Assembly: GCA_002427745.1 (NCBI GenBank)
Contig: DIYF01000124.1
Location: forward strand, 1 to 64,000
Source: Roseivirga sp. UBA6061
Lineage (GTDB): Bacteria; Bacteroidota; Bacteroidia; Cytophagales; Cyclobacteriaceae
DNA length: 64,000 nucleotides
Direction of reading: 5' to 3'
Shown: positions 1 through 64,000 of the stretch, piece by piece
Position numbering within the stretch: the stretch's first letter is position 1
Layout: each line of letters opens with the position of its first letter
The notes under the pieces: model-generated
Told to the model about the DNA's origin: nothing
Seen by the model: the letters and a program-made list of their open reading frames with translations, nothing else
Database searches by the model: none
Position numbers and translations under genes: made by a program

Positions 1-54
1 GACGCTATTGAGGATCGTGTTTATCTGATCTCGTGTTCTATCTAATTTGCTCAT
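1..54 (-). CDS. Phage tail-module protein, N-terminus only (runs off the window)
   Basis: An ATG on the minus strand at 54-52 overlaps the TGA of the upstream LysM gene in the ATGA arrangement, which is the spacing used throughout this tail operon. Eighteen codons are visible, beginning MSKLDRTRDQ, before the window ends. The position directly after the LysM protein suggests another baseplate gene (Mu J-like genes often follow), but nothing in the visible residues identifies it. Confidence 0.5.
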   Translation of the reverse strand, partial: MSKLDRTRDQINTILNSV

Positions 55-389
55 TGGTCGTTTGCTTTTAATATTTCGTCATTTACATCTCTCAGGGCTA
101 TGTCATCAAAGGAGACCAGACCCGTAAGATCTTCTACCAGTGCCTCGCCCGCCACGGCCCGGCTGTTGAGGCGGATGTCCTCTTCTGCATAATAGCGGGC
201 AACATCCTCGTTGGCCTCGTTGGCACTGTCAATCAATAATTGCTGACCGGGATAGAGTTCATCATCCAGGGATGACAGCTCCGGATTGTCTTCGATCAGG
301 GCAAATACCCCGTCTATGTCTCCATAAACCTCGAGAGCGACATCAAGCATGCTCTGCCCTTCACATATGGTATAATATCGCTTACTCAT
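51..389 (-). CDS. LysM-like phage tail protein (gpX-like)
   Basis: The 112-residue protein carries one LysM-like module at about residues 5-53: an opening YYTICEGQS stretch, a central helix pair, and the closing P-G-Q-Q-L-L-I signature. LysM-type tail proteins of myophages (P2 gpX family) sit at the tail tip and bind other baseplate parts or peptidoglycan. The remaining half is acidic and has no recognisable domain. The gene overlaps the previous gene by 8 bases and the next by 4, so it is read as part of the tail operon. The LysM call is fairly secure; the exact place in the baseplate is inferred from gene order. Confidence 0.7.
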   Translation of the reverse strand: MSKRYYTICEGQSMLDVALEVYGDIDGVFALIEDNPELSSLDDELYPGQQLLIDSANEANEDVARYYAEEDIRLNSRAVAGEALVEDLTGLVSFDDIALRDVNDEILKANDQ

Positions 390-669
390 AGCTGGCTCTT
401 ATTTCCAGTTTACCATTGGAATAGACATTCACTCGCTGCACGGTCATACCATCCAGTTCCAGCTGTTTCGCCATCTCCACACGCAAGGCTCCGAGGCGAT
501 CATCCTCTACATAGAGCCGAAGCCCCACTCCGGTAAAAGGGTGTTGTTTGAATTCGCCTTTGTTGGCCATCAGTATAAGGCCCTGATGTTGACGGGTACT
601 TTCACCCAGTACGAAGTCATTATGCTTCACCTGTAAATCAAAAGTCTCGTCCAGGAGTATATCTTTCAT
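382..669 (-). CDS. Small baseplate-region phage protein (gp25/gpW-like by position)
   Basis: A 95-residue protein with no membrane segment or signal. It begins MKDILLDETFDLQVKHNDF and has a mixed alpha/beta composition. Small proteins of about this length between the spike-like gene and later baseplate genes are usually gp25/gpW-type wedge proteins, but I see no diagnostic gp25 motif, so the functional call rests on order and length. Its start overlaps the stop of the upstream gene (ATGA type), and its stop overlaps the LysM gene, supporting translational coupling. Confidence 0.5.
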   Translation of the reverse strand: MKDILLDETFDLQVKHNDFVLGESTRQHQGLILMANKGEFKQHPFTGVGLRLYVEDDRLGALRVEMAKQLELDGMTVQRVNVYSNGKLEIRASYE

Positions 670-1181
670 CAGTGTTTTACTTTAGGGTTTTCAATTCTTG
701 AATAGTCAGGCAGCTGCTCTGCTGCCAGTTGTGTTGAAATATGAGCGGCCAGACCAAGTCCTCCATCCGGAGTTAATACCGGGAAAGGTGGCTTCAGGGC
801 ACTGGAGAGTGTATTCAGGTAACTGTTGATCTTCTCCAGCTGGCTGACGAGTTCTTCTACCCTGATCAGTCCTCCATTGGCTCCCCCGTAGAAGAGTACT
901 TCTTCTACCCTGGAGCATTTGGCTACAAAGGCATTCTCTGTAGAGTTACCAATCAGTACTACCAGCACGGAGCTGTCGACAGCCGGAATTTCCACCAGGC
1001 CTTCTGTTACGTTTTCGACTCCGGCCTTCAGGCGCACATCGAACATTTCCACGCCATCCTGTGGTAAAACCGTGCAGGTGAGTGTGTCTCTGTCTACTTC
1101 TTTGACTGAAGCCGGAAAAACCAGGTAGGGTGCCTTGATCATTTCCCTGAGTCGGTTCAATATTTGTTCGTCAAGTTTCAT
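669..1181 (-). CDS. Putative baseplate assembly/spike-associated protein (gpV-like)
   Basis: The 170-residue protein has an N-terminal part rich in beta strands that resembles an OB-type fold (residues about 20-100, ending in the segment VLIGNSTENAFVAKCSRVEEV), followed by a glycine turn (GGANGG) and a helical C-terminus. Myophage gpV proteins start with an OB fold and follow the gpD hub gene, as here. It lacks the long beta-helix spike tip of true gpV, so it may be only the OB adaptor. It overlaps the hub gene by 11 bases. Function is inferred from order and fold impression. Confidence 0.5.
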   Translation of the reverse strand: MKLDEQILNRLREMIKAPYLVFPASVKEVDRDTLTCTVLPQDGVEMFDVRLKAGVENVTEGLVEIPAVDSSVLVVLIGNSTENAFVAKCSRVEEVLFYGGANGGLIRVEELVSQLEKINSYLNTLSSALKPPFPVLTPDGGLGLAAHISTQLAAEQLPDYSRIENPKVKH

Positions 1182-2160
1182 CTGATTCGTTTGTCTGGGC
1201 TATCAATGCTCCGAGTTCTACTTTGCGCCTGGCGCCTCTCATGCCAAAGGTGGTGGTCACCGAATCGATGACATAAGATCCGTTTTTAAGGTCCGGGTGG
1301 TCAGGGTCCGTGATCACGGCTGTCATGCCTGGCGTGGCATATGGGATCAGGAAGGTGCTGATATTCCCTTCATAGCCATCAAACTTGAGTTCTCCCAGCT
1401 TGGTCTCAGCCATCTCTTTCAATACCTTTTCATCGGTAACATTGTAGAAAAACAGCGTTCTCTGGTCCCCTTTGGCATCGCCAAGCTCCACTGTCAGGGT
1501 CTGGTTATCTTTGGTAATGGAGGTGGCCTTGACCTTAACCTTCACATCTTCCTTTCTCCTAAAGGTGAGGTTGTTCTTAATTACATTTCTGGCCATATGG
1601 TAGCCGACTCTGCCTTCAATCCGGCCATAAGCCATACCTATATAGAGCTCATGCCCCCGGAAGTAAGCTGCCAGGCCATAAGATTCTTTGAGTTTGTTAA
1701 TGGCTTCAGCTGCCGAAACACCCGTGATACGATACTTATCGAGCTTTATCTCCTGAATATCTCCGGACAAGGTGATGGGAGTCGCGTTGCTTTCCGAATT
1801 GACCTGATCAACAATGTAGGTCACCACTTCCTTCACAGTAGTAGCGGCTTTCCAGACATGTTCGATATGCGTCCGTCTCAATAGCCAGGTGGGATCTTCG
1901 CATTCCAGCACCAGGGGCACATTAGGTTTGATCTTCTTCACATAGCCTTCAAACTCTACCTTGCTTTGCACGCCTTCATAGGCCAGGGTGATAGCAACCG
2001 GCTGCCCTACTTCAAAGTTCTCAGACAATAGCCTATGGGCACGTGGTAGTTTGAGCATGGCTTTATCATCCAGATTGCGCCAGCTCTTTTCAATTTTTAC
2101 ATCATTGATCTGGTTCAGGGTGATGTCCCCGATCTTTATTTGACAGGTAAGGGTAAACAT
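1171..2160 (-). CDS. Contractile-tail baseplate hub protein (gpD / late control D-like)
   Basis: A 329-residue protein matching the gpD/gp27-like hub family in length and layout: an N-terminal beta domain, the middle region with the AATTVKEVVTYIVDQ helix and the AAEAINKLKESYGLAAYFRG segment typical of these hubs, and a C-terminal barrel region (about 190-320) with the conserved GYEGNISTFLIPYATPGM stretch. The hub sits under the tube and carries the spike. It follows the DUF6046-like gene after a 52-base gap and is overlapped by the gpV-like gene. Recognition is by overall pattern, not a short catalytic motif. Confidence 0.75.
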   Translation of the reverse strand: MFTLTCQIKIGDITLNQINDVKIEKSWRNLDDKAMLKLPRAHRLLSENFEVGQPVAITLAYEGVQSKVEFEGYVKKIKPNVPLVLECEDPTWLLRRTHIEHVWKAATTVKEVVTYIVDQVNSESNATPITLSGDIQEIKLDKYRITGVSAAEAINKLKESYGLAAYFRGHELYIGMAYGRIEGRVGYHMARNVIKNNLTFRRKEDVKVKVKATSITKDNQTLTVELGDAKGDQRTLFFYNVTDEKVLKEMAETKLGELKFDGYEGNISTFLIPYATPGMTAVITDPDHPDLKNGSYVIDSVTTTFGMRGARRKVELGALIAQTNESDET

Positions 2161-2212
2161 GAACGTATTTTGAGATGTTGATTCGCCCGGATGAGCTCTA
2201 CAGTTTTGCGGA

Positions 2213-2911
2213 TCAGGTCTGGCTAATCAGATCGGTTCGGAAATCTTCGTCAGAAAAGCCGGTAATCTCATAGCGCTGATTGTTGTGCATACCGGGCTGA
2301 CCGGGTACAGAGATATTGCTGATTGCGATATGGGTGATACCGAAGACATCCGTAATAAGACTCCGGATCTTAAGCGCCCTGCGTGCTTCATAGAGATAGC
2401 GCAGTTGAGCCAGTTCATTCCTGGGGTACTCCCCGAAATGATCTTCGTTGACGATGACTCCCGAAATCTTAATCGTATAGTCATTGACGCTGATCAGTTC
2501 TTTGACAGAGCCTCTTCGCTGCACCTCTCCTTCCCGGTTGACTCCTGTGAGGGCTGTTTTGACAATCTTCTTGTTTCCCGTCACTGTAATGATGGGTTCA
2601 TTGGGAAGCTGATAGTCTTCCAGCATCACCGGCATTACCAGTGGCGTGCCGAGGTAGCTTTTGAGGTTGAAATCTTCATCGGTCACTTCCTGTACTGATT
2701 CCGGCTCCACCGGTACTCCATCAGGGTAGTAAGTGGTCAGCGGATTTTGTGTCTGCTCTTCATTCTCTGCCGGAACGAACTGCACCTCAGAATTGCTGTT
2801 ATTACCATTCTGAAGACTGGCCGGGGGAACAACAAATTTCATTCTCCTGGCATTGAGCTGCTGGTAAAGCTGTCTTAAGTCAAGCTGATTGGGGGTTTTG
2901 AACTCTTCCAT
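2213..2911 (-). CDS. DUF6046-like phage tail protein
   Basis: A 232-residue protein placed between the tape measure and the hub, where Bacillus PBSX-like phages carry the LysM baseplate adaptor. The N-terminal 60 residues are low in structure and rich in N, E and P. The region from about 85 on (LGTPLVMPVMLEDYQLPNEP, then the KKIVKTAL segment and DYTIKISG) fits DUF6046 proteins of Bacteroidota phages as I remember them; I could not check this. Start codon abuts the stop of the tape measure gene exactly. Likely a tail tube/baseplate connector, but this role is inferred. Confidence 0.6.
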   Translation of the reverse strand: MEEFKTPNQLDLRQLYQQLNARRMKFVVPPASLQNGNNSNSEVQFVPAENEEQTQNPLTTYYPDGVPVEPESVQEVTDEDFNLKSYLGTPLVMPVMLEDYQLPNEPIITVTGNKKIVKTALTGVNREGEVQRRGSVKELISVNDYTIKISGVIVNEDHFGEYPRNELAQLRYLYEARRALKIRSLITDVFGITHIAISNISVPGQPGMHNNQRYEITGFSDEDFRTDLISQT

Positions 2912-4699
2912 TTATTGGGCTGCGTAATTACCGCTGTTAAGGATTCTCAAAAACACTTCTTTCACTTTGGTCTCCACATCTGAGAGGCCCTCATCGAGGG
3001 TTTCGGCATGCACCTCCAGTGTTTCAATCATCTTTTCAAGGCTGATGTTGATATTGGTAGCCTTTTTACCTCCACCGGCTATATCGGTGGCACCTTCCTG
3101 GAGTGTGGCCATACTGCCCTCCCCTTCTGCTATGGCACCTGCTCCTGCCGGGCCTGCAATACTCGCACTGACCACTTTCTGTTGTGCAGCATTCTCTTTC
3201 AGGGCATCGGCCACTTTGGAATCAGCCAGTCTGAGCTTTTCATAGTTGTCTATTTCCTCCCTGACTGTTCTTTGTTCCCTTCTGCTCAGGTCACCGCTTT
3301 CCAGTGCTTCTTTCTTGGCCTTCAGATCAAAGCTGTTAAGCTCTACCTGGTTAGCTGCTCTCATATCTTCCAGTTCCTTCTGACGGTTTTGCAGGTCGGA
3401 ACGGAGATCCTCTTTTTGCCGGGTATTGAGATTATCTACATTATTGACCCGCTTTCTGAGCTCCTCTCCTTTGGCCAGTACCTCATTGGTCTTTTCATGC
3501 ATCTCGTTCATTTTTTTGGTGGCTTCACTGGCCTTATTGCTTTTTCGGGCAAAGGCCAGAATAGCCGCACCACCTGCCAGCAACAAGCTGATTACGAGAA
3601 TGATGGGATTTGACTTAAGTACGGTGTTGAGGATGCGCTGCCCGGCTGCCATCAACTTAGTGGCAAAGGTGAGTTTACCGGTAGCTGCACTGAATGCTGT
3701 AGTGGCTACTGCCTGTGCTTTTGCTCTTACGGCACTGACTTTGGCCAGGATATTGGTTTTAGTCAGCAGGCCTTTATACTTCGTCCACTTAGAGCTGACT
3801 TGTGTAATGGCATCTCTTGCCTTTGAAACAAAGCCTATCATTTGCTGGCCCTGGCCAATGAATTCCTGAATAGCCGGGCCATTTTCTCCCAGGAACATAC
3901 CAAAGCCTGTAGCCATTTCGGCTATTTTCGGACTGATGCTGTCCAGGGTTATCCCGGTCATTTCTGAGAAAGTATTGAAAGCGGGCACCAGGTTGGTTTG
4001 AATGCCTTCACTAATGCGCAGCCACTCTTCGTTCATGGCATCAGGCAGTACGCCTTTCATTACTTCTCCGGCTCCTGACATAACGGATGAGAGGGCATCT
4101 CCCACCGGCATAGTACCCACCGTACTGCCTATTTCCAGGAACTTATCTTTGGCTACATCTACAGCACCTGAAATGGAATCCAGCGCTCCGGGTACCTTGT
4201 TGATGATGTTGTCAGCGAAGTTGATCACAGCCTCTTTACCCTTCATCACCCTGGTCTCCAGGTTGTCCAGCATTTTGCCGGAGTTACCGGTATCGACTCC
4301 CAGTCTGGCCAGTACCCCGGCCATTCCTTCAAAAGTGCCTTCGGCCTTTGCTCCTTCCGAATTGCTTTGGAAGAGTGAGTTTGAGAAGGACTGAAACTTA
4401 TCAAAGGCCTGATTGACCTTTGACTCCAGCCCTCCCAAACTTTGCTCCAGGGCCCCGGCAGAAGCATTTGCAGCTTCTCCTTCGGGCCCGAAGCTGAACA
4501 AGGAGCTCAGTCCGCCACCAAGGTTCCCCACCACCTGGTTTACTTTATCCAGGGGTGCTGTCAGACTCTCAAATGCCTCAGTTCCAGAAATTCTGTTAGA
4601 GCCAAAGCGCTCGTTTACTTTGTCTAGTGTTTTGGTAAATTGATTGATAAAACCGCTGGCCTTATCGTTCACTTCCACGATGTATTCGTATGTACTCAC
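2912..4699 (-). CDS. Tail tape measure protein
   Basis: The 595-residue protein is alanine- and glycine-rich, helical, with repeated VGxMxxVxxG-type stretches, a strongly hydrophobic segment at about residues 355-385 (ILVISLLLAGGAAILAF), and a charged coiled-coil region (about 395-500). It lies just after the frameshifted chaperone gene, the diagnostic place for the tape measure. At 595 residues it predicts a short tail (roughly 1.5 angstrom per residue, about 90 nm by the usual rule). The start is GTG at 4699-4697, overlapping the TGA of the chaperone extension as GTGA. Confidence 0.85.
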   Translation of the reverse strand: MSTYEYIVEVNDKASGFINQFTKTLDKVNERFGSNRISGTEAFESLTAPLDKVNQVVGNLGGGLSSLFSFGPEGEAANASAGALEQSLGGLESKVNQAFDKFQSFSNSLFQSNSEGAKAEGTFEGMAGVLARLGVDTGNSGKMLDNLETRVMKGKEAVINFADNIINKVPGALDSISGAVDVAKDKFLEIGSTVGTMPVGDALSSVMSGAGEVMKGVLPDAMNEEWLRISEGIQTNLVPAFNTFSEMTGITLDSISPKIAEMATGFGMFLGENGPAIQEFIGQGQQMIGFVSKARDAITQVSSKWTKYKGLLTKTNILAKVSAVRAKAQAVATTAFSAATGKLTFATKLMAAGQRILNTVLKSNPIILVISLLLAGGAAILAFARKSNKASEATKKMNEMHEKTNEVLAKGEELRKRVNNVDNLNTRQKEDLRSDLQNRQKELEDMRAANQVELNSFDLKAKKEALESGDLSRREQRTVREEIDNYEKLRLADSKVADALKENAAQQKVVSASIAGPAGAGAIAEGEGSMATLQEGATDIAGGGKKATNINISLEKMIETLEVHAETLDEGLSDVETKVKEVFLRILNSGNYAAQ

Positions 4700-5186
4700 T
4701 GCGATTGGTCCTTTTCAAGTTTTCTGATATGCATGAGGAGAGTGTATTCTTCAGCCCACTCTGTATCGCTCAATGCCTCGGGGTTTTGAATGTTGAGATA
4801 GTAGCGAAGCTGGGTGTCGATGACACGGATGGAATTCCGGACGACACCCTTCGCTTCGTCTAGAGCTTTTTTATGTCGGCCGCGACTTCAGGTATCAGCA
4901 CATCGATCTGGCCACATGCGGCATAGAAAAGGTCATCATCTTCACGGATTTGTTCGTCACCGTCTATCCAGCAGTTGTTTATGATGATTTCATTGAATCG
5001 CATAGGGCTTTTCTGCCCCTGACTCAGGGCCATGGAATAGATTCTTCTGGTCGGCTTTTTAAGGTAGCAGGTAAAGCCACCCTCCACGTCAAGTTTGAAG
5101 ACATCTCCGAATTGTCTTTTCCATGTTTCGATTTGCTCCTGGGAGGGGCCGGCTTTCCGGCCCCCTGTTTCTGTTTGCTTGGACAT
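4696..5186 (-). CDS. Tail assembly chaperone, long form made by -1 frameshift (G-GT type)
   Basis: Reading starts at 5186 and runs 107 codons to the slippery site, then shifts -1 by re-reading G4866 and continues 56 codons without a stop to TGA at 4698-4696. The predicted fusion is 163 residues; the added tail begins ALDEAKGVVRNS and ends EKDQSQ. The -1 frame has no convincing start codon of its own until a late ATG, so a separate gene is unlikely. Tailed phages commonly make two chaperone forms this way just before the tape measure gene: the short form coats the tape measure and the long form recruits tube subunits. The downstream gene here is exactly that. Confidence 0.8.
4803..4872 (-). 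promoter_or_regulatory. Programmed -1 ribosomal frameshift signal (slippery heptamer plus stem-loop)
   Basis: On the minus strand the heptamer A AAA AAG lies at 4872-4866, in the zero frame as ATA-AAA-AAG, followed one codon later by the TAG stop. After a spacer of about 10 bases a long hairpin begins: left arm AGCGAAGGGTGTCG at 4855-4842 pairs with CGACACC at 4819-4813 and CTTCGCT at 4809-4803, with a three-base bulge (CAG) and a 22-base loop. A-type slippery sites with a 3-prime stem-loop are the classic bacterial -1 frameshift device. Confidence 0.85.
4860..5186 (-). CDS. Tail assembly chaperone, short form (gpG-like)
   Basis: The zero-frame product is 108 residues, ending IKKL then TAG just after the slippery run. 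Residues 20-105 are a compact helix/strand domain with the segments FKLDVEGG and YSMALSQGQ and an acidic region (DGDEQIREDDD). This length and composition suit the short chaperone of Bacteroidota and Gram-positive contractile tails. It lies 20 bases downstream of the tube gene. No direct enzymatic role is expected; it would bind the tape measure protein during tail assembly. Confidence 0.75.
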   Translation of the reverse strand: MSKQTETGGRKAGPSQEQIETWKRQFGDVFKLDVEGGFTCYLKKPTRRIYSMALSQGQKSPMRFNEIIINNCWIDGDEQIREDDDLFYAACGQIDVLIPEVAADIKKL

Positions 5187-5206
5187 AACTAAAGTATATT
5201 TCTGTT

Positions 5207-5623
5207 TTAACTATTGAATTCGATATCGCTGATGGTGATAGGCAGTTCAACTTCCATGTGTGTGTCGCCCTGGTTCAGCTCTTTGGCCTGCTCGGTAAAC
5301 TCACAACCTTTGAGTGTATCGGTGGTGGCCTGTCCGCCTTCTACCTCGTAGGTCACTACAATGTCGAAGGGAAGGATGTCACAGATATCACTGCCTTTAC
5401 CGGCTGCAATCTGAAGGGCTTCGAGTTCGCTTTGCAGCACTTTTACTGTGCCCTCGTACTCTTTATTGCCTCTGCCACGGGCTACGGGTTTGTTGCCCCT
5501 GCCGTAGATATTGACCTTGTTCTGGGTCACTTTATAACTGACTCCCTGGAAGCCCGAGATCGTACGGTCCAGGAATCTTACTGCTACATCTGAAAATGCG
5601 TATTCGTTTGTGTTAACTGACAT
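5207..5623 (-). CDS. Phage tail tube protein
   Basis: A 138-residue, mostly beta-strand protein directly after the sheath gene (2-base gap) and before the chaperone, which is the invariant place of the tube gene in contractile tails. It begins MSVNTNEYAFSDVAVRFLD and has the segment YGRGNKPVARGRGNKEYEG, like the XkdM-type tube fold where an exposed loop follows the first hairpin, and ends with a beta strand LPITISDIEF. It would polymerise as hexamer rings inside the sheath. Confidence 0.8.
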   Translation of the reverse strand: MSVNTNEYAFSDVAVRFLDRTISGFQGVSYKVTQNKVNIYGRGNKPVARGRGNKEYEGTVKVLQSELEALQIAAGKGSDICDILPFDIVVTYEVEGGQATTDTLKGCEFTEQAKELNQGDTHMEVELPITISDIEFNS

Positions 5624-5625
5624 GA

Positions 5626-6828
5626 TTATGCTGTTGGATTATCAAATTTCAAATCGACCTGAATGTTGGATGAATACCCTACCGGGATAATGGAAATGGT
5701 TGCCTGGATTCCATCATTGGCCAGGATGTCCTGATTCGCATCGAGAATGAGTTCTGCGCTGCTCGCTTCTCCCTGACTTACCATCTGGGCGTTGAAGGCA
5801 GTTTCTACATTGGCCTTGTAGCTCTTCATCACTACCAGTGGCAACTGACCTTGTGCATTGAGGGTAATATCATCCTCAATTTCTCTGGAGAGCACCTGAT
5901 AAGCGATAGATTGTGCTTTATCGATTACACGTCCTCTGGCCAGGCTTGAGAAATCATCTGACTCACCGGTAGCGGTTCTGTCGCTGCTGAAGAAAAAGCC
6001 ATTGATACCTGTGAAGGTGCGTGGCACGATGATGCCCTTATCGTGCAGGGCGCTTAAATCTGCTTCCTGAATATCTGCCAGACTGGTACCGTCACTCAGG
6101 AAGGCCTGTGTAAGTCCGAGGTCTCCGTTTTTCACTCTGGAAATTTTGCGCTGTACCGGCTGTGCTGCTGCTGCTCCCAGTGCTCGTCCTACTGCTGCTG
6201 CCTTCGATGCTGTAGGTGTGGCTCCATAGGGCTCAAAGCCCATCGCCACAATGGCTACGCGGTTATCGGAACCATTCGTATAGTCTTTCACGGCACTGAC
6301 CGTACCCTGATAATCACGACCTTCCAGAATGACGCGCAGTGGTTTGTGATCTGTGGCGTAGGCTTCTGCCAGTGCCTGCGCGGCTGTCACGGCAGCGGCC
6401 ACATCCTGATCAAATCCGTCTGAAGCAGTCACCACACCATCGGGAGTTCTGGCTACAGCCAGCAATCTGATAGCTCCATTAGCGGCCTCAAGCAGTTTTT
6501 TAGCTGAATTAGTGGCATTGCCCACAGTACAGATCTGAGCCATCGTAACGGTATCAGGCACGATCGAGATCCATAGCTCAGCACCGTCACCTGCCATTTC
6601 ATAGAAATCAGCAATCTGGCGGTGTACCTTGCGGTCATCGCTGTCATAGGCAGATGTAATTCCAAGGGCTTCAGCATCTGCCAGGCTGAAGATTTGTGTT
6701 GGTGTATCGTTGGTAAGACTGGCTGGTGCCGGACCTGTCATAATCAGACCTGCCACATCATCCGCAGTACTTTCAGTTCGGCCCAACTGGCCATTCAAAA
6801 TGTTTATACTAACATCAGGTAATCCCAT
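5626..6828 (-). CDS. Contractile tail sheath protein (DUF2586-like)
   Basis: A 400-residue protein of sheath size with the family's features: a short N-terminal strand region (GLPDVSINILNG), a central alpha/beta domain with the GVVTASDGFDQDVAAAVTAAQALAE helix region, the ALGAAAAQPVQRKISRVKNG segment, and a C-terminal domain with FFFSSDRTAT, SLARGRVIDKAQ and the closing strand VDLKFDNPTA. The terminal strands are those that lock neighbouring sheath subunits. It resembles DUF2586 sheath proteins of Mu-like Bacteroidota phages. It leads the tail operon. Confidence 0.85.
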   Translation of the reverse strand: MGLPDVSINILNGQLGRTESTADDVAGLIMTGPAPASLTNDTPTQIFSLADAEALGITSAYDSDDRKVHRQIADFYEMAGDGAELWISIVPDTVTMAQICTVGNATNSAKKLLEAANGAIRLLAVARTPDGVVTASDGFDQDVAAAVTAAQALAEAYATDHKPLRVILEGRDYQGTVSAVKDYTNGSDNRVAIVAMGFEPYGATPTASKAAAVGRALGAAAAQPVQRKISRVKNGDLGLTQAFLSDGTSLADIQEADLSALHDKGIIVPRTFTGINGFFFSSDRTATGESDDFSSLARGRVIDKAQSIAYQVLSREIEDDITLNAQGQLPLVVMKSYKANVETAFNAQMVSQGEASSAELILDANQDILANDGIQATISIIPVGYSSNIQVDLKFDNPTA

Positions 6829-6905
6829 GATAATAATTGGTTATAGTGGTTAATTCGCTTTCGCGATCCTGTTAAAATTTCTTTTCTGTTTTCAGTGTCA
6901 GGCCA

Positions 6906-7145
6906 TTATGCCTGTTTGCTTTTTTTCTTCTTCTTAGTCACTTCCTTCACTCCTGCCTTATTCCAGACCAGCTTCACTATCAGGCCTGCGATGCCACCTA
7001 CTATTCCGGTGATAAAGGCAAAGACCATCTGGCTCCCCACCTCTGTCCAGGAGAGGGCCGGGCTATTACTGGTCAGGAGAGCTGCCGCCAGGCTGAAGCA
7101 CATCCCTGAGATTTCACACATACGATTTAAAATGCTGTCTATCAT
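6906..7145 (-). CDS. Small membrane protein, holin-like
   Basis: The 79-residue protein has a hydrophobic stretch at about 12-26, a clear transmembrane helix at about 40-62 (FAFITGIVGGIAGLIVKL), and a C-terminus of consecutive lysines (KKKKKSK). Small phage membrane proteins with a basic tail next to structural genes are often holins. No endolysin is adjacent in the window, so the lysis role is unproven. It sits 77 bases upstream of the sheath gene and just downstream of a strong hairpin at 7161-7191. Confidence 0.5.
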   Translation of the reverse strand: MIDSILNRMCEISGMCFSLAAALLTSNSPALSWTEVGSQMVFAFITGIVGGIAGLIVKLVWNKAGVKEVTKKKKKSKQA

Positions 7146-7568
7146 TTGTTTTTAATAGGTGTTAAAGCCGGGACGGATCCCGGACTTTAACGGGTCACAG
7201 AAACATACTCCTTCTGTTTTGCCGGCCCTTCCGGCATACGCTATCTATCATTGTGTGCTATGGATTGTGTCAGACTGTTCAAGCTCGGTTAAGGGTGTAA
7301 TGGACCTAGTCTTCACATGATCCTTTCAGCTTATTCAAGGCCAGTCTATCAGAGACATTCGGCTTGTTTTGGGCTGTTTTTCAATCAATGATGTTTCAAA
7401 TATGCGGGGCTGACCTGAGCTGTAAAACGGGTGGTTACCCAATGGTGCGGCAATTTGAACGACTGGGTACGAAAGCGACCCCAATGGACCTGAATGGCCT
7501 GAAAACCCACTTTTTGATCTCCAGTTTTGATGCAGACAATTAGAAATGATATCAAAACCGACAGAGAA
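7146..7568. repeat. Gene-free stretch with a strong inverted repeat
   Basis: No convincing gene lies here. At 7161-7191 the arms GTTAAAG-CCGGGA and TCCCGG-A-CTTTAAC form a 13-bp stem with a one-base bulge and a four-base loop; no T run follows on either strand, so it may be an attenuator or mRNA-stabilising hairpin ahead of the holin-like gene rather than a terminator. The stretch 7430-7500 contains a repeated CCAATGG element and lies between divergent genes, so promoters for both sides are expected here, but I could not pick them out. Confidence 0.55.
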
Positions 7569-8015
7569 ATGAACGATCTAATCACAAGGAAACACTACAC
7601 AAAGAGAATCGACCAAAGCACTTTGAGTCGCTTGCTCAGACATGACCTGCTGAGTAAGGAAGAAGTGCGGATTGATGAAGAGGCGATCGCCTTTTCTATC
7701 ATAGACTGCCACCTGCAGGAGTTGTATGAAACGGACGGGCTGTTCAGTCCGCAAATGAGCAAGAGTGGTCTTCCGCTGACCGAATGGGTGGTAAGCATGG
7801 TACTTCATCAACTGTACAGCAAAACTGATGATAGCATTCCGGATGCAGTAATGCTCAACTATGTTTCTACCATGCAGGAGCTGGAAGACATCCGGACCGG
7901 CAAACTTGCCGTGGAGCTCCCGACAAAGGACCGGCATGAGCTGGACCAGGATATGGAAGAGCTTGATCCGGGGGATGATCCTGACTTTGAATCTCCCATG
8001 TTCTGGGGGATTTGA
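7569..8015 (+). CDS. Putative gp36-like head-tail connector protein (DUF1320-like)
   Basis: A protein of 148 residues from the chosen ATG (the frame is open back to a TTG at 7527, but MNDLITRKHYTKRI looks like the usual family start). The first two thirds fit the Mu gp36/DUF1320 pattern: acidic helix DEEAIAFSIIDCHLQELYE, then LTEWVVSMVLHQLYS and the closing helix YVSTMQELEDIRTGKLAVELP. The acidic C-terminus (DPGDDPDFESPMFWGI) is unstructured. In Mu-like phages this protein joins head and tail. Here it is on the opposite strand to the tail genes and has its own terminator, which is odd. Family assignment is by remembered pattern and should be treated as moderate. Confidence 0.6.
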   Translation: MNDLITRKHYTKRIDQSTLSRLLRHDLLSKEEVRIDEEAIAFSIIDCHLQELYETDGLFSPQMSKSGLPLTEWVVSMVLHQLYSKTDDSIPDAVMLNYVSTMQELEDIRTGKLAVELPTKDRHELDQDMEELDPGDDPDFESPMFWGI

Positions 8016-8054
8016 GCAGGGTGAGAGTTTCTTTCAGGAATGAGGAAAAAAATG

Positions 8055-8106
8055 TACCGGAACGGAAGGGTGAATTTGATAAAAGCCCGGCTGTTCCGGT
8101 ATTTTT
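8055..8106 (+). terminator. Rho-independent terminator after the gp36-like gene
   Basis: Arms TACCGGAAC (8055-8063) and GTTCCGGTA (8093-8101) pair perfectly over 9 bp, and TTTTT follows at 8102-8106. The loop of 29 bases is long. An A run on the left side (8046-8052) could make it work on the other strand too. Confidence 0.7.
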
Positions 8107-8146
8107 ATGTAACAGAAAGTAGAGAAGAATTGAAGGAACAGAATCC

Positions 8147-8350
8147 ATGGATATGAAAGTGAAGCAGGTAAGACAAAGTGATATTGTACGGAAAAGAAAT
8201 ACGCAGAAACGCTATGAAAAAGTGCGTGAACGCTGCAATGAGTTGTATAACGAACAGCGGATCCGGTGGGATGATGTGATTGAGACATTGTCGGAGGAGT
8301 TTGGGATTTCTCCTGCAACGATTGAAAGGAAAATATTAAAATCTGACTGA
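8147..8350 (+). CDS. Small helix-turn-helix-like phage protein
   Basis: A 67-residue basic protein. Residues 1-35 are a charged helix (RKRNTQKRYEKVRERCNE), and 40-65 read like a helix-turn-helix: DDVIETLSEEFGISPATIERKIL, with the turn at FGIS. Such small proteins are common in Bacteroidota Mu-like elements and may regulate the early or late genes. An ATG two codons later (8153) is an equally good start. It lies on the plus strand, opposite to the neighbouring minus genes, downstream of the gp36-like gene's terminator. Confidence 0.6.
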   Translation: MDMKVKQVRQSDIVRKRNTQKRYEKVRERCNELYNEQRIRWDDVIETLSEEFGISPATIERKILKSD

Positions 8351-8363
8351 GTGCCTCAATCTG

Positions 8364-8549
8364 TCAGTTTGCCTCAGATTCATTAATCGCCTTTTTGATG
8401 GCCAGGTAGTTCACAGCCATTTCATTCTTCTCTTCTGCCTCCAGGCACTCGTTCATCGGGCTGATGTAATATCCCAGAAACAGCCTCTCCAGGGTAGCCA
8501 GTAATTCCTGCTTATTAAATCTTGACAGCTGAATCTCCTCTTCTTTCAT
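8364..8549 (-). CDS. Small phage protein of unknown function
   Basis: A 61-residue acidic, all-helical protein beginning MKEEEIQLSRFNKQELLATL. It has no signal, membrane segment or motif I recognise. It ends 13 bases from the stop of the plus-strand helix-turn-helix-like gene, so the two are convergent. A terminator for the upstream gene lies between it and the next minus gene, so it likely has its own promoter in 8550-8614. It could be a small regulator or an accessory phage protein. Confidence 0.5.
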   Translation of the reverse strand: MKEEEIQLSRFNKQELLATLERLFLGYYISPMNECLEAEEKNEMAVNYLAIKKAINESEAN

Positions 8550-8614
8550 AGGGACGGTAATGGGTTCTTTGATGTGAATGTCTGCTTTCGGGCAAAACCA
8601 AAAAGGGCTTAGTC

Positions 8615-8648
8615 AAAAACACCTCATCAGAATGACGAGGTGCTTTTT
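8615..8648. terminator. Bidirectional rho-independent terminator
   Basis: Stem CACCTC (8620-8625) with GAGGTG (8637-8642) and an 11-base loop is flanked by AAAAA at 8615-8619 and TTTTT at 8644-8648, so either strand gives a hairpin with a U run. It ends transcripts of the minus gene at 8658-9095. Confidence 0.8.
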
Positions 8649-8657
8649 AAACGAGGA

Positions 8658-9095
8658 TTAGTAAAGAGGAACGGTTACTTTTCTTCTTCTTTCATAGCGT
8701 TTGTAGTGCTCTATTGACTTGGTGAGCATATCCACTTCATGCTGCAGTCTTTTGGATTCGGCCCGGGCACGTTTAATCTCGTTGGTTTCCACACGTCCTG
8801 GAAACCAGGTGTCTTCGTATTTTTTAATAATGCGGTCAGCCCTGCCTTTGCGCTTTTTAACCATGCGCAACTGAATTTTCATTTCCTGGTATTTGGGTGA
8901 TGGTTCTGGAGTTTTCTTCATTTGAGAATTTCTGGTTTTGGGTTTTTGATCTCCGTAAGCCAGTTCTACTCCCATAATCCGGGTGTTTGTTTTCAATGCA
9001 AAAAGAATCCGGTCGAATGACCAGCCGGTAAGTGCTACTAATTCGTCAATGGTTTTGAAGCGGATCCAGCCGGATCTGTATCTTATTCTGATCAT
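8658..9095 (-). CDS. Unrecognised basic phage protein
   Basis: A 145-residue basic protein. Residues 12-40 (FKTIDELVALTGWSFDRILFAL) resemble a small DNA-binding helical domain; the middle is low complexity, rich in K, R and Q (about 48-75), and the C-terminus is a predicted coiled coil (NEIKRARAESKRLQHEVDMLTKSIEHYK). I do not recognise a family. It sits between Gam and the strong terminator at 8615-8648, so it belongs to the early minus-strand genes. Confidence 0.5.
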   Translation of the reverse strand: MIRIRYRSGWIRFKTIDELVALTGWSFDRILFALKTNTRIMGVELAYGDQKPKTRNSQMKKTPEPSPKYQEMKIQLRMVKKRKGRADRIIKKYEDTWFPGRVETNEIKRARAESKRLQHEVDMLTKSIEHYKRYERRRKVTVPLY

Positions 9096-9120
9096 GGTAT
9101 TGTGCTTTTGGAGGTTAAGA

Positions 9121-9169
9121 GAGGCTATCTCAATCAGGATGATGAAAATCCGTCTTTTGAGATAGCCTC
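9121..9169. repeat. Perfect 13-bp inverted repeat between early phage genes
   Basis: GAGGCTATCTCAA (9121-9133) and TTGAGATAGCCTC (9157-9169) are exact reverse complements separated by 23 bases. It falls between the Gam gene and the next gene on the minus strand. There is no long T run on either side, so a Rho-independent terminator is uncertain; an attenuator or RNA-processing hairpin is possible. Confidence 0.7.
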
Positions 9170-9284
9170 ATAGGATTCCCTGCCGGTCCGGAGGCTGGCG
9201 AGTCTGTATACTTGTAAGGAATTCAAAGTTTAATAAGTCCGGCTGTACCAGCCGGCAATGGTATCAGTTGGAGGGTGTACTCAT

Positions 9285-9824
9285 TTACACCATGGCAAAA
9301 GACATATTCTCGAGCTGTCCTTCTTTGATGGTAATAAAGAAGGTTTCTTCCTGAACAACACTGACTCCTATTTGAGACAGTTCCTGCATCTGGTCCTTAT
9401 CATCCCGACTGGCGATGATCTTGTCTTTATCCACTTCCACACGGGTTCTGAGGAAGTCCGAACCGGTTTCATTGAGTGTTTCAATCACCTTATTCCAGGT
9501 AATGGATCTGGGCTTGCTGACCTTGGGGGTACCTGTACGGAAACCGATTACGCCATGTTGGAGGTCCATACTTCTTTTTTTCCGGAACAGCTCGTCCTTA
9601 TTGTGGATGCCAAAGGCTTCCAGTTTCTCCATTGCCTTTTGTTTTTGTTCGAGCAGGGTCTCGGCTTTCTTATGGTAAGTTTTTCTTACCTCCAGCAGTT
9701 GTAGCTCTTCCAGGGCTTCCAGTTCTTTGATTTTACTGCTTGCTTCAGCGAAGCTTCTCATTACTTCTCCTACTTCTTCTTTGGAAGGGGCTACTACAAT
9801 TCTCTTTCTGATTCTCTTTGCCAT
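9285..9824 (-). CDS. Mu Gam-like host-nuclease inhibitor
   Basis: Mu Gam binds double-stranded DNA ends and blocks exonucleases such as RecBCD; it is a bacteriophage relative of Ku. The frame is open to 9908, but the internal ATG at 9824 gives MAKRIRKRIVV, the usual type of start for Bacteroidota Gam proteins, and a 179-residue product, close to the family's length of about 170-175. A long coiled coil (about 20-75) is followed by the conserved globular part with RKRSMDLQHGVIGFRTGTPKV and the segment WNKVIETLNE. In Mu it is an early gene, matching its place next to the repressor region. Confidence 0.8.
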   Translation of the reverse strand: MAKRIRKRIVVAPSKEEVGEVMRSFAEASSKIKELEALEELQLLEVRKTYHKKAETLLEQKQKAMEKLEAFGIHNKDELFRKKRSMDLQHGVIGFRTGTPKVSKPRSITWNKVIETLNETGSDFLRTRVEVDKDKIIASRDDKDQMQELSQIGVSVVQEETFFITIKEGQLENMSFAMV

Positions 9825-9934
9825 GTTAAAATATTTTGTGTTTTGTTTTGTGTAATTCCACAGGTCAGTCCACTCTTCTCCGGGCGATCCATTTTCATGA
9901 TCTGCCATATACCCGGCTGGTGGTCATTACCTGC

Positions 9935-10342
9935 TTATGTTCTATTCACTTCATCCATTTCCTGTTGAAGTGCCCAAATGGTATGCTGTAATGAAAACCT
10001 CCTGTCTTCCAGGTCTACATCACATTCTTCTGCAGCCCTGATCTGGCTAATGGTATTTCTGAGATGCGACTTAAGCGTCTCCATCTCAGCGGTTGCCAGT
10101 TTCAGATAGTCAAACCGCAGCTGTTTCAGCTGATCGGAAAGGCTCCGCAGCTTGCTCTTCTTATCCTGGTAGGTTTGCCCCAAAGGCTTCTTCTCCAGGT
10201 TTTCTACCTGTATCAAGAGGATGGTCAATGACTTTTGAAGCTCTTTTATCCTCACAAGCAGCTCTTTTCTTTGCCTGATATCCTGGATTCTTTGCTGCAT
10301 TGACGTCCATGCTTTTCCGTTTAATGATTCTTTTGCTTCCAT
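9935..10342 (-). CDS. Coiled-coil early phage protein of unknown function
   Basis: A 135-residue protein predicted to be almost entirely coiled coil: repeated L-heptads through QRIQDIRQRKELLVRIKEL, then LRSLSDQLKQL, and an acidic C-terminus. It has no membrane segment or enzymatic motif. It is the first gene leftward of the repressor, so it is probably the first early gene under repressor control. Mu carries Ner and the transposase genes at this place, and this protein resembles neither. Confidence 0.5.
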   Translation of the reverse strand: MEAKESLNGKAWTSMQQRIQDIRQRKELLVRIKELQKSLTILLIQVENLEKKPLGQTYQDKKSKLRSLSDQLKQLRFDYLKLATAEMETLKSHLRNTISQIRAAEECDVDLEDRRFSLQHTIWALQQEMDEVNRT

Positions 10343-10401
10343 TCTCTTTTGCTTTCTGACCTGTACTGTTTCTATTGCTGCGGTCCGCTGCTATTCACCA
10401 T

Positions 10402-10562
10402 AATGAACACCACAGACTTAAGTCTCACACTATCACCTTATTGGGCACACCCCCTGATCTTTTGATAGTTTTTTATGTCCATGAATCTTATCATATTTGT
10501 ATGAGTTTGTGAGAGTAAATATATTCAATATATTGAACAAAAGCAAATTTTGAATTCAAAAT
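10402..10562. promoter_or_regulatory. Probable operator region of the phage repressor
   Basis: Two perfect palindromes lie in the 47 bases before the repressor start: TTCAATATATTGAA at 10524-10537 and ATTTTGAATTCAAAAT at 10547-10562. A weaker TTCA-N6-TGAA element is near 10394-10407, on the side of the leftward early gene. Shared TTCA/TGAA half-sites suggest one regulator binds all. The repressor downstream has a helix-turn-helix N-terminus, so autoregulation and control of leftward early transcription are the simplest reading. The -10/-35 positions were not resolved. Confidence 0.6.
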
Positions 10563-10570
10563 AATGAACA

Positions 10571-11443
10571 ATGCTTGATTTAAATACTATTGGTAGTAAA
10601 CTGTCTCTTTACCTGGAAAAACACAACATTTCAGCAAATCAAGCGGCTCGCATGTGCGACATGTCTCCTTCTCAAATGCACAATATTTTGAATGGAAAAA
10701 ACTATGGTATCCAGCATTTTATCAAAATCATGAATGGCTTTCAGGATTTGAATATCCTGGAGTTATTTGATCTTGACGTAACGACTCTGCAGAGGATGGG
10801 AGTAACTTTCGGAGACAGCCACAAAGGCCCGAATGAGCCTAAAGCTTACGACCTTGATAGCTCCCGGGCCTTACCTGTTGTAAATGAACCAGGCCCACCC
10901 ACGATCAAGCCTGTTATGGTTACCATGAATGATGAAATGGCTGAGAACATCGCTTTTGTTCCTATTAAAGCTCAGGCGGGTTACCTTCAGGGATATGCCA
11001 ATCAGGAGTATGTGGAAAAGTTACCTTCTTTTGGTTTACCGGGCTTTCAGAATGGCACCTTCAGGGCTTTTGAGGTGGAAGGACATTCCATGCTACAGAT
11101 AGACAACAAAGGTTTTCACCCGGGTGATATCACCATCAATCAATATGTGGAAAGCCCACACCAGATAAGGGATGGGCGGGTTTATGTGATTGTAACGCCT
11201 GATGGCATGCTGCTAAAGAGGTGCATCAACCGACTGGATGGAGAAATCCCCAGGCTGATTTGTAAGTCAGATAACCGCTCGGGAGACTATCCTGACATCC
11301 CGCTTTCTCCTGATCAGATCATTGAGGTATGGGAGTTTAAGGCAAACATTACACGTTATGCTTCTCCTCCGGGTGATGCCTATACCCTGATCAATGACCT
11401 CAATGTGCGGATTGCCATTCTGGAGGAAAAAATGAACCTCTGA
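10571..11443 (+). CDS. LexA-like phage repressor (HTH plus S24 peptidase)
   Basis: A 290-residue repressor. Residues 8-55 form a helix-turn-helix (SANQAARMCDMSPSQMHNIL). After a linker, the C-terminal S24 domain has the expected self-cleavage elements: an Ala-Gly site at 136-137 (KAQAGYLQG), the nucleophile Ser173 in GHSM, and the general base Lys216 in LLKRC. Spacing (36 residues from cleavage site to Ser, 43 from Ser to Lys) is close to LexA. This predicts RecA-stimulated autocleavage and therefore SOS induction of the element, as in lambda CI. It is transcribed opposite to the early and tail genes. Confidence 0.85.
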   Translation: MLDLNTIGSKLSLYLEKHNISANQAARMCDMSPSQMHNILNGKNYGIQHFIKIMNGFQDLNILELFDLDVTTLQRMGVTFGDSHKGPNEPKAYDLDSSRALPVVNEPGPPTIKPVMVTMNDEMAENIAFVPIKAQAGYLQGYANQEYVEKLPSFGLPGFQNGTFRAFEVEGHSMLQIDNKGFHPGDITINQYVESPHQIRDGRVYVIVTPDGMLLKRCINRLDGEIPRLICKSDNRSGDYPDIPLSPDQIIEVWEFKANITRYASPPGDAYTLINDLNVRIAILEEKMNL

Positions 11444-11465
11444 CAAGAGGATTAAATAAAAAGGG

Positions 11466-11494
11466 CCCCGGTCCTGTTGATGTCCGACCGGGAC
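11466..11494. terminator. GC-rich hairpin between repressor and host oxidoreductase genes
   Basis: CCCGGTC (11467-11473) and GACCGGG (11486-11492) pair over a 12-base loop between convergent genes ending at 11443 and 11504. There is no good T run, so it is a weak Rho-independent terminator at best. It may mark the right boundary of the phage-like element; no attachment-site repeat was seen. Confidence 0.5.
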
Positions 11495-11503
11495 CTGCTC
11501 AAG

Positions 11504-13672
11504 TCAAAGCAACTCTGCCATATCCAGCGGTGTTTTTCTTATTCGCTTACCGGTGGCAGCAAAAATGGCGTTCATTAAGGCCGGAGTAAGGGGTGGCACC
11601 CCGGGCTCTCCTACCCCCAGGGCAGCATCTGTACTGGGCACAATGTGTACATCGATTTCCGGAGTCTCATGCATACGCAACATTTTATAATCATGAAAAT
11701 TACTCTGTTGCACTGCTCCGTTTTTAAAATCCATACCTCCATAGAGCGCTGAAGTCAAAGCCCAGATAATGGCTCCCTCGACTTGTCCTTTTACGAAATG
11801 AGGATTGACAGCTGTACCACAGTACAAAGCGGCCGTCACCTTATCTACACGTAGTGCACCATTGGCAAACGTCACTTCTACCACATGTGCACAAAAGCTC
11901 ATAGCAAAACGATATACTGCAATGCCCTGACCTGAATTTCGAGGCATCGACTTACCCCAACCGGACTTCTCAGCAACTAAATTCAATACCTGTTTGGTTT
12001 TCTGAATAGCATCGATGGAATAGGGCTGACTATAGTGTTTCTCAGCATCTGCTCCGAGTTCAACCTGACGGTCGAGCATCTCCAGCCTGAAAGCCAAAGG
12101 ATCTTTACCGAGTTTATGAGCCACTTCATCCATCATACCCTCCATAGCAAAGGCTGCTCTGTGCGGTCCCACACTACGCCATGCCCCGGTAGACAATGGC
12201 GAGTCAACAATGTGTTTTTCACCCAGCTTATGAGGAACGATATAGGGAAACCATGGCTCAGGAGACCAGCTCTTGGTAGAAATAACATTGGTACGCCAGC
12301 CTGTGACCTGACCGTCCTTCAGAGCCACTCGATGATTGTCGTGCTGAAAAGCACTGTTATAATCGCAGCGAATATCATCTTCCCTGGTCCAGGTGAGCTT
12401 TACCGGCACATCAAGCTTTGAAGAGAGCCAGGCTACCTCCACAATGTGCTCAGGGTAGAACTTCCGTCCAAAACTCCCTCCTGCGGGGAGAATGTGAATG
12501 GTCTGCTTTTCTACCGGTATGTTGACATACTTTGCTATTTGCTCACTGGCCCAGTTGGGGTTCTGCATGGTGGACCAGACTTCAATATGACCTTCTTTGA
12601 TTTCAGCGACACCATTCATAGGCTCCATACAGGCATGGGCGTGATACGGGTTTTCATAGGTGGCGGTCAGTACTTCATCGGCTTCACTAATAGCTTTTTC
12701 CACATCTCCGAAGTTGCCGTAGTAATCGTGTACCTTCTCTCCGGGCGCCTCTACCAGTGATTGCATTTTCTCCTCCAGGGAAGCATTGCTGGTATTACGA
12801 TTCGGGCCGGCTTCCCACTCTACCGCCAATGCCTTTCTGCCCTGCATGGCCGCCCAGGTGTTTCCCGCAATGACCGCCACACCATCCCGGACGATGAAAT
12901 CAGCATCTTCGTAAATTCCGGGGACTTTTATCACATCAATCACACCGGGTACTTTGCGGGCTGATGTATCATCATAGCTTTTCACTTTGCCACGGTAGAC
13001 CGGGCACCGCTCAATACTGGCGTAAACCATATTCGGCAGCTTCAGATCCAGAGCGAAGTATTTCTCTCCCCTGACAATCTTCGGAGTAAGCCGGTTTCTG
13101 ACTTCTGTACCAATCAGCCTGAAGTCTTTATGCTCTTTTAGTTTGATTTCAGAAAGAGCTGGTGTCTCCACAGTCGGAGCAATGGACACCAGATCTCCGA
13201 AACTGACCTTTTTATTATTAGCCGGGTTCATCACAAAACCATTATCGGTATACAGGCCGGTTTTAGCCACTCCCCAATGCTTTGCTGCTGATCTGATCAA
13301 CACCTCACGTGTGGTAGCAGCCATTTCCCTCAGGGGCTTCCACATCAACCTTACCCCACTACTTCCCCCGGTATTCGCCTGAAGTCTGTCATATTTCTTC
13401 TCATCGTGCAGAGCCTGCACTACCTTGAATGTATCCCAGTTGCCCCCCAGCTCATCACAGAAGATCATAGGCACCCCTGTACCGGTTCCCTGCCCCATTT
13501 CATGCTTGGTGAGCATAAAGGTAATTGAGCCGTCAGCATGGATTTCGCAAAGCACATTAGCGACAAAGCTTTCTTCCCTGACAGCTGCCTGAGCAACACC
13601 CGGCACCGTCATGGCAATGGCCAGACCTCCGGTAGCGGTGGTACTGAGCCTGATAAAGTTCCGTCTGTTCAT
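11504..13672 (-). CDS. Molybdopterin-binding oxidoreductase large subunit (isoquinoline 1-oxidoreductase beta-like)
   Basis: A 722-residue member of the xanthine oxidase family, of the IorB type that contains the molybdenum centre and works with a separate 2Fe-2S subunit. It starts with a twin-arginine signal (RRNFIRLS, then a hydrophobic stretch to about residue 30), so it is exported folded. Visible family segments include GQGTGTG near residue 62, the GGSFGRKF molybdopterin-contact loop in the middle, and GVGEPGVPPLTPAL near the C-terminus, which holds the catalytic glutamate region. The small subunit gene lies 2 bases upstream. The substrate (probably an aromatic N-heterocycle or aldehyde) cannot be told from sequence. 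Confidence 0.85.
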   Translation of the reverse strand: MNRRNFIRLSTTATGGLAIAMTVPGVAQAAVREESFVANVLCEIHADGSITFMLTKHEMGQGTGTGVPMIFCDELGGNWDTFKVVQALHDEKKYDRLQANTGGSSGVRLMWKPLREMAATTREVLIRSAAKHWGVAKTGLYTDNGFVMNPANNKKVSFGDLVSIAPTVETPALSEIKLKEHKDFRLIGTEVRNRLTPKIVRGEKYFALDLKLPNMVYASIERCPVYRGKVKSYDDTSARKVPGVIDVIKVPGIYEDADFIVRDGVAVIAGNTWAAMQGRKALAVEWEAGPNRNTSNASLEEKMQSLVEAPGEKVHDYYGNFGDVEKAISEADEVLTATYENPYHAHACMEPMNGVAEIKEGHIEVWSTMQNPNWASEQIAKYVNIPVEKQTIHILPAGGSFGRKFYPEHIVEVAWLSSKLDVPVKLTWTREDDIRCDYNSAFQHDNHRVALKDGQVTGWRTNVISTKSWSPEPWFPYIVPHKLGEKHIVDSPLSTGAWRSVGPHRAAFAMEGMMDEVAHKLGKDPLAFRLEMLDRQVELGADAEKHYSQPYSIDAIQKTKQVLNLVAEKSGWGKSMPRNSGQGIAVYRFAMSFCAHVVEVTFANGALRVDKVTAALYCGTAVNPHFVKGQVEGAIIWALTSALYGGMDFKNGAVQQSNFHDYKMLRMHETPEIDVHIVPSTDAALGVGEPGVPPLTPALMNAIFAATGKRIRKTPLDMAELL

Positions 13673-13674
13673 AA

Positions 13675-14127
13675 TCAGGCCTTACTGGCTCTTTTAATGG
13701 CTTTCTTAATTCTGGGGTAAGTACCGCATCGACAGATGTTGCCACTCATAGCGCTTTCAATTTCTGCATCAGAAGGATTGCTATTGCGGGTCAATAGTGA
13801 AGTAGCGCTCATGATTTGTCCTGACTGACAATAACCGCATTGCGGAACATCTTCCTCTACCCAGGCCTGCTGTACTTTTGAAAGGGTTTCTTCTGTAGCC
13901 AGCCCTTCTATGGTGGTAATATTTTTACCTGCCAGGCTCCCCACCGGCAGAGAGCAGGAACGGACAGCCACACCATCCAGCAATACGGTACAGGCACCGC
14001 ATTGAGCAATGCCACAACCATACTTGGTTCCTGTAAGATCAAGAGAGTCCCTCAGCACCCATAAGAGCGGAGTTTGAGGATCGTCTTCTACCTGTAAATT
14101 CCGGCCATTAACGCTTATCGATATCAT
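13675..14127 (-). CDS. 2Fe-2S subunit of the molybdenum oxidoreductase (IorA-like)
   Basis: A 150-residue electron-transfer subunit with two 2Fe-2S clusters. The plant-ferredoxin-type cluster uses Cys38, Cys43, Cys46 and Cys58; the helical-domain cluster uses Cys97, Cys100, Cys132 and Cys134 (motifs CGYC and CRCG). This is the full set for the family. There is no signal peptide, which fits export as a complex with the large subunit carrying the Tat signal. It is the first gene of a two-gene operon. No cytochrome c partner, often present in such enzymes, is next to it. Confidence 0.88.
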
Positions 14128-14402
14128 AAATGAGATTTTGATTGAAAAAGTTAATGATGCCTACGGAAAGGCTGTCTGAGGTTTGCATCAAACAATCCCA
14201 GAATCATAATTCAGGAATCGATAATGACTCAGAAGTCGCGTAAACCGTATTTTTCGACACAACAATCTCCTATTCGAACAAGCTATTGAGGCTTATGCAC
14301 AAGACTTGCAGGTTTTGATTTCGGGCAGATTTTTGCCAATTTCAACCTCCGACTTTCCTCCATTGCAGCCCCTGGCAGATTTTTTATTTAACCTGTGTAA
14401 AC

Positions 14403-16256
14403 ATGTATAAGAAGTTATTTTACCCGCTCGTTCTGATCATTGTACTTTTTATCCACTCTTGCGGCAGCGATGACGATCCGGCAGTTATCACCATAGACAA
14501 CCCTACGGTGACTGTGAATTTTGACGAGAACCCCTCTCAGGACCAGGTGATCACTACCATCAATGCCAGTACCAGCAAAGGTTTTCTTACTTATTCAGTA
14601 GACAGCGAATCACCCTCCACAGGGGCTACCTGGATTGACATTCGTACCGGAGAACTCATGGTTGATGATATTTCGGAATTTGATTTTGAAAAGTACTCAC
14701 CGGCCGTGCTGGAAATCACCGTGAAAGTAACAAGCGGAGATGTCAACGAAACTGCCACCGTCACCATCAACCTGCAGGACATGCCGGATGAAGTAAATAT
14801 CAACGACCAGACAGTCTCTATTGATGAAAACCCAACGAATGGCCAGGTTGTAACGACAGTGAGTGCCACGGTGGATTCAGGCACCCCCAGGTTCAGCATC
14901 AGCTCACAAACACCGGCCAGAACTTTTGCGATCGACCCTAACACAGGGCAAATCACAGTCGCTGATTTCACAGCCATAGATTTCGAGACCAACCCTACCC
15001 TGACTATGCTGGTAACCGCAACGAACGGTCAGGGCACCGATAACGCCAGAGTAGACATTGATGTCAACAATGTACTGGAGACACTCACCACACAGGATGA
15101 AACCCTGACCATAGATGAAAACCCGACCAACGGACAGTCACTGGTTACCATCATGGGTGACACCGACCTGGGCTCTCCGACTTTCAGTATTCAAAACGAG
15201 AGTGTTGCCGGAGCTTTTGCCATTAACGAAACAACAGGAGAACTCACTGTGGCCGACCCGAGTAAGTTTGACTATGAGTCCAACACCTCTCTGACAGCCA
15301 ATATTGGCCTTACCAATGCCAACCTCCAGGCAACCTCGATAGTCACTGTTAATCTGAATGATATTTTTGAACTCTCCTGGACCGAAGCCACTGCCAATGC
15401 TGCCTTTGGAGGTGTTTATGGGCATCAGATTGTTAACCTGAATGGCACACTCTTTTCTATCGGAGGCATCAGGGGTATTGACCGTATCAATGAGGTATGG
15501 TCGAGCACAGATGGCAGCAACTGGACACAGGTAACCACCGGCAACACCATATTCTCAGCACGGAACGGTCATCAGGCAGTCATATTTAACAACAAGATCT
15601 GGGTGATTGGCGGCTTTACAAGCGGAGGTCGCTCTAACGAGGTATGGTCGTCATCTGACGGAGCCACCTGGACACAAGCTAACACTTCAGGAACCTTCTC
15701 GGCACGGGCCGATCATGCTGCCGTAGTATTGAATAGTAAGATATATGTTGTAGGCGGCAGTGACGGATCTATGCAAAATGATGTATGGAGTAGTAGTGAT
15801 GGAATTACCTGGAGCCAGGAAGCCACCAGCGGTAACCTTTTTACTCCAAGACAAGCGCATTCTCTGACGGTATTCAACGGCCAAATGATACTGATAGCCG
15901 GAGCTGACCTTGATGGAGATCAGCTTTTGCGGCAAAGGAATGACATCTGGACCAGCACCGATGGTAAAACCTGGACAGAAGTAAGCGTTACGGGTAACCT
16001 CTTTGTGGAAAGATGGATTCATGGTGCTATTGTACACAATAACCTGCTCTGGGTGATTGGAGGAGATGATGATAGCGGCAACCGCTTTAACGATGTCTGG
16101 ACTTCTCCGGATGGTGCTACCTGGACACAACAGACCGCCAACCCTGTATTTGATGTACGAGACCAAATGGCCTTGTTTGTCCTAAATAACAAGTTATGGG
16201 TAAGTGGCGGAAGTAATAACAACGGCATACTTACCGATATCTGGGTTTCAAATTAA
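14403..16256 (+). CDS. Lipoprotein with cadherin-like and kelch-like repeats
   Basis: The 617-residue protein begins with a lipoprotein signal (hydrophobic to residue 17, lipobox ending at Cys20), so it is probably anchored in the outer membrane. Residues about 30-330 hold three cadherin-like repeats with recurring DENPTNGQ and aspartate-rich strands. Residues about 335-617 hold five or six kelch-like repeats, each with GxxxVWSSxDGxxWTQ. A signal-anchored, repeat-built surface protein of this kind usually binds polymers or other cells; no catalytic motif is visible. It is divergent from the molybdenum enzyme operon, with a 275-base intergenic gap that has no clear signal, and ends before a strong terminator. 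Confidence 0.8.
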   Translation: MYKKLFYPLVLIIVLFIHSCGSDDDPAVITIDNPTVTVNFDENPSQDQVITTINASTSKGFLTYSVDSESPSTGATWIDIRTGELMVDDISEFDFEKYSPAVLEITVKVTSGDVNETATVTINLQDMPDEVNINDQTVSIDENPTNGQVVTTVSATVDSGTPRFSISSQTPARTFAIDPNTGQITVADFTAIDFETNPTLTMLVTATNGQGTDNARVDIDVNNVLETLTTQDETLTIDENPTNGQSLVTIMGDTDLGSPTFSIQNESVAGAFAINETTGELTVADPSKFDYESNTSLTANIGLTNANLQATSIVTVNLNDIFELSWTEATANAAFGGVYGHQIVNLNGTLFSIGGIRGIDRINEVWSSTDGSNWTQVTTGNTIFSARNGHQAVIFNNKIWVIGGFTSGGRSNEVWSSSDGATWTQANTSGTFSARADHAAVVLNSKIYVVGGSDGSMQNDVWSSSDGITWSQEATSGNLFTPRQAHSLTVFNGQMILIAGADLDGDQLLRQRNDIWTSTDGKTWTEVSVTGNLFVERWIHGAIVHNNLLWVIGGDDDSGNRFNDVWTSPDGATWTQQTANPVFDVRDQMALFVLNNKLWVSGGSNNNGILTDIWVSN

Positions 16257-16274
16257 CTCCGACTTAAAAAAATC

Positions 16275-16314
16275 AAAGAGGCTGTTGGGGAACTCCCAAC
16301 AGCCTCTTTTTTTT
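16275..16314. terminator. Strong terminator between convergent genes
   Basis: A long stem, AAAGAGGCTGTTGGG pairing with the CCCAACAGCCTCTTT arm, spans 16275-16309 with a short loop and is followed by a run of T to 16314. The convergent gene's stop codon (TAA, 16315-16313) overlaps its end. Confidence 0.9.
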
Positions 16315-17773
16315 ACAAGCCCCAATCTCTGGTCATTTTATCTGCCGCAATGATCCCCGAGAGGGTCACCCCCGGTATTCCCTGACCAGGATACACCGTA
16401 TCTCCTACCAGGTAAGCCTTATGATGATCCAGGCGCGCATCCAGCATCTGCCAGGGCTTCACCGACATGTATTGAGGGTAGCCTCCCACAAAACCCCATT
16501 TACGCCCGGTCCATTTAGCCCATGACTTGGGAGTTGAAGCGTGCTTATAGATGATATTTTCCTTTTTTAAAAAATCACACCTCTCCAGCTCACTGATCAC
16601 AGCTTCTGCCGCCCTGTCCTTATCCACTATCTTTTGAGCAGGATCTGGTATATGGGTACTTACTGACATAACAGCCAGTCCTTCCTCATCTGTCCGGGTA
16701 GCATCTTGCGGGTGGCTCAGACTGATAAAGATGCTGGCAGAGCCTGTTTCAGCGAGTCCTTCGGGAATATGAATCTGATGATGTATACTCTCAAACTCTC
16801 TGTGCGGCCTGAAACCTATACCCATCTGAAAGGCACTGTTCAGCTGAGAAGATTCCATCACTTTGCTTTGCAACTTCTGCCCCATCTCTCCGGACATCAT
16901 TTCCAGTGTGTTATTGATGGGTAAACCTGAAATCAGATAGTCAGCCTTATACTCCTCCCCTTTATTACAGATAACTTTGTATCCTTCACGACTGCGCTCA
17001 ACCTTACTGACTGCTTTTCTCAGAATCACCTCTCCCCCCTTGTCTTCAATATATTTCACAAAAGGATTGACCAGATTCAACAAACCCCCATCGAGGTAAT
17101 AATTGGGGTAGTTGGTATAACACAATGCGGTAGCCCCAAAAAGCGCATTTACTTCAGCCATGTGGTTCTGTGCTGTTATCAGCAATTGCTCGTTGACAAA
17201 GTTGACAAAGGCTTTATTGGTGTGAAGTCCGTGTCTGGTCAGAAGCTTTTCCGTACTCATAAAAGCATAAGGCAGATGCTGTACCTGGCTGAGCGAGGCA
17301 TTCATGGCTGACCGCCATAAATCGCTGAATCTGGATGGAGGAAATGCCGTTTGCGTCAAAGATGTTCCCCATACAAACCTGCTGACCCTGTAAGCTTCCT
17401 CCCAGAAAGATCGCTGCCCCCCTTTTCCAAAGACCCTTTCTGCTTCAGAAATCCACTGATTAAGATCTTCAAAACGATTGATAACCGAACCATCCTCCAA
17501 ATGTACCTGCATGGGTAAGCTGAGATGTCTGGGAGTCAGTTCGATCCCGGTCTGATCCAGCACATACTGCAGAGGCATCTGATCACCCAGCCCCACCAAC
17601 GTGGTAGCACCGGCCTCAAATACAAAGCCCTTGCGCCAATAAGAGCTGGTGCAACCACCGGGCTGCCAGTTCTGCTCCAGTACGGTCACCTTCAGGCCTT
17701 TTTGTGCCAAAAGCACCCCGGCAGACAGGCTTCCCATGCCGCTCCCCACAATCAACACTTCTGTTTCAACCAC
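16313..17773 (-). CDS. CrtI/CrtISO-like FAD-dependent desaturase or isomerase
   Basis: A 486-residue protein with an N-terminal dinucleotide-binding fold (VLIVGSGMGSLSAGVLLA, residues about 6-23; the E of the second strand in VLEQNWQPGG) and the C-terminal FAD contact YLVGDTVYPGQGIPGVTLSGIIAAD that closes phytoene desaturase and carotenoid isomerase type proteins. The family includes CrtI desaturases, plant CrtISO and retinol saturase; which of these applies cannot be told. No other carotenoid genes are in the window. It is divergent from the pterin operon across a 142-base region with an inverted repeat. Confidence 0.75.
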   Translation of the reverse strand: MVETEVLIVGSGMGSLSAGVLLAQKGLKVTVLEQNWQPGGCTSSYWRKGFVFEAGATTLVGLGDQMPLQYVLDQTGIELTPRHLSLPMQVHLEDGSVINRFEDLNQWISEAERVFGKGGQRSFWEEAYRVSRFVWGTSLTQTAFPPSRFSDLWRSAMNASLSQVQHLPYAFMSTEKLLTRHGLHTNKAFVNFVNEQLLITAQNHMAEVNALFGATALCYTNYPNYYLDGGLLNLVNPFVKYIEDKGGEVILRKAVSKVERSREGYKVICNKGEEYKADYLISGLPINNTLEMMSGEMGQKLQSKVMESSQLNSAFQMGIGFRPHREFESIHHQIHIPEGLAETGSASIFISLSHPQDATRTDEEGLAVMSVSTHIPDPAQKIVDKDRAAEAVISELERCDFLKKENIIYKHASTPKSWAKWTGRKWGFVGGYPQYMSVKPWQMLDARLDHHKAYLVGDTVYPGQGIPGVTLSGIIAADKMTRDWGL

Positions 17774-17834
17774 AATTATTCTGCATTATTCACTAATTCG
17801 TTCAGTATTTTTTCAGAATAGTTGAACAAAAGTT

Positions 17835-17856
17835 ATGTACCTTATGTTCGGTACAT
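17835..17856. promoter_or_regulatory. Inverted repeat in the divergent region before the pterin operon
   Basis: ATGTACC (17835-17841) and GGTACAT (17850-17856) are exact reverse complements with 8 bases between, giving a 22-bp dyad. It sits in the only intergenic space between the CrtI/CrtISO-like gene and the PTPS-like gene, so one regulator may control both. The regulator is not in the window. No family can be assigned with confidence. Confidence 0.55.
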
Positions 17857-17915
17857 GTTGCAAAGAAATAAGTAGTAAACACACTTTTTACTCAATCTTG
17901 AACATTAGCAAGTAA

Positions 17916-18323
17916 ATGAAAGTAGCAGTTTTCCGAAAAGAACACTTTAATGCTGCTCATCGACTTCATAACCCGGATTGGACAGAGGAAAAAAACACAG
18001 CCGTTTTCGGCAAGTGTAATAACCCATCCTTCCACGGGCACAACTACGAGTTGATTGTGAAGGTAATCGGTGAGCCTGACCCTGACACAGGGTATGTGTG
18101 CGATATGAAAATCTTAAGCGATTTGATCAAAGAGCATGTCACTGACAGGTTTGATCATAGGAATCTGAATCTGGATGTTCCGGAATTCAGGAAGCTTAAC
18201 CCTACTGCCGAGAACATTGCGGTAGTGATCTATAATATCCTGCGCGCCAAAGTGGATGAAAAACTTGAATTAAAAATCAGACTTTATGAGACAGAACGAA
18301 ACTTTGTTGAGTACCCCGCTTAG
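17916..18323 (+). CDS. 6-pyruvoyltetrahydropterin synthase / QueD family
   Basis: A 135-residue T-fold enzyme converting dihydroneopterin triphosphate, the FolE product. Zinc ligands are His15 (AAHR), His40 and His42 (HGHNY); the catalytic cysteine is Cys34 in GKCNNPSFHGHNY; Asp80-His81 supply the general-base pair and Glu125 (YETE) binds the pterin. The Cys-Asn-Asn-Pro context is closer to eukaryote-type PTPS than to typical QueD, so a tetrahydropterin product is possible, while queuosine precursor synthesis is the alternative. No queC/queE genes are near. Its end overlaps the folE start by 38 bases. Confidence 0.85.
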   Translation: MKVAVFRKEHFNAAHRLHNPDWTEEKNTAVFGKCNNPSFHGHNYELIVKVIGEPDPDTGYVCDMKILSDLIKEHVTDRFDHRNLNLDVPEFRKLNPTAENIAVVIYNILRAKVDEKLELKIRLYETERNFVEYPA

Positions 18324-18978
18324 CAAGTATACAGTGGAAGAGATTGGAGATGAGCATATCGGCACGTCTTATGACACGCCCATGAAAGCCGATGCCTTTG
18401 ACATGGACGATGAGTTGAAAATGAAGCTGATCGAAGACAAGTTTAAGGACATTATGGAAATCATGGGACTGGACCTGAATGACGACAGCCTGAGTGGTAC
18501 TCCAAGAAGGGTAGCCAAGATGTATATCAAAGAGATCTTCAGCGGGCTTAACCCTGCCAACAAACCCAAAGTGGCATTGTTCGACAACAAGTATCAATAC
18601 AATGAGATGCTTGTGGAGAAGGACATTACCTTCTACTCAAACTGCGAGCATCATTTTGTACCGATTATCGGCCGGGCGCATGTGGCTTATTTCTCAAGCG
18701 GTAAGGTGATAGGACTTTCCAAGATCAACCGTATTGTAAACTATTTTGCCAAACGTCCGCAGGTTCAGGAAAGGCTGACGGTACAAATCGCCAATGACCT
18801 GAAAGCACTGCTGGAAACAGATGATGTAGCCGTAGTGATTGATGCAGAACACCTTTGTGTTTCTTCAAGGGGCATTCAGGATGTAAACAGCAGTACCGTC
18901 ACCGCTCATTTTGATGGCAAGTTCAAGGAGGAAGGCACCAAAAGTGAGTTCCTGAGCTACATCCAGACAAAAGCCTGA
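18286..18978 (+). CDS. folE: GTP cyclohydrolase I
   Basis: Converts GTP to dihydroneopterin triphosphate and formate, the first step of folate and biopterin synthesis. The 230-residue product has the type I signature: FYSNCEHHFVPIIGRAH with Cys120 and His123, and EHLCVSSRG with Cys191 as the third zinc ligand; the GLSKINRIV and RPQVQERLTVQ segments are also conserved. The start at 18286 gives a 38-base overlap with the PTPS-like gene; the next in-frame ATG at 18381 would remove about 30 residues and is less natural. The next gene starts 7 bases after the stop. Confidence 0.92.
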   Translation: MRQNETLLSTPLSKYTVEEIGDEHIGTSYDTPMKADAFDMDDELKMKLIEDKFKDIMEIMGLDLNDDSLSGTPRRVAKMYIKEIFSGLNPANKPKVALFDNKYQYNEMLVEKDITFYSNCEHHFVPIIGRAHVAYFSSGKVIGLSKINRIVNYFAKRPQVQERLTVQIANDLKALLETDDVAVVIDAEHLCVSSRGIQDVNSSTVTAHFDGKFKEEGTKSEFLSYIQTKA

Positions 18979-18985
18979 AGTACTT

Positions 18986-19690
18986 ATGAGTCTGACAGGT
19001 AAGAACCTTCTGATTGTCGGGGGCAGTTCCGGTATTGGTAAGGCCCTGGCCGAAATGGCTATTGCTGAAGGAGCCCGGGTAATTCTGGCCTCCCGTACAA
19101 ACCCCGAACTTCCGGGAGCTTCTTACATACCTTTGGATGTGACCTCTATGGAGTCTGTCATTGACGGCCTTCCTGAGGTGCTGCATGGGGTTGTCTATGC
19201 CCCGGGTACTATCAACCTGAAACCCTTTCACAGATTGCCACCCGAAGTCTTCCAGCAGGACCTGGAAATCAATGTGATGGGTGCCATCAAGGTATTACAG
19301 GCTTGCTTTAAGCCTCTGAAAGCAGCTACAGGAGCTTCTGTAGTACTGTTCAGTACAGTAGCCGCCAAACTCGGCATGAACTTTCACAGCTCTATAGCGA
19401 CATCAAAAGGCGCCATTGAAGGACTCGGTAAATCACTGGCAGCAGAATGGGCCGTACATGGTATTCGGGTAAATATACTGGCACCATCACTGACAGACAC
19501 TCCCCTGGCGGAACGCCTGCTGGCTACACCGGAAAAACAGGAGGCTTCCAACAAAAGACACCCGATCGGTCGCTTTGGAAAATCAGAAGATCTCGCCCAT
19601 ATGGCCAGACTCCTTTTGTCTGATGAAGGCAGCTGGATCACCGGACAGGTGATAGGCATTGACGGAGGCGTAGGATCACTTAAACCCTGA
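18986..19690 (+). CDS. Short-chain dehydrogenase/reductase family protein lacking the catalytic tyrosine
   Basis: A 234-residue SDR with the NAD(P)-binding glycine motif GGSSGIG at 12-18, the structural Asn96 (EINVMG) and Ser123 (FST). Lys141 of the usual YxxxK is present, but the residue four before it is Ile137 (SSIATSKGAIEG), so the canonical tyrosine is missing. The rest of the fold, including the IRVNILAPS and IGIDGG segments, is intact, so this is not a decaying gene but probably an atypical SDR subfamily. Its place after PTPS and folE suggests a pterin substrate, as sepiapterin reductase is also an SDR, but this is inference. Confidence 0.8.
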   Translation: MSLTGKNLLIVGGSSGIGKALAEMAIAEGARVILASRTNPELPGASYIPLDVTSMESVIDGLPEVLHGVVYAPGTINLKPFHRLPPEVFQQDLEINVMGAIKVLQACFKPLKAATGASVVLFSTVAAKLGMNFHSSIATSKGAIEGLGKSLAAEWAVHGIRVNILAPSLTDTPLAERLLATPEKQEASNKRHPIGRFGKSEDLAHMARLLLSDEGSWITGQVIGIDGGVGSLKP

Positions 19691-19691
19691 T

Positions 19692-20321
19692 ATGGTCATT
19701 TCAAGGTCGGATATCGACAGCTTTGAGAAAAGGTACAGAACCAATTTGATCAATTGTCTTTCGGGATTTAAAAGTATCAACCTGATCGCTACAAGAAGCC
19801 ATGAAGGCATTGCCAACCTGGGGCTCTATAGTCAGGTCATACACGTGGGCGCAAACCCGCCCCTGCAGGGCGTTCTGTTCAGACCAGCCGTTGTTCCGAG
19901 ACATACCCTCGAGAATATTTACGCCACGCGTGAATTCACAATCAACCAGGTACATCGCAGCTTTTACGAAAAAGCCCACTGGACCAGTGCGCGCTGGGAC
20001 GAAAACGAATTCAACAAGGTAGGCCTGACAGAAGAGTATACTGAAAACAACCACGCTCCCTACGTGAAGGAAAGTGCAGTAAAAGCCCTTATGGCTTTTA
20101 AAGAGCGCCACGTAATACAGGCCAATCAGACAACCCTGCTGGTGGGTGAAATCAAAGAGCTGATCATACAAGACGACCTTATCGCAGCTGATGGCTTTCT
20201 CGACCTGGAAAAAGCCGAAACCGTTACCGTTTCAGGCCTGGATAAGTATCACACGACCCAGGCACTGTCGAGGCTGGAGTACGCCAAACCAGACAAGTTC
20301 CCCGAACCTTTGTCTGAATAG
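19692..20321 (+). CDS. Flavin reductase-like split-barrel protein
   Basis: A 209-residue protein of the FMN-binding split-barrel type found in flavin reductases. It begins with a helix, then the barrel (INCLSGFKSINLIATRS, LYSQVIHVGANPP, VLFRPAVVPRHTLENI) including the P-A-V-V-P-R-H segment at about 74-80, where related proteins bind the flavin phosphate. The start is one base past the SDR stop, so the two are translationally coupled. With PTPS and FolE in the same operon a role in reduced flavin or pterin chemistry is plausible. Members of this family next to an SDR are frequent in Bacteroidota. Confidence 0.7.
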   Translation: MVISRSDIDSFEKRYRTNLINCLSGFKSINLIATRSHEGIANLGLYSQVIHVGANPPLQGVLFRPAVVPRHTLENIYATREFTINQVHRSFYEKAHWTSARWDENEFNKVGLTEEYTENNHAPYVKESAVKALMAFKERHVIQANQTTLLVGEIKELIIQDDLIAADGFLDLEKAETVTVSGLDKYHTTQALSRLEYAKPDKFPEPLSE

Positions 20322-20464
20322 CCGTCAATAGATCACGGCAATCTCACAAAACCTTCAAAGTTTTCCGAAGAGCGTCACAAGGAAGACCTCCTCTGATCGA
20401 TGACCGGGACATATCCAGGCCAGTTGCGTTTCTTGATATAGTTGTTCACTCTTATCAAGAAGTT

Positions 20465-21250
20465 ATGTATTTAAAAGCTGCTGTCATCGCCTCATTTATT
20501 ACCGGTTCGGCCATTCTCTTTACGATGCTACCGGGAAATCCGGAAGAGCTGATCATCCACAATCCTGAAAACCAGAACGCAGTGGTGATTGAGCTTTTCA
20601 CATCACAAGGCTGTAGCAGTTGCCCATCAGCAGACAGGCTCTTAAGCGAGTTCATAGACCAGTCAAGTGACAGAGCTTTGCCTATCTACGGACTGTCCTT
20701 TCATGTGGACTACTGGAACCGACTGGGCTGGAGAGACCCTTTCAGCGATCGCGAGTTTACAGAGCGTCAATATACCTATGCCGCAAAATTCGGTAACCGG
20801 GGAGTCTATACGCCACAAATGATCGTCAATGGTAAAACAGAGTTTGTAGGTTCCAGTAAGCGACAGGCCTCGAGTGCCATTCGCACCGCACTTGCCAGTA
20901 CACCCACCGTACAAATTGAGACTACTGAAGTATCAAAGCATAAAAACACCATCAAACTCACCTACATGGCAGATCAGGCACCGCAAGGCAGCCTTGTAAA
21001 CATTGCCCTGGTAGAGCGCGGTATATCAACAGAGGTGACGCGTGGCGAAAACCGCGGTCGAAAACTCGAGCATGATAATGTAGTGAGAGATTTTAAACAG
21101 CAGCCGCTCACTAAGAACGGTAGCGTAGCGCTAAGCCTCCCGAAAGACATTGACCTCTCAAAAAGCAGCGTAATATTCTATGCGCAGGAAAACAGCAGCT
21201 ACAAAGTGCTGGGTGCCACCAAAGTGTCTCTTGATGCACTCACCCAATAA
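20465..21250 (+). CDS. DUF1223 thioredoxin-like protein
   Basis: A 261-residue protein with an N-terminal hydrophobic segment (about 4-22), probably a signal anchor, and the DUF1223 core: VIELFTSQGCSSCPSADRLL with Cys50 and Cys53 in a CxxC, followed by the HVDYWNRLGWRDPF and RGVYTPQMIVNG segments. The fold is thioredoxin-like and faces the periplasm. Its biological role is not established. It follows the pterin operon after a 143-base gap and precedes the exonuclease gene by 52 bases. Confidence 0.85.
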   Translation: MYLKAAVIASFITGSAILFTMLPGNPEELIIHNPENQNAVVIELFTSQGCSSCPSADRLLSEFIDQSSDRALPIYGLSFHVDYWNRLGWRDPFSDREFTERQYTYAAKFGNRGVYTPQMIVNGKTEFVGSSKRQASSAIRTALASTPTVQIETTEVSKHKNTIKLTYMADQAPQGSLVNIALVERGISTEVTRGENRGRKLEHDNVVRDFKQQPLTKNGSVALSLPKDIDLSKSSVIFYAQENSSYKVLGATKVSLDALTQ

Positions 21251-21302
21251 TTAAAGAGTAGTATTTATCAACCAAAGCCTTTTTGCGTAGGTTTATACCT
21301 AC

Positions 21303-22355
21303 ATGGCGAAGTCAAAACTGATCGAGTTTCACAAGGAAGGTATTTACTGCCCCAGGGCTGATGTATTTATTGATCCCTGGAAGCCACAGAAAAAAGCCAT
21401 CATTACGCACGCTCATGCAGACCATGCCCGATGGGGAATGCAGTCGTACCTGGCTCACGAAGACTCTGCTGAAGTATTAAAGCTGAGACTGGGACAGGAC
21501 ATCCAACTGGAAACACTGCCCTATGGAGAAAACCGCTCTATTAACGGAGTGAATTTCAGCCTGCACCCTGCCGGCCATATCTATGGCTCTGCACAGGTGC
21601 GCGTAGCATACAAGGGTGAGGTCTGGGTAGTTTCCGGGGACTATAAAACTGAAAACGATGGTTTCTGCACGCCCTTTGAACCGGTAAAGTGTCATCATTT
21701 TGTAACGGAATCTACCTTTGGCATGCCTGTATACCAGTGGCAACCTCAAAAAACAGTTTTTGATGAGATCAACCGCTGGTGGAGGCAGAACCGGGAAGCA
21801 GGAAAGAACACAGTACTTTTTGGCTACTCTCTGGGCAAAGCACAGCGAATCATTGACAATCTGGACCTGAGCATTGGTGAGGTTTTTCTTCATGGAGCCA
21901 TTCGCAACACCAATGAAGCCCTGATTAAGAACGGAGCCCCCTTGCCCAGCCTCGAACTGGCCGACAATGACATTGATAAAAGCCGCTATAAGGGATGTAT
22001 GATCGTGGCTCCGCCTTCTGCAGCCAACTCCAGCTGGATGAGAAAATTCCAGCCTTATGCCACGGGAGTCTGCTCAGGCTGGATGATGGTGAGAGGGGCC
22101 AAAAGACGCAGGGCGGCAGATCGTGGTTTTGTTCTCTCAGATCATGCTGACTGGAATGGCCTGAATGAAGCCGTGGCGGCAACGGGCGCTGAAAACATTT
22201 ATGTCACTCATGGCTACACTGCCGTATACAGTCGATGGCTGAATGAGCAGGGCTTCAATGCACAGGAAGTGCACACCTTGTTTGAAGGAGAATCACTGGA
22301 CAGCAAGAAGGAAGAAAAACCTGATGCCGCTGAAGCCAGTCAACCCACAACCTGA
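21303..22355 (+). CDS. Ligase-associated DNA exonuclease-like metallo-beta-lactamase-fold protein
   Basis: A 350-residue member of the CPSF/SNM1-like metallo-beta-lactamase family. The zinc motif HAHADH is at 36-41, further metal ligands are suggested by His in HPAGHIYGSAQV and by SGDY, and SDHADW near residue 280 is the C-terminal histidine motif. The overall pattern is that of the bacterial exonuclease usually encoded beside an ATP-dependent DNA ligase, which would act in DNA end repair. No ligase gene is next to it here; instead hppA follows. The last 20 residues are a polar tail. Confidence 0.8.
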   Translation: MAKSKLIEFHKEGIYCPRADVFIDPWKPQKKAIITHAHADHARWGMQSYLAHEDSAEVLKLRLGQDIQLETLPYGENRSINGVNFSLHPAGHIYGSAQVRVAYKGEVWVVSGDYKTENDGFCTPFEPVKCHHFVTESTFGMPVYQWQPQKTVFDEINRWWRQNREAGKNTVLFGYSLGKAQRIIDNLDLSIGEVFLHGAIRNTNEALIKNGAPLPSLELADNDIDKSRYKGCMIVAPPSAANSSWMRKFQPYATGVCSGWMMVRGAKRRRAADRGFVLSDHADWNGLNEAVAATGAENIYVTHGYTAVYSRWLNEQGFNAQEVHTLFEGESLDSKKEEKPDAAEASQPTT

Positions 22356-22616
22356 AAAAGCTTTCCCGGGTTTATAATCGCCCGACCTGAGCAGGCCAAC
22401 CACACAAAACCCAGTCAACCTAATGATTGTCAGACATTTCTCTCTCGACAACAGCTTCATCTCACCCCAGACACCAACCTGACCCTTGAATAAACAGGAG
22501 GAAAACCCAAGGCTGTAGTGACAGGAACTTTCAACGGCTGTGAGCCATGTCATTTTCCATGAAAACGAATGCTTTTTTTAGATTCAACCTTCTTTCGTTT
22601 TTTAGGAGGCTTCTCT

Positions 22617-22624
22617 TATCTTTG
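22617..22624 (+). promoter_or_regulatory. Bacteroidota-type -7 promoter element of hppA
   Basis: TATCTTTG matches the -7 consensus TAnnTTTG exactly and lies 31 bases before the hppA ATG at 22656, which rules out the longer open frame that begins at 22569. The stretch 22356-22616 holds no gene and nothing else of note. Confidence 0.7.
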
Positions 22625-22655
22625 CACGTCATTTTTAAAAACGATAAATAGAAAT

Positions 22656-24905
22656 ATGTCTTATCTGATTTATGCAGTCCCGGTTCTCGGGATCATCGGC
22701 TTGTTAGTAATGATTGTGAAAGCACAATGGGTTAACAAGCAAAACGCAGGAGACGAAAAAATGCAAAACCTTGCTAATTACATTCGAGAAGGCGCCTTGG
22801 CCTTCCTGAGTGCTGAGTATAGAGTACTTGCCATCTTCGTTGTTGTTGCCGGAATTTTATTAGGAGTTGTCTCCACTTTAGTAGAAACCACACACTGGTT
22901 TATCGTAGTGGCTTTTGTGATTGGTGCCATTTTCTCAGCGCTGGCCGGAAACATTGGTATGCGTATCGCTACTGCGGCTAACGTAAGAACTACCCAGGCT
23001 GCCCGTACAAGCCTTCCAGAAGCACTGAAAGTATCTTTTACCGGTGGTACGGTAATGGGACTGGGAGTGGCCGGCCTGGCTGTTTTCGGACTTAGTGTTC
23101 TATTTATCGCATTGTTCCAGTTCTTTATGAAGGGTGATTTTGCTAACGGTGGCGTTAGTGAAATGACTGTGGTATTGGAAGCCCTGGCAGGTTTCTCTCT
23201 GGGGGCAGAATCTATTGCTCTCTTCGCCCGTGTAGGTGGTGGTATTTATACCAAAGCAGCTGACGTAGGAGCTGACCTCGTAGGTAAAGTAGAAGCAGGT
23301 ATTCCTGAGGATGACCCAAGAAACCCCGCTACTATTGCAGATAACGTAGGTGATAACGTAGGTGATGTAGCCGGTATGGGTGCCGACCTGTTTGGTTCTT
23401 ATGTTGCTACTGTACTGGCTTCTATGGTGCTCGGTAACTATGTAATCAGCGACATGGGAGGTTCTATTGAAGGAGATCAATTCAACGGAATTGGCCCTAT
23501 TCTCTTACCATTGGTGATAGCCGGAGCGGGAATTATCTTCTCTATCCTCGGTACGCTGTTTATCAAAATCAGCAGCAATGACGCTAAAGAAGCTCAGGTA
23601 CAGGCCGCCCTTAACCGCGGTAACTGGGGTTCTATCATTCTGACAGCGGTAGCCTGCTACTTCCTGATCGACATTATGTTGCCAGAAACCATGACCATGA
23701 AACTCTTCGGAGAAGGTGCTGTTGAAATCACTTCAATGAGCGTATTTGGTGCGGTACTGGTAGGTCTCTTCGTAGGAGGAGCTATTTCTTACTTTACAGA
23801 ATTTTACACCGGCCTGGGTAAAAAGCCGGTAATGAATATTATTCAAAACTCTTCTACCGGTGCTGCCACCAACATCATTGCTGGTCTGGCAACTGGTATG
23901 AAGTCTACCTTCGCTCCGATCATCCTTTTTGCAGGCGCAATCTGGGGTGCTTATGAGCTGGCCGGTTTCTACGGTGTAGGTATTGCTGCTTCTGCCATGA
24001 TGGCTACAACAGCCATGCAGCTGGCAATTGATGCCTTCGGTCCTATTGCAGATAACGCGGGTGGTATCGCTGAAATGAGTGAGCTTCCTGAAGAAGTAAG
24101 AGAAAGAACGGATATCCTCGATTCTGTAGGTAACACCACTGCCGCTATCGGTAAAGGTTTTGCCATTGCTTCTGCTGCCCTGACTGCCCTGGCACTCTTC
24201 GCAGCTTATGTGACTTTTACAGGTATTGACGGTATCAACATCTTCAAAGCCGATGTACTCGCTGCCCTGTTTATTGGTGGTATGGTACCGGTTATCTTCT
24301 CTGCCCTGGCCATGGAGTCAGTAGGTAAAGCAGCCATGGAAATGGTAAAAGAGGTAAGAAGACAGTTCAAGGAAATTCCTGGTATCATGGAAGGTACTGC
24401 TACTCCTGAGTACGGTAAGTGTGTGGATATTTCTACCAAAGCAGCCATTCGTGAAATGATGCTCCCTGGTGCTATTACCATCATATTCCCTATCATTATA
24501 GGTTTTGCCATGGGTGCTGAGCCATTAGGTTCTTACATGGCAGGTGTGGCTGTATCAGGTGTGCTTTGGGCTATCTTCCAAAACAATGCCGGTGGTGCCT
24601 GGGATAATGCCAAGAAATCTTTCGAGGCTGGTGTAGAGATCGATGGTGAAATGACTTACAAAGGTTCTGAAGCTCACAAAGCAGCTGTGACTGGAGACAC
24701 CGTAGGTGATCCATTCAAAGATACTTCTGGTCCTTCTATGAACATCCTGATCAAACTGACTTGTCTGGTAGGATTGGTGATTGCTCCTATTTTGGGTGGA
24801 CACGGCAGCGAAACTGCTGATGATGCCAAAGTAGAGAACGTAAAAGAGATCACAGTAGAGCCAATAGAAGAGGCTATTACTGAATTAGCAAATACAGCTG
24901 ATTAA
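22656..24905 (+). CDS. hppA: Membrane-bound ion-translocating pyrophosphatase, K+-dependent type
   Basis: Hydrolyses inorganic pyrophosphate and pumps H+ or Na+ across the inner membrane. The 749-residue product (start [10 protein letters not shown]) has about 16 membrane segments. The active site motif [11 protein letters not shown] and the acidic [22 protein letters not shown] loop are intact. In the coupling region [10 protein letters not shown], Ala stands where K+-independent enzymes have Lys, so K+ dependence is predicted. Whether it pumps H+, Na+ or both cannot be decided from the motifs I can see. It is monocistronic, between its own promoter and a strong terminator. The C-terminus is a short acidic extension. 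Confidence 0.93.
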
Positions 24906-24929
24906 TCAGCTTTTTATAAAATGAAAAAA

Positions 24930-24960
24930 GGCCGTCATTTGAAAATGACGGCCTTTTTTT
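24930..24960 (+). terminator. Rho-independent terminator of hppA
   Basis: GGCCGTCATTT (24930-24940) pairs with AAATGACGGCC (24943-24953) over a very short loop and is followed by seven T. Confidence 0.93.
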
Positions 24961-25047
24961 GTACCCTAAGGCAACCTTTTAATCTCTAAACCCATCCCCT
25001 AAGCAACCTAACTACTTGAAAAGAGTACGAATAACCGAAACCAGAAA

Positions 25048-26166
25048 ATGAGCCATCAACAGATCGTTTCTTTCCTTTTATTGACAGGTATATCACAAGG
25101 AGTGACACTGGCCATTGTTTTGCTCACATCTAAGAGACATCGAAAGCTATCTAACACTCTGCTAGCCGTGTTTCTATTAAGCTACTCCTTTAAACTTCTC
25201 CTTAATACACCCTACAGTCCGTCCATTGGCATGGGGAATTATCTGGTTTCTGTCCTGCTTCTGGGCCCGTCCTTTTTCCTGTATATCCGGAGTGTTGTGC
25301 GTCCAAAATTTGTTTTGCGCACAAGACACCTGTGGCACCTTGTTCCCGCCATTACCTATCTGCTGCTCATCAACATCTTAACCACCACCTACTCCATTAC
25401 GTCTTATGAGCAAATATTTAGTAATGACTCATTACTAGGCATCACCTCGCTGTTTCAGGTCGGAGTAGCCATTCAGGCAATGATCTATGTTGTCTTTGCC
25501 GCCCTGGAGATGAAGCACTACCGGAACTGGGTAAGCAACCACCACTCGGACTTAAAGCACATTAACCTCAACTGGCTTCGCTGGCTCACTTATTCATTTC
25601 TGGCGGTAACTATTATTTGGTGGATAGCCGGATACGCGGATATTGCTTACCTGATCCATTGGTTTGGAGAACCCTCTATGCAGGTAGCCTATTTCTTTTG
25701 GGCAGCCATGTCGGTGGTAGTATTGGTAATCGGCTACTACGGCCTGTTCCGACCTGAGATCTTTATTGACAGAGAATCAGAGCCTGCGCCTGCTTCCGCC
25801 AACCCTAAAAGACTAAACGAAACGGAGCTCAGTCTTTACACTGAAAAACTGCTGGACCTTATGGAAAGAGAAAAGCCTTATCTCGACCCCAAGCTCAAGC
25901 TATCTGATCTGGCCACTATGATGTCTGTAAACACAGGCATTCTTTCCCTCATCATCAATCAGGGGGCCGGAAAGAACTTTAACGATTTTGTCAATGAGTA
26001 CCGGGTCACCGAATTTAAGTCCAGGGTGAAATCCGGGGACCACCAAAACTTCACCCTCCTGGCCATTGCCCTGGACTCTGGTTTTAACTCCAAGTCTTCC
26101 TTCAATGCGATTTTCAAAAAACTGACAGGCGTCACGCCTAATCAATTCAGAAATCAGTTTTCCTGA
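25048..26166 (+). CDS. Membrane AraC-family transcription regulator
   Basis: A 372-residue regulator with about seven membrane helices in residues 8-235 and a cytoplasmic AraC helix-turn-helix domain in about 260-370 (LKLSDLATMMSVNTGILSLIINQGAGKNFNDFVNEYR; then LLAIALDSGFNSKSSFNAIFKKLTGVTPNQFR). This layout, a 7TM sensor joined to an AraC domain, is common in Bacteroidota and probably senses a periplasmic or membrane signal. The next gene, a serine hydrolase on the same strand 72 bases on, is a likely target. Confidence 0.88.
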   Translation: MSHQQIVSFLLLTGISQGVTLAIVLLTSKRHRKLSNTLLAVFLLSYSFKLLLNTPYSPSIGMGNYLVSVLLLGPSFFLYIRSVVRPKFVLRTRHLWHLVPAITYLLLINILTTTYSITSYEQIFSNDSLLGITSLFQVGVAIQAMIYVVFAALEMKHYRNWVSNHHSDLKHINLNWLRWLTYSFLAVTIIWWIAGYADIAYLIHWFGEPSMQVAYFFWAAMSVVVLVIGYYGLFRPEIFIDRESEPAPASANPKRLNETELSLYTEKLLDLMEREKPYLDPKLKLSDLATMMSVNTGILSLIINQGAGKNFNDFVNEYRVTEFKSRVKSGDHQNFTLLAIALDSGFNSKSSFNAIFKKLTGVTPNQFRNQFS

Positions 26167-26238
26167 GCAATTCAATTGTACCGAAATCATTATTTCGGAC
26201 GATCAGTCCTGCTGAAAACCACAGCTTTGGGTAAAAAC

Positions 26239-27354
26239 ATGAAAAAGGTTTTACTCATAGCCACATTGATTCTCACAGTGCACGAGATTAGTGCCCAGGA
26301 AGATTATCTCAATCCCCCACAGCTGAATGACGGCTGGGAAACACAATCAGCCGCAGATGCCGGCATGAACACCGGACTTCTTAAAACGCTCTCTGATAAA
26401 ATAGACAGTGGCCACTACAAAAACATTCACAGTGTATTAATCATCAAGGACGGTAAGCTTCTGATGGAGAAATACAGTGGTGGATTTGACCGGGACAGAA
26501 TTCATTCGTTGAGATCTATTTCAAAGTTTCTCACCTCTACCCTCTTGGGCATTGCCATAGACAAAGGCCACATTGCATCAAAGGAAGAGCCTGTCTTCGA
26601 TTTTTTACCCCAGTACCAGGATCTTAAGACAGAGGCTAAAAACAAAATCCTCCTGAAACACCTGGTCACGATGTCAGCAGGACTTGAGTGGCAGGAATCC
26701 AATGTACCTTATGGTACTGATGAGAATGACGAAACACAGATGTACCGCAATGGCGAATGGGTAAGGTACACCCTGTCCAAGCCTGTGGTCTCTGAGCCCG
26801 GAATCAAATTTGAATATAGCGGAGGCCTGGCTAACACCACTGCCGCTGTGCTGGAAGAAGCCCTCCCCATACCAGGCCTGGACTTCGCAAAAAAGCACCT
26901 CTTCTCCCCACTTGGCATCAGCGACCTGACCTGGAGAACCCACAAGCAAAACAACTGGCTGAATGCCGCAGCCGGAGCGAGTATGAAGCCCAGAGACCTC
27001 GCCAAAGTTGGTCAGATGTATCTCAATGGCGGCACCTGGAAAGGCAAAAGGATACTTAGCAAAGAATGGGTGGTACAGGCAGGCTCTCCCCAGGTAGGAG
27101 GCGGACAGATAGGCCCCTTTACACTCTCCTACGGTTATACAGCCCTGGTAATAGAAAAAGGGCCATCGTTTATGCCCTCACTGAAAGGCTATGCTGCCAC
27201 AGGTAACGGAGGACAAATTCTATGGATACTCCCCAATGAAAAGGCTGTAGTAGTCATGACAGGGGGAAACTATAACAATGAACTCTCCCAGACACAACCT
27301 ATGGACATGATGATCCGCTATATCTATCCCGCTATGACTCACCGGAACAACTAG
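26239..27354 (+). CDS. Exported serine hydrolase of the class C beta-lactamase fold
   Basis: The frame is open from 26176, but the ATG at 26239 gives a signal peptide (MKKVLLIATLILTVHEISAQ) and a 371-residue product. The nucleophile motif SxxK is SISK at 93-96. The second motif reads YSGG where beta-lactamases have YxN, and the third motif region reads GNGGQ. Such proteins are usually esterases, transpeptidase-like or D-amino-acid hydrolases and not true beta-lactamases. It follows a membrane AraC regulator and ends 34 bases before a 131-bp palindromic element. Confidence 0.85.
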   Translation: MKKVLLIATLILTVHEISAQEDYLNPPQLNDGWETQSAADAGMNTGLLKTLSDKIDSGHYKNIHSVLIIKDGKLLMEKYSGGFDRDRIHSLRSISKFLTSTLLGIAIDKGHIASKEEPVFDFLPQYQDLKTEAKNKILLKHLVTMSAGLEWQESNVPYGTDENDETQMYRNGEWVRYTLSKPVVSEPGIKFEYSGGLANTTAAVLEEALPIPGLDFAKKHLFSPLGISDLTWRTHKQNNWLNAAAGASMKPRDLAKVGQMYLNGGTWKGKRILSKEWVVQAGSPQVGGGQIGPFTLSYGYTALVIEKGPSFMPSLKGYAATGNGGQILWILPNEKAVVVMTGGNYNNELSQTQPMDMMIRYIYPAMTHRNN

Positions 27355-27388
27355 AGCAAGAAACACAAAAGGGTACCTGTAAACAGAA

Positions 27389-27519
27389 AGCGGCTGTCTT
27401 AAAAGTTAAAGAAACCGTCATCACGAATGAAATGAAGTGATCTCAACCTCATTTACGGGTAACATGAAGAGATTGCTTCACTTCGTTCGCAATGACCTAT
27501 CACTTTTAAGACAGCCGCT
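27389..27519. repeat. 131-bp palindromic (MITE/REP-like) element
   Basis: Perfect 18-bp terminal inverted repeats AGCGGCTGTCTTAAAAGT (27389-27406) and ACTTTTAAGACAGCCGCT (27502-27519) enclose a second nested inverted repeat with imperfect arms; the right inner arm contains GAGATTGCTTCACTTCGTTC and is followed by GCAATGAC. The core resembles a small dispersed palindrome seen in many bacterial genomes. It lies between convergent genes and may end transcription from both. No open frame is inside. No flanking target-site duplication was identified. Confidence 0.8.
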
Positions 27520-27542
27520 CGGTTATATTATCCGGGCAGCCC

Positions 27543-28133
27543 TTAAAAGAAACTCCCCAGTGTCTGCGACTGTGTAATGGTGCTATTCTCATTGGAGGCA
27601 TAGAAGCCTTCGAAATTCAACACCTCTCCATTGCTCCATACAGAAGCCTGGGCCTGATTACCCCTTATCCGGATATTGATAGTAGCCACACCATTCAGGT
27701 AGGGTGTAAAAAACTGAATGCGTGTGTTATGGGATTTACCCTCACCCAGATCTTTGGTATCAAAACGTCTGATTTTCCCTTCGTAGGTTACACCACCCAG
27801 CCCGTTGCGGCCGGCTCCGGCATTCAAACCATACTGCACAATCAAATCGTCTCCATCAATTCTGATAAAGTTAATCTGATTAGCCACATTAATCGGAATC
27901 GTATTCTTTCCACTGATTCGTTCGGCTTGTAATACAAAATCTCTGCTTTCCAGCAAACCACTTGCCTCCTGCTTCTGCAGTTCAAACAGTTCCAGTCGTT
28001 CTTTCTTCCTTTGCTTTCTAAGTTCCTTCCCTTCCAGTTTCTCTGCAGTCTTCTCTACTGCGGTATCTTCCTGGGCCATGGCTGCGGTTGCTACAAACAT
28101 CACCGCCACCAACATCATCATATACTTCCTCAT
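27543..28133 (-). CDS. DUF4251 exported protein
   Basis: A 196-residue protein with a signal peptide (MRKYMMMLVAVMFVATAAMAQ), a charged helical linker (about 28-60), and the DUF4251 beta-rich domain (about 60-195; RDFVLQAERISGKN, GLGGVTYEGKIRRFDTKD). Its function is unknown; it is common in Bacteroidota. It is convergent with the serine hydrolase across the palindromic element, and the permease gene upstream on the same strand ends 162 bases away. Confidence 0.85.
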   Translation of the reverse strand: MRKYMMMLVAVMFVATAAMAQEDTAVEKTAEKLEGKELRKQRKKERLELFELQKQEASGLLESRDFVLQAERISGKNTIPINVANQINFIRIDGDDLIVQYGLNAGAGRNGLGGVTYEGKIRRFDTKDLGEGKSHNTRIQFFTPYLNGVATINIRIRGNQAQASVWSNGEVLNFEGFYASNENSTITQSQTLGSFF

Positions 28134-28295
28134 GACCTTTGTTATTTAAATGAAACATGTTAAAAATGTCAATCGACATCCTTCCTGACCATGCTTGTAC
28201 AACAAGCGTACCTAAAAGCTTCTTCTAAAAAGAAAGTCGCTGACCTTTGTAAGATCAACGACCAAAATTTCATGTTCGTACATTGGTTAAAATGA

Positions 28296-29636
28296 CTACT
28301 CGTAGCGCAGACAGGTAATAGGATCCTGACTGGCCGCTTTTCGTGCGGGGGCAATACCAAAAGCCACCCCTACTGTAACGGCCACACCAAAAGACAGTAT
28401 AATGGAGCCAAAGCTTACGATGGTGGGTATATCCGCCAGTTGTGCAATACCATAAGCAGCACTGAGCCCCAGTATGACCCCGACCGTACCTCCGGAAAAG
28501 CTGATCATCACAGCCTCCAGCAAAAACTGATAAATGATATCAATTTTGGTAGCGCCCAGCGACATACGCAATCCAATCTCTTTGATACGCTCCAGCACGG
28601 AAGCCAGCATAATGTTCATAATACCAATACCACCCACCAGCAAAGAAATACCGGCAATACCTCCCAGTACAAAGTTGAAGATGTTTTTAGTACGCTGCTG
28701 CTGTTTCAGAAGCAGCTCCGGAATACTGATTTCATAGTCTACTACCTGCGAATGCTTTCTCTTCAGCATTTTAGAAAGCACCTCCGCGATGCTACTGATT
28801 TGCTCTGTATCCTTCACCTTGATAACCAGTCTATCCAGTTGATGGTAATTCAAAGCACCTCCCTGTTTGTTGTTTTGATTTCTGCGGGCCTCCTGAATCA
28901 GGGCATTGGTAACCATAGCCCGGTTTTCATAGCGAATCAGTGCTGTACTGAAGGGCGTGTAGATATCCATATTATAATCACGGATCCCCAGGTTGGAAAT
29001 ACTCTTTTCAGAAATCACCCTGTTCTCCAGCACACCAATTACTTTAAGCCAGTGTCGGCCCACCTTCAGGTATTTGCCAATCGGCTCTTCAGAACTGAAG
29101 AACTTTGACTTAATGGACTTACCTATGATACAAACCGGCTTACCCAACTCAAAATGCTCTTCATTAAAGAAAGCACCCTCATCCAGTTCAAAACCCGAGA
29201 TATCAAAATAGGTATTCTCTACCCCGACCAGCTTAGCCGTTCTGCGAAAGCCATCTCTTGAAGCATTAGTATCCAGTATAATTTCAGGGCTGATTGCTTC
29301 AATACCGGGAATGATCTTCTGGATACTTTCCACGTCCAGGAAGTTGAGCCCGAGAGACAGGTTCTTTTTCCCCTTGGCATCGCCCACAGCTGCCGCCTGT
29401 TCTTCTGATACTTCTCCCTCAGACTGCTCTATTACCGGAGTAATGACGATGTTGTTAACCCCCACCAGCTTGATCTGCTCCAGAATCTCCTGCTGAGCAC
29501 CAGAGCCTATCGCCAGCATGGCAATCACAGCCGCCACACCAAAAATAATCCCCAGCCCGGTCAGTAGAGAACGCACCTTGTTTGCAAACACAGCCTCTGT
29601 GGCTATGGCAAAATTTGTAAGAACTTTCCTGACCAT
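28296..29636 (-). CDS. MacB-like ABC transporter permease
   Basis: A 446-residue permease with the MacB arrangement: N-terminal membrane helix (RSLLTGLGIIFGVAAVIAMLAI, about 20-45), a large periplasmic domain (about 50-315), then three membrane helices (316-440), ending RKAASQDPITCLRYE. It lacks the ATPase domain of true MacB, so a separate ATP-binding subunit is needed, and none is encoded next to it. The adaptor gene lies 2 bases upstream. The pair would export a small molecule or peptide through the outer membrane; the substrate is unknown. Confidence 0.85.
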   Translation of the reverse strand: MVRKVLTNFAIATEAVFANKVRSLLTGLGIIFGVAAVIAMLAIGSGAQQEILEQIKLVGVNNIVITPVIEQSEGEVSEEQAAAVGDAKGKKNLSLGLNFLDVESIQKIIPGIEAISPEIILDTNASRDGFRRTAKLVGVENTYFDISGFELDEGAFFNEEHFELGKPVCIIGKSIKSKFFSSEEPIGKYLKVGRHWLKVIGVLENRVISEKSISNLGIRDYNMDIYTPFSTALIRYENRAMVTNALIQEARRNQNNKQGGALNYHQLDRLVIKVKDTEQISSIAEVLSKMLKRKHSQVVDYEISIPELLLKQQQRTKNIFNFVLGGIAGISLLVGGIGIMNIMLASVLERIKEIGLRMSLGATKIDIIYQFLLEAVMISFSGGTVGVILGLSAAYGIAQLADIPTIVSFGSIILSFGVAVTVGVAFGIAPARKAASQDPITCLRYE

Positions 29637-29638
29637 GA

Positions 29639-30925
29639 TCAGTCGTTTCTTGCCAGTGCCTTATCCTTGATATCGTTATTCAGCAGCTTGATCTCCTTGC
29701 TTTCAAGCCCTTCCGGATCTGAGAGGTAAATGGATGCCCCCTCTGTCAAACCTGCCAGTATGATTACTTCATCAGCATTTGACTGACCCAGTATCACTTC
29801 CTGCTTCACCATACCCGCACCATCTCTCTGGATAACATAGGTAATAGAGTCTCCCTGACTGTGAATACCTTCCACCGGTACAAACAGTACATCCTCTACT
29901 ACATCAGCCACTATATTATTACTGGTTGTCATACCAGGGCGCAGTGTGGTATCTGACTCATTTATCTCTATCAGGATCTCAAACACCTTGGCATCGGAGT
30001 TGGGCCGCTGCTGCCCCATATTAGCCACTTCCAGTACAGTACCTGTTAAATGTTTATCCGGAAAGGCGTCCAAACCGATATCTACCACCTGTCCCTGTTG
30101 TACTGTATTGATATCTACTTCATTGATAAAAGTTTTGGATACCATTTTAGTCAGATCTGGTAGCGTAGCCACTATAGGGTCCCAACCTGCCACACGACCA
30201 CCCTGCGCAATCTTGTTACCCCGCCAGTCTCGCTTGTAAATAAGCATGCCCGCCTCAGGGGCAGTAATGGTAAACTGGCCACTTACCTTGATCAGGAAAT
30301 CAAGTCGGTTCTGATCTTCATCCAGTTTGGCCTGAGCTGCCTGCATTTTGGCAATAGCCTTATTTACCTGCAACTCATAGTTCTCTTTGGTTCGCTCGTA
30401 TTTCTTTTTGGCGCGATTCAGGTCCATAGTCTTTTCCTTGATCACTGCCGGTGGCTCAAACTCAGAGTTGGTAAGCACGAGTTTCTGTTTTTCCATTTCG
30501 TAGAGCATATTGTCCATTTCGTCCCTGGCCTTGCGAAGCTCCATGGCTGTATCGAGTTTCGCCTCAGCAAACTCTGCTGAGCTGATCTTCAGATCATTCT
30601 TTTTTTGTTCGATTTTCTGCCCCAGTTCCGATTGATCCAGTCTCGCCACATAATCTCCGGGCTTCACGACCGTGCCCTCGTCTATAATATGGCTGATGGT
30701 AGTTTCCCAGACATTTGCCTGACGCATACCTTCGGGCCCCATAATTTTCACTGATTTCTTTGCAAAGAGCTCTCCGGAAGCGGTGACCTCAGACTTAAAA
30801 ATACCGCGCTGTACATCTACGGTAACCTCGCGACTGCCTGTCGCGCCATTGTTGACCCGGGTGATAAAGAAGATTATCACAGCGACCACTATGCCTGCGA
30901 CAATCGTAACATTTCTTTTTTTCAT
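29639..30925 (-). CDS. Periplasmic adaptor (HlyD/MacA-like)
   Basis: A 428-residue membrane fusion protein. It has an N-terminal membrane helix (about 6-24), a lipoyl-type half (MGPEGMRQANVW and PGDYVARLDQSELG), a long coiled-coil hairpin at about 100-220 (SAEFAEAKLDTAMELRKARDE), the returning beta domain, and a C-terminal region to 428. It is coexpressed with the MacB-like permease 2 bases downstream. A Bacteroidota -7 element lies 38 bases upstream of the start. It would join the inner-membrane permease to a TolC-like channel. Confidence 0.87.
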   Translation of the reverse strand: MKKRNVTIVAGIVVAVIIFFITRVNNGATGSREVTVDVQRGIFKSEVTASGELFAKKSVKIMGPEGMRQANVWETTISHIIDEGTVVKPGDYVARLDQSELGQKIEQKKNDLKISSAEFAEAKLDTAMELRKARDEMDNMLYEMEKQKLVLTNSEFEPPAVIKEKTMDLNRAKKKYERTKENYELQVNKAIAKMQAAQAKLDEDQNRLDFLIKVSGQFTITAPEAGMLIYKRDWRGNKIAQGGRVAGWDPIVATLPDLTKMVSKTFINEVDINTVQQGQVVDIGLDAFPDKHLTGTVLEVANMGQQRPNSDAKVFEILIEINESDTTLRPGMTTSNNIVADVVEDVLFVPVEGIHSQGDSITYVIQRDGAGMVKQEVILGQSNADEVIILAGLTEGASIYLSDPEGLESKEIKLLNNDIKDKALARND

Positions 30926-30962
30926 GATTTGAGGTGTTGTTTTTGAGTTTCGTTGTTAACTA

Positions 30963-30970
30963 CAAATATA
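30963..30970 (-). promoter_or_regulatory. -7 promoter element of the MacA/MacB-like operon
   Basis: On the minus strand TATATTTG at 30970-30963 matches TAnnTTTG exactly, 38 bases before the adaptor start at 30925. A matching -33 element was not clear. The rest of the 494-base gap up to the amt start (31420) holds one 14-bp palindrome and AT-rich sequence but no gene. Confidence 0.6.
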
Positions 30971-31275
30971 GTTTACAAATAGTTGATTCGACCTTTTTTA
31001 ACATTTTTTATAACTAAAAAGCAATTACCCTCTTCACAACTGTCAACACCTCGATGCTTCTATTACTAATACGATGTAATGCAGACTCTCATTACATAAT
31101 TAATACACTTCGTAACCAATGAATTGGTTACAATTTCAGATGTTCTGTGAGCAAAGAATGTTTGAAATAAAACAGTGGCTTTTTTCAGCTCGTGTTTTAC
31201 CAAAATCTCATTTTCAACAATGCAATCGTTTACATTACGTAAAAATTAACTTTTGAAGGTGTTTTCACACCCTAA

Positions 31276-31289
31276 TGAAAACGTTTTCA
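31276..31289. promoter_or_regulatory. LacI-type operator-like palindrome upstream of amt
   Basis: TGAAAACGTTTTCA is a perfect 14-bp palindrome centred on CG, matching the general LacI/GalR-family operator pattern (TGnAAnCGnTnnCA). It lies 131 bases before the amt start. No LacI-family gene is in the window. A near-consensus -7 element (TTGATTTG) lies nearer the gene at about 31358-31365. Confidence 0.45.
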
Positions 31290-31419
31290 CAAAAATCACC
31301 TCCGTTAATCACCATTTTTTACCCTTCATCGCTTTTGATTTCAAAAGTCGATACACTTGATTTGTACCAAGCGCTTAAAACTTTTCTGAACAAATCGACA
31401 CTATTAACAAAATTTCATT

Positions 31420-32760
31420 ATGGATTATTCATCTTTTAGCGAAGCTTATTTGGCTCTGGCAGATCCCATCAAAGAGGTAGGATCTGTCGCTAATGAAGTA
31501 GTCAAAGAAGCGGCTCCTACCAGCGAAGAGTTGGAACAAGCCATTACCACCGGGCTGTTTACTGCCAACAACATCTGGATGATGCTGGCTACTGCCCTGG
31601 TATTTATCATGCACCTTGGCTTTGCAGGGGTTGAGGCAGGTTTTGGCCAGGCCAAAAACACTGTCAACATTTTATTTAAGAATACCCTCACTCCCATCAT
31701 CGGGATACTTACCTTTTTCGTTTGCGGCTTCGGGCTTATGTACCCGGGTTTTGACACTCCCGGATGGTTTGATTTCGGTGGATGGTTTCTGAATATGCCG
31801 GCCAATGGTACTACCGCTGATTACAATGTAGGTTATACGTATTGGACCGAGTTTCTCTTTCAGGCCATGTTTGCTGCTACAGCTGCCACCATCGTTTCCG
31901 GTGCCGTAGCCGAGAGGATCAAGGTTACCTCCTACCTGGTGTTTACACTGATCTTTGTAGGTCTGATCTACCCTATTGTAGGTAGCTGGAAGTGGGGCGG
32001 TGGTGCCCTTGATGAAATGGGATTCTATGATTTTGCGGGTTCTACCCTGGTACACTCAGTGGGTGGCTGGGCAGCCCTGGCGGGCATTATCCTGCTCGGC
32101 CCTAGAAAAGGCCGTTTCGCCAAAGGAAAATCTAATGATCTGCCTGGGTCTAACGTATCTCTTGCGGTAATAGGGGTATTCCTGCTCTGGTTAGGCTGGT
32201 TTGGTTTCAATGGTGGTTCTGTATTGTCAGGCGATCCGGGAGCCACTTCACTTGTACTCCTCACTACCTCTCTGGCCGCTTGTGCCGGTGGGCTGGGCGG
32301 AGGCCTTACAGCCTACCTGGTGAGTAAGAAACTTGACCTGGGTATGGTGCTCAACGGCATCCTAGCAGGGCTTGTAGGTATTACGGCAGGTGCAGATGTT
32401 ATCTCTCCTTCTGAATCACTGTTGGTTGGCTTTATTGCCGGTATCCTGGTAGTATTTGGTGCAGTTGCCCTCAACAAGCTCAAGCTTGACGATGTAGTAG
32501 GTGCTATTCCTGTACACCTGGTTTGTGGTGTCTGGGGTACCCTCGCTGTAGGTATCTTCTCCAGCAATCCTGAGCATACCTTCTGGATTCAGTTGAAAGG
32601 GGTAGCCATTTGCGGAGCTGCTGCCTTTGCCGGAGCCTTTGCTATCTTCTTTGTGCTGAAAAAGCTGTTCGGCATCAGAGTATCTGAGCAGCATGAGGTA
32701 GAAGGACTCGACAGCCACGAGCACGGCATGAGAGGATATACCATCGTATATGACGAATAA
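31420..32760 (+). CDS. amt: Ammonium transporter
   Basis: A 446-residue Amt/Rh-family channel with about 11 membrane helices. The pore histidine pair is present in STLVHSVGGWAAL and VPVHLVCGVWGTL, along with the MLATALVFIMHLGFAG and GAVAERIK signatures. The N-terminus has an unusual extension of about 45 residues before the first helix, rich in acidic residues, that may be a cleaved or periplasmic part. No glnK (PII) gene follows, which differs from the usual glnK-amt pair. A beta-barrel protein gene follows after a terminator. A role in ammonium uptake or sensing is well established for the family. Confidence 0.93.
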   Translation: MDYSSFSEAYLALADPIKEVGSVANEVVKEAAPTSEELEQAITTGLFTANNIWMMLATALVFIMHLGFAGVEAGFGQAKNTVNILFKNTLTPIIGILTFFVCGFGLMYPGFDTPGWFDFGGWFLNMPANGTTADYNVGYTYWTEFLFQAMFAATAATIVSGAVAERIKVTSYLVFTLIFVGLIYPIVGSWKWGGGALDEMGFYDFAGSTLVHSVGGWAALAGIILLGPRKGRFAKGKSNDLPGSNVSLAVIGVFLLWLGWFGFNGGSVLSGDPGATSLVLLTTSLAACAGGLGGGLTAYLVSKKLDLGMVLNGILAGLVGITAGADVISPSESLLVGFIAGILVVFGAVALNKLKLDDVVGAIPVHLVCGVWGTLAVGIFSSNPEHTFWIQLKGVAICGAAAFAGAFAIFFVLKKLFGIRVSEQHEVEGLDSHEHGMRGYTIVYDE

Positions 32761-32782
32761 TCATCATCGCTCACAATAAAAA

Positions 32783-32814
32783 AAACAGCAGTGGAACTTC
32801 TCCGCTGCTGTTTT
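32783..32814 (+). terminator. Rho-independent terminator of amt
   Basis: AACAGCAGTGGA pairs with TCCGCTGCTGTT (one T-G wobble) around a four-base loop; an A run precedes and TTTT ends it at 32814. Confidence 0.85.
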
Positions 32815-32904
32815 AGAAACCCGGCCTGCACAGGACTCCTACCTCCTGTACAGACCTGGATGGGTTTCTCAGTTAAATCATCTTTAACCTGACTTCAAAT
32901 TAAA

Positions 32905-33936
32905 ATGAAAAACATAAAATACCTACTTGCTTTGGTAGCTTGTTTTTACATCTCAAGCACTGCCACAGCACAAGAAGAAGAAAAAGAAGAAAATCCCTTT
33001 AGTCTGTCCGGTAGCATAGATACTTACTTCCGGGCCAACCTGAATTCCGGTAATGTACCGGGCGATGGTTCTACCCTCGCTCCCGGCACATCCTTTGCCA
33101 ACCTGCCCGGCTTTTCCCTGGGTATGGTCAACCTTATCGGAACGTATGAAAGTGGTAAAGTAGGTGTGGTAGCGGATATGGTATTTGGTCCGAGAGGACA
33201 GGAAGCTGTATTCGGCTCAGTTACCAACTCCAATATTATCAATCAGCTCTACGTGTACTACAGCGTATCAGATAAAATCACGCTGACCTTGGGTAACTTC
33301 AACACCTTTCTGGGTTACGAAGTGATCTCTCCCGCAGGTAATTTCAACTATTCCACCTCTTATATGTTCTCTTATGGCCCGTTCTCTCACACAGGCTTTA
33401 AAGCAGACTTTGATCTGGGTGGAGGCTTCTCGCTGATGACCGGCCTTTTCAACCCTACTGACGCGACTGAATTCAACCCTACCGGATCTTATGTCGGTGG
33501 TGTTCAGCTGGGCTATGCCAACGACAATTCATCTGTCTACCTGAACTCTATCATCAATGATGGCTTTACGCAATTTGATATCACGGCCGGTACCAATGTA
33601 TCTGACAATGTGTACCTGGGGCTCAACGCCACCACCGCTTCTGATAACTTCAGCGGGGTAGCCGGTTATGTACAGGTAGCTACTTCTGACGCCCTGACAC
33701 TGGGCCTGAGAGGTGAGTATTTCAGTGATGAAGGTGTAGGCGTACTGGCTCAGGATGAAAGTGTATTTGACCTTACATTCTCTGCCAACTACTCCGTAGG
33801 CAACCTGACGCTGATACCTGAAATCAGGGTAGACACACTTTCGTACGATGGTTTTGCTACAGATGCAGCGAACCCTGGTACGATGAGCAGCAAATCACTG
33901 TCATCATTTTTACTGGCAGCTGTATTTTCATTCTAA
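32905..33936 (+). CDS. Outer-membrane beta-barrel protein next to amt
   Basis: A 343-residue protein with a signal peptide (about 1-22, ending TATAQ), a short acidic stretch, then alternating strands of a beta barrel and a C-terminal phenylalanine (LLAAVFSF), the usual signal for outer-membrane insertion. It has no enzymatic motif. Barrel proteins beside amt are frequent in Bacteroidota and may let ammonium or small amines through the outer membrane; this is inferred from position. A strong terminator follows. Confidence 0.8.
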   Translation: MKNIKYLLALVACFYISSTATAQEEEKEENPFSLSGSIDTYFRANLNSGNVPGDGSTLAPGTSFANLPGFSLGMVNLIGTYESGKVGVVADMVFGPRGQEAVFGSVTNSNIINQLYVYYSVSDKITLTLGNFNTFLGYEVISPAGNFNYSTSYMFSYGPFSHTGFKADFDLGGGFSLMTGLFNPTDATEFNPTGSYVGGVQLGYANDNSSVYLNSIINDGFTQFDITAGTNVSDNVYLGLNATTASDNFSGVAGYVQVATSDALTLGLRGEYFSDEGVGVLAQDESVFDLTFSANYSVGNLTLIPEIRVDTLSYDGFATDAANPGTMSSKSLSSFLLAAVFSF

Positions 33937-34044
33937 AAACCACACGGCCCTGTTTATGAGAATGGCAGGGCTGAATAAAGATAATTCAGTGGGAGCAGAT
34001 GACCCTCTCCTGCTGTGTTAGTTCGATTCTCAGAACAATTACTG

Positions 34045-34078
34045 GAGACCGTCTCGGGGTGAGGCGGTCTCTTTTTTT
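34045..34078 (+). terminator. Rho-independent terminator after the beta-barrel gene
   Basis: GAGACCGTCTC (34045-34055) pairs with GAGGCGGTCTC (34061-34071) with one wobble, loop GGGGT, followed by seven T. Confidence 0.93.
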
Positions 34079-34128
34079 ATGGCGGTTCAGTTCATTCTTC
34101 CCCTACCCTGTTGTAGCTTTAGCCGCTC

Positions 34129-35979
34129 ATGAATTACCTATCTGTAGAAAATCTTTCCCGGACCTTTGGAGACCGTACCATTCTGGACAATATCTCCTTT
34201 GGCCTTACTCAGGGGCAAAAAGTAGCCCTGGTGGGCGTCAATGGCTCCGGCAAGTCTACCCTGCTGAAAATACTGACCGGCATTGCCAAACCTGATACCG
34301 GTGAGGTGGTGTTTCGCAACGATATTGTAGTACGACACCTTTTGCAAAATCCGGAGTTTGAAACAGGCCAGACCATACTGGATGCTGTATATGATGCGGA
34401 TGATCCGGCCCACAAGCTGTTGCTGGACTATGAAAAGGCACTGCTAAGCGGAAGCGATAAGCTCACCGAGCTGATTGAAAAGATAGATACAGCCGGTGCC
34501 TGGGACCTGGAAAGTCAGGCCAAACAAATACTGGGCAAGCTGGGACTTCATGAGCTGAACCAGGAGGTGACCAACCTCTCCGGAGGACAGCAAAAACGCA
34601 TTGCCCTGGCAAGGGTATTGATTCAAAAACCAGACCTCCTTATTCTGGATGAGCCTACCAACCACCTGGATATAGAAACCATAGAGTGGCTGGAGAGCTA
34701 CCTGAGCCTTGCCAACATGGCCCTGATACTGGTGACGCATGACCGCTATTTTCTGGAGAAGGTCACCAATGAGATCATTGAACTGGACCAGGGTCATTTA
34801 CATCACTACAAAGGTGACTACGGTTTCTTTCTGGAGAAAAAGGCCGAAAGACATGAAGCTGAAGCCAGCTCTATCGACAAGGCCAAAAACCTTTACAGAA
34901 AGGAACTGGACTGGATCAGACGACAGCCTAAGGCAAGAGGCACTAAGGCCAAATACCGGGTAGACGCCTTCAACGATACCAAGGCAAAAGCCTTTAGCGG
35001 TCAGACTACGCAGGACCTTACGCTGAAAGCTCAGGCTTCCCGACAAGGAAAGAAAGTGCTGGAGATTGAAGGGCTGGGTCATGGTTTTGGAGAAAAACCC
35101 TTGTTCTCAGGTTTTGACTATGTCTTCCCCAGAAAAGACCGGGTGGGGATTGTAGGTGCCAACGGTACCGGCAAAACGACCTTTATCCGCGCCTTGCTGG
35201 GAGAATTTGCCCCCAACGAAGGAGAGGTGATCAAAGGACAGACCACAAAGTTTGGCTATTACCGTCAAACGGAGCTGGGTTTTGACGATGATCAGACCAT
35301 CATAGAATTTGCCAAGGCCATTGCCGAAGTAGTGGAAGTGGGCAAGGGCAAAACCATTCCTGTTTCGCAATTCCTCACGCGCTTTCTCTTTCCACCCGAT
35401 GTACAGTACAAGCCTATCGGTAAGCTGAGCGGAGGCGAAAAGAGACGTTTGCAACTACTGCAAATCCTGATTCAAAGCCCGAACTTCCTGGTGCTGGATG
35501 AGCCTACCAACGACCTGGATCTGATTACGCTGAATACCCTGGAAGCCTACCTGGAATCTTTCGAAGGCTGCCTGATGCTGGTGTCTCACGACCGGTACTT
35601 TATGGATAAGCTGGTAGATCATCTCTTTGTTTTTGATGGCAGTGGAACGATCAGTGACTTTCCCGGCAACTATACGGACTATCGCCAAAAGCAAAGCGAG
35701 AAAAAAGCGACAGCTCCTAAATCCGGGGAGAGCAAAAAAACCGTAGCTAAGGAACAAAAAGAGAAGAAAAAGCTTTCTTTTAACGAGAAGCGCGAGTTTG
35801 AGCAGCTGGAAGCCGACATCCCTAAACTGGAAGAGGAAAAAGCCACACTCATTGAACAGCTAAACAGTGGTGAGGGCGGTCATGAAGAGCTCATGGAGCT
35901 ATCTGCTAAAATAGAAAAGCTCACAGATGAGCTGGATGAAAAGGAGATGCGGTGGCTTGAACTCTCTGAGTATCTTTAG
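34129..35979 (+). CDS. uup: ABC-F family ATPase, Uup type
   Basis: A 616-residue soluble protein with two ATPase domains and no membrane segment. Each half shows Walker A (GVNGSGKST, about 36-44, and GANGTGKTT), the LSGGQ-type signature (LSGGQQKR, LSGGEKRR) and Walker B (LILDEPTNHLD, LVLDEPTNDLD). The linker RRQPKARGTKAKYRVDAF and the charged C-terminal coiled coil (about 535-616) are the Uup pattern. ABC-F proteins act on the ribosome; Uup also affects DNA repair and transposon excision. The gene stands alone with its own terminator upstream. Confidence 0.88.
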   Translation: MNYLSVENLSRTFGDRTILDNISFGLTQGQKVALVGVNGSGKSTLLKILTGIAKPDTGEVVFRNDIVVRHLLQNPEFETGQTILDAVYDADDPAHKLLLDYEKALLSGSDKLTELIEKIDTAGAWDLESQAKQILGKLGLHELNQEVTNLSGGQQKRIALARVLIQKPDLLILDEPTNHLDIETIEWLESYLSLANMALILVTHDRYFLEKVTNEIIELDQGHLHHYKGDYGFFLEKKAERHEAEASSIDKAKNLYRKELDWIRRQPKARGTKAKYRVDAFNDTKAKAFSGQTTQDLTLKAQASRQGKKVLEIEGLGHGFGEKPLFSGFDYVFPRKDRVGIVGANGTGKTTFIRALLGEFAPNEGEVIKGQTTKFGYYRQTELGFDDDQTIIEFAKAIAEVVEVGKGKTIPVSQFLTRFLFPPDVQYKPIGKLSGGEKRRLQLLQILIQSPNFLVLDEPTNDLDLITLNTLEAYLESFEGCLMLVSHDRYFMDKLVDHLFVFDGSGTISDFPGNYTDYRQKQSEKKATAPKSGESKKTVAKEQKEKKKLSFNEKREFEQLEADIPKLEEEKATLIEQLNSGEGGHEELMELSAKIEKLTDELDEKEMRWLELSEYL

Positions 35980-36046
35980 TCACCAAAGTATCGGGAGCAG
36001 ACACTCATATTGCGCCTCAAATAAAGGAAGCGAAGAATCGTAGCGT

Positions 36047-36973
36047 ATGGCAGCAATCGAATTAGTCAGTGATGATATATCTATAGAGTCAAAACCAGGT
36101 CAGACCATTCTGGATGCTGCTCTGGACAACGGAATTAATCACGTTCATGCCTGTGGAGGTCATGCCTTCTGCTCTACCTGCCGGGTGCGGATAGAAGAAG
36201 GACAGGAGAATCTGAATGAGAAAAATGAGGCAGAGATGAAGCTTGCCGATAAGCTCGGGCTCCCTCCTGAAATACGTCTGGCATGCCAAACTACCCCAAC
36301 CGGCAAAGTGACTGCCAGAAGACTGGTACTCGACCAGGTTGATGCAGACGTGATCATGCAATACGGAGGCGCCAATGAGCCACGCAGCCTGGGAGTGGAA
36401 AAAGAAGCCTCGGTACTCTTTGTAGATATAGCTGACTATACGGCCTTTACCGAGCAAACCCCGGCCTATGATGTAGTACATGTGCTCAACCGCTACTTCT
36501 TTATAGCAGGCAACATCATCAAAAAGTACAATGGTCGCATCATCGACTATTATGGCGATGGCTTTCTGGCCATTTTCGGTCTTGATGATAACCCCAACCA
36601 CGCGGGAGACCTGATCAAAGCCGGCTTTGCCCTGCAGGATGCCATTGATGAATTTGACAGAGATATCCACTCACTGGTAGACCGGGATTTTAAAATCAGA
36701 CTGGGGGCTCATACAGGCCATATCATCTGGGGTACCATTGGCATCAAAGGTATGGAGAAGGAAGCCGCGATTGGCGATACCGTCAATTTTGCCAGCCGTA
36801 TAGAACAAGCCAACAAAGGGCTGAATACTAAATTCCTGATCTCAGAAGCTCTGTTCAAAAAGTTTAAACGATGGTGTACCGTCAGTGGCTCCTACGAAAT
36901 CAAGGCCAAAGGTAAAGAGGGCACTCACAAGGTATATGCCCTGGACCGGATGCTGGCTCCGGTACCGGATTAG
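36047..36973 (+). CDS. 2Fe-2S ferredoxin domain fused to a class III nucleotide cyclase
   Basis: The 308-residue protein has an N-terminal ferredoxin domain (about 1-95) with Cys36, Cys42, Cys45 and Cys80 in the plant-type C-x5-C-x2-C-x34-C pattern, then a class III cyclase catalytic domain (about 118-300). The two metal-binding aspartates are Asp127 (FVDIADYTAF) and Asp171 (YYGDGFLAIF); IGDTVNFASRIE is conserved. The usual substrate-specifying lysine is replaced by Asp167, and the second position is Ala, so ATP or GTP preference is uncertain. The layout suggests cyclase activity tuned by redox state. It is a single gene with no effector next to it. Confidence 0.85.
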   Translation: MAAIELVSDDISIESKPGQTILDAALDNGINHVHACGGHAFCSTCRVRIEEGQENLNEKNEAEMKLADKLGLPPEIRLACQTTPTGKVTARRLVLDQVDADVIMQYGGANEPRSLGVEKEASVLFVDIADYTAFTEQTPAYDVVHVLNRYFFIAGNIIKKYNGRIIDYYGDGFLAIFGLDDNPNHAGDLIKAGFALQDAIDEFDRDIHSLVDRDFKIRLGAHTGHIIWGTIGIKGMEKEAAIGDTVNFASRIEQANKGLNTKFLISEALFKKFKRWCTVSGSYEIKAKGKEGTHKVYALDRMLAPVPD

Positions 36974-37107
36974 TGCAGCATTAGGTTCATACAAGCTGGA
37001 ATAAAGGGTTTCAGGCCATCAAAGAGTTGTTTCGCCCCATAAATTGAGGTTTATCACATCTCAGCTACAGATGTAACTAAAAACCTCGTTTTTACGTGAA
37101 TATATGT

Positions 37108-37326
37108 ATGGGCACTACCTTTTGGACCGTAATGATTTCACTGTTGGTGGTAGCGCATGCCTTTCTGTTTATAGACTATTACCGAACCCGGAGAACACGC
37201 CTCAGCAAGCAGCAAATTCCCCTGATCAGTGCTTTGCTCATAGGCCCGCTCTTTTATTTTATACTGACCAATCATCAGCTCAAAGAGAGAAAAACCTTTA
37301 TGAAAGGAAAGCGGAGGTTCTCCTGA
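37108..37326 (+). CDS. Small single-membrane-helix protein
   Basis: A frame open from GTG 37096; the ATG at 37108 gives a 72-residue protein with one clear membrane helix (about 3-20, TVMISLLVVAHAFLFI) and a second hydrophobic stretch near residue 45 (LISALLIGPLFYFIL), followed by a basic tail (ERKTFMKGKRRFS). No family is recognised. It ends 12 bases before the esterase gene on the same strand, so the two may be cotranscribed. Confidence 0.5.
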   Translation: MGTTFWTVMISLLVVAHAFLFIDYYRTRRTRLSKQQIPLISALLIGPLFYFILTNHQLKERKTFMKGKRRFS

Positions 37327-37338
37327 AAACCTCACAAC

Positions 37339-38169
37339 ATGACATCGCGATTTTTTAAGCAACTCCTCTATGGCAGTATCCTGGCCTTAGTCCTTCCCGC
37401 ATGGCATCTCAGTGCCCAGAACCGTGCCGTACAGCTGGCCAATACACAGCAATTCACTTTACACTCAGATGCCATCAATGACGACTTCGAAATCATGGTG
37501 GGTCTGCCCTTTGGCTATGGTCGGTCAGACACCCGCTATAAGGTACTCTATGTGCTGGATGCCAATGTCACCTTTGGTATGGTGCATGATATTCAGACCT
37601 TGCTTTCCTTTGAGCCCGAAAATCCACCCATGATCGTGGTAGGTATTGGCTATAAAGACTTCACCAACTGGATACAAAAGAGAGCCCGAGACTATATGGG
37701 ACACGAGGTAAGTACAGCCCCCGGTTCCGGAGGAGCAGGTAAATTCCTGCAGTTTCTGGAAAAGCAGCTTATTCCACATATAGATAAAACATACCACACT
37801 ACAGACAGCCGACTGCTATACGGCCACTCAACAGCTGCACTCTTTGGCCTGTATACCATTTTTCAAACACCTGATTTATTCGAAGGCTATATCATTACCA
37901 GTCCCTCAGTAGATGAGGATGATGATTTTTCCGTGCGCAGGATGACCCTGACCTCCAGTACTCCTTCCCACCCCATTAAGGTTTATACCTCTTATGGCAG
38001 TCGGGAAAAAACCTCATTCAAGACAGCCTACCAACGGTTTCTGGAGAGGTTTAAAAGCTGGGAGAAGCGTGGCATACAGATCAAATCGGAAGAAATTGAA
38101 GCGTCTCATATGAGCTCTATGGCTCCGGCATTTATCAGAGGTCTGCAGTACCTTAACAGAACCCAGTAG
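37339..38169 (+). CDS. Exported esterase (esterase D-like alpha/beta hydrolase)
   Basis: A 276-residue hydrolase with a signal peptide (hydrophobic 9-25, ending SAQ). The alpha/beta fold has the nucleophile in GHSTAALFG (about residue 156), the segment YKVLYVLDANVTFGM, and His264 region (SHMSSM) where the catalytic histidine is expected. It fits the PF00756-type esterases, which in Bacteroidota include enterochelin esterase-like proteins. The exact substrate is unknown. It lies upstream of a 0.76-kb gene-free repeat region. Confidence 0.75.
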   Translation: MTSRFFKQLLYGSILALVLPAWHLSAQNRAVQLANTQQFTLHSDAINDDFEIMVGLPFGYGRSDTRYKVLYVLDANVTFGMVHDIQTLLSFEPENPPMIVVGIGYKDFTNWIQKRARDYMGHEVSTAPGSGGAGKFLQFLEKQLIPHIDKTYHTTDSRLLYGHSTAALFGLYTIFQTPDLFEGYIITSPSVDEDDDFSVRRMTLTSSTPSHPIKVYTSYGSREKTSFKTAYQRFLERFKSWEKRGIQIKSEEIEASHMSSMAPAFIRGLQYLNRTQ

Positions 38170-38228
38170 CCCCCCTGCTTCATGCGAGATATTTCGCACA
38201 TTCGATAAATATTGAATCGGAGGGGTAG

Positions 38229-38280
38229 TTGGTGGTTATTGGTCAATGGTCATTAGTCAATAGTCAATAGTCATTGGTCA
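38229..38280. repeat. Short tandem repeats of GTCAATAG type
   Basis: About six degenerate copies of TCA(A/T)T(A/G)G(T/A) occur head to tail. They precede the longer repeat pair described next and recur as a short copy at 38510-38521. No coding function. Confidence 0.7.
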
Positions 38281-38300
38281 ACTCTATCTAGGGATATACA

Positions 38301-38747
38301 GTCAGCAGTCAATAGCGGGATAAACATTCGTCCGACCACTATCAGTGGTCAGACGAATCACCACCTCAATCAGTCGCTCGCATGCTACGAGTGACCTGGA
38401 TACGCCCATCCCATTAGCACTACATGCACAAACTGAAGCTTCAGCACAAGGCTGGGTCGGATGGGAAATCTAAGACCCGAAACCGTCTGACCTTCGGTCT
38501 GACGGGAATTGGTCAATAGTCAGCAGTCAATAGCGGGATGAACATTCGTCCGACCACTATCAGTGGTCAGACGAATGCACCAGTCGCTCGCATTCGATCA
38601 GTCGCTTGCATGCTGCGAGTGACCAGAACCCATCTCTGGATACGCCCAAGCCATTAGCACTGCATGCACAAACTGAAGCTTCAGCACAAGGCCGGGTCGG
38701 ATGGGAAATCTAAGACCTGAAACCGTCTGACCCTCGGTCTGACGGGA
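38301..38747. repeat. Two tandem copies of a ~210-230-bp hairpin-rich repeat
   Basis: Unit A starts at 38301 and unit B at 38519, a period of 218 bases; B runs to about 38747 and differs by an insertion of about 25-30 bases plus scattered changes. Each unit holds a dyad: ATTCGTCCGACCACT and AGTGGTCAGACGAAT pair around ATC with one mismatch; further palindromic bits are CTGAAGCTTCAG and the CCGTCTGACC / GGTCTGACGG pair. A degenerate third fragment, ending in a T run, lies at 38759-38790. The whole gene-free stretch 38170-38932 thus looks like a small structured repeat array, with nothing encoding a protein. The T-rich end may terminate transcripts from the esterase gene. Confidence 0.75.
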
Positions 38748-38932
38748 TGTAGTAAACCATCCGACCTTCGATCTGACGGGGTGTTTTTTAATTACCCCAC
38801 TAAATATATAGAGAAAACAGACAACCTTTCTAAATTAAACCCGTGAGCCATTCTATACTCTTCTGATGACGAGTAGCTGACCTTTTTAGAAATAGACGTG
38901 AACTCTTTAAACCCATAGAGAATTAACCCGTT

Positions 38933-39769
38933 ATGGATCGCGATTTCATCAACTCGCTGTATATACGACAGCAGGCCTGCCCCAATTGCCCCTCCCCCTA
39001 TGCAGTGGTCAATTGGTTCAATGAACTACTCGGTACGCTCTTCCCTGATTTTGCCAAGCAGCAATTCAGCTCGCATAAGGAATTTGAGCTGCATTTTGAG
39101 AAGCTGAGACTGCAGCTGGAGCAAATACTATCCCGCAATCCGCTAAAATCAGAAAGGGAATCGAGTGAAATAGCAGAGAGCTTTTTTGAGCAGTTGCCCC
39201 TCACCCATCAAAAGCTGGAGCAAGACATTACGGCTTTGTTTGAGGGTGACCCAGCTGCCAAAAGCAGAACGGAGGTTATCCGCACCTATCCGGGCTTTGT
39301 GGCTATTGCCGCTCATCGTATTGCTCATGAGCTGGATGCAATGGGAGTTCAGCTTATCCCCCGCATGATTTCAGAGTATGCTCATGGTAAAACAGGCATA
39401 GACATTCACCCGGCAGCTACCATTGGCAACTTCTTCTGCATTGACCATGGCACAGGAGTTGTCATAGGAGAAACTACTGTGATAGGCGACCATGTGAAAA
39501 TCTATCAGGGGGTTACTCTGGGAGCCCTGAGTGTAGATAAAAAGGATGCCAAGACCAAACGTCATCCCACCATTGGCGATAATGCAGTGATCTATGCGGG
39601 TGCTACCATTTTAGGTGGCAAAACGCATATTGGTCACGACTCGGTAGTGGGCGGCAATGTATGGCTGACCCGCAGCATTCCCCCTTTCTCCAAGGTATAC
39701 TACCAGGCCAGTATGAACGGGGCTGATGGCAGTACCGATACCATTGTATTTAAAGGAGAAATGGCATAG
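38933..39769 (+). CDS. cysE: Serine O-acetyltransferase
   Basis: Transfers acetyl from acetyl-CoA to L-serine, giving O-acetylserine for cysteine synthesis. The 278-residue protein has an N-terminal helical part (about 1-135) and a C-terminal left-handed beta helix with hexapeptide repeats (IGNFFCIDHGTGVVIGETTVIG). The catalytic Asp-His pair is in the IDHGTG and KRHPTIGDNAV regions. The cysteine synthase gene follows 42 bases later on the same strand, an expected pair. Confidence 0.92.
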   Translation: MDRDFINSLYIRQQACPNCPSPYAVVNWFNELLGTLFPDFAKQQFSSHKEFELHFEKLRLQLEQILSRNPLKSERESSEIAESFFEQLPLTHQKLEQDITALFEGDPAAKSRTEVIRTYPGFVAIAAHRIAHELDAMGVQLIPRMISEYAHGKTGIDIHPAATIGNFFCIDHGTGVVIGETTVIGDHVKIYQGVTLGALSVDKKDAKTKRHPTIGDNAVIYAGATILGGKTHIGHDSVVGGNVWLTRSIPPFSKVYYQASMNGADGSTDTIVFKGEMA

Positions 39770-39811
39770 TCCCGTCAGTTAATAAATCAGGTCACAGGCG
39801 AAACCGGTAAT

Positions 39812-40690
39812 ATGAAATTAGAAGACTTAATTGGCAATACCCCTTTGGTAGAGTGGCAACACATTCCCACCAATCCCAAGGTAAAAATCTACGGAAAGCT
39901 GGAAGGTAACAACCCCGGAGGATCAGTAAAAGACCGGGCGGCCTACGGTATGATCAAAGGAGCGCTGGACCGGGGAGATATAAAACCGGGAGATAAGCTC
40001 GTGGAAGCTACCAGCGGTAACACAGGTATTGCCCTGGCTATGATTGCCCAGATTATGGGGCTGGACATGACCCTTATCATGCCCGATAACTCTACCCGCG
40101 AACGCGTGCTGTCCATGGAAGCCTATGGGGCGAAAGTAATCCTTACTCCCGCCAAACAAACGATAGAGTACTCCCGTATACTAGCCGATGAAATGGCCGC
40201 CAATGAAGGCTACCACCTGCTCAATCAGTTTGGCAATGCCGATAACTACGGACAGCACTATCGCTCCACCGGCCCGGAGATATGGAAGGATACCCGGGGT
40301 AAGGTCACACACTTTGTCTCTGCTATGGGTACTACCGGTACCATCATGGGAGTCAGCCGCTACCTGAAGGAACAAAACCCTGATATACAAATCATTGGCA
40401 CCCAGCCTACGGATGGCAGCAGCATTCCGGGCATTCGCAGATGGAGTCCGGAGTTCTTACCCAAAATCTTCGAGCCGGAGCGTGTAGATCGGGTAATGGA
40501 TGTGAGCCAGGAAGAAGCCACTGATATGACCCGTAGAATGGCCAAAGAAGAAGGCGTGCTGGCCGGTATGAGCTCAGGCGGTGCCCTGACAGCCGCTATG
40601 AAACTGGCCTCAGAAATAGAGGAAGGCGTTATTGTTCACATCGTTTGTGATCGTGGAGACAGATACCTCAGCAGTGATTTATTCGGATGA
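39812..40690 (+). CDS. cysM: Cysteine synthase B
   Basis: A PLP-dependent enzyme that makes cysteine from O-acetylserine and sulfide or thiosulfate. The 292-residue length is that of CysM, shorter than CysK. The lysine that binds PLP is Lys40 in GGSVKDR, and the phosphate-binding loop is SGNTG at 68-72. The PTDGSSIPGIRRW segment and the C-terminus ending ...DRYLSSDLFG fit the CysM branch, but CysK-like activity is not excluded. It lies 42 bases downstream of cysE and the pair forms a short operon. Confidence 0.88.
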   Translation: MKLEDLIGNTPLVEWQHIPTNPKVKIYGKLEGNNPGGSVKDRAAYGMIKGALDRGDIKPGDKLVEATSGNTGIALAMIAQIMGLDMTLIMPDNSTRERVLSMEAYGAKVILTPAKQTIEYSRILADEMAANEGYHLLNQFGNADNYGQHYRSTGPEIWKDTRGKVTHFVSAMGTTGTIMGVSRYLKEQNPDIQIIGTQPTDGSSIPGIRRWSPEFLPKIFEPERVDRVMDVSQEEATDMTRRMAKEEGVLAGMSSGGALTAAMKLASEIEEGVIVHIVCDRGDRYLSSDLFG

Positions 40691-40933
40691 GTTGGCGATA
40701 CGTCCGTTGATAGACTCCAGGCCTGCTGACCTGATGACAAAAGCCCATCCCTGACAAATACCTTAGCAGGCAATCTCTCTGCCAGGGCAACTCGCCATCA
40801 CAGTTCTTTTCAGACAAAATCCTGTTTCCGGAACCAGTAACACCATTTCTTTCAAATACCTCGATTTTAGGACTATTTGGTTAAAAATTGTTTTATATTA
40901 AACGATTATACGACCAGAAACACTACTACTAAT

Positions 40934-41596
40934 ATGAAGAGAGTATTTATCAACCTTCTGTTTGTCATGGCTTTGGCCATTGGCCTTTCCTGTGGAGATG
41001 ATGATCCCACGGGGCCATCGACAGACACTGCAACCTATGAAGGTACCGCCAATATCAATCCCAACAATTTTCCCGCAGGCATTGGCCTGGACCTTAGTGC
41101 CGGTGATACGGGACGTGTCGTCCAATTGGATGAGGTAACCGCCCTGGAATGGGATATCAACGTGATCACCTACCGCACGGCCGAAGGTGGCAGACCGGGA
41201 GTAATTCTCTTTGGAGATAGCCGTAATTCGGCTGCAGCCGTGCAGGCTGTCAATGTCAGCGATGGCCTGGGTATTGCTTCTGGCGGTGCGGGATTTAACG
41301 CATTCGCCAATGTAACCCAGGCTATGCAACAGGCACTGTCAGCTGACGATGAATTTCTCTTTGACCCGGTACTTGATGTGGATCAGAATGGCCGTGCTGA
41401 TATTAACATTCTGAGAGCAGCCTACCAGGACCTGGTCATCGGAGAACGTATTGTGAACCTGGCAGAAGCGGACCAACCCGTCTATCTGGTAAAAGACCGC
41501 TCAGGCAACCTCTACAAATTCCAGATGGTATCCAGAGCACAGGGAGGCGCTACTACCCTGAGATGGGCCCGGTTTGCTGATGGTTCCATTGAATAG
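40934..41596 (+). CDS. Lipoprotein of unknown function
   Basis: The frame is open from 40877, but the ATG at 40934 gives a lipoprotein signal with Cys20 in the lipobox (AIGLSC). The mature 200 residues begin with an acidic GDDDPTGPS stretch and hold a mainly beta domain with FPAGIGLDLSAGDTGRVVQLDEVTALEWDI and a C-terminal GATTLRWARFADGSIE. No known family is visible. The sequence resembles Bacteroidota surface lipoproteins in the acidic stretch after the cysteine, a likely export tag to the surface. It is followed by a terminator. Confidence 0.7.
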   Translation: MKRVFINLLFVMALAIGLSCGDDDPTGPSTDTATYEGTANINPNNFPAGIGLDLSAGDTGRVVQLDEVTALEWDINVITYRTAEGGRPGVILFGDSRNSAAAVQAVNVSDGLGIASGGAGFNAFANVTQAMQQALSADDEFLFDPVLDVDQNGRADINILRAAYQDLVIGERIVNLAEADQPVYLVKDRSGNLYKFQMVSRAQGGATTLRWARFADGSIE

Positions 41597-41656
41597 TCGG
41601 AATAACCCCGGCATCGCACCCTGACGCTGGAAAAATCAGAGCTTAAAGACATGGAA

Positions 41657-41682
41657 GGCCGGTTAAAACCGGCTTTTTCTTT
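41657..41682 (+). terminator. Rho-independent terminator after the lipoprotein gene
   Basis: GCCGGTT (41658-41664) and AACCGGC (41667-41673) pair tightly and are followed by TTTTTCTTTT. The rest of the 302-base gap before 41899 holds nothing else I can identify. Confidence 0.85.
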
Positions 41683-41898
41683 TGTGGTGCTGTACTGTCG
41701 GAATGATCTGAGACATGGATAGCTTCTGTGAAAACCACACACCACTATCGATATGTTGTGCCGGGAAGGCTCTCAGTATTAAATGAATTCAGTATGGCGG
41801 ACAGAACCTTTGCCCCTTTTGAATTGTGACACTGAAGGTTTTCTTATAGTATTGATACTCATATAACCGGCATAGCTAAGAGTAAGCACTAAAAGTCA

Positions 41899-42504
41899 AT
41901 GAATTCGTACAGACACGCTGAACTATCAGCCTCAAGAAGGGGTGGAAAACCAGAGGATTATTATCAAATCCACTCTTTTATGGACTCGACCAAAGAGCTA
42001 TGCAGCGATAACCGACATCGTATTCTGCACAATTTATGGGGAATACGCAGAGTCTTAGTCCCCATCTTCGGACCTACCCTGATCAATAGCGATGGTAAAA
42101 CTGTCAACATCAAAGACCTCTGTGAACAGGACCATATTCTACCTGATTATTCAAATCGTTTTATACCTACCCTTTCTGATTTTGCTTATGAAATCGAAGA
42201 CCTGACCGAGCAGGAAACCCAATTGATAAATGAACTACATAAGAAGTTCAGCTTCTCTCCTGAAGAAACAGAACTGCTCCTTTCTCCATTAACCATTCAT
42301 GGCAGTGTCAAGGCTCTTTTGATAACTCATAACAGCTGGTTTATCAATCACATTATGCCGAGGATATTCAAAACAAGGCCATGCATCACTGAATTTGTTA
42401 TTTCGCCTGATCTGCTGTTCCAGAAGATGAAATTTTCAAACTGGATGAACGGAGGAATGAATTCAACCCCGCAATCCTGTAATAAAATAGAAGACCTGAT
42501 ATGA
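41899..42504 (+). CDS. DUF6915-like protein
   Basis: A 201-residue protein with the N-terminal pattern of DUF6915 (HAELSASRRGGKPEDYYQIHSFMDSTKEL, then the HRILHNLWGIRRVL segment, the FGPTLINSDGKTVNIKDLCEQ part and the IPTLSDF stretch). The function of this family is unknown to me. Residues 120-201 are not covered by the pattern. It has no signal or membrane segment. It overlaps the next gene by 4 bases (ATGA), so the two form an operon. The family match is from memory and should be verified. Confidence 0.55.
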   Translation: MNSYRHAELSASRRGGKPEDYYQIHSFMDSTKELCSDNRHRILHNLWGIRRVLVPIFGPTLINSDGKTVNIKDLCEQDHILPDYSNRFIPTLSDFAYEIEDLTEQETQLINELHKKFSFSPEETELLLSPLTIHGSVKALLITHNSWFINHIMPRIFKTRPCITEFVISPDLLFQKMKFSNWMNGGMNSTPQSCNKIEDLI

Positions 42505-43325
42505 AAAAGTATGGCATCCGACCTGTAGGCTGGGTCTTTGACGATGACTGGTACAATTACGATGGTGAATACGAGATTGAGGAATTATTCTCAACCAGAG
42601 AGGAGGCAGAAAAAAGAATTGATGAGCACAACCAGAAAATACTGCTGAGCGGCTGGGTCTTTACAAGTCGTTCTTTTCAATTGACCTACAGTCAGGCTGA
42701 GCCTGATTTCGTCTTTGTAGGTAAAAGTGAACTGGGCAAAAAGCTGGCTGAAATCCTGGAGATAGAGGAAGAGCGGGTTTATAACCCCAAATCGGGTTTC
42801 ACCAGAGAAATGACCGACACTTATGTTAAACAGCTATCACCAAAACAGATTACCTCAGCTTTGACTGAGCTGGGCTTATCTTTCTATAAACTGGTGTCTT
42901 TTGAATCGGAAACTCAGGCCTTTTACTATCACTTCAGACGAAACAAGAAACTCTGGCTAAAGCACTTTGACGAGACTTATCATTACACAGAAGATGATTA
43001 TTTAAGCTTTAGGGATGACAGACCCATGGAAGGCAACCGGATAGCTCTTACCAAAAAGGAATGCTACTACTTCGCTGTAAATGATCCATATGACCCTATA
43101 TCCCGACAGCTGGCCACCTTTGATTTGCTGACCGGAAGCCTGGAAGAATTAAGTGATACACCCGACCTGCTGAAGTCAGTCATTTCCAATGCCGAACACA
43201 TTCATTACAATGCTGATAAAAGACTAATCGAGTTTGACCATAAAGTATCTCATGAGAGTTTAATGGCGTTAGATCAGGTTTTAAAAGAACCATTGATTAT
43301 CCTGGAGAAGATCAAGCTCGAATAG
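42501..43325 (+). CDS. Unrecognised 274-residue cytoplasmic protein
   Basis: No signal or membrane segment. It begins KKYGIRPVGWVFDDDWYNYDGEYE and is rich in aromatic and acidic residues; the middle part has a helix-rich region (GKSELGKKLAEILEIEEER) and the C-terminus reads MALDQVLKEPLIILEKIKLE. No catalytic motif is seen. Its start overlaps the DUF6915-like gene by ATGA, so the two are coregulated. Two-gene operons of unknown soluble proteins like this sometimes encode toxin immunity or stress functions, but nothing here shows that. Confidence 0.5.
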   Translation: MKKYGIRPVGWVFDDDWYNYDGEYEIEELFSTREEAEKRIDEHNQKILLSGWVFTSRSFQLTYSQAEPDFVFVGKSELGKKLAEILEIEEERVYNPKSGFTREMTDTYVKQLSPKQITSALTELGLSFYKLVSFESETQAFYYHFRRNKKLWLKHFDETYHYTEDDYLSFRDDRPMEGNRIALTKKECYYFAVNDPYDPISRQLATFDLLTGSLEELSDTPDLLKSVISNAEHIHYNADKRLIEFDHKVSHESLMALDQVLKEPLIILEKIKLE

Positions 43326-43336
43326 GCCTGTTTCCA

Positions 43337-45952
43337 TTACTCATCTTTCAGACACTCCACGGGGTTTACTCTCGCGGCATTCAGCGCGCGAAAAGCCACA
43401 ATGGCCCAGGCCATCAGTACCACCGCCAGACCGGATATAATAAACACGCTGATGTTCAGATCAATTCGATAAGCAAAGCCCTCAAGCCAGTTTTGTGAAA
43501 GGTAATAGCCCAAAGGTATAGATATCAAGAGGGAAATAAAGACGGTTCGGGTCAGATCTTTGGTAAGGAGTGTGATGATCTTCCAGATACCTGAACCCAG
43601 CACTTTCCTGATGCCTATCTCTTTAAGCCTCAACTGAACGGTAAATGCCGAGAGCCCAAGCAATCCCAGACAGGAAATAAAAACCGCTATCAGGGCAAAG
43701 TAGGTTGCCAGCGTGACCGTTCTCTCCTCCGCATTGTAAAGCGCATCATAATTGTCATCCAAAAATCTGTATTCAAAAGGCAGGTTTGAGTTAAAGGATT
43801 CATATTTTTCTTCCAGTTCTATCAGGGTTTCGCGCTCCATACCCGCCTGAAGTTTAACCAGTACGTTCAGTGCATCTTCCGGTACAAAGATCAGGAATGA
43901 GGGTTTGATCTCTTCATGAAGCGACTGGAAATGAAAGTCTTTCATGACACCAATAATCTCCCGTTTTCCTCTGATCCGAACGATTTTCCCAATCGGGTCC
44001 TTCAGTCCCATGGCCTTCAGTGCTGTTTCATTCAGAATGATCTTTGAGCCTTCATTGGCAAATTCACGGGAAAACGAACGTCCTTCCAGCATTTCTATCC
44101 CCATGGTTTTTACATAGTCATAACCAACTCTGGCAAAAGTAAACTGGATGTTGGGCTGCCCCTTCCTCGGAAAGCCTCCTCCTGAGTTGCTGAATTGTGT
44201 AGCATCTCCTTCGATTGTCGCAGTACTTTTAACACCCTTGATCTTTTCAACCTCATGCAGAAAAGCTTCGTAATTTTCCAGCAACTTCCCTTCTCTTGCA
44301 AAGGTGATCACGTTGTTCCTGTCATAACCCAGATTCTTTGATCGGGTATAATCAACTTGCTTTGTGACTACTATTACCGTGATGATCAGGATCAGCGAGA
44401 CACAAAACTGAAAAACAACCAATCCCTTTCTTGTTATCACCTGACTTAATGAAGCCTTAAACTTACCTTTTAGTATCTGGATAGGTTTCAGCCTGGAAAT
44501 AAAGAAAGCCGGATAACTTCCGGCAACTACTCCGGTACCCAACGCAATAAGGAGAATTCCTGAAATCAGCCCGGAATTCCAGTCAACAATCAACCCTCTG
44601 CCTGAAAACATACTAAGTCCGGGGTAAAGTGCTATGGCACCAAAAACGGCTATCAAAGATGCCAACAGCGACAGAATAACAGATTCTGTCACATACTGAA
44701 AAGCCAGTACCTGCCTGGAGGCCCCTACCACTTTCTTAACCCCCACTTCTTTCATTCTCCTGAATGCCTGTGCTGTAGACAGGTTCATAAAATTGATGCA
44801 GGCAACCAATAATATCATCAGCCCGATGGCTGAGAACAGGATGATATAATCAACCCTTCCTCCGGATTGTACGCCATTGCTGTAATTGCCGTACAAATAC
44901 CGCTTTGAGAACTGTTGCAAAAACATGGAGGGCATATTTTCACGGTCTGTTTCACCGATCGTGGCGATCCTTTTGTCCTGATAGAAAGTATTGAGTTTCT
45001 CATTGAACTGCCCCACATCAGTTCCCTCTTTTAAGGTGACATAGACTTTGACACCATTGCTGTACCATACATCGTTGCCCGGCCCCCGTCTGTTGAGGAA
45101 GAGTTCATTGGTGAGTAAAAAATCAAATTCTTCAGAGGTATTCTGATCAGACAAGTCAAATATGCCTGTCACGATAAAATCACCTGCATACCAGGCACCA
45201 CCTTCTGTATCATCCAGTATTGAAATGACCTGACCGGGCTCTACTTCACCATGATCCGACAAGCGCTCGGCCAGTTGTTTGGATAGTACAATACTTTTTA
45301 AACCCGTGAGCGCACGATCTCTGTCTCCTTTGATCAGGTTATAAGAAAAGACCTTAAAGAAGTCTTTTCCCGCCAGCTTGCCCCGGGTTTTAATCTTCTT
45401 ATCTCCCAGAGATAAATACACATCAGACCAGATTTTTGCCAGTGGCACAGCAGATTCTACTTCAGCCAATTCATCTCTTAAAGCCGGTACGAGCAGATCT
45501 GAATTATAAGTATTGGTTCTCAGGTCAGTGCCTACTCTGATGTTTCTTAATACCTGATACAGCTGCTTATCATTTTCATGGAAGGCATCTACAGTAACCT
45601 CACTGTACACCCAAAAGTAGATGAGCAGGGCAGATAAAATCCCTACAGAAAGTCCTGTAAGGTTGATGAGAAAGGAGCCTTTTTGGCGTCTGAAATTTCT
45701 GAGTGTAATCAAAAGGTTGTGTCGCAACATAGCAGTGTTGTTTGAGTGTTTGCCCTGATTAAATGTTTTGATAAAGCCCGGGCGAAAGCAGCGGATCACG
45801 CCCAGGAAGAATTGCAAACGCGCCCTGACAGGAGAATGCTCAAAGCGTTGTTCGAATAATTCGATCAGATCACCTTCGAATTCTTCAAGATAATCCTCAC
45901 GACAAAACCATCGTAGAAAGCGAAGTGCTCTTTGAGAGGGTTGTGGTTTCAT
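43337..45952 (-). CDS. Large MacB-like ABC permease with N-terminal prefix domain
   Basis: An 871-residue permease. Residues about 1-75 are a soluble prefix domain (QRALRFLRWFCREDYLEEFEGDLIELFEQR), as in permeases that Bacteroidota encode with PadR regulators. After the first membrane helix (about 90-115) come two MacB-type halves, each with a periplasmic domain and three to four helices, ending NAARVNPVECLKDE. It has no ATPase domain; the ATPase partner is not nearby. The gene is monocistronic, with an inverted repeat over its promoter. Likely exports or flips an unknown substrate. Confidence 0.85.
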   Translation of the reverse strand: MKPQPSQRALRFLRWFCREDYLEEFEGDLIELFEQRFEHSPVRARLQFFLGVIRCFRPGFIKTFNQGKHSNNTAMLRHNLLITLRNFRRQKGSFLINLTGLSVGILSALLIYFWVYSEVTVDAFHENDKQLYQVLRNIRVGTDLRTNTYNSDLLVPALRDELAEVESAVPLAKIWSDVYLSLGDKKIKTRGKLAGKDFFKVFSYNLIKGDRDRALTGLKSIVLSKQLAERLSDHGEVEPGQVISILDDTEGGAWYAGDFIVTGIFDLSDQNTSEEFDFLLTNELFLNRRGPGNDVWYSNGVKVYVTLKEGTDVGQFNEKLNTFYQDKRIATIGETDRENMPSMFLQQFSKRYLYGNYSNGVQSGGRVDYIILFSAIGLMILLVACINFMNLSTAQAFRRMKEVGVKKVVGASRQVLAFQYVTESVILSLLASLIAVFGAIALYPGLSMFSGRGLIVDWNSGLISGILLIALGTGVVAGSYPAFFISRLKPIQILKGKFKASLSQVITRKGLVVFQFCVSLILIITVIVVTKQVDYTRSKNLGYDRNNVITFAREGKLLENYEAFLHEVEKIKGVKSTATIEGDATQFSNSGGGFPRKGQPNIQFTFARVGYDYVKTMGIEMLEGRSFSREFANEGSKIILNETALKAMGLKDPIGKIVRIRGKREIIGVMKDFHFQSLHEEIKPSFLIFVPEDALNVLVKLQAGMERETLIELEEKYESFNSNLPFEYRFLDDNYDALYNAEERTVTLATYFALIAVFISCLGLLGLSAFTVQLRLKEIGIRKVLGSGIWKIITLLTKDLTRTVFISLLISIPLGYYLSQNWLEGFAYRIDLNISVFIISGLAVVLMAWAIVAFRALNAARVNPVECLKDE

Positions 45953-45970
45953 TGACCTTAAGTAGTTTTC

Positions 45971-46023
45971 ATTTACTTAACAAATATAAAACTAATAATT
46001 TATTTCACATTTGTTAAGTAAAT
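45971..46023. promoter_or_regulatory. Promoter with inverted-repeat operator of the large permease gene
   Basis: ATTTACTTAACAAAT (45971-45985) and ATTTGTTAAGTAAAT (46009-46023) are exact reverse complements, 23 bases apart. On the minus strand the left arm overlaps a perfect -7 element TATATTTG (45988-45981), 29 bases before the permease start at 45952. This is what a dimeric repressor operator over a promoter looks like. No PadR-type regulator gene is in the window. Confidence 0.65.
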
Positions 46024-46228
46024 AAGAGATCAATACAAAAGCGGAAGGTTGCATGGGAACTGAACTTCCCTGCCGGGCCCTGATTCATACCGATTTTCTC
46101 CACAGAAACGAGTACTCAAAGAACATCGGTCGCATACGTATTGATTTGTCAAAAGAGCCGCTAAGGGCCTGAACAGACAGTGGTTGTCTCTTGTCCTACA
46201 AACAAGCCCACTCCATTGAGAAGCAAAA

Positions 46229-46981
46229 ATGGATATTAAAACACTCAATAAAACATCAAACCCGAACAGCGGGAAGGTTATCAACGCTAGCGGAAAGTCT
46301 TTTAAGCTTTGGCTGGAGTTTGAGGAAACAAGTCCGTGGGATGATATGGAAGATGACTTTGCCAATATCGCTGTTGATACCCTCGATGGAAGAAGTTACG
46401 GAATTAACGTCTGGACATACAAGTTTCTGGAAAGGGCTGTCAGGCATGACCGGGAAAGTGATCAAAACCTTAACGGCCTATACCTTATACCTCCCGATCT
46501 GTTTGTAAGAGAGCTCAGCAGAGATTGTATCGAAAAAACCATTAGCGACTTACTGGAATCAGGAAATCTGGCGCAGATACTGAATACTTCGGTTTTCGGA
46601 TTGGAGTTCCTCCCTCCCTATACAAGTGCCATGGATACTGAGGAGTCTTTATTTGAGCACCTGCAAAACAAGCTCACTCCGGGCTTGTCCGATGTCTCTG
46701 TTTTTCAAAACAAATCCCCGGACTTAATTGCCTGGAAGAACGACCATGATAGTTTTGTATTGGAACTGGAAGACGGACGGATTGTCGTGGTCGATAGGGT
46801 CGGAAATTTGAAAAGAGAGAAAGAAGAGTTCTCCCAATTCAGAGTTTACCAGGATAAAATGGATTTTTGGCACAAAGAAATGAGACAAGAGATACTTCGG
46901 TTTAAAAAAAAGGAAGAGGAATTAAGACAGTCTGAAACTCGCAATATACCTCAGACCCCGAGGCCTGATTCCTCTGAATAA
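46229..46981 (+). CDS. Unrecognised 250-residue protein
   Basis: A soluble protein with an N-terminal beta part (SGKSFKLWLEFEETSPWDDMEDDFANIAVDTLDG), a middle helical part (LFVRELSRDCIEKTISDLLESGNLAQIL), and a C-terminal coiled coil and polar tail (RFKKKEEELRQSETRN). No signal peptide, no known motif. It has no clear operon partner; the following phosphorylase gene starts 64 bases on. It could be an immunity-type or stress protein, but nothing shows this. Confidence 0.5.
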   Translation: MDIKTLNKTSNPNSGKVINASGKSFKLWLEFEETSPWDDMEDDFANIAVDTLDGRSYGINVWTYKFLERAVRHDRESDQNLNGLYLIPPDLFVRELSRDCIEKTISDLLESGNLAQILNTSVFGLEFLPPYTSAMDTEESLFEHLQNKLTPGLSDVSVFQNKSPDLIAWKNDHDSFVLELEDGRIVVVDRVGNLKREKEEFSQFRVYQDKMDFWHKEMRQEILRFKKKEEELRQSETRNIPQTPRPDSSE

Positions 46982-47045
46982 TGTACCTTCCATCTGCGAA
47001 AGGCGCACAGCTTCAGGGCACTGAGAGTACAGAAGAAAAAACAGC

Positions 47046-47813
47046 ATGGCTATTCCGCAATACCCCAAGAAATACGATCAGGAGGTAATCATCTCTCCCC
47101 GACAACACTTCCTGGCAGAAAAGGAGCATTATGAGGATTTTGATGTACCAAAATCTGTAATTCTTTGCTTTGAGTCATCGCTCATGAATCACTTTAAAGC
47201 CCGGGGTGAAATGGAGTCCATACCTTTCTGGACCGGGGAGATGCTATACTTTCCCGAACACCACAAGCAAGTGGCCCTGGTAGGCAATTTCGGTATTGGC
47301 GGTCCTGCTGCCGGTCAAATGCTCGAAATCCTCATCGCAGCAGGGGTTGAAGAGTTTGTGGTGGTGGGGCATGCCGGAGGTCTGCAAAAATCAAACTCTA
47401 TCGGCACCATTGTTTTAAGTAATAAGGCTGTAAGGGATGAGGGGCTATCGCATCATTACCTGAAACCTGAAAAATACGCCTGTCCCTCCCCTCAGCTAAC
47501 CGACAGACTCAAAAAGAAACTGACTGAATCGGATGTACCCTTCCAAACAGGAGGCAGCTGGACCATTGACAGCATGTACAGGGAAACAAAAGACGAAATC
47601 AGGCACTATGCGGAAGAGGGAATCGCCACCGTAGAAATGGAGCTTGCCTCTCTCTTTGCAGTCGCCTCATTCAGAAAGGTCAACATTGCTGCTCTTTTGG
47701 TTATCAGTGATTACGTTTCATTTGAGCACTGGGATCAACACTTTCATGCCAACGCCACCTTTGAAGCCCTGATGAAAGCTACAGCCACAGCCAAAGACAC
47801 ACTGATCAGTTGA
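47046..47813 (+). CDS. Nucleoside phosphorylase (PNP/UDP family)
   Basis: Cleaves a nucleoside with phosphate to a base and ribose-1-phosphate. The 255-residue product has the hexameric purine/uridine phosphorylase fold: GNFGIGGPAAGQMLEILI (phosphate loop region, about 79-96), VVVGHAGGLQ, and the substrate-binding TVEMELASLFAVASF. The LLVISDYV strand near the C-terminus is also conserved. Whether it prefers purines or uridine is not clear. It is convergent with the TetR gene, 27 bases apart. Confidence 0.85.
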   Translation: MAIPQYPKKYDQEVIISPRQHFLAEKEHYEDFDVPKSVILCFESSLMNHFKARGEMESIPFWTGEMLYFPEHHKQVALVGNFGIGGPAAGQMLEILIAAGVEEFVVVGHAGGLQKSNSIGTIVLSNKAVRDEGLSHHYLKPEKYACPSPQLTDRLKKKLTESDVPFQTGGSWTIDSMYRETKDEIRHYAEEGIATVEMELASLFAVASFRKVNIAALLVISDYVSFEHWDQHFHANATFEALMKATATAKDTLIS

Positions 47814-47840
47814 AAAACCCAATCAAAACTGATTGTACCA

Positions 47841-48452
47841 CTAAATCAGCTTGTGGAACTCCGCTTTTCCCTCCGCTGTGAGGTAAGGATATATGACCTC
47901 AAAAAGTAGCCGATGGTAGTAGGTAACGGCATCTGTATTATGGACTCTTAACAGGCCTGCAGCATTAATCCAGTTGTCACCCAGGATATTCATACGCTCA
48001 TAGAGCCTTTCATATTCATTTGGAAACTCCTCTCCTCTTAGCAAACCCTGAGCAGTCATCATACCAAAGACTGACAGAAACTGCTGCTTTCTTACCTGCT
48101 GAAGCCCCAGGTAATGCGTTTTGATTTTTTCATTTTCCCGGAAAACAGAATACATATCCCGCAGCAAAAATCGATATTCATAAAATACCAGCATCGACTT
48201 CCCGGCTGACTCATATAACATTGACAAGACAGATGCCTGCTGCGTCATGGCCTGCATTTCGTCATCCATGCGTTTGACCAGCTCAAAATACAAGTCTTCC
48301 AGTATCTGCTGTTTTGTCTTAAAATGGTAATTGAGATTGCCCTGGCTGATGCCCAGGGCCATAGCAATTTGCCTCAATGTAGTAACCTGGATGCCCTGCT
48401 CATTGAACAGTTCTCTTGACTTATCCAGAATTTTTTCACGGGTTCGTTTCAC
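47841..48452 (-). CDS. TetR-family transcription repressor
   Basis: A 203-residue repressor with an N-terminal helix-turn-helix (about 2-50: TREKILDKSRELFNEQG, then LRQIAMALGISQGNLNYHFKTKQQIL) and a helical ligand domain. Start is GTG at 48452. It is divergent from the FAD-monooxygenase gene, and two direct-repeat operator sites lie in the 54-base space between them, so it most likely represses itself and the monooxygenase, with the hydroxylase's substrate or product as inducer. Confidence 0.9.
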   Translation of the reverse strand: MKRTREKILDKSRELFNEQGIQVTTLRQIAMALGISQGNLNYHFKTKQQILEDLYFELVKRMDDEMQAMTQQASVLSMLYESAGKSMLVFYEYRFLLRDMYSVFRENEKIKTHYLGLQQVRKQQFLSVFGMMTAQGLLRGEEFPNEYERLYERMNILGDNWINAAGLLRVHNTDAVTYYHRLLFEVIYPYLTAEGKAEFHKLI

Positions 48453-48454
48453 AA

Positions 48455-48493
48455 TTAGTAAACCTGACCTAATTTTTAGTAAACTTGACCTAA
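48455..48493. promoter_or_regulatory. Tandem operator sites for the TetR-family repressor
   Basis: TTAGTAAACCTGACCTAA (48455-48472) and TTAGTAAACTTGACCTAA (48476-48493) differ at one base and repeat with a 21-bp period, exactly two helical turns. They fill nearly all of the 54-base divergent intergenic region. TTAGTAAA with TTTACTGA to the right also makes a partial inverted repeat. Confidence 0.75.
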
Positions 48494-48506
48494 ATTTACT
48501 GAAAAT

Positions 48507-49646
48507 ATGAAAACAGCGATTATCGGAGGAGGCATCGCGGGACTTACTACAGCCCTTGCCTTACATCAGAAGGGGCTTGGATGTACTGTCTACGAAAAGG
48601 CCGGTGAACTCAATGAGATCGGTGCCGGTGTATGGCTGCAGCCCAATGCGGTTAAAATTCTGGATGCTCTGGGCATCAAGGCCCTGGTGAGTAAAGAAGG
48701 AATGGAGCTTGACAGGATGGAAATCACCAATAATCAGCTCAGGCCTTTTCGTGAAATCAAGGATCAGGTAGTACAGGATGACTCGGGCAATAAGACCATT
48801 GCCATCCACCGGAGCAAACTGCAAAAGGTACTCTATCAGGAAGTGTCTAAGCACATGGAGGTAAAGCTGGGTATGGGCTACGAGGCCCATGAAACGGAAG
48901 ACAATGGTATTCGCATCCGCTTTGGAGAAGGTGAAGCCTCTGCTGAAGTAGTGCTGGGGGCCGATGGTATCCAGTCCCATCTACGCCAGTCGTTGTTTCC
49001 CGACAGCCTTATCCGCAGTGCCGGACAAATCTGTTGGCGGGGTATTTCCAATACAGTTTTACCGGCTGAGGATCTTAAGGTAGGGCGGGAAGCCTGGGGT
49101 AAGCAAATTCGCTTTGGTTTTTCACAAATCTCTGCCTCCGAGGTCTACTGGTTTGCTGTTATCAGGGAGTCGTCCCTGCCTTCTTCCCTACCCCCTGAGA
49201 TAAGGCCCTATCTTCAGGAAAGGTTCTCAGACTTTCATCCACTGGTAGGCCAAATCATCAGCAACACCCCTGAAGACCATATTCATCGTGCTTTGCTGGG
49301 GGATTTAAAACGCCTGGACCAGTGGCATTCAGGTAATATATGCCTGATAGGTGATGCAGCCCATGCCACCACACCGAATATGGGCCAGGGTGCTTGTCAG
49401 GCTATAGAAGATGCCTGGTACCTGAGTCAGGCCCTGGCAACTCATAAAAGCCCGGACCTCGCCTTTAAGGTATTTGATACTTTCAGACGCAAGAAAGTTG
49501 ACTACATTGTTAACAATTCATGGCGGTTTGGGAAAATGGCCCATAGCAGGCTGGGTCAGTCAGTAGTGCGCAGTATGATGAAACTGACCCCCGAGAAAGT
49601 TTTGATGCAACAGATGAAAGCGCTTTACAAAGTACAACCGCTGTAA
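48507..49646 (+). CDS. FAD-dependent monooxygenase (UbiH/salicylate hydroxylase type)
   Basis: A 379-residue flavoprotein hydroxylase. It begins MKTAIIGGGIAGLTTALAL (GxGxxG, FAD), has the NAD(P)H contact region around ADGIQSHLRQSL (the D-G motif), and the second FAD motif CLIGDAAHATTPNMGQGACQAIEDAW near residue 285. It is probably an aromatic-ring hydroxylase using NAD(P)H and O2. The substrate is unknown, though the divergent TetR repressor suggests induction by an aromatic or polyketide-like compound. Confidence 0.88.
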   Translation: MKTAIIGGGIAGLTTALALHQKGLGCTVYEKAGELNEIGAGVWLQPNAVKILDALGIKALVSKEGMELDRMEITNNQLRPFREIKDQVVQDDSGNKTIAIHRSKLQKVLYQEVSKHMEVKLGMGYEAHETEDNGIRIRFGEGEASAEVVLGADGIQSHLRQSLFPDSLIRSAGQICWRGISNTVLPAEDLKVGREAWGKQIRFGFSQISASEVYWFAVIRESSLPSSLPPEIRPYLQERFSDFHPLVGQIISNTPEDHIHRALLGDLKRLDQWHSGNICLIGDAAHATTPNMGQGACQAIEDAWYLSQALATHKSPDLAFKVFDTFRRKKVDYIVNNSWRFGKMAHSRLGQSVVRSMMKLTPEKVLMQQMKALYKVQPL

Positions 49647-49666
49647 GCTTGCTAAATCACAGCTTA

Positions 49667-50113
49667 ATGGACAAGAAAGATCATATTATTGGCTGGCTTG
49701 GCATGGTCCTTTCTCTGGAGCCGGGCCGGTTGACCGAGACTTTTTACCTGGACAAGGAAAAGCAAATATTCTTTTCTATCCACTTTGCAGACTATGCCAT
49801 GTTCACGGAAGATCTGGAAATCGATCCAGCCGTATCTACTGGTTATTCTCAGGAATCGGAACAAGCTATTTTAGACTGGTTCAGAAGACTTGACAACAAT
49901 GACAGCTCTATAGTAAGAGTTCCTCAAAGGGGAATCACCGATAGGACATTGGGAGAAATTGAGGCCAATGAATTCATCAGACAACACAATGTAGATTTAG
50001 AAACTGCCTTCATCTGGGAATTTGCACAAGAAGTTTCCGTTAAAGTCGACTTAACCGCTAAAACAGAAGGTCATAATAAAGTCAGTAAGAAATGGTGGCA
50101 ATTCTGGAAATAG
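49667..50113 (+). CDS. Unrecognised small soluble protein
   Basis: The frame is open from TTG 49649, but ATG 49667 gives a 148-residue protein starting MDKKDHIIGWLG. It is acidic, has no signal or membrane helix, and ends WWQFWK. No family is recognised. It begins 20 bases after the monooxygenase stop, so it may be translated from the same transcript. Role unknown. Confidence 0.5.
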   Translation: MDKKDHIIGWLGMVLSLEPGRLTETFYLDKEKQIFFSIHFADYAMFTEDLEIDPAVSTGYSQESEQAILDWFRRLDNNDSSIVRVPQRGITDRTLGEIEANEFIRQHNVDLETAFIWEFAQEVSVKVDLTAKTEGHNKVSKKWWQFWK

Positions 50114-50134
50114 CAAGGCGCCTGAACAGAAGGA

Positions 50135-51025
50135 CTATTCAGCGTCCATCATAGCTCCCGGGCTAACACCATACAACTGCTTGAATTGCCGGCTAAAAGC
50201 TGCCAGACTTGAATAATTCAGCTCAAAAGCTACTTCATTCAAAGTTCCGTAATCACCAGATCTCATCATTTGGCAAGCTCTCTGAAGTTTACGGGCGATA
50301 AAGTAGCGGTGGGGCGTAGTACCAAAGGCCGATTTGAAGTCCCTGATTAGTTGGTATTTTGATAAGCAGGACTCCCGTGAGAGACGGTTCAGGTCAAAGT
50401 TCTCCGTAATAGTATCTTCCAGGTAATTCCTGGCCTTGTTTACCCTTTTGAAGAGCTCTCTTTTGGTGGCATAGTTGCCCCGCTCCAGTTTGTTCATTTG
50501 CGTCAGTACATCATTTTGACTTAACAGGAGCTGATGCGCCAGCTCAAAGTAATAATCTACCGGAATGATGAGATCAGGGTCTGCCGCAATCCGGGATTTC
50601 AAATCACCAAGAAAACCCAGGTCGCCATAAACCACATCATCAAAAAGCTCCACAGAACCCAAATCTTCTGAAAGGGGATATTCCAGCAGCTGCTCCTCTC
50701 TCATATGCAGCGCTCTTTGACATTCACTGATCAGGTCTGGTTCTAAAAAGATGGTGATGGACGTGCCTGCTGAAGATACCCTGCAAACCTCAGACTCATT
50801 GTTCACCACCAGATATTGTTGATCGCAGATTCTCTTTCGCTTTTTGTTTACTACATATTGCTCTTCTCCTGAAAAAATATACTTCAGCGAGAAGTTCGAC
50901 ACGTAATTGAAAGGCACTGCCTTGGCCGAAAGGTTTTCTACAAAGTAAATCTCGTTTCCGAACCGATCGGGAAACTGATTTCCTCCTTTTGGGTTTAGCA
51001 AGTGAATATTTTGCTTATAAGTCAT
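50135..51025 (-). CDS. AraC-family transcription regulator
   Basis: A 296-residue regulator with an N-terminal cupin-like sensing domain (about 1-150) and a C-terminal AraC domain: RARNYLEDTITENFDLNRLSRESCLSKYQLIRDF, then LNEVAFELNYSSLAAFSRQFKQLYGVSP. It is divergent from the serine hydrolase gene at 51209. A 23-bp motif shared with another hydrolase's upstream region lies in the intergenic space, a candidate binding site. Confidence 0.87.
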   Translation of the reverse strand: MTYKQNIHLLNPKGGNQFPDRFGNEIYFVENLSAKAVPFNYVSNFSLKYIFSGEEQYVVNKKRKRICDQQYLVVNNESEVCRVSSAGTSITIFLEPDLISECQRALHMREEQLLEYPLSEDLGSVELFDDVVYGDLGFLGDLKSRIAADPDLIIPVDYYFELAHQLLLSQNDVLTQMNKLERGNYATKRELFKRVNKARNYLEDTITENFDLNRLSRESCLSKYQLIRDFKSAFGTTPHRYFIARKLQRACQMMRSGDYGTLNEVAFELNYSSLAAFSRQFKQLYGVSPGAMMDAE

Positions 51026-51044
51026 CTGTACAGGCAGAGGCTGT

Positions 51045-51067
51045 TTCGCAATATATGATAAATGATC
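51045..51067 (+). promoter_or_regulatory. Shared 23-bp upstream motif, copy 1
   Basis: The 23 bases 51045-51067 begin TTCGCAATAT and end GATAAATGATC. They match 22 of 23 positions of 56253-56275, which lies upstream of another serine-hydrolase operon. A weaker related element (TTCGCACATTCGATAAAT) lies near 38195-38212. The AraC gene is divergent at this site. Confidence 0.6.
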
Positions 51068-51208
51068 ATTCCTCTTGCCGGTTAAATTTGAGCATATTAG
51101 ACAAAGAAATAAGAAAGCGTATCAGTGCAGTCACTCCTGTCATCCCTGCTTCAGGCATATACGGATAAACGGAAAAAGTGGAGCAAAAAATTACGCTTAC
51201 TATTCAAT

Positions 51209-52666
51209 ATGAGAATACTGCTCACCTCTCTCCTTTTGGTTTTTGCTCGGCTTGTGTTGGCCCAGGACCTTTCAACACGCATTAACGAAGTGGAAAACGG
51301 CCTGACCTTTGCCACTACACTGCCCCCCGGCAGAGAGATGGTCAAAACCAGTCTTATACAAAGCCTGAAAAATCATAAGATACACGGGGCCAGCGTAGCC
51401 GTGGTACGCGAGGGTAAACTGGACTGGTCAAAAGGCTATGGCGTCACAGAGGCTGGCGGATCTGACCCGGTGGGTACTGAAACTTTGTTTCAGTCTGCCT
51501 CTATCGGAAAAGTGGTGACGGCTCTTGCGGCATTGAAACTGGTAGAGGAAGGTAAAATCAGCCTGGACGAGAACGTAAACAACAAACTGCTACGATGGAA
51601 GCTCCGCGAAAACGAGTTCACAGCATCTGAAAAAGTAACGCTGCGATATCTCTTATCTCACTCGGCCGGGCTAACCGATGACTATGGCTTTCCGGGATAC
51701 GACCCTAAAAAGGAGATTCCCACCCTGGTCCAGATTCTGAATGGCCACCCCATGGTCAATGTTAAAAAATCTCTGGATGTTAAAACCACTCCGGGTAAGA
51801 TTGAGCGGTACTCTGGTGGTGGCTACCTCATCATTCAGCTATTGATTGAAGACCTCAGCGGTGTCGCTTTTGCCGATTATGTTCAACAGCACATTTTCAC
51901 TCCTTTGCAAATGACGTGTTCCACTTATGACAACCGGCCTGATAAAAGCCCGGGAAGGCACATTGCGGCAGGCCACCTTTCCAATGGAAAATCTCTGAAA
52001 AAGAAGAAGTACCATATCTACCCTGAAAAGGCGGCAGCGGGTTTCTGGACTACTGCTGAGGATCTGGCCAGATTGATTATCGGCATTCAAGAGGCATCCA
52101 GGGGTGTCTCTGATGCCATTCTTAGCCAGGCATTTGCAAAAAAGCTGTTAAGCCCGCAGATCAACAACAAGGGACTGGGCGTCAACCTCAGGGGTATTGA
52201 GGCTCCCGGAGCCTTTTGGCATGCAGGCCAGAACCTGGGTTACACGGCCCTTTTCTATGGCCTGACGGATCAGGAGGCGGGCGCTGTCATACTGCTCAAT
52301 TCAGAAGGTGGTGAAAGACTGATGCAGGAGTTTATGACCAGCGTGGCCCTGGCTTACGACTGGCCGGTGATGAAGTCTTTCGAAACGCTTGAAGATTCAC
52401 CCTCTGTACAAAGGCAGATGGTGGGCACCTATAAGGGAGCTGATCAGGGCAAAAGCATGACAATAGAGCTGGAAAAAGGGGCACTCAGCCTGAGGCCTTC
52501 AGGATCGAAAAAAGCTTTTCAGCTTTACAAAATCGGTGATAATCATTACACCTTTGAAAATGGCCAGGACTATTACAAAATATCTTTTGTTTCTGAGAAT
52601 GATCGTACCTTTCTCATCTATGCCGAAAGCATCGGCAAATCATTGAAACTGGAAAAGATCAATTAG
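51209..52666 (+). CDS. Exported serine hydrolase of the class C beta-lactamase fold, with C-terminal extension
   Basis: The frame is open from 51125; ATG 51209 gives a signal peptide (MRILLTSLLLVFARLVLAQ) and a 485-residue product. SxxK is SIGK at 98-101; the next motifs read YSGGGY and HAGQNLG, as in esterases of this fold. The last 110 residues are a separate beta-rich domain (about 375-485), often seen on these hydrolases. It is preceded by a divergent AraC regulator and followed by a second AraC gene 18 bases downstream. Confidence 0.85.
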   Translation: MRILLTSLLLVFARLVLAQDLSTRINEVENGLTFATTLPPGREMVKTSLIQSLKNHKIHGASVAVVREGKLDWSKGYGVTEAGGSDPVGTETLFQSASIGKVVTALAALKLVEEGKISLDENVNNKLLRWKLRENEFTASEKVTLRYLLSHSAGLTDDYGFPGYDPKKEIPTLVQILNGHPMVNVKKSLDVKTTPGKIERYSGGGYLIIQLLIEDLSGVAFADYVQQHIFTPLQMTCSTYDNRPDKSPGRHIAAGHLSNGKSLKKKKYHIYPEKAAAGFWTTAEDLARLIIGIQEASRGVSDAILSQAFAKKLLSPQINNKGLGVNLRGIEAPGAFWHAGQNLGYTALFYGLTDQEAGAVILLNSEGGERLMQEFMTSVALAYDWPVMKSFETLEDSPSVQRQMVGTYKGADQGKSMTIELEKGALSLRPSGSKKAFQLYKIGDNHYTFENGQDYYKISFVSENDRTFLIYAESIGKSLKLEKIN

Positions 52667-52683
52667 CTCGACAGGGCTGATAT

Positions 52684-53451
52684 ATGGAATATAAAGAATA
52701 CAGTCCTTCCAAAAATTTCCGTGACCTTGTGCACAGCTATTGGGTATTCAGAGTTTTTAAAAATGAGACACTGACCTTTCCCATAAAACATGAAACGCTA
52801 CCTGATAGCTGTCTGTCCATCGTAGCCATTGACCAGCCCTACTTCCGGGGAGTCAGAGCTTTAGGGCCCCATTCTAAAAAATTTCAAATTGATTTGCATC
52901 CCGGCTCACTGTATGTAGGCATCAGGTTCCATGCATGGATTGAATTCGAGACTTCTCTTTTTGTAAAACCCGACACAGTAAACCAAACTCTTGAGATTCC
53001 TTCCGCGCTGGAAGCTTATTTTGCTTCGCTCACTGAGCCTGAACAGCAAGAAAATATCTCTGCCCGACTGATCGAAAAAAAACTGTCTGCCTTTCTTAGA
53101 GACATTCCCATACAGGAAAACAACCTGGTCAAATATATCTGTATGCACCTGGATAATGATCAGCCTGTTGGTGAGACCATTGCGTCAATTCCCTCCTCAG
53201 TCCGCGTCATTCAAAAGAAGTTTAAAGAGGTAACAGGAATTACCATGCGACAATATGCCATCAATTCCAGGCTACGCAGACTGTGGGTGGATTTTATCAG
53301 ATACCCGGATGAAAAAAGAGAACTTATCTACCGGTACAACTACTATGACCAGTCTCACTTCATCAATGACTTCAAGAAAAAAATGAAGCGGCCCTATACA
53401 GACTTTAAGGACTATATGAATTCTGTAGAAGTGTCTTTTTCAGAAAACTGA
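52684..53451 (+). CDS. AraC-family regulator with an uncharacterised N-terminal domain
   Basis: A 255-residue regulator. The N-terminal half (1-150) fits the DUF6597-type sensing domain (EYKEYSPSKNFRDLVHSYWVFR; GSLYVGIRFH). The C-terminal half holds the AraC HTH: PSSVRVIQKKFKEVTGITMRQYAINSRL, then YNYYDQSHFINDFKKKMKRPYTDF. It lies 18 bases after the hydrolase gene on the same strand, probably in one operon, and may control it or the following small genes. Confidence 0.85.
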   Translation: MEYKEYSPSKNFRDLVHSYWVFRVFKNETLTFPIKHETLPDSCLSIVAIDQPYFRGVRALGPHSKKFQIDLHPGSLYVGIRFHAWIEFETSLFVKPDTVNQTLEIPSALEAYFASLTEPEQQENISARLIEKKLSAFLRDIPIQENNLVKYICMHLDNDQPVGETIASIPSSVRVIQKKFKEVTGITMRQYAINSRLRRLWVDFIRYPDEKRELIYRYNYYDQSHFINDFKKKMKRPYTDFKDYMNSVEVSFSEN

Positions 53452-53520
53452 CGCAAAGTTACAATCATTCGATGTCGGGAGTTTTCAATTTTGCTTTGAA
53501 ACTCAAACACCACATCAGAC

Positions 53521-54057
53521 ATGAAAGCGCTTGTACTCACTGCTATCATTTTCTTCATTCCAATCAGGCAAGAATCTGCTGATTCACTGATCAAAGATAT
53601 CTCCCGGCTCAGGGTCATGGAGGGCACATGGCAGGGAGAAGGCTGGATCATGGATGCTTCCGGTCATAAAAAGCGGTTTCACCAGACAGAAGTAATCAAA
53701 TCCAAGGTAAACGGAAATGTGCTGACCATTGATGGCCTGGGCTACGCTATGGAAGATTCCGGCATTACCGACCGGGTGATCCATGATGTAGTAGGTATCA
53801 TTTCCATCAACCCTGAAAGTGGTAATGCCACTATTTTTTCCATTCTGGAAAATCAGGGCAGATCAGAAGTAGCACTGTACGAGGTGGAAGGAAAAGACAT
53901 TTTTTACTGGTCGTTCAAAGATCCCCGCTCCGGGTCGACCATCAGGTTTACAGAGGATCTATCCACCCCCGGCCAATGGATAGGCAAAGGAGAAGTGCTG
54001 ACAGGAGCAAACCGCTGGTACCAGTTTTTCGAAATGGTTCTCGCCAGGCAATCCTGA
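53521..54057 (+). CDS. Exported protein of the DUF1579-like/lipocalin-like kind
   Basis: The protein starts with a signal peptide (hydrophobic about 3-18) and has 178 residues. The pattern LIKDISRLRVMEGTWQGEGWIMDASG near residue 25-50 resembles the DUF1579-like fold, where a tryptophan lies in a WxGxG motif. The remainder is mostly beta. This could be a small-molecule-binding barrel. The AraC gene upstream ends 70 bases before its start. Confidence 0.6.
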   Translation: MKALVLTAIIFFIPIRQESADSLIKDISRLRVMEGTWQGEGWIMDASGHKKRFHQTEVIKSKVNGNVLTIDGLGYAMEDSGITDRVIHDVVGIISINPESGNATIFSILENQGRSEVALYEVEGKDIFYWSFKDPRSGSTIRFTEDLSTPGQWIGKGEVLTGANRWYQFFEMVLARQS

Positions 54058-54083
54058 TTTTTAATACACCATAACCCTAAAAC

Positions 54084-54653
54084 ATGAGACGTAACCTGAC
54101 TTCAATTCTGGTAGGAACCCTGATTCTCTTTGTATGGAATGCCGTATCCTGGATGGTACTACCCTTTCATGGAAACTCACTGAAAAGCATCCCTGAATCT
54201 GCCATAAACGGAGCAACGCTGCAGGAAAACATGCCGGAAGATGGCGTTTATCATTTTCCAGGCTTCAGTCAGGATATGGGAACGACAGAAATGCAGCGCC
54301 TGGAAAAGCGGCTTGCCAAAGGCCCCAGGATTACATTGATGGTTTATAAAGCCGGCCCTACCCAACTCTTAGACCCTGCCACCTTTTTAACCAACTTCCT
54401 CTTTAACCTCATAGCCGTGACCGGTTTGTTTATTATAACCAGCAGACTGGCAAAAAAGTCCTTCAGCCATATACTTACCACCCTCTTCCTGCTTGCTCTG
54501 GCCGTGAGCTTTATGAGTGACTTTCCACAAATGAACTGGTACCTGTTTCCACTGTCCTACACCATGACCAATGTGCTTGATCACATTATTTCGATGGGAC
54601 TTCTCGGCTTATTCTTTTACGCCTACAGCTTTAAAAGCAGATCGACTGAGTAA
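54084..54653 (+). CDS. Membrane protein of unknown function
   Basis: A 189-residue protein with four predicted membrane segments: about 6-25 (SILVGTLILFVWNAVSWMVL), 100-117, 128-145 and 163-180. Between the first and second lies a periplasmic loop of about 65 residues (PEDGVYHFPGFSQDMG). No family motif. It begins 27 bases after the DUF1579-like gene and is probably cotranscribed. Confidence 0.6.
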   Translation: MRRNLTSILVGTLILFVWNAVSWMVLPFHGNSLKSIPESAINGATLQENMPEDGVYHFPGFSQDMGTTEMQRLEKRLAKGPRITLMVYKAGPTQLLDPATFLTNFLFNLIAVTGLFIITSRLAKKSFSHILTTLFLLALAVSFMSDFPQMNWYLFPLSYTMTNVLDHIISMGLLGLFFYAYSFKSRSTE

Positions 54654-54776
54654 TTCCCGGGTTGCGCCTCCCGGCCGCCTGAATACCCAATGTTTCCCGA
54701 CTAAGACAACAATTAGTAAATTGTTGTCACTACGGCAATGTCTGTAGGAATATCAATCGATATTAATCAGGTAATT

Positions 54777-55154
54777 ATGGCAAATTATATTGATGCATTC
54801 GTCCTGCCTGTTCCCGGGGAACATCTGGATGAATACAAAAGCGTAGCCGGGGCAGTGGCTGCTATATGGCGGGAACATGGTGCTCTGCAGTATTTTGAGT
54901 TTGTAGGCGATGACCTGGCTCTGGAAGGCACACGTCCTTTCCCGGACTTTGCCAATGCCAAAGAGGGTGAGGTCATTGTTTTCGGCTGGGTGGTATTCGA
55001 CTCTAAAGAGTCCCGTGATCGGGCAAATGAGCTTGTGGCAGCAGACCCGAGAATGGCTGATCTGGTAGGTCCTCTCACCCATGCATCAAGACTGATTTTT
55101 GATGCCAGCCGCATGGCCTTTGGAGGCTTCAGGCCACTGGTTGTATCAGGTTGA
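54777..55154 (+). CDS. DUF1428-like protein
   Basis: The frame is open from 54738; ATG 54777 gives MANYIDAFVLPVPGEHLDEYK, the family's normal start, and 125 residues. The DUF1428 pattern (AAIWREHGALQYFEFVGDDL, then VIVFGWVVFDSKESRDRANELVAADPRMADL) is clear. Related proteins have a ferredoxin-like dimeric alpha-beta barrel fold; the function is unknown. No operon partner is obvious. Confidence 0.88.
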   Translation: MANYIDAFVLPVPGEHLDEYKSVAGAVAAIWREHGALQYFEFVGDDLALEGTRPFPDFANAKEGEVIVFGWVVFDSKESRDRANELVAADPRMADLVGPLTHASRLIFDASRMAFGGFRPLVVSG

Positions 55155-55260
55155 GTACTTCGTCTCTTTTTACGCCAATTCTGTCACACTAAACCGGGCA
55201 TATAGGTCTTAAGACTATCCTTTTGTTTGTTCAGGCGTTATCAACGTTCAAAACTGCTCT

Positions 55261-56196
55261 ATGAAGTCTTATTTCCTTCTTTCTGTTTTTACACTCGCTA
55301 TGCTCCAATTTGGCTGCAGGCACAGTCAGAACACTTATTTTGATCAACTCCCGCCTGCTCATATCCCACAACTCTTCGCCCCTGGTATTGTCAACACAGA
55401 GAGCATTGAGCTGAACGTGGTATTCAATAACTCGTTCACCGAGATGTTCTTTTCCCGGATTGTGGGTGGCAGCTTTCTCATACATCATTCAGAGTTGATT
55501 GATGGCCGGTGGACAACTGCGTCCCCTATCGATATGTACCCGGGCATAGATAGAATGACCATAGCCTGTGACCCTACACTTACTGCTGATGGCCAGACCA
55601 TGTATTTTCTGGGAGTAGACCCTGAAAGCTATGAGGCCGGGGTTTCACGGGATGTGCTTTATCGTATACCGCCAGATATCTACAAAAGCCAAAAAGTAAA
55701 TGGCCGGTGGCAGGCCGCAACCAAAGTTGTACAACCGGTATCTACAGAACATTTTGAGTCATACCCCGTTGCGGTGCGTGACGGTAGTTTATACTTTCAG
55801 TCTGACCGTCCCGGAGGTGCTGGCGGCAGAGATACCTACAGGGCTCAATATCTGGATGACGGAACTTTCGAAAGCCCGGTGGGCATCAGTCTCAATTCAG
55901 AAGCCAATGCCACAAGTAGCTATATAAGTCCGGATGAAGATTATCTTATAGCCAGCAGTCCGGAAGGTTTCCAGGTCTCTTTGAAGAAAAACGGTGTTTG
56001 GCAATCACCCGGAAGAATTGATTTGTCTTATGAAAAAGACTGGATCTACTTTTGTCCCTATATGTCTCCGGACGGTAAGTACTTCTTCTTTACCAGAAGA
56101 TACAGCAGCACCGGAAAGCGTGGCTGGGCAGGAGTTACGCATGGAGAGGTGTACTGGGTGAGTGCTGAAGTAGTTTTTGGTTCATCTATGAACTAA
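55261..56196 (+). CDS. PD40 beta-propeller lipoprotein
   Basis: The 311-residue protein has a lipoprotein signal with Cys19 (LQFGC) and repeated PD40-type blades (DPTLTADGQTMYFLG, YPVAVRDGSLYFQSDRPGGAGGRDTYRA, YMSPDGKYFFFTRR). Such TolB-type propellers at the cell envelope commonly bind peptidoglycan-associated proteins or polymers; no catalytic motif is present. No clear operon: flanking genes are more than 100 bases away on both sides. Confidence 0.82.
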   Translation: MKSYFLLSVFTLAMLQFGCRHSQNTYFDQLPPAHIPQLFAPGIVNTESIELNVVFNNSFTEMFFSRIVGGSFLIHHSELIDGRWTTASPIDMYPGIDRMTIACDPTLTADGQTMYFLGVDPESYEAGVSRDVLYRIPPDIYKSQKVNGRWQAATKVVQPVSTEHFESYPVAVRDGSLYFQSDRPGGAGGRDTYRAQYLDDGTFESPVGISLNSEANATSSYISPDEDYLIASSPEGFQVSLKKNGVWQSPGRIDLSYEKDWIYFCPYMSPDGKYFFFTRRYSSTGKRGWAGVTHGEVYWVSAEVVFGSSMN

Positions 56197-56252
56197 AGTA
56201 CTCCGCAACCAGAGGTTTCAACAATCCATACCTCCTTACAGGACCATTGCGA

Positions 56253-56275
56253 TTCGCAATATCTGATAAATGATC
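56253..56275 (+). promoter_or_regulatory. Shared 23-bp upstream motif, copy 2
   Basis: Begins TTCGCAATAT and ends GATAAATGATC, differing from the copy at 51045-51067 at one base. It lies 42 bases before the NTF2-like gene that heads the serine-hydrolase operon at 56317-57749. Confidence 0.6.
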
Positions 56276-56316
56276 TGACAGCTTACGGCTTATGTTTGGA
56301 TAGATCAGATAAGCAC

Positions 56317-56745
56317 ATGAGAAAGACAATCATCACAATCGCACTCCTGGCCACCACTTCAGGCCTATTCGCACAACAGGGAAACGAAGAAGAAAAAATC
56401 AAGGCTACCATCCTGGCCTATATCGAAAACTTCTTTACCAACGACTATGATAAAATGGAGAAGCACCTTCATGACCGACTGGCGAAGAGAGGAATTGACC
56501 AGGCCGGCAGACTGAGTGATGATTTCCCCAAAAGCGTTCTTAAAGAGCTCATGAGTAATAAACAGCCTCTGCCACTGAGGCTTCAGGAGAACAAGGTGGA
56601 CAGTATTTTTATAGATCAAAAGATGGCCTCAGCGGTACTGACCACAGGCTACCCGAATGTAAAATGGAAGGAATACATCCACCTGGCCAAACTGCAGGGC
56701 AAATGGATCATCATGGACGTATTCTGGATATTCGATCAGAAATGA
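56317..56745 (+). CDS. Exported NTF2-like (putative lumazine-binding) protein
   Basis: The frame is open from 56296; ATG 56317 gives a signal peptide (MRKTIITIALLATTSGLFAQ) and a 142-residue product. It has the NTF2-like fold pattern of small exported Bacteroidota proteins (EEKIKATILAYIENFFTNDYDKMEKHLHDRLAKR; KLQGKWIIMDVFW). The pocket of this fold binds small ligands. The stop overlaps the start of the next serine-hydrolase gene (ATGA), so they form an operon. Confidence 0.75.
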   Translation: MRKTIITIALLATTSGLFAQQGNEEEKIKATILAYIENFFTNDYDKMEKHLHDRLAKRGIDQAGRLSDDFPKSVLKELMSNKQPLPLRLQENKVDSIFIDQKMASAVLTTGYPNVKWKEYIHLAKLQGKWIIMDVFWIFDQK

Positions 56746-57749
56746 GGCTGCCTTATATACTGAGTTTTGTACTGATAATTCTCCTGTCTGCCTGCTCACA
56801 GGAGTCGGTAACTGCACAAACAGAAATCGTTGAAAAGAGACTGAATGAGGCCTTTTCACAAGATTCCTTTATGGCGGGTGATATTCACAGTATCACCCTC
56901 TACCGGGACCATAAGGAACTGTATTCAGGATATTTTAACGGATATACTGCAGATAGCCTGAACAACGTTAAATCCATCACAAAGAGCATTATTGGCCTTT
57001 TAATCGGAATAGCACTGGACCAGGGCCACATCAAAAGTCTTCGGGAACCTGCACTCTCGTATTTTGACGAATGTGAGCTGACAAAAAAAGCACAGCAGGA
57101 GAAACAGGACATTACCATTGAGCATCTGCTTATGATGCAGTCGGGAATTGCCTGGAACAACAGGGCCCTCATTAAAGATGACTGGTGGTTTCATGATAGG
57201 CCTCATTGTTTTTTGCTCAATGAATTTCCTATGGACACCCTGCCGGGTAAAGAGTTTTCCTATAATTCTGCGGTAGCGCACCTGCTGTCAGGTATTCTCT
57301 CCAGAGCTACAGGAGAATCTACCCTGAGCTTTGCCCGAAAGCAGCTGTTTGGTCCACTGGGGATAGAAATCAACTCCTGGGCGCAGGATCACCCGGGAGA
57401 ATATTACGGCAACTCAGAACTCTCTCTGAAACCGGTGGACCTTATCAAAATCGGGCAAATGCTCCTCCATCATGGTCAATACCAGGGCCAGAGCATATTA
57501 TCTCCAAAGTGGGTAGCCGCTCTTACTGAGAAAGCATATGATGCCACGCCCCTTATGGACTACGGCTACCTGTGGATGACTGCTAAAAATGATGCCCCCT
57601 TCTTCTATTTTGCAGGAGGAAGCGGAGGTCAACACCTGTTTGTTGTTCCTGACAAAGACCTCATTGTCGTTACTACTGCGCATTGGGACAACGCCAGGTC
57701 CACAGTAGAGATCATGAAACTGGCCGTCAGCCTGATCAAACAACTCTAA
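56742..57749 (+). CDS. Lipoprotein serine hydrolase of the class C beta-lactamase fold
   Basis: The frame is open from 56664; ATG 56742 overlaps the previous stop and gives a lipoprotein signal with Cys18 (LLSAC), product 335 residues. SxxK is SITK at 78-81; the second motif reads YNSAV and the third region is AGGSGGQHL. This is the third hydrolase of this fold in the window. Role: probably a periplasmic esterase or peptidase; the substrate is unknown. Confidence 0.85.
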   Translation: MRLPYILSFVLIILLSACSQESVTAQTEIVEKRLNEAFSQDSFMAGDIHSITLYRDHKELYSGYFNGYTADSLNNVKSITKSIIGLLIGIALDQGHIKSLREPALSYFDECELTKKAQQEKQDITIEHLLMMQSGIAWNNRALIKDDWWFHDRPHCFLLNEFPMDTLPGKEFSYNSAVAHLLSGILSRATGESTLSFARKQLFGPLGIEINSWAQDHPGEYYGNSELSLKPVDLIKIGQMLLHHGQYQGQSILSPKWVAALTEKAYDATPLMDYGYLWMTAKNDAPFFYFAGGSGGQHLFVVPDKDLIVVTTAHWDNARSTVEIMKLAVSLIKQL

Positions 57750-58091
57750 GGAAATAAGGAGTTGAAAGCCCGGGCCTGGTCCTACGACCTTAAACATGCT
57801 GATATCATCACTCTGTTTGATCGCCACCCGCCTTTTTGATTCTTCCTGAGTGAGTCCGAAATAGTCAGAACAAATCGACACTTTCAGGCTTAATCCATAG
57901 AAGTCAGAAGGAAAACTCCTATCGGATTTGCTGCAAAATATGCACATTTCACTACGACAACTTTTTCACTTCGCTTAATTTCAAGTTGATTGTTTATTGG
58001 GTATTCATCATCTTCTTTCGTCAACCGGGATAAATGCCATTGTTGGTGTCTTCCCCTTTGACACTTTTTGAAACGCAAAACCTCTTCTGAC
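57750..58091. other. Gene-free stretch with possible degraded minus-strand coding sequence
   Basis: No intact gene is seen in these 342 bases. On the minus strand two short open stretches in different frames (near 57775-57945 and 57890-58093) read like protein but do not form a gene or match a family I know. It may be a pseudogene remnant or chance. No terminator or repeat was noted. Confidence 0.35.
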
Positions 58092-58499
58092 ATGAAAACT
58101 AAAATCGCCTTTTCTCTGCTGGGAACCTTTATGCTCTTAGCAGGCTATTTCGCTACTGCTACTAAAAGCTCTGTTGACCAGGAAGGCATGGTCAAAGTGA
58201 CCATTATGTATCCAAGTGGTGACGGAAATACCTTTGATATGGACTACTATAAGGACAAACACATGCCCATGGTGGCCGACCTGCTGGGTAAAGCAATGAA
58301 GTCTTACGCTATAGACAAGGGCATTGCGGGCAGAACGCCTCAGGAGCCCGTTCCTTATATGGCCATTGGGTATCTCTACTTTGATAAGATTGAAGATTAC
58401 CAGACTGCTTTCGGTCCGGTAGCTCAGAAGATACTGAGTGACATACCGAACTACACGAATGTGCAGCCTGTATTACAGATCAGCGAGATCATAAAATAA
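58092..58499 (+). CDS. Exported EthD-like protein
   Basis: The frame is open from 58068; ATG 58092 gives an N-terminal hydrophobic segment (AFSLLGTFMLLAGYFATA) and 135 residues. The EthD pattern is VKVTIMYPSGDG, DMDYYKDKHMPMVADLLGKAM, and the closing YTNVQPVLQISEI. EthD proteins have a ferredoxin-like dimeric barrel and are often linked to ether degradation or ring-cleavage pathways; here the signal suggests periplasmic location. A terminator follows. Confidence 0.8.
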   Translation: MKTKIAFSLLGTFMLLAGYFATATKSSVDQEGMVKVTIMYPSGDGNTFDMDYYKDKHMPMVADLLGKAMKSYAIDKGIAGRTPQEPVPYMAIGYLYFDKIEDYQTAFGPVAQKILSDIPNYTNVQPVLQISEIIK

Positions 58500-58520
58500 C
58501 CTACATACAATTCATTTGAT

Positions 58521-58567
58521 AATGTCCCTTTTCAGGAGTCCAAAAGATCCTGGTCAGGGACATTTTT
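58521..58567 (+). terminator. Rho-independent terminator after the EthD-like gene
   Basis: AATGTCCCT (58521-58529) pairs with AGGGACATT (58556-58564); inside, CAGGA and TCCTG add a second stem. A T run follows. Confidence 0.85.
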
Positions 58568-58703
58568 CCTGATAGCCCTATCAAACATTTTGAATACAGG
58601 TTTACAACTGAACTGCTTAGGAACCCGCCAGCTTCCACAAGTAAAATGAGTTTCGTATCATTGAAAATCCATCAAGCTCTGTTTTTGGCTACTGCCCTCA
58701 AAA

Positions 58704-60149
58704 ATGCTCTTTAACTCCCTGGATTTTGCTTTTTTTCTGCCGATAGTATTGTTCGCCTATTGGTTTGTCACACATAAAAACCTCAGACTTCAGAATTTAC
58801 TGATTGTGGTGGCCAGTTATGTGTTTTATGGCTGGTGGGACTGGCGATTTTTATCCCTCATATTATTCAGCACCTTAGTTGACTATTCAGTTGGTGTATT
58901 GCTCTCAAAGCAGGAAAGTAAAACCAGGAGAAAGCTATTACTCTGGACGAGCATTGCTGTTAACCTGGGTTTTCTGGGCTTTTTCAAGTATTACAACTTC
59001 TTTCTGGACAACTTTGTCTCAGCCTTTTCATTTTTCGGTGCGGAGATCAATGCCAATTCGCTCAATATCATACTGCCGGTCGGTATCAGTTTCTACACTT
59101 TCCAGACGCTAAGCTATACCATCGATGTTTACAAAGGCAGGCTTGAACCCACCAGAGACCTTATTGCCTTTTCAGCTTTTGTGAGCTTTTTCCCACAACT
59201 GGTGGCAGGTCCCATCGAAAGAGCCACGAACCTGCTTCCCCAGTTTTACAGCCAACGACATTTCAATAAGAACCATGCCTGGGATGGCTTAAGGCAGATA
59301 CTCTGGGGGTTGTTCAAGAAAGTTGTGATTGCCGATAACTGCGCCCAATACGCCAACGAGATATTCAACAACTCAGGAGAGCAGAATGGCAGTACACTGG
59401 CACTGGGAGCGGTACTCTTCGCTTTTCAAATTTATGGCGACTTCTCAGGGTATTCTGACATTGCCATAGGCACTGCCCGGCTTTTCGGATTCAACCTGAA
59501 GCAAAACTTTGCTTTCCCCTATTTTTCCAGAGACATTGCCGAGTTCTGGAGGAGGTGGCATATTTCTTTGTCCACCTGGTTCAGAGACTATGTTTACATT
59601 CCCCTGGGCGGCAGTCGTGGCAGTACCTGGATGAAAGTAAGAAATACGTTCATCATCTTCATTGTCAGCGGATTCTGGCATGGTGCTAACTGGACTTTTA
59701 TTATCTGGGGGGCTCTGAATGCTGTCTATTTCCTGCCGGTGCTCCTCACCAATAATAACAGAAAGCATCTGGACAACATTGCCTCCGGAAAGTTTCTCCC
59801 CTCACTTAAAGAAGTAGTGTTCATGCTCATCACCTTTATCCTGACAGTGATAGCCTGGATATTTTTCAGAGCTGAAAACATTCATCACGCCTGGGAGTAT
59901 TTCACCACGATCTTCTCAGGCTCTCTCCTGTCACCCGTAGAGAACCCTCCTGGCGGCCTGCTTCTCATCCTGGCTTTCTTTGTATTTGTAGAGTGGTTTC
60001 ATCGCGATAAGAAACATGGACTTCAAAAAAGTAACAGTGAGTTGTCTGTTTACAGGCTCATGGACAGAATTTTAGTTTTCATTACTTTCTGGATGATCGT
60101 AATCTGGCACTCGAGTAATGAAGTCGAATTTATTTACTTTCAATTCTGA
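58704..60149 (+). CDS. MBOAT-family O-acyltransferase (AlgI-like)
   Basis: A 481-residue multi-pass membrane protein of the MBOAT family, which transfers acyl groups to polysaccharides or other acceptors. The catalytic histidine is His326 in GFWHGANW; a second conserved histidine is His286 in WRRWHISLSTWFRDYVYIPLGG. About 10-12 membrane helices. The next gene, 3 bases on, encodes an SGNH-family protein, the common partner of AlgI/DltB-type enzymes. The acceptor is unknown because no polysaccharide genes are adjacent. Confidence 0.92.
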   Translation: MLFNSLDFAFFLPIVLFAYWFVTHKNLRLQNLLIVVASYVFYGWWDWRFLSLILFSTLVDYSVGVLLSKQESKTRRKLLLWTSIAVNLGFLGFFKYYNFFLDNFVSAFSFFGAEINANSLNIILPVGISFYTFQTLSYTIDVYKGRLEPTRDLIAFSAFVSFFPQLVAGPIERATNLLPQFYSQRHFNKNHAWDGLRQILWGLFKKVVIADNCAQYANEIFNNSGEQNGSTLALGAVLFAFQIYGDFSGYSDIAIGTARLFGFNLKQNFAFPYFSRDIAEFWRRWHISLSTWFRDYVYIPLGGSRGSTWMKVRNTFIIFIVSGFWHGANWTFIIWGALNAVYFLPVLLTNNNRKHLDNIASGKFLPSLKEVVFMLITFILTVIAWIFFRAENIHHAWEYFTTIFSGSLLSPVENPPGGLLLILAFFVFVEWFHRDKKHGLQKSNSELSVYRLMDRILVFITFWMIVIWHSSNEVEFIYFQF

Positions 60150-60152
60150 TCT

Positions 60153-61130
60153 ATGAAAGCCCTCAAATTCATACTGTATACCTGCCTGTTTTTCCTGATC
60201 GGTGAGCTACTCGTAAGGATAGATATCCGGTATGATTTGCTGAATAATGCTCCTGAAAAAATTGCGGTTGAGATCGAGGAATCTGATTTGCTGGAAAGTG
60301 TAAAAAGTGGACGTTTTGTAGCAGACTCCGGTCAGTTCAGAATTCTGGTGATTGGTGATTCATATATTCATGGTGGTGGCATTAACCCTACAGATAAGTT
60401 CTCAAAAAAACTTGACGGCCTGTTGAACAATGACAGTCAGTCTGAACATGATTATGTCATTCTGGATGTTTCTGTCCCACGGAATAATACACTTGATAAC
60501 TATAACTCATTTCATTACTACTACGAACGCTTTCAACCTCATTTGGTCTTCTGGGCTTATACGTATAACGATATTCTTGGCAGGGTCAAACTCCCAGAAC
60601 AGCATCAGGGTTCCAGCGAACCTATTAATGAGCCTCCAAAACAGGCATTACGGGAAAGGAAAGGTCTGGACAAAATTGTCAAGCGGGTATATTCCAACTC
60701 TAAGCTGACCCTATACCTGTCGGAGAATATTCAGAAAGAATTGAAGACTATGGGCATTGTTCCTCCCGTAGGAGATTTCTATAACCTGACACAGAAAGCT
60801 TACCTGGCTACCTCAAAAAACTGGCAGGAGAGCCAGAGAATTTTCTCCAGAGTATTAGCAACCTGTGAGGCCGGTCAGTCGCAACTCTTTATCTATCAGA
60901 TGCCGGAATTCAACCTTCTACACAAACCAGAGCTATTCTCGGTAGCCGATGAGGCGGTTTATCTCTATATGGAACGAGCGAATGGAATTCACTACGTAAA
61001 AGGCGATACTGAATTCAAAGGGCTCGATGGCAATGAATATAAAATCTCTAAATATGATGGCCACCCGAATGCAAAGGCTCATGCTTTAATTGCAGACAGA
61101 GTTGCCGATTATATCAAAAACAATCAGTGA
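60153..61130 (+). CDS. SGNH/GDSL-family hydrolase, partner of the MBOAT protein
   Basis: A 325-residue protein with an N-terminal membrane anchor (about 4-19) and an SGNH hydrolase domain: RILVIGDSYIHGGG with Ser70 and the catalytic Asp/His in the C-terminal DGHPNAKAHALIADRV. In AlgI/AlgJ/AlgX-type systems this partner completes O-acetyl transfer in the periplasm. It starts 3 bases after the MBOAT stop, so both come from one transcript. Confidence 0.85.
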   Translation: MKALKFILYTCLFFLIGELLVRIDIRYDLLNNAPEKIAVEIEESDLLESVKSGRFVADSGQFRILVIGDSYIHGGGINPTDKFSKKLDGLLNNDSQSEHDYVILDVSVPRNNTLDNYNSFHYYYERFQPHLVFWAYTYNDILGRVKLPEQHQGSSEPINEPPKQALRERKGLDKIVKRVYSNSKLTLYLSENIQKELKTMGIVPPVGDFYNLTQKAYLATSKNWQESQRIFSRVLATCEAGQSQLFIYQMPEFNLLHKPELFSVADEAVYLYMERANGIHYVKGDTEFKGLDGNEYKISKYDGHPNAKAHALIADRVADYIKNNQ

Positions 61131-61286
61131 GACAGTATTAATCTCCGGACATGCTACATGATCACGCCCATCTCCGCGTGATAGCTGGTACCTGAAGATA
61201 TTTTAGCTAAATTCAGTCAGCATGACTTCGGAACCCAAAGACCACTTTCCGGTCTTCCAGAGTTCCACAGCTAACCTTGTTCCTAA

Positions 61287-61949
61287 ATGAAAGTCACAAT
61301 GGATGTAATGCTGAGCGAAAAGGCCAAAGCAATCTATGCGGATATAAGTGCTGAAGGCACCAAACTGGGTGATTTGAGAAAGATCGCCAAAGAAATAAAG
61401 AAGGACCATACACTGGCTATGGAGCTATGGGCAACAAGGAACTTTATGGCCAGGCAACTGGCTATTCTTATTATGGATAAGAAGCTCATAACACAGGAGG
61501 TGATCGACCAGCTTGATGAGGATATCCGGGGCCATGATTCTGAAGAGCGAAATCAATTGGCTGACTGGCTTATGGCCAATCAGCTTACAAAAGACAAAAA
61601 AACAATAGCCCTGCTGTTATCCTGGGAGCAGAGCCCCTCCCCCATACAGAGAAGGCTCTTCTGGTACTACCAGGCCAGGCTGCGCTGGATGGGGCAGACT
61701 CCACCCGACAATACTGAAGCACTGCTCGGAGCCATAGAAAACCGATTGGCTGATGAGAAACCTGAGGTGCAATGGGCTATGAACTTCACGGCCGGCTGGA
61801 TAGGTGTATTTGATCAGCAATACCGTACCCGCTGCATTGATATTGGTAAGAACTCAGGACTCTACCGGGATGAAGTAGTTGCCAGAGGCTGTACCCCCAG
61901 CTATCTGCCTGAATTTATCAGCATAGAAGCAGATAAACGAAACCTCTGA
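61287..61949 (+). CDS. DNA alkylation repair-like protein (AlkD-type HEAT repeat)
   Basis: A 220-residue helical protein of the AlkD family, which excises alkylated purines and uses HEAT-like repeats. The conserved helix WQ/NFMARQLAILIMDKKL, the DWLMANQL helix and the PSPIQRRLFWYYQARLRWMG region match. AlkC-type proteins are the alternative. It lies 17 bases before a small gene of unknown function on the same strand, probably in an operon. Confidence 0.82.
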   Translation: MKVTMDVMLSEKAKAIYADISAEGTKLGDLRKIAKEIKKDHTLAMELWATRNFMARQLAILIMDKKLITQEVIDQLDEDIRGHDSEERNQLADWLMANQLTKDKKTIALLLSWEQSPSPIQRRLFWYYQARLRWMGQTPPDNTEALLGAIENRLADEKPEVQWAMNFTAGWIGVFDQQYRTRCIDIGKNSGLYRDEVVARGCTPSYLPEFISIEADKRNL

Positions 61950-61966
61950 CGAGAACACAGGCACTC

Positions 61967-62254
61967 ATGACGCAAGGGCTATCAAAGACTGAGACTCAAC
62001 TCCTTGAAAACCTGTTTGATTCACTCGACAGGCTGTTTGACAGGGAATGTCAGGTGATTGAGGTATACGCCATTGTATTTGCGACACAGCATGCCCTGAA
62101 ACCTTGCAACACAGCTTTGAGCCTTGACGACTATGCAGAAGGCCTTCAGAAAATTGCGCGTAATAAGGAAGATTTCGAAAGTCAGCGTCAAAGAGCACTC
62201 GAGCTGACAGATGACCTGAGAATCATACTGGATGACCTGCTGTACCCTGATTAA
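61967..62254 (+). CDS. Small unrecognised helical protein
   Basis: A 95-residue acidic helical protein beginning MTQGLSKTETQLLENLF, with no signal or motif. Directly follows the alkylation repair gene and may be coexpressed with it. Function unknown. Confidence 0.55.
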   Translation: MTQGLSKTETQLLENLFDSLDRLFDRECQVIEVYAIVFATQHALKPCNTALSLDDYAEGLQKIARNKEDFESQRQRALELTDDLRIILDDLLYPD

Positions 62255-62467
62255 TTCGAATCACCCCTCTTCTCCTTTTAACTTCCATTTTCAATAAGGA
62301 AAGCGCGAAGCTGAAACCTCTTGACACATGAGGTCAACGAAGAGACCTGCACCGGTCAGGGCTCTCAAATTCCGTTTCACCAAAACCAGCTCTCTCCCAC
62401 CTTCGGCCCGTTTACCTTTAAGTCAGACCTCGCAAAATCAGTACAGGGTCAATTTGATTGAAAAGGA

Positions 62468-62992
62468 ATGACACATCTCATTAAACGCGCAGCAGCCTAT
62501 ACCATCGACTGTTTGCTCTGCTATTCAGTGATCATGCTCATTGTACAATGGGCAATTCTCAGTAACATCAGAGAGTCTATCGGTATCACAGACGCCTGGT
62601 TTGAAGACAGCTGGCATGTACAACTGTATGTATTAACGACCATTTCATTACCGGTCTGGTGGTACTTCACCTACTTCGACAGCCATAAAACCCGCGGAAC
62701 ATTTGGCAAGCGATTACTAAAACTGAACCTGGTCGATCAGAGCGGTGTGCGAATTCCCCAGGCTAAGTCACTGATGCGCACGTTCTTAAAACTTGGTCCC
62801 TGGGAAATTGCACATGTCGGGGTAATCTTTCCGGTTCCCTTGTATTTTACTGATGAGCCTGAGATCAGACTCCTCACCCTACTGGGCATTTCCCTGTTCA
62901 CCATATGGGTATTGAGCATCCTGGCCAATACTAAACAGCAATCGCTATACGACAAGCTGCTGGGCACTCAGGTACTTGAACAAAGAGATTAA
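62468..62992 (+). CDS. RDD-family membrane protein
   Basis: A 174-residue protein with about four membrane helices and the RDD hallmarks: KRAAAYTIDCLLCYSVIM near the N-terminus (Arg and Asp in the first helix) and the GTFGKRLLKLNLVDQSG loop. RDD proteins are proposed transporters or channels; function is uncertain. The 213 bases before it hold no gene or clear signal. Confidence 0.88.
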   Translation: MTHLIKRAAAYTIDCLLCYSVIMLIVQWAILSNIRESIGITDAWFEDSWHVQLYVLTTISLPVWWYFTYFDSHKTRGTFGKRLLKLNLVDQSGVRIPQAKSLMRTFLKLGPWEIAHVGVIFPVPLYFTDEPEIRLLTLLGISLFTIWVLSILANTKQQSLYDKLLGTQVLEQRD

Positions 62993-63097
62993 AAGCGCAG
63001 ATCGTCCTGTCCTTCATATGACCCGGCTTTTCGCTACCGGATATCAGAACAATGCGTAAATTAAGAGACTAACCCTATACAGAGAGCCTGCAAGGCC

Positions 63098-63769
63098 ATG
63101 CATATTCAGCCACACTCAGACAAGCTAAGGCGCTACATTGCTCCTGACACCTATTTTTCGCTTACTGAAGAGCAAAGGAGGCGGTCATTTATAGGCATGA
63201 ATCTGAGTTTTTCGAATGAAACTGTCATTCTGAACAGGATTAACCAACTCGAGCAATTGGAGGAAAAGGGCTTCGTATTTTTTGGTGAGAAAAACTGGCT
63301 CACATCCTTTCTCTCTTCTTCCCGACCCTCAGGCATGGGGGGTTATGATCAGTGGGTCACCAAAAACTTCAGAGAATACCTGAGGCTGCCATTTGAAATT
63401 TCTATAGAACATACAGAGCCGGATACTCCACTGTGGTTCGCTGAACTTAATACAACCGACTTGCTGCTGGGTTATCCAGATTTGAAAAACCCGGGTTTTC
63501 TCGAAATAGCCGAAATGCAGATCATTGTAGCCGGGAACACAGAAAGTCCCCATCCCAGCCATCTGATAAAGGCTTTTGAGTTTTTGCATGACCTCGAATA
63601 CGCGTTATCCACGGTCAGGTATCAATCAAAAGGCGGCCGGGAGATCAGTGTGACTGGTATTGAGATAACCAACCCCATCGACCCTTCAAGGTGGGAACTC
63701 AATGTCATTTCAGATTATGGGTCTGAGTGGGATTTCACCATTGTCAATGGGCGGGCCTGGAGGAGCTAG
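63098..63769 (+). CDS. Unrecognised 223-residue protein
   Basis: A soluble protein with no signal. It starts MHIQPHSDKLRRYIAPDTYFSLTEEQRRRSF and is rich in aromatic residues; the middle reads MGGYDQWVTKNFREYLRLPFEISIE. Possibly an immunity-type or stress protein, but no motif supports that. Gaps of about 105 and 54 bases separate it from its neighbours. Confidence 0.5.
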   Translation: MHIQPHSDKLRRYIAPDTYFSLTEEQRRRSFIGMNLSFSNETVILNRINQLEQLEEKGFVFFGEKNWLTSFLSSSRPSGMGGYDQWVTKNFREYLRLPFEISIEHTEPDTPLWFAELNTTDLLLGYPDLKNPGFLEIAEMQIIVAGNTESPHPSHLIKAFEFLHDLEYALSTVRYQSKGGREISVTGIEITNPIDPSRWELNVISDYGSEWDFTIVNGRAWRS

Positions 63770-63823
63770 AAATTTGACCTTTTTGAGAAAGTCTTTCTGA
63801 TCACTACTGGCTAGCTTACCGCA

Positions 63824-64000
63824 ATGTTACTCGAAGAAAGTGTAGTAAGTTTTAAAGGGAGGCCTTTGTTTCAGAAGGCCAAAATCAAGACACCTTTCAG
63901 AATATCAGGCCAGATGGATGATATGGCCTGCTTTTTCTATTTAATCGAGGGGGCCTACGAAGTGATAGAATCACGGGGGGCTATCAGGGTTGGTACTAAT
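63824..64000 (+). CDS. AraC-family regulator, N-terminus only (runs off the window)
   Basis: Fifty-nine codons, beginning MLLEESVVSFKGRPLFQKAK, are visible before the edge. The segment GQMDDMACFFYLIEGAYEVIESRG looks like the cupin-type sensing domain of AraC proteins (as in the regulator at 50135-51025). The DNA-binding part would be beyond the window, so the call is tentative. Confidence 0.5.
   Translation, partial: MLLEESVVSFKGRPLFQKAKIKTPFRISGQMDDMACFFYLIEGAYEVIESRGAIRVGTN

Follow-up and report, generated by a model that had tools for sequence, protein, structure and literature searches.

We analysed a 64,000-nt stretch of a Roseivirga assembly, hereafter the window, which includes a run of minus-strand genes for a contractile tail (Table 1). 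A small gene, G, lies between the genes for the major tail protein and the tape measure, as in lambda-type G/GT systems, and the features considered here cluster at and beyond its 3' end.

Table 1. Genes and signals of the tail locus; positions count from the first base of the window.
Feature	Position	Strand	Evidence
Tail sheath gene (DUF2586, PF10758), 400 aa	5626..6828	-	Pfam E 5e-62; PHROG tail sheath E 9e-40
Tail tube / major tail protein gene, 138 aa	5207..5623	-	phrog_4579 tail protein E 2e-21; phrog_9206 (named major head protein) E 7e-34
Gene G, tail assembly chaperone, zero frame, 108 aa	4860..5186	-	TAG stop 4862-4860
Slippery heptamer A_AAA_AAG	4866..4872	-	Direct reading and conservation
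T domain, -1 extension, 56 codons, stop TGA 4698-4696	4699..4866	-	Direct reading; T-profile match in the -1 frame (the window's own T is among the profile's training rows)
Stem-loop, putative stimulator	4802..4862	-	MFE -28.9 kcal/mol, z -4.65; synonymous-permutation z -3.3
Tape measure gene, GTG start, 595 aa	2912..4699	-	phrog_9959 tape measure E 2e-6; position; 90% identical in the related genome G008
Baseplate/hub genes (DUF6046, GPD-like hub) and three smaller genes	51..2911	-	Role of the small genes inferred from position

Direct reading of the end of the G ORF gives GAC ATA AAA AAG CTC TAG, in which the slippery heptamer lies in register with G and is followed three bases later by the zero-frame stop; the base directly 3' of the heptamer is C. 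The -1 frame reads GCT CTA GAC GAA ... CAG TGA, and its stop overlaps the GTG start of the tape measure ORF. A first-pass annotation of this DNA had placed A AAA AAG and the TAG where we find them, to the base, and had described a 56-codon open -1 frame reaching the tape measure start through a GTGA overlap, which direct reading bears out. It had also predicted that an ORF caller would miss the extension, and our ORF lister (limit 50 aa) indeed omits the -1 frame. The earliest ATG, GTG or TTG in that frame is a TTG 31 codons in, so most of the window's T cannot be read from a start of its own. Heptamers of the slippery kind are not rare, with 26 in the 64 kb on both strands and in any frame (the next-closest minus-strand AAAAAAG lies at 6925-6919), and we therefore place weight on register, position and conservation.

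The fold predicted for G resembles those of known tail chaperones, including the HK97 tail chaperone; no match of the predicted fold to the PDB in Foldseek reached E 1e-3, and Pfam gave no match for G or T. The role of the 138-aa gene as tube is assigned from its position beside the sheath, and its match to a family named for a major head protein is read here as tube. Among the PHROG matches of the tape measure ORF, phrog_971 (named endolysin, E 4e-7) ranks ahead of phrog_9959.

In G008, a close relative, the tail cluster spans about 151.6-170.6 kb of contig C61, and in the window's genome the same gene order is divided between the end of contig C132 and the start of C11. The window's genome (G000, across its two contigs) and G008 have the same genes flanking the cluster at either end, which places it at one fixed site, in these two genomes only; G is present in 2 of 19 genomes of the genus. 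Among the 22 cluster ORFs scanned are the sheath, tube and hub, a weak baseplate wedge match (phrog_6, E 2e-3), a lectin-domain protein, a Mu Gam-like protein and an S24 repressor. None of the 22 ORFs, in the window or in G008, matched a terminase, portal, capsid protease or integrase (PHROGs for all, Pfam also for 18). A 162-aa ORF at 7527-8015 gave a weak head-tail adaptor match (E 1e-3; 3e-6 for the G008 copy). A contractile-tail cluster of this kind, lacking clear head genes, is best read as a tailocin, and we consider that reading fairly likely to be right.

Homologous loci were collected from three sets of genomes, in which 5 of 59, 22 of 390 and 13 of 395 had a match, from species genomes (30 loci) and from viral contigs (80 of 85 retained); a viral scan with a single sequence as query recovered no relative. 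Seven phage records were added, three of 7 matched by G and four of 13 matched by the sheath. Removal of three duplicates (L005, L007 and L008, of L014, L001 and L003) and of five loci too short after G (L058, L059, L134, L136 and L156) reduced the total of 169 to 161. Among the loci recovered, the copy in G008 is the only one as close as the metagenomic relatives P0002-P0006.

A search with a T profile trained on 73 loci that carry A_AAA_AAG assigned T to the -1 frame at 148 of the 161 loci; the 75 of these outside the training set were found by the profile. T lay in the +1 frame in one locus (L056), which we read as an apparent indel in a draft genome rather than a real mode. The 12 loci with no T match comprise three frame-0 G-T fusions, two Thermus/Meiothermus phages, one chance match (L028) and six other G-like loci with no recognised T. 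A general +1 mode was considered for the two Thermus/Meiothermus phages (L042 and L043), which appear, by eye, to carry a T-like +1 segment, and was rejected given their lack of a T-profile match.

Slip sites were counted as heptamers in frame with G, from the preceding -1 stop up to the stop of G, in 115 clusters formed at 90% DNA identity; L073, with a truncated G, belongs to these 115 and to the loci of the Glu codon counts below, and is left out of the 114 intact clusters and the 106 anchored sites. An in-frame X_XXY_YYZ was present in 82 of the 115 (A_AAA_AAG in 56, A_AAA_AAA in 12, A_AAA_AAC in 6, A_AAA_AAT in 3 and others in 5, including G_GGA_AAG in phage fF4), two of them unusually far upstream, 31 nt (L153) and 22 nt (L157) before the stop. 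The canonical heptamer is absent from the other 33 and is therefore not obligatory in the family; 27 of these keep the tetramer A_AAN at the usual place, chiefly as G_GAA_AAG (13), and an A_AAN core stands at the site in 106 of the 114 intact clusters. The first-pass annotation had named, as one possible refutation of its reading, homologues whose -1 frame is closed and whose heptamer is gone; the counts above are the outcome of that test, and they support the reading. Where the site encodes Lys-Lys, its codons form the full heptamer in 55 of 70 clusters (33 of 40 at 60% amino acid identity) vs 58 of 673 Lys-Lys dipeptides in 460 other ORFs of the same loci (ATG ORFs of at least 150 codons, possibly including a few long G ORFs). 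Codon choice at the slip site is thus not forced by the protein sequence. A C directly follows A_AAA_AAG in 40 of 55 cases, and a 3' C is reported to be more shift-prone than U in E. coli (PMC5009743).

Beyond the heptamer, the window sequence folds into a stable stem-loop. Over 93 nt, none of 200 dinucleotide shuffles folded as well, and the synonymous-codon permutation covered a 66-nt stretch. The MFE helix consists of 6+8 bp, plus a 3-bp outer and a 4-bp inner part, and its main arm begins after a 7-nt spacer past the heptamer. The first-pass annotation had described a 13-bp stem-loop about 10 bases downstream: a stable stem-loop does lie there, whereas the 13-bp register, beginning some 11 nt past the heptamer, pairs these arms in a different way from the MFE helix. 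Positions 4500-5300 gave no Rfam match.

A putative stimulatory role for this hairpin, also proposed in that annotation, has gained comparative support, with excess structure found at the expected distance only and the stem unchanged between two genomes. In 105 clusters of the 106 anchored sites, the 66 nt from +6 after the heptamer had a mean z of -1.28 (s.e.m. 0.15) against synonymous permutation, vs -0.02 at +72, 0.41 at +138 and -0.39 inside G. In 61 stricter clusters the downstream mean was -1.23, lower than in the next window (Wilcoxon p 2e-5). The excess is not universal, z falling below -2 in 30% of the 105 loci. Among the best 40, individual members have long but differing hairpins at the expected spot, as would be expected if function needs the structure and not the sequence. 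The T regions of the window and G008 differ by ten changes, which count as six synonymous and four non-synonymous in the -1 frame vs none and ten in frame 0; the three that fall under the hairpin are synonymous, all at unpaired positions of the MFE structure. Coming from one comparison with one close relative, this pattern is modest evidence.

Many relatives carry a further element, of the AAGGAGG type, 7 nt before the heptamer; it is absent from the window and from G008. This Shine-Dalgarno (SD)-like element before the slip site is a new observation. Neither it nor the lack of clear head genes figures in the first-pass annotation. Under criteria developed for E. coli (PMC4066793), 58 of 106 family sites have it vs 676 of 4499 A_AAN controls, and at 60% identity 28 of 61 clusters have it vs 140 of 1008 stricter controls. 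These controls, like the other ORFs of the codon comparisons below, are drawn from ATG ORFs of the kind described above for the Lys-Lys counts. It occurs in 25 of 49 sites from bacterial genomes, 31 of 53 from viral contigs and 2 of 4 from phage records. The seventh codon before the G stop is often Glu, as GAG in 51 cases and GAA in 14, vs 306 and 583 at other positions of G. Within the Lys-Glu-Ala context, the site has 36 GAG and 8 GAA vs 19 and 50 in other ORFs (p 1e-8), and AAG GAG, the strongest SD sequence, makes up 25 of 44 at the site vs 9 of 69 in other ORFs. In the Glu-Ala context the counts are 18 GAG and 6 GAA in 70 clusters at 60% identity (p 0.003), and 9:4 in 47 clusters at 45% identity (p 0.09).

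Pairing energy was evaluated against a synonymous null, ignoring the duplex energies at offsets -34, -33, -30 and -29, where the means were absurd. Three permuted anti-SD targets also gained pairing (z -9.2, -4.9 and -3.5 vs -7.7 for the true one; gains of 1.3, 0.6 and 0.6 vs 1.9 kcal/mol), so energy alone is not specific. Pairing of the SD-like stretch to downstream mRNA is slightly favoured too (z -2.8). We considered whether the SD-like element trades off against the hairpin and rejected the idea (rho 0.005 for the z of the hairpin, p 0.96); for raw MFE the relation is weakly positive (rho 0.21, p 0.035). The sequence GGAACACCTCCTTTCT, read as a 16S end retaining CCUCC, was found in G610, G498 and G008 and was not found in the window's own assembly, G365 or G535. 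The element in the relatives comes as a surprise, given reports that the anti-SD of Bacteroidia ribosomes is sequestered (PMC9976891, PMC8710568) and that such ribosomes do not recognise SD sequences. A +1 shift with an SD-like sequence is, according to the same literature, kept in prfB of 523 of 726 Bacteroidia genomes (PMC8710568), and this prfB shift is described as inefficient in F. johnsoniae (PMC12421855, citing Naeem 2024).

Three genomes seem to have replaced the frameshift with separate genes. In G610 and G718, of the same class, one 20-kb stretch holds a DUF2586 sheath gene, a tube gene, a G-only gene adjoining the tube and a DUF6046 gene. The G-only gene of G718 matches phrog_19076, a family with no named function, at E 2e-16, and beside the DUF6046 gene of both genomes lies a 156-aa gene in which a G domain (phrog_19076, E 2e-4 in each genome) and T share a single frame. 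The T profile, applied to the G-frame ORFs of the 161 loci other than short ones, finds frame-0 T in G610, G718 and G649 (E 9e-9, 1e-9 and 3e-7), and G649 has its fusion on one contig and its G-only gene on another. That G and a frame-0 G-T fusion are encoded separately suggests, independently of the slip site, that both G and GT are wanted.

These loci also bear on whether T might be a separate small protein, translated from its own start and unfused to G. For phages lotta8-1 (gp039) and fF4 (QHJ72924), deposited annotation does list the 3' half of T as a small ORF of its own, and 39 of 115 non-redundant loci have a possible ATG, GTG or TTG ahead of the T core or within the first ten residues of that core. 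The other 76 have no such start, 97 of the 115 have no ATG, and direct reading finds none at this position in the window; moreover, synonymous choice preserves the slip site, and T is fused to the G domain in frame 0 in three genomes. We regard an independent T as extremely unlikely. Nor do we give any real weight to the idea that G and T were once a single frame, split by sequencing error or a decaying gene, whose probability is close to nil. The source assemblies are drafts, with an apparent T indel in L056 and a G deletion in L073, but the junction is identical base for base in G000 and G008, and 148 of 161 loci keep the -1 relation; changes read in the -1 frame are mostly synonymous.

If the frame change came from slippage during transcription, in place of a ribosomal shift, it would take place on the A run, and the window's site does have a run of six A. 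In 27 of 115 loci, however, T lies in the -1 frame behind the tetramer A_AAN only (as in G_GTA_AAG or G_GAA_AAG), mostly with three or four A, and such short runs argue against it as the general mechanism. The downstream structure and the enrichment of an upstream SD-like element fit slippage by ribosomes, leaving the transcriptional explanation very unlikely.

From the architecture of the locus, its conservation, the resemblance in fold and the excess of downstream structure, we infer that the window very probably encodes a lambda-type G/GT programmed -1 ribosomal frameshift in a tail assembly chaperone gene. Most ribosomes would end G at the UAG. In a minority, two Lys-tRNAs would shift back by one base on A_AAA_AAG, with the downstream hairpin and perhaps the 3' C promoting the move, and these ribosomes would append the 56-residue T domain to yield GT. 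By analogy with lambda, G may coat the tape measure protein while a few GT recruit tail-tube subunits, and the G:GT ratio would matter for tail assembly. AAAAAAG is reported to be highly shift-prone in bacteria with a single tRNA-Lys(UUU) (PMC3196728; compare PMC5009743). Among 39 tRNA matches scanned for anticodons in the host assembly, a tRNA-Lys(UUU) lies on contig C106, and the 5.8-kb contig C76, possibly mobile or foreign, carries a tRNA array that includes tRNA-Lys with UUU and with CUU. With tRNA-Lys(CUU) present, the single-tRNA-Lys condition for high shiftiness may not hold; from a 188-contig assembly, this tRNA evidence is suggestive only.

G/GT frameshifting is well known in tailed phages, and the window's system is of an already known kind. 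It resembles lambda G/GT in the placement of the gene beside the tail tube and tape measure genes, in a -1 shift near the 3' end of G and in a T ORF that runs up to the tape measure. Unlike lambda, whose slip site is G_GGA_AAG, the window has A_AAA_AAG, a contractile tail, a strong hairpin and no Pfam match for G. Such a tail-gene frameshift is conserved in dsDNA phages (Xu, Hendrix and Duda 2004, as given in PMC5009743). The A_AAA_AAG shifts reported for E. coli dnaX and for IS elements (PMC5009743, PMC4066793, PMC3196728) share the heptamer and the downstream stem-loop, and an upstream SD-like element with many of the relatives. The window differs from them in having no such element, in its product, a tail chaperone, and in its Bacteroidota hosts with reported anti-SD occlusion, although the IS cases of PMC3196728 also come from a Bacteroidota. 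Bacteroidia prfB, as reported in PMC8710568, likewise has an SD-like element (AGGAGG) by a programmed shift site in the same phylum; there the shift is +1 at a stop codon with short spacing, whereas here it is -1, with the element 7 nt before the heptamer and in relatives only.

Among deposited phages, Winoviridae lotta8-1, Peternella_1 and fF4 have the same order of sheath, tube, G and T, then the tape measure or next tail gene, with T in the -1 frame behind A_AAA_AAG in lotta8-1 and Peternella_1 and G_GGA_AAG in fF4. Unlike the window's cluster, these are phages with annotated protease or capsid genes, and the stretches of their records that we examined carry no frameshift annotation. In the open-licence literature, among the matches listed, we recognised in titles and the beginnings of abstracts no account, for Bacteroidota phages, of this signal or of a -1 site with an SD-like element.

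A joint reading, which we advance tentatively and hold at somewhat less than an even chance, is that an internal AAGGAGG boosts the -1 shift in the family, with elongating ribosomes exposing their anti-SD, that lineages of the window's type use heptamer and hairpin, and that others have switched to separate G and GT genes. The loci described here add a broad set of tail-chaperone frameshifts for Bacteroidota, including that of a probable tailocin, and gene calls in deposited phages would be corrected. As a family they amount to natural experiments, with graded slip sites, with or without an SD-like element or a hairpin, and with separate G and GT genes, and they make SD pairing during elongation by ribosomes with an occluded anti-SD directly testable.

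Among the Bacteroidota relatives, an SD-like AA(A/G)GAGG element was enriched 5' of the slip site of G, the tail assembly chaperone gene, at a distance of 12 to 8 nt from the heptamer (example loci in the table); the window's site carries no such element upstream of its heptamer. At L211, L212 and the L168/L164 pair, a separate G gene and an in-frame fusion of G to T, the frameshift-added domain, seem to stand in for frameshifting. The deposited phage records L039 and L041 do not annotate the frameshift in G.

Coordinates of features at the window cluster and homologous loci (L numbers)
Feature	Location	Remark
Contractile tail cluster	window 1-11443 + G000:C132 97814-104900 (window's own assembly)	split over two stretches
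Contractile tail cluster	G008:C61 151627-170617 (close Roseivirga-like relative)	
Separate G gene and in-frame G-T fusion gene	L211:7545-8015 and 15261-15719	
Separate G gene and in-frame G-T fusion gene	L212:14678-15148 and 7077-7421	
Separate G gene and in-frame G-T fusion gene	L168 and L164	
SD-like AA(A/G)GAGG	L050, L060, L066, L121	12 to 8 nt before heptamer
3' half of T annotated as separate small ORF	L039:5288-5416 and L041:7061-7204	deposited phage records

In a Tannerellaceae draft genome (L046), the -1 frame after position 4309 has no stop codon at the end of T and continues into the long frame that follows, which we read as the tape measure, so that frameshifting there would yield a G-T-tape-measure fusion. 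A T-like segment seems, by eye, to lie in the +1 frame of Meiothermus and Thermus phages (L042 and L043), neither of which matched the T profile. At L024, L026 and L031-L036, the open frames of G measure 207-257 codons from stop to stop and seem to carry long N-terminal extensions; there are several copies per genome, and the -1 T domain still lies 3' of them.

A short contig of the window's assembly, which may be mobile or phage-borne, holds a dense tRNA array (G000:C76:4227-5003, L200) including tRNA-Lys UUU and CUU.

In both G000 and G008, the contractile tail cluster occupies an identical chromosomal site, contains a repressor and a Mu Gam-like gene, has no clear head genes, and is probably a tailocin.
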